A DNA stretch of 23,985 nt from a virus. Below, piece by piece: positions 1 through 23,985 of this stretch. Location: IMG/VR virus record IMGVR_UViG_3300031774_002667, positions 1-23,985 of that record. One strand, 5' to 3'. The notes under the pieces are model-generated. The model did no database searches. It was not told the origin of the DNA and saw only the letters and a list, made by a program, of their open reading frames with translations. Position numbers and translations under genes: made by a program. The number at the start of each line of letters is the position of its first letter. The stretch's first letter is position 1.

Positions 1-666
1 AAAGAAGATAACGACTTTTATCACATGCATGTGTCAAACAAGAGTATTGATCAGATATGCAGCTTAATTAAGCGTTGGTATTATAACGAAGTCGGTAGAG
101 GTAATCAATGCTTAGTGGTTTATGACTATGTGAAATTAACTGGTGAGAAAGTCGGCCAAAACTGGGCCGAGTATCAAGCAATCGGGGAGAAGATCAATAG
201 ACTCAAAGAGGTCGCTGAAGAAGTAAATTCCCCAATGCTTACAGCTATGCAACTTAACAGGTCTGCTGAAGGCACAAACAGGGTCGATAACAGTTCGGCC
301 ATCTCCCTATCAGACAGGCTACAGTGGTTTGCTGCGTTTGTGGGCATCTTCAGGCAGAAGGACGAGGACGAACTGCTCCTTGATAATGAGTATGACGACA
401 ATGGTAACATAACCCGCGATTTTGGCACTCACAAGCTGATACCAGTTAAAAGTCGATTTCAGGGTAGAGACGCTATGGGCCATGCCGATTACCTACGCAG
501 GGTGTATCCTGACGGCTCCCAGAAGAATGTTGGGAACTACATTAACTTTAACCTGCAAAACTTTGGAGTTACGGAAATGGGCTCACTAACGCATATATGC
601 GAACGTGCGCGTGAAATCTACTCCGCTGATGACGGCAGTCCTAATGATGGGGATGTTGACCTGTGA
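1..666 (+). CDS. DnaB-like replicative helicase, C-terminal part (5' end outside window)
   Basis: The reading frame is open from base 1, so this is the C-terminal part of a larger protein; the first ATG in the window (base 25) is probably internal. The visible part matches the RecA-like motor domain of DnaB helicases. It has a Walker B strand with following residues CLVVYDYVKL (DnaB family: hydrophobic strand then DY.qL), then the AMQLNRS segment (family QLNR), then SLSDRLQWFA, equivalent to the conserved LsDlr segment. Near the end, KLIPVKSRFQGRDAMG resembles the family's K.R.G. arginine-finger region. The Walker A motif must lie upstream of the window. DnaB hexamers unwind the replication fork and recruit primase, and the next gene is a primase overlapping by 4 bases (GTGA), which fits a helicase-primase pair. 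The family call is firm; the protein's full length is unknown. Confidence 0.88.
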   Translation, partial: KEDNDFYHMHVSNKSIDQICSLIKRWYYNEVGRGNQCLVVYDYVKLTGEKVGQNWAEYQAIGEKINRLKEVAEEVNSPMLTAMQLNRSAEGTNRVDNSSAISLSDRLQWFAAFVGIFRQKDEDELLLDNEYDDNGNITRDFGTHKLIPVKSRFQGRDAMGHADYLRRVYPDGSQKNVGNYINFNLQNFGVTEMGSLTHICERAREIYSADDGSPNDGDVDL

Positions 667-1586
667 AGAAGATAGAAAACATCAAAGAGGTACTCCTTGA
701 GTTGGGTTACAGTAACATCATGGACACACCGAAGGCTTATAGGGCTAGGCCGATATACAGAGACTCAGATAATAATACGGTACTATCCATAGATAAAACC
801 AGCGGCCATTTTATTGACTTTGCCAGAAATATTACTGGCAGTTTTGATGACCTAGTAAAGCTATCACTTAATCTCACAACGATTGAGGAAGCTAGAGTTT
901 GGCTGTCAACAAAGACAGTCTCAGTCTCTATCGAAAGGGTTCAGAAACCCGAAATACAAATGTCAAAGATTTACTCGCCAAGCCTGCTAAACAAACTCCA
1001 TCAAGACCACTCTTACTGGGAGCAAAGGGGCGTTTCTACGTATTCTGTTAGTGAGTTTAAAGGCGGCGTAAGCAAGAGCGGTAAAATGCAACACAGATAT
1101 GTTTTCCCTATATTTAACGGAAAGAACGAAGTCATAGGTTTTGCTGGTAGAGACTTACTACAGATAGAAAATAACAAGCGGCCAAAATGGAAACTCATTG
1201 GTGACAAATCAATGTGGAAGTACCCACTTTTTCTTAATTATAAATTATTAAAATCTGAAAAACGAGTTATAATAGTAGAAAGCATTGGTGACATGCTTTC
1301 ACTGTGGGACGCTGGTATTAAAAACGTAGTAGTGTCTTTCGGTTTGTCTTTAAGTTCTGGATTAGTAAACACTCTCTTAAGATACGACATATCCGATATC
1401 ATTGTTTCGTTTAATGATGACAGCGAAAACAATGGCGCTGGCAATAGAGCGGCTACTAAAGCAAGAAATAAACTTTTAAATTACTTTGATCCAAGTCAAG
1501 TTAGGGTTATATTTCCTACTCTTGGCGATTTCGGTGAAATGAGTAAACAGCAAATATCAGATTGGATGGGTAAAATAAATGGCTAA
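663..1586 (+). CDS. DnaG-type Toprim DNA primase without zinc ligands
   Basis: Predicted primase of 307 aa that makes RNA primers at the fork. The start is GTG at 663, inside the stop codon of the helicase gene (GTGA), which implies coupled translation. Residues 118-163 carry the RNA-polymerase-like segment seen in DnaG/T7-type primases: YWEQRGV, then RYVFPIFNGKNEVIGFAGRD. The Toprim domain follows at about 200-292, with metal-binding acidic residues E206 and D210 in VIIVESIGD, NDD at 251-253, and a final GDFGEM. The N-terminal 30-65 region follows the shape of a CHC2 zinc domain (RPIYRDSDNN, then SGHFIDFARN, then GSFDDLV), but the whole protein contains no cysteine, so zinc cannot be bound in the usual way. 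At 307 aa it is short, with no helicase or DnaB-binding C-terminal domain visible. The 3' end overlaps the nuclease gene by 8 bases. Confidence 0.85.
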   Translation: MKKIENIKEVLLELGYSNIMDTPKAYRARPIYRDSDNNTVLSIDKTSGHFIDFARNITGSFDDLVKLSLNLTTIEEARVWLSTKTVSVSIERVQKPEIQMSKIYSPSLLNKLHQDHSYWEQRGVSTYSVSEFKGGVSKSGKMQHRYVFPIFNGKNEVIGFAGRDLLQIENNKRPKWKLIGDKSMWKYPLFLNYKLLKSEKRVIIVESIGDMLSLWDAGIKNVVVSFGLSLSSGLVNTLLRYDISDIIVSFNDDSENNGAGNRAATKARNKLLNYFDPSQVRVIFPTLGDFGEMSKQQISDWMGKING

Positions 1587-2583
1587 ACAACGACAATATC
1601 TTTCAGCTTCAAGTCTAAAAAATTTAGAAACATGCAGTTGGCAATACTGGTGCAAGAAAGTCTTAAAGCTACCAGACACCAACAATGATGGCGCTCGTCG
1701 GGGCTCAATATGTCACGCGCTTCTTGAATATTTACAAAATGACTGCCATAGGGCAAATTTTGATAGAATCATTAAAGCAGATTCAGTAGATGGAGACATC
1801 GCTTGTAAAAGGCTAGTTGAACGACATTTTGTTATCGCTAACATGGATGACAAGTCCGAAGAGAATTTACAGCTTGTCAAAACCATGATAATGATAGGGC
1901 TTAAGTGGGACTTCTTCTGTGAAGAAGATGATGGCGAGATAGGCGAAGCCGAGGAAGAGTTCCTTATCGAAAGCGAAGACCCTCCTTATATTATAAAAGG
2001 CTATATAGATAAAAACGCAAGCTATGAAAAAGGCAAAAAACTAAAAATCATTGATTACAAAACCAGCAAAAAGAAATTTGATAAAGCTGAACTAGAAGCG
2101 GAAAGGCAAGCTATGATGTATACGCTTGCGGCTAAATCTCCTTGGGGCCGTAAGAAATGGCCAAAAGCAGAAAAAGTAGTCTTTAACTTTTTATTTCTGA
2201 AACCAGACTTACAGAAAAAAGGGCCAATACAGGAAGTTGAGTTTTCAGAGGATGCGTTAAAAGGGTTTGAAGCTTACGTTTCTTCTGTGTTTTTATTAAT
2301 TAATGACTTCACCGAGGACGACGCTAAAGCCAATTATGCCAAATACAATGGCAAGCACTGGCTTTGCGGCCCTGCGAAAAGCGGGTGGATATGCCCTTAC
2401 AATAAGGCATTTGACTACTACGTTCTTCTTGACAAAGACTCAAGTGTGTTAGAAACTAGTAAAAAGAAATCAGACCTTAAGAAATCTAAAGGTCAGAAAA
2501 TAGAAAAGAGAAATTACTCAGGATGCCCCGCAATACATGGGGAGTCCAACGGTAAAGAAAATTATGACCCATTCGACTTTTAA
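1579..2583 (+). CDS. PD-(D/E)XK nuclease, RecB/Cas4-like
   Basis: Protein of 334 aa with the motif order of the RecB/Cas4 nuclease family. It has an N-terminal YLSASSLKNLETCSWQYW segment (residues 7-24), the motif I histidine in GSICHALLE (H46), the aspartate of KGYID (D144), the catalytic core IIDYKTSKK (D159, K161), and the Q177...Y181 motif in ERQAMMYTL. Cysteines at 19, 263, 272 and 316 sit one near the N-terminus and three near the C-terminus. That layout resembles the 4Fe-4S clasp of AddB/Cas4 nucleases, although the C-terminal spacing is looser than usual. The last 50 residues are lysine-rich, then acidic. A likely role is 5'-end resection or processing of recombination and replication intermediates, together with the Rad52-like protein at 10588. 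It overlaps the primase gene by 8 bases and ends 2 bases before the next gene. No CRISPR genes are nearby, so a Cas4 role in adaptation is not supported. Confidence 0.82.
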   Translation: MAKQRQYLSASSLKNLETCSWQYWCKKVLKLPDTNNDGARRGSICHALLEYLQNDCHRANFDRIIKADSVDGDIACKRLVERHFVIANMDDKSEENLQLVKTMIMIGLKWDFFCEEDDGEIGEAEEEFLIESEDPPYIIKGYIDKNASYEKGKKLKIIDYKTSKKKFDKAELEAERQAMMYTLAAKSPWGRKKWPKAEKVVFNFLFLKPDLQKKGPIQEVEFSEDALKGFEAYVSSVFLLINDFTEDDAKANYAKYNGKHWLCGPAKSGWICPYNKAFDYYVLLDKDSSVLETSKKKSDLKKSKGQKIEKRNYSGCPAIHGESNGKENYDPFDF

Positions 2584-2585
2584 AG

Positions 2586-3338
2586 ATGCTACCACTTTTT
2601 AAATCACATTATTCAATCGGTAAATCAATCTTGACCCTTGAGGAAGAAGGCTCCTCTGTCGAGGATGGCCCTCAATCAATCATCGATCTATGCAAAAAGA
2701 ATGACATGAAGGAGTTGTTTTTAGTTGACGACTCCATGAGTGGTTTTTTGCAGGGCTACCTAAACAGTGAGAAAGCAGACCTCAAGTTTAGGTTTGGCCT
2801 AAGAATTAGAATCTGTGAGGATTCAAATGAAAGAAACGAAGAGCAGAAGAAGAAAACCTCAAAAGTAATTCTGTTCGCTAAAACCAAGGAAGGGTATAAG
2901 CGGTTAATTAAAATTTATACCCAAGCAGCACAACAGGGCTTTTATCACGGGCCTAGAACCGATTACAAAACGCTTAAAGACAACTGGAGCAACAAAGACT
3001 TATCATTAATGGTGCCGTTCTACGACTCATTCTTACACCTTAACACTCTACATGGTTATATGTGTATGCCTGACCTTAGTTTTTGCGACCCAGTTTACGC
3101 GGTAGAAAACAATGACATCCCATTTAATTTTCTTATTCGCAAAAGAGTAGAAGAATTTTGCAAGCAAGATAAGTGCGTCGAAGTGAAAAGCGTTTTTTAT
3201 AACAAAAAAGAAGACTTCAAAGCTTTCTTAACATTTAGATGCATTAACAAAAGAACCACTCTCGACAAGCCAAATCTAGACCACATGACAAGTGATGAAT
3301 TTTGCTTAGAGAGCTTCCTTCAAAAAAGCTTGACCTAG
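2586..3338 (+). CDS. free-standing PHP-like N-terminal piece of DNA polymerase III alpha
   Basis: Protein of 250 aa resembling the N-terminal PHP domain of bacterial DnaE, encoded apart from the polymerase body at 4370. Similar features in order are LFKSHYSIGKSILTLEEEG at residues 4-22 (DnaE: H.H..YS...g), ELFLVDDSMSGFLQGYL (DnaE: alaitD...l.G...fy), FRFGLRIRICED (the 'iG.e' strand), KVILFAKTKEGYKRLIKIY (DnaE: li.LAkn..GY.nL..l), and AVENNDIPFNFLIRKRVEEF near 173-192. The metal-binding HxH of an active PHP is reduced to a single H (HYS), so it is probably inactive as a phosphoesterase and may be a structural or clamp-contact subunit. The final codons also hold the -35 box of the next gene's predicted promoter. 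The assignment rests on motif pattern and on the polymerase two genes downstream. Confidence 0.72.
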   Translation: MLPLFKSHYSIGKSILTLEEEGSSVEDGPQSIIDLCKKNDMKELFLVDDSMSGFLQGYLNSEKADLKFRFGLRIRICEDSNERNEEQKKKTSKVILFAKTKEGYKRLIKIYTQAAQQGFYHGPRTDYKTLKDNWSNKDLSLMVPFYDSFLHLNTLHGYMCMPDLSFCDPVYAVENNDIPFNFLIRKRVEEFCKQDKCVEVKSVFYNKKEDFKAFLTFRCINKRTTLDKPNLDHMTSDEFCLESFLQKSLT

Positions 3339-3345
3339 CATCAAG
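3329..3345. repeat. inverted repeat over the -35 box, candidate operator
   Basis: CTTGA, 7 bases, TCAAG covers the -35 box of the cupin promoter. The arm ATCAAG (3340-3345) can also pair with CTTGAT at 3357-3362, so the arms occur three times across the promoter. The same CTTGAC-N5-ATCAAG pattern with the same preceding AAAAAG lies at 10544-10567. It may be a repressor or activator site; no binding protein can be named. Confidence 0.4.
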
Positions 3346-3364
3346 TATGATATATTCTTGATAT
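3330..3364 (+). promoter_or_regulatory. sigma70-like promoter for cupin gene, predicted leaderless
   Basis: The -35 box TTGACC is at 3330-3335, followed by a 17-base spacer and -10 box TATTCT at 3353-3358. The ATG of the cupin gene is 6 bases further on, at the expected transcription start. An alternative -10, TATATT at 3351-3356, would have a 15-base spacer. The gap contains no Shine-Dalgarno-like purine run. The same geometry recurs before 6948 and 10588, which is the main support. Activity is inferred, not shown. Confidence 0.55.
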
Positions 3365-3730
3365 ATGAAGTCAGGAATGATTCAAGACGTTAAAGTGGTA
3401 GGGAAAAGCTGGGGTACAGAAGAGTGGTTCGCTAACAACGAAGCCGAAGACTATTGCGGCAAAGTCCTGACGATAGTAGAAGGCGAGTCAACCTCAATGC
3501 ACTACCACGCTGACAAGCATGAGACATTTTTTGTTTTACAAGGCTCTCTAAAGGTCGATTGGATTGACACAAAGCAAGGAGTGGTAAATACCACGATCAT
3601 CGGTTGTGGAGGCGCTATGGAAATGCCTCGTAATAGACCCCATAAATTAACAGCAAACAATGGTAATGTTAAATTAATTGAAGCGAGCACCTTTCACCGC
3701 GACGAAGATAGCTTTAGAGTATACAGATAA
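3365..3730 (+). CDS. small single-domain cupin, sugar-isomerase-like
   Basis: Protein of 121 aa with one cupin barrel. Cupin motif 1 is seen as MHYHADKHETFFVLQG, with metal ligands H46, H48 and E53; motif 2 follows as MPRNRPHKL, with H93. The opening GKSWGTEEWF and the following CGKVLTI are like the cupin domain of mannose-6-phosphate isomerase/mannose-1-phosphate guanylyltransferase-type proteins, so sugar-phosphate isomerisation or sugar binding is a reasonable guess. Single-domain cupins are functionally diverse, and a non-catalytic role is possible. It sits between the PHP piece and the exonuclease of the replicase, has its own predicted promoter, and its stop shares a base with the next start (TAATG). 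Two glycosyltransferase ORFs downstream (7469, 9372) could use a sugar supplied through this enzyme; that link is inference. Confidence 0.75.
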   Translation: MKSGMIQDVKVVGKSWGTEEWFANNEAEDYCGKVLTIVEGESTSMHYHADKHETFFVLQGSLKVDWIDTKQGVVNTTIIGCGGAMEMPRNRPHKLTANNGNVKLIEASTFHRDEDSFRVYR

Positions 3731-4368
3731 TGGACGAACATTTACTCAGATACGACAAAGAAAAGACTTACGTCTTTATTGATTGTGAGACACTAAACCT
3801 ATGCTTGAATAGCTGCCATAACCTTCCTTGGCAAATTGGCATGATCAAGGTCATTAACGGCAAGATCGTTGACCAGAAAGATATCTATATCAAATGGGAC
3901 ACTGACCTTAAAATCAGTGATGATGCCGCTAGGATCACTCGTTACGATCAGAGGAAGATTGATCGGCTTGGCGTAAAGCCAGAGGACACTTTCGGGGTTA
4001 TAGAAGAATGGTTAGACTCATGCGATTACATTGTGGGTCACAACACTCTAGGGTTCGACGTTTACTTAATTAAGGATTATTATAAATTCATGGGTAAATC
4101 CTCCGAACACTTATACCCCAAGTTTATCGATACGAATGCCATCGCAAAAGGAATTAAGATGGACATGCCATACAAAGCTGGCGAAGACCTACTAGAGTAT
4201 CAATACAAAGCCTACCACACTATAAAGAAAGGCGTTAAAACCAACCTCACCGCCTTGGGTAAAGAGTTTGAGATTGATGTTGATTACAACAACTTGCATG
4301 ATGCAGTCAACGATCTGATATTAAACATTAAAGTGTGGGACAAGCTGAAGTGGCAGATAGAAATATAA
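3730..4368 (+). CDS. DnaQ-type DEDDh 3'-5' exonuclease (proofreading subunit)
   Basis: Protein of 212 aa with all three Exo motifs of the DEDDh family. Exo I is VFIDCET (D18, E20), Exo II is IVGHNTLGFDVYLI (D110), and Exo III is HDAVNDLILN (H190, D195). These acidic residues bind the two metal ions that cleave mispaired 3' ends. It lies directly upstream of the polymerase III alpha catalytic gene, 1 base between stop and start, and probably serves as its proofreading partner like bacterial epsilon. The length is close to the catalytic core of DnaQ without the C-terminal alpha-binding tail, so how it docks to the polymerase is unclear. The start ATG overlaps the cupin stop (TAATG), so translation is probably coupled. 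Confidence 0.88.
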   Translation: MDEHLLRYDKEKTYVFIDCETLNLCLNSCHNLPWQIGMIKVINGKIVDQKDIYIKWDTDLKISDDAARITRYDQRKIDRLGVKPEDTFGVIEEWLDSCDYIVGHNTLGFDVYLIKDYYKFMGKSSEHLYPKFIDTNAIAKGIKMDMPYKAGEDLLEYQYKAYHTIKKGVKTNLTALGKEFEIDVDYNNLHDAVNDLILNIKVWDKLKWQIEI

Positions 4369-4369
4369 T

Positions 4370-6916
4370 ATGGAGAACTTTACTAAATCTTTTGTTGATT
4401 ACAATCTTGACATTCACGGCGTAAGACTGCCGCAGTTCGAGATTAGTGACGAATACAAGCAAGAAGCTGAAGCGGGTAGTGATTGCAGTAACTATGACTT
4501 TTTAAGAAAGCTGTGTCTGAATCGCTTTTCTAAGCTTGGCCTCAAGAAAGGAACGCAAAAGTACGATAAATACGTTAACAGGATTAAGTATGAGCTTGAA
4601 ACACTTAAAGACTTAGGTTTTATCGATTATGTATTGTTGGTTTGGGATGTTATTAACTTCTGCAAGATAAGTGATATCCCTGTTGGTCTTGGGCGTGGTT
4701 CTGCCGCTGGAAGCATAGTTTTATATCTTATTGGTGTTACTGGGATAGACCCGATTGAGCATGATCTATATTTTGAGAGATTCATTTCAAAAATCCGAGC
4801 CAAGAAAAAGGAAGTTGACGGGATCACTTATCTCGATGGCTCACTGATGTGTGATGTTGACTTAGACATCTGCTACTACCGTCGCCAAGAGGTTATTAAA
4901 TACCTTGATGAAAAGTTCGTTGGTAAAACATCAAAAATCTTAACCTTGAATACACTGAGCGGTAAGCTGCTCATGAAAGAGTGCGGTAAGATTGTTGCTG
5001 AAAAAAACGAAACCGAAGCAAATGAAGTCTCAAGCTTAATTCCAAAAACCTTTGGTCAAGTAATGGACATTAAACAAGCTTACGGAGAAGAGGAAAAGTT
5101 TAAAGCTTGGTGCGATGACAATAAAGAGACTTACAATATCGCCCTAAAACTCAGAAGCCTTATCAAAAATAAAGGCGTACATGCTTCGGCTATATCTCTA
5201 TCCTACGACCAGATGGAAGACACTTGCCCGTCCGAGCTTACTTCTCAAAAAGACGCGGTAGTTACATCTTATGACGCAGATTGGATTTCGATTTTTAATG
5301 TTAAACTCGACCTGCTAGGTTTACGTGGCGTGTCTGTGGTTGATGATGTTTGTAAGCAGGTTGGTATTAAAGTTACCGATATTGATTTAGATGACCCGTT
5401 TATTTACAGACAGCTACAAGACTTTAGGTCTCCTCACGGATCATTTCAGATCGAAGCTAACACCAACTTCAAGGTCTGCCAAAAGGTTAAACCGAAGAAT
5501 TTAGAAGAGCTTAGTGCGGTTCTAGCGTTGGCACGGCCAGGAGCCATGAACTTCACAGATCAGTACGCAAATTATACGAACAATGACGTGTACGAGGCTA
5601 TCCACCCCTTCTTTGATGATATCCTAAAGGAAACGGGCGGCGTGGCTTTGTACCAAGAGCAGCTAATGAAGATGGCTAATAAGATTGGCTTTACGCTTGA
5701 TGAAGCGGAAATCTTGAGGCGGATTGTTGGTAAGAAAAAACGCTCAGAGGCGCTTAAGTGGAAGAAGAAGATTAAAGACAAGATTAAAGAAAAAAGCCTT
5801 GATGAAGAGATTGGTAATATTCTCTGGCAAATCCTTGAAGACTCAGCTAATTACTCATTCAATAAGAGTCACAGTGTAAGCTATGCAGCTTTAGCAGCTA
5901 TCACAGTCTACTTGAAATTTAAATACCCGCGACAGTTCTTCCTGAGCTTGCTTAAGATGTCTCGTCACGAGCCAAGCCCAATAGAAGAGATTTCAAAAAT
6001 CCACAAAGAAATGGATTTATTTGACATTAAACTTTTACCGCCTCACTTAACAAAATCCAATATGGACTTTTCCATTGAGGGTAACGATATCCGTTTCGGA
6101 TTGCTGTCAATCAAGGGGGTGTCAGATAAGGCTGTCGAGAAAATCAACGATTTTAAGAATGAGTATTCCACAAAATTTGAGGTTTTTGCCGCCGCAAAAG
6201 AAGCGAAAGTAAATGTTGGCGTGCTTTCAGCTTTGATTCAAGCTGGAGCTCTCGAAGGATTTAAACAGTCCAGAAGCAAGGTTGTGCTTGAGGCGCAGCT
6301 TTGGAACGTGCTGCATGTCAAAGAGAAGAAATTCGCAATGAAATTTGCAGATAAGTTCAATCATGATCTTATTGAGATTGTTAAGCATCTGAAGACTTTT
6401 CAAGATGAAAAAGGTAAGATTGTTATCCCTGAATCTAGGTACGAAACCATCAAGAAGAAATACCTGCCATACAAAGAAATTTACGACTTAAACAGTAAAT
6501 CCGAATTTTTTGCTAACTGGTATTACGAAAAAATGCTCTTGGGATACACTTACAACAAAACACTCAGGGATATCTTTTCAAGTAAGAGAGAAGGGCTAAC
6601 GTCCGTTCGCAGCGTTAACGGTCTGGCAGAACGCAACAAGGTAGTTTTTATTGGCCAGATAGAAGACTGTTGGAAAGGCAAATCTAAAAACGGCAACAAG
6701 TATTACAAAATGGATGTCGCTGATGAGACTGCTACCTCAAAAGTAATGATTTTCAACGACAAGATGGATGATTGCCAGTCACTTAACAATGGGCTCCCAC
6801 AAAAGGGTCAGATTGTTATTGTGAAAGGCTCAACCGCAGATGGGGTGGTATTCGCTGATTTAATTAGCGTGCAAGACAACAAAGTATATACCAAACTTTC
6901 TGAGCTTAAAAGTTGA
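4370..6916 (+). CDS. DNA polymerase III alpha catalytic subunit lacking PHP domain
   Basis: Protein of 848 aa, a C-family polymerase. It starts where the polymerase body of DnaE begins (LPQFEISDEY) and is about 300 residues shorter than E. coli DnaE because the PHP domain is encoded separately at 2586. Catalytic features are GLGRGSAAGS at 107-115 (nucleotide binding), CDVDLDICYYRR at 161-172 with D164 and D166 matching the paired palm aspartates of E. coli DnaE (D401, D403), and VKLDLLGLRG with D314 as the third aspartate (D555). Further conserved segments are FQIEAN, ALARPGAMN, LYQEQLMKMA, ILRRIVGKKK and YSFNKSHSVSYA. An OB-fold follows at about 750-848 (VVFIGQIEDCWKG, KYYKMDVADE). No zinc or tau-binding domain is obvious. 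It works with the exonuclease at 3730. The stop codon overlaps the -35 box of the next promoter. Confidence 0.95.
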   Translation: MENFTKSFVDYNLDIHGVRLPQFEISDEYKQEAEAGSDCSNYDFLRKLCLNRFSKLGLKKGTQKYDKYVNRIKYELETLKDLGFIDYVLLVWDVINFCKISDIPVGLGRGSAAGSIVLYLIGVTGIDPIEHDLYFERFISKIRAKKKEVDGITYLDGSLMCDVDLDICYYRRQEVIKYLDEKFVGKTSKILTLNTLSGKLLMKECGKIVAEKNETEANEVSSLIPKTFGQVMDIKQAYGEEEKFKAWCDDNKETYNIALKLRSLIKNKGVHASAISLSYDQMEDTCPSELTSQKDAVVTSYDADWISIFNVKLDLLGLRGVSVVDDVCKQVGIKVTDIDLDDPFIYRQLQDFRSPHGSFQIEANTNFKVCQKVKPKNLEELSAVLALARPGAMNFTDQYANYTNNDVYEAIHPFFDDILKETGGVALYQEQLMKMANKIGFTLDEAEILRRIVGKKKRSEALKWKKKIKDKIKEKSLDEEIGNILWQILEDSANYSFNKSHSVSYAALAAITVYLKFKYPRQFFLSLLKMSRHEPSPIEEISKIHKEMDLFDIKLLPPHLTKSNMDFSIEGNDIRFGLLSIKGVSDKAVEKINDFKNEYSTKFEVFAAAKEAKVNVGVLSALIQAGALEGFKQSRSKVVLEAQLWNVLHVKEKKFAMKFADKFNHDLIEIVKHLKTFQDEKGKIVIPESRYETIKKKYLPYKEIYDLNSKSEFFANWYYEKMLLGYTYNKTLRDIFSSKREGLTSVRSVNGLAERNKVVFIGQIEDCWKGKSKNGNKYYKMDVADETATSKVMIFNDKMDDCQSLNNGLPQKGQIVIVKGSTADGVVFADLISVQDNKVYTKLSELKS

Positions 6917-6947
6917 CAAACAGCTTACAAAACCCTAATATAGTTAG
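6913..6947 (+). promoter_or_regulatory. sigma70-like promoter for ssDNA-binding gene, predicted leaderless
   Basis: A perfect -35 box TTGACA (6913-6918), a 17-base spacer and -10 box TAATAT (6936-6941) end 6 bases before the ATG at 6948, so transcription should begin at or next to the start codon. No Shine-Dalgarno sequence lies in the 31-base gap. An alternative -10, TATAGT at 6939-6944, would need a 20-base spacer. This is the best -35 match of the three. Inferred from sequence only. Confidence 0.62.
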
Positions 6948-7469
6948 ATGATTACGTTTTACAAGCCAAACGCCAAAGTGACGGGGGCTGGCTGCTCATT
7001 TTATGTAAACGACCAAGGTGAGTTTTTCGCTACTTTTATCAAGCAGAAAACTGCCCCCTCTAATGGTCGCGCTGCTTCCTTTGACCAAAACAAAAAAGCC
7101 ATCATGAAGCTAAGTCCTACTGAGATTGGCAGTTTTATCAATGCGATCTTAAGGAAGACTGAGGCCAAAGGTTATCACCAAAGCTCTAAACAGGTTGTTA
7201 CCTTTACTATGGCGGCTTCAACAGGTGAGTATGCTGGCAAATTCACTTGGCAAGCAACCTTCACAGCAAAAGATGACTCAACGAATAAATCATCATTTTT
7301 TGTAACGCTTGAATCTAGCGAAGCTATGTTGTTGCTTGAGCACTTTAGATATCTACTGCAAAAGCACTGGTCGATCACCGACAAAAAGTATGCTAATAAA
7401 AATTTCGCCAAAGAAGAAGCGAGCAGACAAAAATCTAATAAGCCTCAAGACGACGACCCAGAGTGGTAA
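6948..7469 (+). CDS. probable phage single-stranded DNA-binding protein
   Basis: Protein of 173 aa. It opens FYKPNAKVTGAGCSFYVN, followed by strands rich in aromatic and basic residues (FFATFIKQK, ASFDQNKKAIMKLS), a helix around TEIGSFINAIL, two more strands (QVVTFTMAAS, FTWQATFTAK), then NKSSFFVTLESSEAMLLLEHF. The tail is lysine/arginine-rich and ends in an acidic, aromatic tip QDDDPEW. A beta-sheet plus helix layout with an acidic tip is typical of phage ssDNA-binding proteins, where the tip recruits partners, and the pattern is reminiscent of Whirly/PC4-like folds. Its place between polymerase and recombination genes fits. It has its own strong promoter, as expected for a protein needed in large amounts. 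The family identity is a judgement from pattern; a hypothetical protein of other function cannot be excluded. Confidence 0.55.
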   Translation: MITFYKPNAKVTGAGCSFYVNDQGEFFATFIKQKTAPSNGRAASFDQNKKAIMKLSPTEIGSFINAILRKTEAKGYHQSSKQVVTFTMAASTGEYAGKFTWQATFTAKDDSTNKSSFFVTLESSEAMLLLEHFRYLLQKHWSITDKKYANKNFAKEEASRQKSNKPQDDDPEW

Positions 7470-9385
7470 TGAAAAAAAAGAAAATCCTCATTCAAACCGA
7501 CTTTGCCCTCGGTAAGACTGGCTTTGGCAGAAACGCTAAAGCCATTCTCTCTTATTTATATAAGACGGGAAAATACGATTTAGTCCACTACTGCTGCGGT
7601 ACTCCATACTCTGCAATGCAGCACAAAAAGCTTCCTTGGAAATCTGTGGGCTCACTTCCAGATGACCAAAACGAGCTAGCGAGAATTAATCAAGACCCTA
7701 ACTTAGCAAAACGCGCTTCTTACGGGGAGTATTATCTAGACAGAGTAATTAAAGAAAACGAGCCAGATGTATATATTGCCATTCAAGACATTTGGGGTAT
7801 CGACTTTGCCATTAACAAGCCTTGGTTTAATAAAATCAATTCAGTTCTTTGGACTACTTTAGATTCACTACCTATTCTGCCCAGTGCTCTTGAAGCTGCC
7901 AAGAAAACAGAAAATTTTTGGGTATGGAGTAACTTTGCGGAAAAGGAAATGAAAAAACTCGGCCAAGAACATGTTAAAACTGTTCACGGTGCTGTAGAGC
8001 CGAGCACGTTTAGAAAGCTTTCTGACAAAAAACGTCTGACTTTAAGAGCCATCAACGGCATACCTACTGCTGATTTTATCGTTGGTTTTGTTTTCCGAAA
8101 CCAACTAAGAAAAAGCGTACCAAACCTGCTTGAAGGATTTAAGCTGTTTAAAGAAAAGAACAGAGACATAAAAGCCAAACTACTACTTCACACGCATTAT
8201 GGTGAAGGGTGGGACATACCAAAACTCGCAAGAGAGTACAATATCCCAGACGAAGAAATTCTAACTACTTACGTCTGTAAAGTTTGTGGCAAATACTCTG
8301 TAAACGCTTACAGAGGTCAAGACATAGACTGTCATCGATGCAACTCTAAAAAGTCATGCACAACTACAAACGTAGGACATGGCGTGACTGAAGAGCAGCT
8401 TAATGAAGTTTATAACTTAATGGATGTGTATTGTCACCCATTTACTTCTGGTGGCCAAGAAATTCCTATTCAAGAAGCAAAACTTACTGAGTTGATCACC
8501 TTGGTGACAAACTATAGCTGCGGTGAAGAAATGTGCGAGCCAGAAGCCGCCTCACTACCTCTAAAATGGAGTGAGTACCGAGAGCATGGCACGGAGTTTA
8601 TTAAAGCTTCGACACAGCCCAACTCTATCAGTAATCAACTTACTAAAGTTCTTAAAATGAAACCCAAGCAGAAAGAGCTAATGGGTAAGCAAGCGCGACA
8701 GTGGGTGCTAGATTATTTTTCTACAGAAGCTGTTTGTGCTAAATTGGAGAATTTTATTGATAACTCAAAAACTGTAGAATACGATTTTGATTTTGAACAG
8801 CGCAAAGGTAATCCAGATTATGTAATGCCTGAAATTAAAGATGACAGCGAGTGGGTACTGCACATGTACGGAAATATCCTTAATTATGAAAACGTCGATG
8901 AAAATGATGACGGATACAAGCACTGGATGAAAGAGATTGAAAAAGGTGCGTCTAGGGAAAAAATCGAAGCGTATTTTAGGCAAGTGGCGAAACAAGAAGT
9001 TAATAAAACAGTCAAGTTTGAAGATACCTTAGACCCAGACGATAAAGGGCGCAGGATTTTGTATTGTATGCCTAAGAGCGCGGGTGATATATTTTTATCA
9101 ACAAGCTTGTTTAAATCAATAAAAGAAACTTATCCAGACCACAATTTGTACGTCGCCACTGAAGCTCAGTTTGCAGACTTGCTAAAAGGCAACGAGTATG
9201 TTCATAGGGTCATACCGTTTAACGAGCAATTTGAAAGCCATTACTTCACTGAAGGCGCGGGAGAAAACGAAGGCTTCTTTGAAATATCGTTTATCCCACA
9301 CATAACAACTCAAAAATTCCAATCTTACCAACACAACGGTAAAGATATTATCAATTACAAAGATTTAAAATATGCACATCATTGA
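7469..9385 (+). CDS. multidomain glycosyltransferase: GT4-like, DUF4214-like, N-half of GT9
   Basis: The start is taken as ATG at 7469, overlapping the previous stop (TAATG), rather than GTG at 7463; this gives 638 aa. Residues 1-435 look like a GT-B (GT4-type) glycosyltransferase: ILIQTDFALGKTGFGRNA at the N-terminus, VGFVFRNQLRKSVPNLLEGF at the start of the second Rossmann half, and GGQEIPIQEAKLTE in place of the family's E-x7-E region. A zinc-ribbon-like insert has C270, C273, C288 and C291. Residues 465-511 match the DUF4214 pattern (MYGNILNY, DGYKHWMKEIEKGASREKIE). From 527 a GT9 (heptosyltransferase-like) N-terminal half begins (ILYCMPKSAGDIFLSTSLF), but the frame ends at 638 in the middle of that domain; the other half is in the next ORF, in a different frame. 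The substrate is unknown; candidates are virion proteins, DNA bases or host surface sugars. Confidence 0.8.
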   Translation: MKKKKILIQTDFALGKTGFGRNAKAILSYLYKTGKYDLVHYCCGTPYSAMQHKKLPWKSVGSLPDDQNELARINQDPNLAKRASYGEYYLDRVIKENEPDVYIAIQDIWGIDFAINKPWFNKINSVLWTTLDSLPILPSALEAAKKTENFWVWSNFAEKEMKKLGQEHVKTVHGAVEPSTFRKLSDKKRLTLRAINGIPTADFIVGFVFRNQLRKSVPNLLEGFKLFKEKNRDIKAKLLLHTHYGEGWDIPKLAREYNIPDEEILTTYVCKVCGKYSVNAYRGQDIDCHRCNSKKSCTTTNVGHGVTEEQLNEVYNLMDVYCHPFTSGGQEIPIQEAKLTELITLVTNYSCGEEMCEPEAASLPLKWSEYREHGTEFIKASTQPNSISNQLTKVLKMKPKQKELMGKQARQWVLDYFSTEAVCAKLENFIDNSKTVEYDFDFEQRKGNPDYVMPEIKDDSEWVLHMYGNILNYENVDENDDGYKHWMKEIEKGASREKIEAYFRQVAKQEVNKTVKFEDTLDPDDKGRRILYCMPKSAGDIFLSTSLFKSIKETYPDHNLYVATEAQFADLLKGNEYVHRVIPFNEQFESHYFTEGAGENEGFFEISFIPHITTQKFQSYQHNGKDIINYKDLKYAHH

Positions 9386-10562
9386 GTCATACGCAACGCA
9401 TTGCGGCTTGAGGATCGATAAGCCTTGGATTTACCAAAGCTACTACCCAATGAGTTACAAGCACTATATCACCCTCCAACCTGCGGGTGGGGCAGATGTA
9501 CGTGATTACGGTTACTGGGATGAAGTGATTCAGTATATTCAGCCTGAACTAGAAAAACGCCAAATCAAAATTGTCCAACTTGGGACAGAAAAAGACCGCG
9601 CAATCCCTGGCTGCATTCACACTCAAGGCTCTACTGAGCTTTCTCAAGTGTCATACTTAATTAATGGATCGATGCTTCATCTAGGGGTGGACAGTATTGG
9701 TATCCACATGGCTTCAGCTTACGACAAAAAGATTGTTGGCTTGTACTGTAATCAGTGGACTAGATCGAGTGGTCCTTATTGGTCTAACACAAAAGACGTA
9801 ATCCTGCACGAGCCAAACAGAAACGGCATCAAGCCGAGCTTTTCCTTACAGGAAGACCCTAAAACAATCAACGAAATTTCAGCAGAAAAGGTAGCTCAAT
9901 CTGTTTTCGATCTACTTGGTATCGATGCTAAAATCCCTTACGAAAGAGTTCATGTTGGAAAAAACTATAATGACATTAATGTTCAAAATGTTCCAACCTC
10001 AGTCGCTAGAATAAATGAGCAGCAACTCGCAAACCATCCACTTATTGTAAGGATGGATATAGACCACAATGAAGAAGTTTTAGAAGAGCAGCTAAAACAG
10101 TGCGTGTGCGTTGTTTGCTCGACCAAACCAATTGATAAAAACATAATTATGAATTATAAACCAAGAATACAAAACTTTGTTTATTACTTGGATGATAATC
10201 ATGATAAAGAGTTTGTTGAGTTTCTTCGTAGTAATGCCGTGTCTCATAGCTTACTAACTAGAGATGGCGACGAGAAACTTGAAAAACTAAAGCTGGAATA
10301 TTTAGACTACGGTTTTATTTTTCGCAAATACATTGACGAAGAAGGCATCGCAACGCTCAAAGACCAAGACCTTTCTAAGTACATGTTCAAAACTAGGAAA
10401 AAAATACTAAAAGGCGGCGAATGCTACAATAGCGTTTCAAACCTAACAGCAGAAAGACCTATGGCGTCTGTAAATGATTTTTCTTTTACTGAAATAGTAG
10501 ATAACCCAGAATTTTGGGATTTTTTGGACGAAACTTATATTGTCAAAAAGCTTGACTCTTAA
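9372..10562 (+). CDS. GT9-like glycosyltransferase C-terminal half plus unknown domain
   Basis: Protein of 396 aa, beginning at ATG 9372 inside the end of the previous gene (14-base overlap, +1 frame). Residues 1-185 continue the heptosyltransferase-type GT9 domain started upstream: HIIESYATHCGL, then ITLQPAGGADVRDY, IKIVQLGTEKD, LSQVSYLINGSMLHLGVDS (donor-binding half) and IHMASAYDKKIVGLY. A complete GT9 needs both halves, so this protein must either pair with the upstream product or be fused to it by frameshifting. Residues about 200-396 form a second, unrecognised domain with alternating charged helices and strands (HPLIVRMDID, QLKQCVCVVC, IQNFVYYLDD). No Shine-Dalgarno sequence stands before 9372, so initiation would rely on coupling. 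The last codons contain the -35 box of the next promoter. Confidence 0.72.
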   Translation: MHIIESYATHCGLRIDKPWIYQSYYPMSYKHYITLQPAGGADVRDYGYWDEVIQYIQPELEKRQIKIVQLGTEKDRAIPGCIHTQGSTELSQVSYLINGSMLHLGVDSIGIHMASAYDKKIVGLYCNQWTRSSGPYWSNTKDVILHEPNRNGIKPSFSLQEDPKTINEISAEKVAQSVFDLLGIDAKIPYERVHVGKNYNDINVQNVPTSVARINEQQLANHPLIVRMDIDHNEEVLEEQLKQCVCVVCSTKPIDKNIIMNYKPRIQNFVYYLDDNHDKEFVEFLRSNAVSHSLLTRDGDEKLEKLKLEYLDYGFIFRKYIDEEGIATLKDQDLSKYMFKTRKKILKGGECYNSVSNLTAERPMASVNDFSFTEIVDNPEFWDFLDETYIVKKLDS

Positions 10563-10567
10563 TCAAG
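10551..10567. repeat. inverted repeat over the -35 box, second copy of candidate operator
   Basis: CTTGA, 7 bases, TCAAG; written in full it is CTTGAC-N5-ATCAAG, as at 3329-3345, and both copies are preceded by AAAAAG. In both places it overlaps the -35 box at the same register. The ssDNA-binding gene promoter at 6913 does not have the right-hand arm. Too short a stem for a terminator. Confidence 0.4.
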
Positions 10568-10587
10568 GGTAGTCTAAACTTGTATCC
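10552..10587 (+). promoter_or_regulatory. sigma70-like promoter for Rad52-like gene, predicted leaderless
   Basis: The -35 box TTGACT (10552-10557), a 17-base spacer and -10 box TAAACT (10575-10580) are followed by 7 bases and then the ATG at 10588. An AAGGG run at 10565-10569 is too far from the ATG (18 bases) to serve as a ribosome binding site. The geometry is the same as before 3365 and 6948. Inferred from sequence only. Confidence 0.55.
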
Positions 10588-11337
10588 ATGACTAAGAAAG
10601 CAAACGCATTAGTTCGCACCAAGAGAGACGAAGACGGACTAATAACTGAACCAAAAGTTGAGTATTCATTTGACGAAAACGGTTTCATTGATTGGCGTAA
10701 AATGCTTAACGATGAATGGCTTTACCCCAACCCAACTAAGTATCCCGCGTCAGCAGATATTTCTAAATTAAAAGACAGTGATCTTTGTGTTCTGTTGCAG
10801 GGATACAAAGACATTGCTCAAATTCGAGGCTATACTGACGTAACTTATGATATAATCTCACCTAGCGCAGACTATGTGGTTGCAACTTGCTCGATCACTT
10901 GGAAGCCTAACTACGAGACAGAAAATGAGGCAGTTATTTTTTCTGCGATTGGTGACGCTTCACCCGCAAATACAAATGGGTTTGGCGCTCTCTATCTTGG
11001 ACCTATGGCTGAAAATAGAGCTTTTGTTCGTTGCGTTAGAAACTTTTTGAAGATCGGCATTGTTGGTCGTGATGAGCTTGCTGGGAACGGAAGCCCAACA
11101 TCAAAAGTCGCTACTGCGCGACAAGCCTCCGTGTCTACGGAAAGCGGGGTATCAACCGCCAACCCTCACGTAGTCCTTTCATCGCTAATGGGCGAGAAAG
11201 GTGTGACATTTGAAGCTTTAGTAAAAAGATTAAAAGACGAAGGTTATAACAAAGCAGACAAGATCGCTAGGGTTGAGCAGATTCCTAAGATTAAAACTTT
11301 TGAACTTATCGAAAGAATCAAGTCAATTAAGACTTAG
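10588..11337 (+). CDS. Rad52-like single-strand annealing protein
   Basis: Protein of 249 aa. Residues 60-165 match the pattern of Rad52-superfamily phage annealing proteins. This includes KLKDSDLCVLLQGYKDIAQI and RGYTDVTYDI (helix then strand), ATCSITWKP and IFSAIGDASPANTN (sheet), and MAENRAFVRCVRNFLKIGIV (long basic helix that lines the DNA groove). The C-terminal quarter (about 190-249) is a separate small helical, lysine-rich segment after a Ser/Thr-rich linker. Such proteins coat ssDNA and anneal complementary strands; with the RecB-type nuclease at 1579 this would make a Red-like recombination pair. Its own predicted promoter precedes it. The gene ends in an 11-base overlap with the convergent gene on the other strand, and no hairpin terminator is seen there. 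The superfamily call is by pattern and the exact subfamily is uncertain. Confidence 0.68.
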   Translation: MTKKANALVRTKRDEDGLITEPKVEYSFDENGFIDWRKMLNDEWLYPNPTKYPASADISKLKDSDLCVLLQGYKDIAQIRGYTDVTYDIISPSADYVVATCSITWKPNYETENEAVIFSAIGDASPANTNGFGALYLGPMAENRAFVRCVRNFLKIGIVGRDELAGNGSPTSKVATARQASVSTESGVSTANPHVVLSSLMGEKGVTFEALVKRLKDEGYNKADKIARVEQIPKIKTFELIERIKSIKT

Positions 11338-11650
11338 GGTAATCAGATTTAACCTGCTCTATAAACGCCGTAAGATTGTCTAGCTTATCTGACCTACCCA
11401 TGTGATGCTCTGTGATAGCCTCAAACTGTTTTTCCATAGGCCATTGGGAAAGTATTGCTTTTTGGCGCTGCACTTGAACATCTCTATTGCTAATTTCGGC
11501 AATTTGATTATCCCACTTGCCTTGCAGTTCTTCGAGTGAAGGTTTGGCGATTGAATTACTATCAGACCAAAATAAGTCGTCATAATTATTGTTCTTAACA
11601 ACCCACTCATGCTCTGAGTAAAACGTAGATAATATTTTTAAAATGTCCAT
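11327..11650 (-). CDS. small protein, probable tail-fibre assembly chaperone
   Basis: Protein of 107 aa, last gene of the inverted operon. The N-terminus (EHEWVVKNNNYDDLFW) is followed by PSLEELQGKWDNQIAEISNR, then a segment with alternating Arg/Gln (VQRQKAILSQWPMEKQFEAI) and a C-terminus DNLTAFIEQVKSDYPKS. The 'PSLEEL...W....' and '..Q.eai.e...G....l..fi..vk..yPk' rhythm is seen in small phage proteins encoded directly after tail-fibre genes that help fold or attach fibres. The evidence is this pattern plus position, since the start overlaps the fibre-tip gene stop (TAATG). It might equally be a small virion or unknown protein. Its 3' end overlaps the Rad52-like gene on the opposite strand by 11 bases. 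Confidence 0.45.
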   Translation of the reverse strand: MDILKILSTFYSEHEWVVKNNNYDDLFWSDSNSIAKPSLEELQGKWDNQIAEISNRDVQVQRQKAILSQWPMEKQFEAITEHHMGRSDKLDNLTAFIEQVKSDYPKS

Positions 11651-12426
11651 TAGTAACTTATCCCTTCAGCTTCTATTTCAGTTACAGTCATATATGATCG
11701 GGCGATGTCTAATCCGTAAGGATTTGTCTCTGTAGAGTTCCTGTTTAAATAAACCGTGGAAAGCGAACTTTCGGCCCTACCAAGCCGTATGCGCCACGTT
11801 TGTGAGTCCGTAGTGCCAGCGGTCACAACGAAGCTTAAAACGGCCATCTGGCCCATTTGTGGGCCAATGAGACCATAGTTCCAGACCCTTCTCGGAGTGG
11901 TTTCCAAGTCTTTGTATAGAGCAACAACTGCGGCCCCCCAAAAGTCATTTTCTAGCGATAATTCACAAGAAACAATGAACGTACTGGACGCATGAATCGC
12001 TGAAACAGAGGTGCTAGCTATCTCGTAGCCTTGAGTATTATTTGGGGATGTTGTTGGTATTGCGGAGTTAATCCCTAAGTGGTCAGTTATATCTGTTACA
12101 GTGTGACCAATTAACCGTCTTGGTTCAGCAGTCAAAGCTGGGGTTACTGGGTCAAAGTAAAGCTTTCCATACCCCAACTCGTTTTGCACTCTTACTTCGT
12201 GTCGGCCCAGAGAAGAGTCTAAAAGCGGCACGCTTCCGTTGATAACCGTGGGGCTAGCGGCTGTAAAAGTTGAGGCGATTTCGTTTTGAAATTTATCAAC
12301 AAATAAAACCCCACTTACTTGGTTCAAATTTTGCCCACTTATAACAAAGCTGTCATTCAATAAACCGTAAGAAGGTGTTATTGAAGTACCAGAGGGCTTA
12401 GAAATAAATTGTATAGTTGATGACAT
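11650..12426 (-). CDS. fibre-tip protein: IPT/TIG domain plus jelly-roll-like C-terminal domain
   Basis: Protein of 258 aa. Residues 6-92 look like one IPT/TIG Ig-like domain: PSYGLLNDSFVISGQNLNQV, VSGVLFVD, GSVPLLD, HEVRVQNELG. Residues about 131-254 look like the jelly-roll receptor-binding end common in tail and head fibres of marine phages: TSVSAIHASSTFIVSCELSL, WGAAVVALYKD, VLSFVVTAGTTDSQTWRIRL, then STVYLNRNS and YMTVTEIEAEG. In that family the final 'S.itv.Ei' strand closes the trimeric head. Likely role: the distal adhesin that contacts the host surface. The small gene that follows (stop/start TAATG) fits a dedicated assembly factor. There is no signal peptide or membrane segment. The TIG call is moderate; the jelly-roll call is by pattern only. 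Confidence 0.6.
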   Translation of the reverse strand: MSSTIQFISKPSGTSITPSYGLLNDSFVISGQNLNQVSGVLFVDKFQNEIASTFTAASPTVINGSVPLLDSSLGRHEVRVQNELGYGKLYFDPVTPALTAEPRRLIGHTVTDITDHLGINSAIPTTSPNNTQGYEIASTSVSAIHASSTFIVSCELSLENDFWGAAVVALYKDLETTPRRVWNYGLIGPQMGQMAVLSFVVTAGTTDSQTWRIRLGRAESSLSTVYLNRNSTETNPYGLDIARSYMTVTEIEAEGISY

Positions 12427-12427
12427 G

Positions 12428-14191
12428 TTATGGTGATGCGGTTAAAAATGTAAACGACCCACTTTCACCAGTATAAGAAAAAGCGCTTAAATCAATGCTT
12501 ACTGAGTGAGTCTGGTAATTATAATTATCGTTACCAGTGTTTGTAAAAGTCACAAACGGATGTACTAATCCTGACTGTAAAAAACTACCGCTTGTTATTG
12601 TTTTGGTTTCCGAACCGTCAGACAAACTTAAAGAATAAGCGTTCATTAAGTTATTACCACTAATTATTATATGGTCTGTGTTTGTCACCCTAGTTCTACT
12701 AACTCCTATTATAGAATTTGGATTCCCAGAAACGGTGACAGAATCATAATTAGGTATATTTATAAGTTTATCTGAAAATGTTTGTATACTGTTGAGTGCT
12801 CCACCTTCATGAATAGAAACCAAAAACGGAGAGCCGTTTCCAATCATTCCTGCATTTATGGTGGCTGTTATCTTAGTGATCCCAGTTGCTATACTGTGCG
12901 ATAATGAAGAATTGTTTAGTGTTGCAGAGCCATATTCCCTAGCTGATTTAGGTGTGTACGAAGTGGGAGAGCTTACAATGTATTTACCTGGGACGTTAGA
13001 AACTCCTGCACCCCTAACTTTGTCATTTCCATTGATACCAACCAAAGCTCTAGCTTGAGCAGCGTTAATTGCGTCTACAGTCACCTGCTGTCCAACGACA
13101 AAGTTGGTTGTTGACAGCCCCGTTATCGTCGGCACTGGATAGAAAAAGGTGGGAGAAGTAAAAGTTCCTGTCGTACCACCAGTATACCCGCTAATGATAA
13201 GCTTAGACCTGACTATCCCTCTCGGAACACTGACTTCATTACTGTTTAGGCCAGTAGTCACAGAAGTACCTTCTACATGAGTTTGATCAAAACCTGAAAA
13301 TAAAACTTTACAATTTTCTACCTGACTACCATTAACTGTTACAGTATCTTGGAATTTAGCGGCTCCTGTTGAAACGTTAGAAATGTATGGAGAAACTATT
13401 TTTAAATTATTAGTAGTTACGGCTTCATCCGTAATTGTTTGGTTATAGTTGCCGCTAGAATAAAAACCGCTTTGGTTTTGAAGCTTAACTGGTAATCCGT
13501 TGATTGTCGCGGTAGGCACAGCAAAAGACAAACCAGAAGAACCGCTATGCACTAGGTCAGTACCCTCCAAGTAAAGCTCTTGAGAAAAACCAGATACAAC
13601 GACCCTATTTACTATGTCTAGTGATTTACCCTGCACAAAACCAGACTCACCGAAACGCAAACCAACACTAGAGCTATTTAAATCTAACGCTCCTTCTATT
13701 GGCGGCTGGCTTGCTGCTATTTCGGCTGTAAACTGCCCACCTTTTGTTTTTATAATAACATCACGACCAGAGCCTACCGTGATATCTTGAGGCATTGTGA
13801 ACACAACAGAGTTTTGTGACTCTGAATAAAATTCAGCGCTTAAATTATCAACAGTAACCCCAGTGGTTTGATGAAGGTAAGAGCCTTTTACTAGAACGTC
13901 TTCGCCCCACTGCGCTGATGTTTTGTTTAAACCAGAAAAAGTTGGCTTACCGTAAAATCTATACTGACTATCTCCAGTAACATAGTTTATGCCATTGAAA
14001 ACGATTAAATCATTCAAGTCAGGTAAACAGCAAGGGACTGTTATTCCTACTTGAGTGAAGTCAGAATTGTAAGAACCAGTTTGGGTCGGAACTTGATTGC
14101 CAGTATTATTGAAAAACACTGCTGTAGTATCTGGATAAAGATTAAATCCAGTAACAGTTAAAGTTTGCCCTTCTGTGATTCTTTTATACAT
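12428..14191 (-). CDS. multi-IPT/TIG virion protein (tail fibre or adhesin shaft)
   Basis: Protein of 587 aa made almost entirely of beta-rich Ig-like repeats, about six by eye. The clearest are residues 3-80 (EGQTLTVTGFNLYPDTTAVF, then VGITVPCCLPDLN), 82-155 (KPTFSGLNKTSAQWGEDVLV, VKGSYLHQTTGV) and 265-350 (VSPYISNVSTGAAKFQDTVT, VNGSQVENCKVLF). Repeats of the kind 'G..v.V.G.nl....V.f' define the IPT/TIG fold, used by phages in tails and surface-exposed virion proteins, often to bind carbohydrate. The last 100 residues contain another unit (TRVTNTDHIIISGNNLMNAY). The protein is rich in Ser, Thr, Gly and Asn and poor in charged residues. It overlaps the upstream gene by 8 bases and leaves 1 base before the next, so it is translationally coupled. 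The exact structural place in the virion is not determined. Confidence 0.62.
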   Translation of the reverse strand: MYKRITEGQTLTVTGFNLYPDTTAVFFNNTGNQVPTQTGSYNSDFTQVGITVPCCLPDLNDLIVFNGINYVTGDSQYRFYGKPTFSGLNKTSAQWGEDVLVKGSYLHQTTGVTVDNLSAEFYSESQNSVVFTMPQDITVGSGRDVIIKTKGGQFTAEIAASQPPIEGALDLNSSSVGLRFGESGFVQGKSLDIVNRVVVSGFSQELYLEGTDLVHSGSSGLSFAVPTATINGLPVKLQNQSGFYSSGNYNQTITDEAVTTNNLKIVSPYISNVSTGAAKFQDTVTVNGSQVENCKVLFSGFDQTHVEGTSVTTGLNSNEVSVPRGIVRSKLIISGYTGGTTGTFTSPTFFYPVPTITGLSTTNFVVGQQVTVDAINAAQARALVGINGNDKVRGAGVSNVPGKYIVSSPTSYTPKSAREYGSATLNNSSLSHSIATGITKITATINAGMIGNGSPFLVSIHEGGALNSIQTFSDKLINIPNYDSVTVSGNPNSIIGVSRTRVTNTDHIIISGNNLMNAYSLSLSDGSETKTITSGSFLQSGLVHPFVTFTNTGNDNYNYQTHSVSIDLSAFSYTGESGSFTFLTASP

Positions 14192-15596
14192 ATCTGTCTA
14201 CATTTAGTGTTCCGCTTCCTAAAGTATGAAGCCCCAAAGCTGTTGTGAACGACCCGCTTTCATGCCTTAAGACGTATGACCCAGCATCAATTATCCCAGA
14301 CCAAGCATCTGAAACATACGGGAAGAAAGTTACCTTCCCGTATTTCTGTTCACCATTTTCAAATTTCAAACAAGAGACATCTAGCGTTGTTAAATACCCA
14401 GTACAGCTAGACTGTAAGGTGGCTACAAATTGAGTTATAGAGCTTGCTGCTGGTGATATTTCTCCAGTTGTATTATATATCTTCCTGTTTCTGTCAAAAG
14501 TAACTTGAATCGATGTTTCTGGACAAGTGGTAGTTACATTTGCTCCAGTATAGTTACCGCTAATTTGCGGATTGTAACCAACATAGTATCGCTTACTTAC
14601 GTAACCAGTTGCGCCTTGGTAGTAAGCTGACCCATTGTAACCGCTAAACGTAGTAGAATAGCTGGTTGTGTTATTGTTTATATTGTAAGATGTTGAGGCG
14701 CTGTTTAACTCGTCTATCACCACGCCGCTTGCATTAAAGTGAGATAGCAGTGGTGTTAGGTCGGTCAAAGCATTAGAAAGGCTAGTGCCTGTAGCAATTA
14801 TAGCCCCTAAAGAAAACTGACCAGTTTCAACGCCAGTCGCTTGAGTATATGAGACTGTTGTAAAGTTTCCATATTTGCCTGACTGCGTTGAGTTTGTTGT
14901 GTTAATTAAAGTATTTAATTGCCCTGAAAACGCCGTAGATTGGTTACACGAAGCACTACTACTACTTGTAACGCTGCTGCTCGTTGCGCTGCTTGAGGTT
15001 GGGCCAGTTGAACTGCTTGTCGTGCTGCTACTGGTGGCGCTACTTGAACTTGGGCCAGTTGAACTACTTGTCGCGCTACTGCTCGTCGCGCTGCTTGAAG
15101 TTGCTCCCGTGGGTGGTCCTGTATAATCGCCTGAAGTACATCCTTCTCCGCTTGTATCAGCAAAATTAAAATAATTCTCTCCATAGTCATACGAGGTGGA
15201 TGCTACTGCAAAAGCGTGAATCAATGGAGCGCCGTTAGCATAGCCAGAAGGTTGCCCAGAAAACATTATGCCTACATTAACCTTCGTAGAGGCCCCAGCT
15301 TGACCTGGCGTTCCATAGTAAAAAACACCACTAGCTTCTCCTAATTGCACTCCAGTGCTGTTGTATGCGTCGTCAGTGTGTGAAAAGCCTAATCGATAAT
15401 TAGCGTTTGAAGAGTCACTTTGGTCAAACTTATAAACCTTACCAGCGATATCTCCGCTACAATCATTACGCCATCGTAATGTAAATGATGGATTATGCTC
15501 CCAGCCATCACTAAAAGAGCCGCTATACTCAAATTTATCCTGACCGTAGCCGTTGTCAGCAATTCTTACTAAAATTGTTTCGTGTGGGTCAGGCAT
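14184..15596 (-). CDS. virion protein with serine-rich repeat linker between two beta domains
   Basis: Protein of 470 aa, function not recognised. Residues 1-150 form a beta-rich domain (FEYSGSFSDGWEHNPSFTLR, VYKFDQSDSSNANYRLGF). Residues 162-215 are an almost pure Ser/Ala/Thr linker with two STGP units, encoded by 51-bp tandem repeats. Residues 216-470 form a second beta-rich domain with many Tyr, Asn, Ser and Gly (NNNTTSYSTTFSGYNG, YYVGYNPQISGNYTG) and a C-terminal part SYVLRHESGSFTTALG. Cysteines at the linker edges (GCTSGDYTG and SASCNQST) could frame the two folded parts. The linker resembles flexible, often O-glycosylated stalks. It is translationally coupled to its neighbours (1-base gap upstream, 8-base overlap downstream) inside the fibre operon, so a fibre or adhesin component is likely. 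No domain name can be given. Confidence 0.55.
   Translation of the reverse strand: MPDPHETILVRIADNGYGQDKFEYSGSFSDGWEHNPSFTLRWRNDCSGDIAGKVYKFDQSDSSNANYRLGFSHTDDAYNSTGVQLGEASGVFYYGTPGQAGASTKVNVGIMFSGQPSGYANGAPLIHAFAVASTSYDYGENYFNFADTSGEGCTSGDYTGPPTGATSSSATSSSATSSSTGPSSSSATSSSTTSSSTGPTSSSATSSSVTSSSSASCNQSTAFSGQLNTLINTTNSTQSGKYGNFTTVSYTQATGVETGQFSLGAIIATGTSLSNALTDLTPLLSHFNASGVVIDELNSASTSYNINNNTTSYSTTFSGYNGSAYYQGATGYVSKRYYVGYNPQISGNYTGANVTTTCPETSIQVTFDRNRKIYNTTGEISPAASSITQFVATLQSSCTGYLTTLDVSCLKFENGEQKYGKVTFFPYVSDAWSGIIDAGSYVLRHESGSFTTALGLHTLGSGTLNVDRYV
14965..15103. repeat. 51-bp in-frame tandem repeat encoding Ser-rich linker
   Basis: Two full 51-base units (14989-15039 and 15040-15090) are flanked by a partial unit on each side (14965-14988 and 15091-15103). 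On the minus strand each encodes 17 residues of the type ATSSS(A/T)TSSSTGP(S/T)SSS. The two full copies differ at several, mostly synonymous, positions, so the array is not recent, but its period keeps frame if copies are gained or lost. Confidence 0.85.
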
Positions 15597-15597
15597 T

Positions 15598-17853
15598 TTA
15601 GCAGTATCCGTAGAAGTATCCAGTTTCGGTTAAGTTCACGATCTCTCCAGTAGTAAAGTACGAGGGATCACCAGTGGTGCAGTATTTTCTATTGTCTTGT
15701 ATTTCCCCGCTTATTAAGCTATTTACCGCACTAATGCTCTGCCCAGAAAAAGTCAAAGTGCTGGAGCCTGTAGCTGATCCAGTAACCACAGTAAAACCGC
15801 TAGTTAATGAATGCTGACCAGTCCACCCAGACGGGTAAAGCAAGTCGATACCAGAGTTAAATACATTATGCCAAATTTGGCTAGTTGTATCTTCTAGTTG
15901 AGAAGTTGCAAACGGAAACGAAATACCGCTTGAATGGCTTACGCTTTCAAAATTATCACTTATGCCAGTAGAAGTAGAAAGCAAGACGTACCCAGAGTAA
16001 GCTCCAGAGCTTGAAATTTGACCGCTTATGCTTGTTAAGTTTTGCGCTGGATCAAAACTAGTAGCAGAAATACTCACCACTTCACCAGTGCTAGCCGAAC
16101 CTATTATACCAGAGGTCACTCCAGTTAAAGATATCACAGAGCATTCAAGATTTTGGGTTCCAGTATATGAGTTGTAGTCTGCTTGGTTTCCACTTCTTAA
16201 CGCAGCTATCAAAGGTAAAGCCAGTGGGTCTCCAGCGACTTGACCAGTATACGTGCCAGTAGAAGTAAAGGTAGACTCTTGATTTGTGGTGGAGGTTGAT
16301 TGCCCAGTGATTGAGCACACCCTTGAGTCTAAGGAGTAAGCAAACTCGGCACTATATTCACCGTATTGATCTTCGCTATAAATGCCGCTGTTAAATTTAT
16401 TAAGAGCCTCAGTTTGAGAGCTTGAGGCGCTCATGCTAAAGCCTTTTACGGTATATTCGTTTGTAACGTTTTTAGAAACGATTGACTTTTTACTTAAATT
16501 AAATGTAACATTACCGCCAGTTATTACGCCACCAGAAAATGTAACTTGAACCCTGTCGCTTTCTTCGGTGGTGCTAAACTCAAAACTTTCTCCAGATAAA
16601 GCCGTCGTTAATTCTTCAGAAGTTGGTTTTTCTTGGACATACCTAAAGCCACTTGAAACATGATTTTCAAACCCATACCCATGAGATACTGAGTCTTGAA
16701 TTTCAACAAAATTACTTCCAGTGAAAGATACTCCGCTTTTCGTGACAATAACGTCATGAATGCCCGTAGCTAAACCGCTTATAGAAACGATTGCTTGGCC
16801 ACTAGTGCTAGTAAACGAGCTTGGCGTTACTTCTACAGCAGTTTTTGATCTATAGATTATAGAATTTAAATTATTTAAACCAGAGCCATTTATAATTACA
16901 TTATCTGTACTGCCAAGGTTAGCTACTATTTTTTGGCTTGGGAATACGAAAAAGTCCTGACTCTTATCAGAGCCACTGATCTCTCCAGAAGTAACATATT
17001 TAGAATCACTTATTGCTGATAATCCAGACCGTAAATCTAAATGTATGAAATCATCGTGCTCTCCAGTAGGAACAGTTGCAGAAATGCCAGTGTTCGTATT
17101 TGTGAAAGAAAGGTTAATACCTGAACCCAACCTAACACCAGTTACTGATGTAAATGCGTTACCAAAAATTGTTATCGTACCCCCGCCACTAGGAACGATG
17201 GTAAAATCATTTATTCTTGATACTGGTACAAATTTATCTGTAGTTTCGGTTTGTATGCCTGACTCGTTACAAGTAACAGTGACGGCGGCTTGCTTTACGT
17301 TTAGATCGCCAGTGTACTCAACAGTAGCAAATGCAACAAAATTATCTGAGCCCCCCAAAGCTGAAGCAGTCATGCTACTCAACCTAGTTTCAGAGACTGT
17401 GTAATCACCAGTAGTAAAACCTGTTGGGCCTCCGCAGTAGCCACTTTCGTGGCCACTAACCACGACACCAGAAGCTTGAGCTAAAGAGCTTCCTGTGGCG
17501 GTTATAACACAAACGCCAGACGCAGTATTAACATCCGAAAATGTTACAGCACCAGTAGCACAGCCAGAAAGGGCGGTGTCAAAAAATCCAGAAGTATTTA
17601 TTATTCCGCTAAGACTGCCGTAAGCCCCATCGTCGCCATCTCCTGTTGCCGTGATATCAAAAACTTCAACAGAGTTTTCTTTTTGAAATACAACTTTATC
17701 ATAAGTAGCGGTCTGAGGAACAAGCGCGTCAATTACACTTTGAGATACTTTATTAAAATTAGCTTGACCACTACCGAACTTAACGCCAGTCACAGAAGTA
17801 GCATTGGTTATTTCAAACCTTACCGAATCTCCTATGTTTCCGCTTACTGACAT
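15598..17853 (-). CDS. large IPT/TIG-containing virion protein rich in Ser-Gly and Thr-Gly
   Basis: Protein of 751 aa, the longest of the inverted operon. IPT/TIG-like units are visible at residues 1-60 (VSGNIGDSVRFEITNATSVT, TGVKFGSGQANF), about 225-300 (RINDFTIVPSGGGTITIFGN, VTGVRLGSG) and about 305-385 (KIVANLGSTDNVIINGSGLN). The remaining half is beta-rich and unassigned, with strings such as SGYCGGPTGFTTGDYTVSE and a cysteine-ended C-terminus TGYFYGYC. By eye there are 30 or more Ser-Gly dipeptides and a comparable number of Thr-Gly, far above what ordinary proteins show. The N-terminal first unit begins at the start codon without a signal peptide, which fits a virion protein assembled in the cytoplasm. 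The start overlaps the upstream stop (TAATG). Likely a tail-fibre or baseplate-associated adhesin; the position in the particle is unknown. Confidence 0.58.
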   Translation of the reverse strand: MSVSGNIGDSVRFEITNATSVTGVKFGSGQANFNKVSQSVIDALVPQTATYDKVVFQKENSVEVFDITATGDGDDGAYGSLSGIINTSGFFDTALSGCATGAVTFSDVNTASGVCVITATGSSLAQASGVVVSGHESGYCGGPTGFTTGDYTVSETRLSSMTASALGGSDNFVAFATVEYTGDLNVKQAAVTVTCNESGIQTETTDKFVPVSRINDFTIVPSGGGTITIFGNAFTSVTGVRLGSGINLSFTNTNTGISATVPTGEHDDFIHLDLRSGLSAISDSKYVTSGEISGSDKSQDFFVFPSQKIVANLGSTDNVIINGSGLNNLNSIIYRSKTAVEVTPSSFTSTSGQAIVSISGLATGIHDVIVTKSGVSFTGSNFVEIQDSVSHGYGFENHVSSGFRYVQEKPTSEELTTALSGESFEFSTTEESDRVQVTFSGGVITGGNVTFNLSKKSIVSKNVTNEYTVKGFSMSASSSQTEALNKFNSGIYSEDQYGEYSAEFAYSLDSRVCSITGQSTSTTNQESTFTSTGTYTGQVAGDPLALPLIAALRSGNQADYNSYTGTQNLECSVISLTGVTSGIIGSASTGEVVSISATSFDPAQNLTSISGQISSSGAYSGYVLLSTSTGISDNFESVSHSSGISFPFATSQLEDTTSQIWHNVFNSGIDLLYPSGWTGQHSLTSGFTVVTGSATGSSTLTFSGQSISAVNSLISGEIQDNRKYCTTGDPSYFTTGEIVNLTETGYFYGYC

Positions 17854-18872
17854 TAGGGTATATCTATTTGCGGGCCGACTGTTAGGCTAGATGAAGACAC
17901 TTCCCCATAAGGCGTAACAACTTTTACTGGGCCGCTTTGCGCGAACCTTGGTACTTTTACTTTTATTTGTGTCGAGCTTCTTTCTGTGAATTCGTTGGTC
18001 CGAATTGTGTTATTAAAATAGACCGCAGTTGCTTGATCTAAATTATCGCCCACAATAGTTAAATCTGCGAGAGTAGAAACTGGGCTTGGGCTTGTGCTGG
18101 TTATTGTTGGCTCCGAGCCATATCCATTCTCTTCAATGTTTAAAGTAGAAATGACCTTCTCTCCAAAGTTGATTGATATGTCTTTACTTTGAAGTACACC
18201 CTTAACGCTCCAAAGCGTTGACTGTCCTCTTATGCCTATGTCAACACTGATCTCTTTACCCGTGTGAGGTATCGCTTCAAGAATGTTGTAAGTATCCAAA
18301 GATAAGCTTTTTACTTTTTCTCCGTATCTATGCTCAACTGGCGCAATTCCACTTATATTATACAGCGGCGTAAAATTGTGAGACTCATCATAGGATACTG
18401 AGGCTACTTTGCTTGTAACATCCATACCCTGAAGGGTAATCGTCAAATCTGACATTTTATACCAATCCCAGTCTTGATCTGGTAAGATTGCTGGAGAGAA
18501 TGTGCCTTGTAAGTCTTCGTAAAAATTAAACGAGGTATTTACCTGTAAAATCCCGTGAGGGCTGGCACTCCAGCTATACTGATTAAGGTAGCCAGACTGA
18601 ATTGTTGTACCCCCCACGTCTATGCTGAAGACGTTTTGGCCTGGCTTCGCATTGGGCATGTAAAAGGGGTCGCCACTGTTGGCGTCCACGTAGTAATTCA
18701 AGCTAAGAGTACCATTAAGACCATTTGTGGCTACATAGTTGTCTCCGCCAGCACGATTAATACGGGTAGATTTAGTGAGTTCGTTAGAAAACGACAAAGA
18801 AGCAGAATTAGCCAAAATTCCACTACCATTCACCTTTAGGCTGATATTATTATAATTATAGTAATCTGCCAT
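17853..18872 (-). CDS. tail protein: two tube-like beta domains plus C-terminal IPT/TIG
   Basis: Protein of 339 aa, first gene of the inverted operon. Residues 1-130 (ISLKVNGSGILANSASLSFS, NELTKSTRINRAGGDNYV, GTLSLNYYVD) and residues 140-248 (SDLTITLQGMDVTSKVASVS, then EKVKSLSLDTYNILEA and ISVDIGIRG) look like two successive beta-sandwich domains in the style of tail tube or distal tail proteins. In both, an opening strand is followed by an 'I.S.s.sf..e' strand. Residues 254-335 are an IPT/TIG domain (PVSTLADLTIVGDNLDQATA, VYFNN, KVKVPRFAQSGPV). A tube-like protein with a C-terminal Ig domain recalls lambda gpV, but the double tube-like part suggests an adaptor to which the following fibre proteins attach. 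The start at 18872 is preceded by AAGG-containing sequence suitable for ribosome binding. The fold assignment is tentative. Confidence 0.5.
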   Translation of the reverse strand: MADYYNYNNISLKVNGSGILANSASLSFSNELTKSTRINRAGGDNYVATNGLNGTLSLNYYVDANSGDPFYMPNAKPGQNVFSIDVGGTTIQSGYLNQYSWSASPHGILQVNTSFNFYEDLQGTFSPAILPDQDWDWYKMSDLTITLQGMDVTSKVASVSYDESHNFTPLYNISGIAPVEHRYGEKVKSLSLDTYNILEAIPHTGKEISVDIGIRGQSTLWSVKGVLQSKDISINFGEKVISTLNIEENGYGSEPTITSTSPSPVSTLADLTIVGDNLDQATAVYFNNTIRTNEFTERSSTQIKVKVPRFAQSGPVKVVTPYGEVSSSSLTVGPQIDIP

Positions 18873-18960
18873 TACCCTTATACCTTTATCCTACATATTT
18901 ACACCAAGATTTTTTATTTTTTATCGCTAAAACGTGTAAAATAAGGTAAGGAAAAAGGAT
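18873..18960. promoter_or_regulatory. divergent regulatory region between fibre operon and tail-tip operon
   Basis: This 88-bp AT-rich region drives transcription both ways. Rightward, GTGTAAAATA at 18934-18943 contains a good -10 (TAAAAT, 18937-18942), and AAGGA at 18948-18952 lies 8 bases before the ATG at 18961. Leftward, the complement of 18895-18904 reads GTGTAAATAT, a similar element 32 bases before the start at 18872, followed by AAGG runs near the start codon. No convincing -35 boxes are seen, and a T-rich stretch (18911-18922) lies between the two elements. Unlike the three early promoters, both sides leave room for a short leader with a Shine-Dalgarno sequence. Promoter function is inferred. 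Confidence 0.4.
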
Positions 18961-19467
18961 ATGGGTTCTATATATGAAATATCAAGCTGGTCTGGGGGTA
19001 CAGCTTCGAAAAATGAAGTTTATCTTCATAATAGCAATCACTTCTATAGTTTAGAGAGCTCAAACACTCAAACACCATCTGTGGGCGCATCAAAGTGGGG
19101 CGGTATGACTACTTTTGACAATAAAGAAGTCCCTCATTTCTTTTGGATTCCCAGCTACTCGCCAACGATCTCAACCGAACCATCTGTTAGAACTCTCAAG
19201 TTCGGAGATGGGTACGAGCAAAGAACCCCAGACGGTATTAACACAAATCTTCTCAAAATCTCTCTAACCTACGATAACAGAGACGAAGCTGAAAGTACGG
19301 CAATCGCTCATTTTTTAAACGAAAGAGGCGGTTCTGAAGCTTTTGTATATTTGCCGCCCTCTCCTTATTCCTCAATGAAAAAGTTTATTTGTAGAAAATG
19401 GGATGTTACGATGAATTTCGATAACAATTACTCCATTAAAGTAGACCTAGAAGAAGTAGTGGAATAA
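18961..19467 (+). CDS. minor tail protein M-like with N-terminal carbohydrate-binding-like module
   Basis: Protein of 168 aa. Residues 56-168 match the lambda gpM (Phage_min_tail) family: FFWIPSYSP, then VRTLKFGDGYEQRTPDGIN (73-95 region), AHFLNERGGSEAFVYLPP, FICRKWDV and the closing strand SIKVDLEEV. M is needed to build the tail tip between the tape measure and L/J. The N-terminal 50 residues are extra: W10 and W46 frame a short module with W.SG...(K)NEVYL..S.HFYSL....TPS...WGG, resembling the small chitin-binding CBM5/12 fold. The start ATG has AAGGA 8 bases upstream and is the first gene after the divergent promoter region. The tape-measure gene that usually precedes M is not here; the inverted fibre operon takes that place. 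Confidence 0.82.
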   Translation: MGSIYEISSWSGGTASKNEVYLHNSNHFYSLESSNTQTPSVGASKWGGMTTFDNKEVPHFFWIPSYSPTISTEPSVRTLKFGDGYEQRTPDGINTNLLKISLTYDNRDEAESTAIAHFLNERGGSEAFVYLPPSPYSSMKKFICRKWDVTMNFDNNYSIKVDLEEVVE

Positions 19468-19468
19468 A

Positions 19469-20671
19469 ATGGAAATTTCAGAGGCTAAAAATTCTCTAAA
19501 AAAGGTTACTAGGGACGCATCTTCGCTTACCCCTACTGCAATAGTGTCTTTATTTGAGATTGACATTACTGACTTACTCAAAAACAATGAAAGAACTTTG
19601 TTCTTAGAAGGGAGTGGTTCAAGCGCTTACACAACAGACGGTAAAACTGTTTTACGATTCCACAACAACATTAAACTATTCCAAAGCTCTATTCGTTATA
19701 ATGGAAAAGCGTATTTTGCCGCCCCAATCCAAATCACTGGGTACGAAGTAAACGCAAAAGGTTCTCCACCGAGACCAAAGATGTCGATATCTATTGATCC
19801 AGAAGGCTTGTCTCAAGAAACGCAAAATAGAGTTATTTTTATCAAAACTGCGATAAGAGACTTAGATGACCTCGTTGGGTCAAAAGTAACAAGGATCAGA
19901 ACGTTTGTTAAATACATAGACAGCGAGAACTTCTTTGAAAGCGACGGAACAACTTTACTAAGCAACACTGTTAACCCGCCAAAAGGTTTTGACCCAGACC
20001 CAAACGCTCAGTTTCCTCCTGATGTTTATTTTGTTGATAGGAAGTCAGCAGAAACCGCAAACGTTTTGGAGCTAGAGCTAGCTTCTCCATTCGATACTCA
20101 AGATTTAAAATTACCAGCCCGCATTGTAAACGATTTTACTTGCCCTTGGACTTACAGAGGTGAAGGCTGCTGCTATGAATGGTCGCAGCAAAAAAACGCA
20201 GTTGACTCTGTTTATGGAAAATCCAACGAAAGCGAGGGCAATGTTGCACACGAAAATTCTAACTTAGATTGTAAAACAACAGCCAACCCAATACCAAACG
20301 GTAGCGTGGCAAACCCAAATGGGGCTGCTCCACCAGTAGCTACGTACAATAACGAAATTATCAACGCAGCGATTGACGGTGAAGTATTATTTAACGTCAC
20401 GAATGGACAAGACGAATGGAAGGCTAATACCGTCTACAATAAAGGAGATTCAGTTAGAGTTAAAATTAAAGGTGTTAATTACTACTTTGTTTCTAAGGTA
20501 AATGCCAACTCAGGAAAAGCACCACCAAACGAAAACTTTTGGGTTGCTGATCAATGCTCAAAAACAATTGAGGGCTGTAGACTGAGATGGGCGAACAATC
20601 CAGAGCTAGGAACACTAGAGGGGCCATTGCCTTTCGGTGGGTTCCCGACTTCTAGGAGGGCAATAGATTGA
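19469..20671 (+). CDS. minor tail protein L-like with inserted carbohydrate-binding-like module
   Basis: Protein of 400 aa, longer than lambda gpL (about 230 aa). Residues 1-240 follow gpL: TALVS-like opening TAIVSLFEIDITDLL, RFHNNIKLFQSSIRYNGKAY, EGLSQETQNRVI, LDDLVGSKVTRIRTFVKYI, ELASPFD, then FTCPWTYRGEGCCYEW. Lambda gpL binds an iron-sulfur cluster through conserved cysteines in this region; here C225, C234 (or C235), C363 and C370 are the equivalents, the last pair in DQCSKTIEGCRLRW, and the end is PFGGFP as expected. Between the two cysteine pairs lies an insert of about 120 residues with a Pro/Asn-rich linker and, at W317-W358, a W...Y.KGD.V....NYYF..K.N...K.P.....W module like CBM5/12. 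The stop overlaps the start of the K-like gene. Confidence 0.85.
   Translation: MEISEAKNSLKKVTRDASSLTPTAIVSLFEIDITDLLKNNERTLFLEGSGSSAYTTDGKTVLRFHNNIKLFQSSIRYNGKAYFAAPIQITGYEVNAKGSPPRPKMSISIDPEGLSQETQNRVIFIKTAIRDLDDLVGSKVTRIRTFVKYIDSENFFESDGTTLLSNTVNPPKGFDPDPNAQFPPDVYFVDRKSAETANVLELELASPFDTQDLKLPARIVNDFTCPWTYRGEGCCYEWSQQKNAVDSVYGKSNESEGNVAHENSNLDCKTTANPIPNGSVANPNGAAPPVATYNNEIINAAIDGEVLFNVTNGQDEWKANTVYNKGDSVRVKIKGVNYYFVSKVNANSGKAPPNENFWVADQCSKTIEGCRLRWANNPELGTLEGPLPFGGFPTSRRAID
20654..20659 (+). promoter_or_regulatory. strong ribosome binding site that fixes a TTG start
   Basis: A perfect AGGAGG lies 8 bases before TTG at 20668. It decides the start of the K-like gene, which has no ATG at this position, and sits inside the last codons of the L-like gene. 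Confidence 0.8.
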
Positions 20672-21387
20672 TTTTAAACACTGACATCAAAAAACAGATT
20701 AAAGCTCAATACGATAAAGAGTTTCCCAAAGAATGCTGTGGCCTGATCGTCTCTAACAAAGGTTCGCTTTCCTGCGTGCCTAGCAAAAACGATTCTATAG
20801 AAGAAGACTTCTTTAGGGTTAATCCAAGAGATTACTTAAAAGCCTCAAATCTTGGGGAGATTGTTGCCGTTTATCATTCTCACACCAACGGCAATCAAAA
20901 CTTTTCTGAGTTTGATAAGTTTAACAGTATAAATCACAATATCACATACGTGATGTACTGCCCCGAAAACAATTCGCTATTGCAGTTCTCTCCTTCTTGC
21001 GGCGATTTTAACAACTATATAGGAAGAAAGTTCGAAATAGGAGAATCAGATTGTTACTCCTTAGTCAGAGCTTTCTATGAATCTGAACTCAAAACAACTT
21101 TAGGTCACTACTATAGAGATCAAAACTGGAGAAGCTACTTAAGCGATCTTTTTGAGAAACATTTTGAAGAAGAGGGGTTTTATGAAGTAGACGAGTTAGA
21201 TAGATATGATTGTGTATTATTTAGCAACGGAAAGAATAAACCGTGCTCTCATATCTCTATTTATTTGGGCAATGGGTTGATTCTGCATCAGCCCGAAAAG
21301 AGTTACTCCAGAATAGAATCCTTAACTGGCAGACACTTAAAACTAATTAAGAAAATCATTAGGCACAAAAATGTCACAGCTAACTAA
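20668..21387 (+). CDS. tail assembly protein K-like: JAMM plus NlpC/P60 peptidase
   Basis: Protein of 239 aa starting at TTG (20668), four bases before the end of the L-like gene and supported by a strong AGGAGG. It has two catalytic domains, as in lambda gpK. Residues 1-115 form a JAB/MPN domain with the JAMM metal site: E22 in PKECCGLI, H70 and H72 in VYHSHTNGN, S80 and D83 in NFSEFD. Residues 125-239 form an NlpC/P60 domain with the catalytic cysteine in ESDCYSLVRAFY (C129), the histidine in SHISIYLGNG (H195) and a third polar residue in ILHQPE (H207). The NlpC domain is expected to cut cell-wall peptide bonds during DNA entry, and the JAMM domain is thought to act in tail-tip maturation. 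All catalytic residues are present. The 3' end overlaps the I-like gene by 17 bases. Confidence 0.92.
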   Translation: MILNTDIKKQIKAQYDKEFPKECCGLIVSNKGSLSCVPSKNDSIEEDFFRVNPRDYLKASNLGEIVAVYHSHTNGNQNFSEFDKFNSINHNITYVMYCPENNSLLQFSPSCGDFNNYIGRKFEIGESDCYSLVRAFYESELKTTLGHYYRDQNWRSYLSDLFEKHFEEEGFYEVDELDRYDCVLFSNGKNKPCSHISIYLGNGLILHQPEKSYSRIESLTGRHLKLIKKIIRHKNVTAN

Positions 21388-22015
21388 AATTACATTTCAC
21401 GGAAATCTAGCAGAAGCTTTAGGTAAAAAACACTTTGAGCTTAAAATAGATAACGTAGCCGAAGGTTTGCGGGCTGTTGATATCGTCTCCAAACGTAAGC
21501 TTTCTAAGGCTATCCTTGAAAACGAAAAACAGAACATTAAATACAAAATCTTAACAGATGAAAAGCCGCTTTTTGCCGAGGATGTTAATGAAGTTGAAAA
21601 GTTAGTTGATTCTGAATTGTTCATAAACAAAAACTACAAAACAATTGACATCGTTCCTGTGTTAGAGGGAGCAGGTGGTGATGCTAAAGATATTGGCTTG
21701 GTTATAGGTGGTGGCTTAATGTTCGGGATTGGCTTTGCAATGGAAAGCTCAACCATGATGATGATTGGAGCGTATGCGTTTTTAACAGGCATGAGTAATC
21801 TGCTTGCAGAGCCCCCAGAGTTTGAGGACTTCAGAGAGATACAGCAAATCAACAAAAGAGAGTCTTACCTCTTTAACGGCCCACTGAACACATACAACCC
21901 AGGCGGTCCCGTACCTTTGGGTTATGGCCGTATTATGGTTGGGTCTTTAACAATTGCGTATTCGCATGAGCATAAAGACAGAAAAATTTACGAGAACGGA
22001 GAGTATTACAGCTAA
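21371..22015 (+). CDS. tail assembly protein I-like
   Basis: Protein of 214 aa of the lambda gpI type. Residues 1-100 have a ubiquitin-like pattern (TKITFHGNLAEALGKKHFEL, then AVDIVSKRKLSKAIL). Residues 104-146 contain a glycine-rich hydrophobic segment (DIGLVIGGGLMFGIGFAM and MMMIGAYAFLTG) typical of gpI, which may insert into or contact the membrane. The C-terminal part carries SYLFNGPLNTYNPGGPVPLG and YGRIMVGS, the conserved family end that precedes J in lambda-like tails. It is needed for tail-tip assembly with K and J. The start overlaps K by 17 bases and the stop shares a base with the J start (TAATG), so this is a tightly coupled block. A few residues follow the family end (SHEHKDRKIYENGEYYS). 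Confidence 0.88.
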   Translation: MSQLTKITFHGNLAEALGKKHFELKIDNVAEGLRAVDIVSKRKLSKAILENEKQNIKYKILTDEKPLFAEDVNEVEKLVDSELFINKNYKTIDIVPVLEGAGGDAKDIGLVIGGGLMFGIGFAMESSTMMMIGAYAFLTGMSNLLAEPPEFEDFREIQQINKRESYLFNGPLNTYNPGGPVPLGYGRIMVGSLTIAYSHEHKDRKIYENGEYYS

Positions 22016-23985
22016 TGGCTACAGATAAAGTACAAGGCGTTTATTTTGACGATACCGAAGTTAGACACATGTCTACTACGACGGGTTACGTCGTTGATTT
22101 AATTTGCGAAAGTGAAATATCTGGCCTAGTCTACGAAGACTACAAAGACAACGGGTCAAACGTAGCGGGAACAATAGGTTATACGGCTGGATTAACCACC
22201 AAAAGCTTTGCTACTGACCCCGACGTAGGACAGTTAAGCTCTATCTATTGGAATAAAACCCCAGTTTACGACAAAGACTCTAACAAATTTAACTACAACA
22301 ATGTAGACCTAATTACTGATCAGCAAACTATTTCTCAAGACGGTCTGAACTCCAGAAGGTTAGTTCAAATCAACGAAAAGCTTAGAGGCTTAGAGAGAAA
22401 AACTGGAGACACAATTGAGTTTGTAAAATACTATCGCTACTATACAATTAGAAATAAATACTGCAACAAAGCAATAGTTAATCTAAGAGTAAATTCATTA
22501 GGAGAAATAGATAGAAACGCAGGCACAGCGAGTCAACCTAACGAAAAGTACGGAGAGCTTTTAGACGCCGAGGTAACAGTAGTTATCGAGTATAGAGCTA
22601 AATACGCATTAGGTGCTGAACTTTTTTACTCTACCCCAACTCCAAGCCGCACTGAGATAAAAGGAGCTTTATCTTCGCCCTACGCAAAAAGCGTAGAAAT
22701 AGAACTGCCTATAGATCAAGCAAAACTGTCAGACACTAGAGGAGATTTTATTGGCTGGGAGCTCAGGATTCATAAAAGAACAGAAGAGCCAACAACACCA
22801 GACGTAAGAAACGAAGTCTTTGTAGACAACATTGTTGAAGAAACTCAAGACAAATTTATCTACCCCAAAAGCTATGTCGTAAAAAATACTTTTGACGCAG
22901 AGAATTTCTCTCAAATCCCAGAGAGAGCTTATGACATGCGTCTAACAGAAGTTAAAATTCCCAGCAACTATGATCCGATCACAAGAACTTACTATCAGGA
23001 TTGGGATGGAACTTTCTCAACAGAGAAAAGCGCTACATACGGAGCTTCCGCGCAAACAAGCAGACCGCTAGGTAGATACTGGACAGACAACCCAGCTTGG
23101 TGTTTTTATGATTTAATTACAAATAAAAGATATGGCCTCGGTAAATACGTAGACACTAGCACCCTAGATAAATGGACTCTGTACGAGATTGGAAGATACT
23201 GTGATGAGCTAGTCGAAGACTACGATAACGGTTTAGAGCCAAGATTTAGCTGTAATATTATTATACAATCACGCGCTGATGCTTATCAAGTCCTTAATGA
23301 TATGGCGAGTGTTTTTAGGGGTATCGTTTATTACAATGGTGGTAATCTGTTTGCAGTACAAGACTCTCTTAAAGACCCCATATTCCAATTCAATAACACA
23401 AGTATTGAAAATGGTGAATTCAAGTATTCTAGCACCAGCGCTAAAGTTCGTCACACCGTGGCTATCGTCAGATACAATGACAAAAATAACAAGTTTGAAC
23501 CAGCGGTTGAATACGTTGAAGATGTAGATGCTATCAGAAAGTATGGTATCAAAGAAAAAGAAATCTCAGCTTTTGGTTGTACCAGTAAATCTCAAGCCAA
23601 GCGTCTTGGTCGCTGGATTCTAGCTACTGAGTCCAACGAGACTGAAACGGTATCATTCACATGTGGCCATGAAGGGGCCATACTGCGTCCAGGGGACGTT
23701 TTTGAGGTCTCCGACTCTAACAGGAGTATGACTCGTCGTGGAGGCAGAATACAGGCTTTAGAGCGCACAAGTGACTCCACTTTCAAGATTGCTTTAGACT
23801 CTCAATTAAAAGGCGGCAAAAGTTGGGATGGTAATAACTTCATTACAAATGATAATCTTGACTCAAAAAGAGAGTACAAGCTGACACTTTCCACGCCTAC
23901 TTATTATTACGACACATCTCAGGTTAATCTAACCCAGTCAGACCAAACCAATGTAATAAGAAACAAGCAAATCCAAACATTTGAT
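22015..23985 (+). CDS. tail tip attachment protein J-like (3' end outside window)
   Basis: Frame open from ATG at 22015 (sharing one base with the previous stop, TAATG) to the last base: 657 codons, no stop. It matches the central tail fibre/host-specificity protein J of lambda-like phages. Near residue 356 is WTDNPAWCFYDLITNKRYGL, a hallmark of the family, followed by KWTLYEIGRYCDELV. Later, NIIIQSRADAYQVLNDMASV and FRGIVYYNGG represent the hub domain, FGCTSKSQAKRLGRWIL another conserved segment, and LRPGDVFEVSD an OB-like strand. J forms the hub and tip that contacts the outer-membrane receptor. The C-terminal receptor-binding part lies outside the window. GGAGAG about 11 bases upstream may help initiation. 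The N-terminal 100 residues are less conserved but fit J. Confidence 0.92.
   Translation, partial: MATDKVQGVYFDDTEVRHMSTTTGYVVDLICESEISGLVYEDYKDNGSNVAGTIGYTAGLTTKSFATDPDVGQLSSIYWNKTPVYDKDSNKFNYNNVDLITDQQTISQDGLNSRRLVQINEKLRGLERKTGDTIEFVKYYRYYTIRNKYCNKAIVNLRVNSLGEIDRNAGTASQPNEKYGELLDAEVTVVIEYRAKYALGAELFYSTPTPSRTEIKGALSSPYAKSVEIELPIDQAKLSDTRGDFIGWELRIHKRTEEPTTPDVRNEVFVDNIVEETQDKFIYPKSYVVKNTFDAENFSQIPERAYDMRLTEVKIPSNYDPITRTYYQDWDGTFSTEKSATYGASAQTSRPLGRYWTDNPAWCFYDLITNKRYGLGKYVDTSTLDKWTLYEIGRYCDELVEDYDNGLEPRFSCNIIIQSRADAYQVLNDMASVFRGIVYYNGGNLFAVQDSLKDPIFQFNNTSIENGEFKYSSTSAKVRHTVAIVRYNDKNNKFEPAVEYVEDVDAIRKYGIKEKEISAFGCTSKSQAKRLGRWILATESNETETVSFTCGHEGAILRPGDVFEVSDSNRSMTRRGGRIQALERTSDSTFKIALDSQLKGGKSWDGNNFITNDNLDSKREYKLTLSTPTYYYDTSQVNLTQSDQTNVIRNKQIQTFD

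Follow-up and report, generated by a model that had tools for sequence, protein, structure and literature searches.

In a large group of uncultured phages, the ATG codons that open the early replication and repair operons should, as judged from the sequences, lie at the expected start of transcription. It is very probable that these operons have sigma-70 promoters with the +1 at or near the ATG and are leaderless, and that the late genes form a separate class with Shine-Dalgarno leaders; several of the early promoters in the window's close clade probably also belong to one regulon. Early and late are used here as classes assigned from gene content alone.

The window, by which we mean the whole stretch of DNA analyzed, is a full IMG/VR record of 23,985 bases. 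It is a tailed-phage fragment in which a rightward replication block is followed by structural genes. On the + strand the block comprises, in order, part of a helicase gene, a primase, a nuclease, a PHP domain, a cupin, an exonuclease and DNA polymerase III alpha (lacking the PHP domain), then an ssb-like gene, two glycosyltransferase genes and a rad52-like gene. The polymerase is thus split, with PHP as a separate gene at 2586-3338, the remainder at 4370-6916, and the cupin and proofreading exonuclease genes in between. Among the structural genes, a predicted structural protein on the - strand contains a serine/threonine-rich low-complexity repeat, SSSATSSSTGPSSS, at 14934-15120. A nucleotide search of GenBank phages with the window gave no matches, a protein search of the same phages gave none for the ssb-like and rad52-like proteins, and the polymerase found distant matches only; we therefore recognize no cultured relative or known host. 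A search of a genome collection returned 8 contigs with polymerase identities of 26-52%, and in the 5 that were examined a different gene follows the polymerase and the promoter is absent.

The putative promoters of the replication block and the genes that they precede are as follows.

3330..3335, + strand: cupin promoter -35, TTGACC, directly abutting the PHP-gene stop TAG at 3336-3338
3353..3358, + strand: cupin promoter -10, TATTCT, spacer 17
3365..3730, + strand: cupin gene, 121 aa, predicted leaderless, ATG at the expected +1
6913..6918, + strand: ssb-like promoter -35, TTGACA, with the polymerase stop TGA (6914-6916) inside it
6936..6941, + strand: ssb-like promoter -10, TAATAT, spacer 17
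6948..7469, + strand: predicted Whirly-fold single-strand-binding-like gene, 173 aa, predicted leaderless
10552..10557, + strand: rad52-like promoter -35, TTGACT, within the 3' end of a glycosyltransferase gene
10575..10580, + strand: rad52-like promoter -10, TAAACT, spacer 17
10588..11337, + strand: rad52-like gene (a tentative Rad52 assignment), 249 aa, predicted leaderless

An initial annotation of this DNA had pointed out that these are the only genes in the rightward block with a gap before them, and had placed a promoter in each gap at a fixed distance from the start codon. Both observations proved exact. The three gaps measure 26, 31 and 25 nt, and all other genes overlap or abut. From the start of the -35 to the ATG there are 35 nt for cupin (ATG at 3365), 35 nt for ssb-like (6948) and 36 nt for rad52-like (10588), and from the end of the -10 there are 6, 6 and 7 nt. 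The hexamers match the sigma-70 consensus at 9, 10 and 9 of 12 positions with a spacer of 17. As had also been described, all three genes start with ATG and none has an upstream Shine-Dalgarno sequence. In-frame stops lie close upstream: a TAG immediately precedes the ssb-like ATG, a TGA stands two codons ahead of the cupin ATG, and a TAG six codons ahead of the rad52-like ATG. No ATG, GTG or TTG occurs between these stops and the three ATGs. Thus, the three ORFs cannot start earlier.

A search of the window for TTGAC-N17-19-TANNNT-N5-8-ATG found three matches on the + strand, exactly at the cupin, ssb-like and rad52-like genes, and none on the - strand; the reversed pattern gave none. In 300 first-order Markov simulations of the window, scored on both strands, matches with the 6-7 spacing numbered 0.1 on average and 1 at most. 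Promoter-like hexamers could in principle fall into line by chance in A+T-rich DNA, and their total in the window is indeed the shuffled expectation: a generic sigma-70 scan gave 41 matches against 42 expected, with no overall excess. Since the generic scan shows no excess, what is special is the position relative to the ATG, which departs strongly from chance expectation both in the window and across the clade.

If these are host-type (sigma-70) promoters, the expected +1 would be the A of the ATG or lie within 0-4 nt of it. The phage's own transcript would then be leaderless and would be translated by initiation at a 5'-terminal AUG, and the overlapping or abutting genes downstream in the operon would be reached through translational coupling. 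Such an arrangement would be the rule for early replication and recombination operons of the lineage, with each gap squeezed to one core promoter that fills the space from the upstream stop, often located in TTGACA, to the ATG. The morphogenesis genes, classed as late, have another motif, TGTAAANT, followed by a Shine-Dalgarno sequence in a short leader.

Viral contigs were searched with the rad52-like and polymerase queries, which gave 16 and 80 loci, and 74 non-redundant loci (1.39 Mb) were left when overlapping or near-identical ones had been dropped. Across these loci, whose counts are not independent owing to shared ancestry, ATG-initiated ORFs follow the -10 at a distance of 6 nt in 113 cases, 7 in 30, 8 in 33, 9 in 24 and 10 in 14, with almost none at other distances. 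Permuted and reversed motifs gave 0 at distance 6. The permuted -10 control gave 12 at distance 7, and these are probably real promoters one base out of register. A plausible-start filter, which uses the upstream stop and is intended to remove false internal ATGs, left 191 ATG-initiated ORFs at 6-10 nt against 37 at 11-79 nt, and 1 in reversed sequence. The whole-genome comparison with shuffled controls that the initial annotation had proposed is thus strongly positive when run on the relatives, and the permuted and reversed motifs are without a peak. In lambda, HTVC010P, A118, TP901-1 and phi11 combined, 0 of 26 motif matches lie at 6-10 nt. About four fifths of the assignable promoters in the clade are predicted to be leaderless.

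The geometry is kept before these genes even where their proteins are just 30-40% identical between phages. In aligned relatives the spacer positions vary while the motif and the ATG are fixed, and the spacer sequences of these related phages are unrelated, which argues for selection on the geometry itself. This conservation refutes chance alignment, an explanation that we reject with next to no reservation, and it supports the interpretation of these elements as leaderless promoters, in which the transcription start itself is a prediction.

By gene, the promoter was found before ssb-like in 62 loci, rad52-like in 56, DnaB helicase in 37, PHP in 19 and cupin in 3. The set had been proposed for the three window genes; those three stand, and the promoters serve more, namely helicase, PHP, a 174-aa gene and a small early gene. 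The exonuclease was considered as a served gene and rejected, its 22 matches being an internal in-frame ATG in a conserved protein stretch. The cupin promoter is restricted to near relatives of the window; elsewhere no gap separates the cupin start from the gene upstream, which it abuts or overlaps. In L004 (31,734 nt, near-identical to the window) further promoters of this kind precede the helicase gene (10009), the 174-aa gene (8306) and a small gene with a GTG start (6837), with weak -10 elements at the latter two. Every gapped protein gene in the L004 early block fits the predicted leaderless spacing, the tmRNA region aside. The small early gene apparently has GTG at leaderless spacing in two phages.

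In nearly all relatives the ssb-like promoter reads TTGAC(A), about 17 nt, TANNNT, 6-9 nt, ATG. A promoter is present in 63 of 64 polymerase-ssb pairs, with gaps mostly of 31-33 nt, and in 59 of 64 glycosyltransferase-rad52 pairs. In 47 of the 64 polymerase-ssb pairs the polymerase stop TGA falls within the TTGACA of the ssb promoter, and the gap is thus a single core promoter. This economy is what genome compaction alone would give, the ATG reaching +1 through packing and leaderless initiation being a tolerated by-product without regulatory meaning. Gaps are only promoter-sized, with a stop codon so often inside the -35, and most other genes overlap. Compaction leaves unexplained, however, why the ssb-like gene starts with ATG in 64 of 64 cases when the next gene uses ATG, GTG and TTG in 25, 18 and 20. 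In L014, moreover, the ssb promoter is kept further upstream with a longer leader containing AAGGAAAAAGAT, a natural contrast which indicates that a leader can be added; and late genes of the same phages retain leaders with Shine-Dalgarno sequences in 88-nt gaps. We regard compaction alone as a serious possibility, though on balance not the favored one.

The leaderless reading could also be wrong in degree, if transcripts start a few nucleotides upstream, or if read-through operon mRNA is the main template and leaderless translation is minor. Distances of 8-10 nt are common in the ssb and helicase genes of many relatives, and helicase promoters mostly have 9-10 nt between the -10 and the ATG, for which the usual rule predicts a leader of 3-4 nt. 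Against this, the modal distance is 6, a read-through RNA would have no Shine-Dalgarno sequence to use, and ribosomes would halt at the upstream TGA some 30 nt from the ATG. Such an arrangement seems improbable to us.

Late genes of the same phages look different, and in the window two divergent late-type sites lie between 18873 and 18960.

18935..18942, + strand: late-type motif TGTAAAAT, 18 nt before the ATG at 18961; an SD-like leader, AAGGAAAAAGGAT, follows
18895..18903, - strand: late-type motif TGTAAATAT, divergent from the first and lying upstream of a leftward tail gene that begins at 18872

In these phages, late genes have TGTAAANT exactly 18 nt before the ATG, together with GAGGTAAAAGG or AAGGAAAAAGG. 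Shine-Dalgarno matches of at least 5 nt precede 92% (23/25) of the late starts with TGTAAANT; the figure is 8% for ssb-like starts and 0% for rad52-like ones.

Two of the three early promoters in the window are overlain by an inverted repeat that is a candidate operator.

3329..3345, + strand: CTTGA-N7-TCAAG, candidate operator overlying the cupin promoter -35
3357..3361, + strand: third half-site CTTGA, which follows TCAAG after N11 and covers the end of the cupin -10
10551..10567, + strand: CTTGA-N7-TCAAG, candidate operator overlying the rad52-like promoter -35
10579..10582, + strand: third half-site CTTG, N11 after TCAAG, rad52-like promoter

In the close clade the dyad, or a one-base variant of it, covers the -35 of the helicase, cupin, rad52-like and 174-aa gene promoters, often with a third CTTG 11 nt beyond it, where the -10 ends. 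The window's phage lacks the dyad at its ssb promoter. There are 17 dyads in 350 kb (appearing as 34 rows, as palindromes are counted on both strands), against 0-1 for spacings of 5, 6, 8, 9 and 10. Within the close clade, every exact tripartite match sits at such a promoter. Across all viral contigs there are 82 stretches with the exact tripartite pattern, and contigs with more than one belong to this clade only. The dyad is probably an operator that binds a regulator, which would join several early promoters, though not that of ssb, into one regulon. Alternatively, the dyad could be a by-product of TTGAC and of related promoter ancestry. The phages compared are kin, the ssb promoter lacks the element, contigs outside the clade never have more than one exact tripartite match, and no helix-turn-helix domain or recognizable regulator was found among the ten proteins scanned. 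Within one phage, however, the dyad recurs at unrelated genes with different spacers, its N7 spacing far outnumbers the others, and the C at position 5 of the -10 deviates from TATAAT, thereby preserving CTTG. We consider the by-product explanation unlikely. Inside the nuclease gene, at about 2428-2460, four phages have in common the dyad-like sequence CTTGAC-N6-TCAAG-N11-CTAG, which may be an internal operator or may reflect codon conservation.

The identities of the products were also re-examined. Cupin holds (Cupin_2, E 8e-10). The protein at 6948-7469, previously called an ssDNA-binding protein, is better described as a predicted Whirly-fold, single-strand-binding-like protein: it matches plant WHY1-3 and trypanosome MRP (Foldseek E 9e-7, TM ~0.6), and its best relative matches Pfam Whirly at E 8e-6. 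Whirly proteins have been described as plant-specific (PMC9070903). For the protein at 10588-11337, previously called Rad52-like, no Pfam or PHROG family was found, and the best fold match of a low-confidence model is human RAD52 at E 0.06; this hints at Rad52 weakly, and we treat it as a conserved protein of unproven class.

A longer contig of the same phage encodes a one-piece tmRNA (L108:8834-9236) in the early block, about 1.6 kb upstream of the window; tmRNAs are also present in L110, L113 and L114 (Rfam E 1e-45 to 1e-51). ARAGORN detects the tmRNA in three of these four phages, and one predicted tag, ANNVDMAPSLDEADAILAKFGWAEEAAVAA, is unusually long. No similar phage record was found in GenBank. 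Upstream of the early block, L108:1-6806 carries putative genes of nucleotide-sugar/polysaccharide type, by eye epimerase-, aminotransferase- and formyltransferase-like.

In lambda, cI is expressed from PRM, a sigma-70-type promoter with the +1 at the A of the AUG, no Shine-Dalgarno sequence and an operator overlapping the promoter. The early promoters described here resemble it in type, in the predicted +1 at the AUG, in lacking a Shine-Dalgarno sequence and in the candidate operator over the promoter; lambda cI, however, is one repressor gene in one phage, whereas here replication and recombination operons are involved across a lineage. In the leaderless genes of Actinobacteria and Deinococcus, the start codon follows closely on the -10 element. 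Those are host genes, and GUG is also efficient in mycobacteria, whereas here the genes are viral, the -35 is strong, the start is nearly always ATG and Shine-Dalgarno sequences are retained for late genes. As in the two-class programs of lytic phages (host-type early, phage-modified late), early promoters are sigma-70-like and late motifs TGTAAANT-like, but here the classes, temporal by gene content, differ in the design of the translation start too.

According to a review that mentions the leaderless lambda cI mRNA (PMC9031893), mRNAs of this kind are seldom found in enterobacteria and are frequent in Mycobacterium and Deinococcus, and E. coli shows a strong preference for AUG. In Actinobacteria and Deinococcus, start codons at or near the mRNA 5' end without a Shine-Dalgarno sequence are common (PMC9031893, PMC4633059), and one phage paper remarks in passing that phage transcripts are often leaderless (PMC5312081). 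Our searches of the literature found no paper dealing with this lineage or with leaderless starts used in a class-specific way. Among the matches listed for sampled viral contigs, roughly 10-35 promoter motifs per 0.6-1.1 Mb lie 6-10 nt before an ATG without a Shine-Dalgarno sequence, and most promoters lie farther from the ATG, often with one, the commonest bin in the larger samples being 26-35 nt. These samples served for profiles within each sample, the IMG/VR-wide counts of consensus promoters at 6, 16 or 25 nt all being lower bounds. Leaderless spacing is thus a minority mode for viral promoters generally and the dominant one in this clade. The suggestion that the window promoters represent a notable new strategy needs narrowing, as leaderless phage mRNAs are known and random viral contigs also show a 6-10 nt peak; what is new, on the sequence evidence, is the near-exclusive and promoter-class-specific use of the predicted leaderless spacing.

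It is conceivable, if less than probable, that the lineage runs two translation-initiation programs divided by promoter class, a regulated and almost wholly leaderless early regulon and late operons with Shine-Dalgarno leaders. If so, early and late genes could differ in their response when ribosomes and initiation factors change in the course of infection; at least four of these phages carry their own tmRNA. Leaderless initiation tends to be regarded as an oddity or as something peculiar to particular hosts; this widespread phage group would offer a natural system in which to ask why a virus picks leaderless or Shine-Dalgarno starts. It also supplies a practical rule by which promoters and start codons can be called in these phages from metagenomes.
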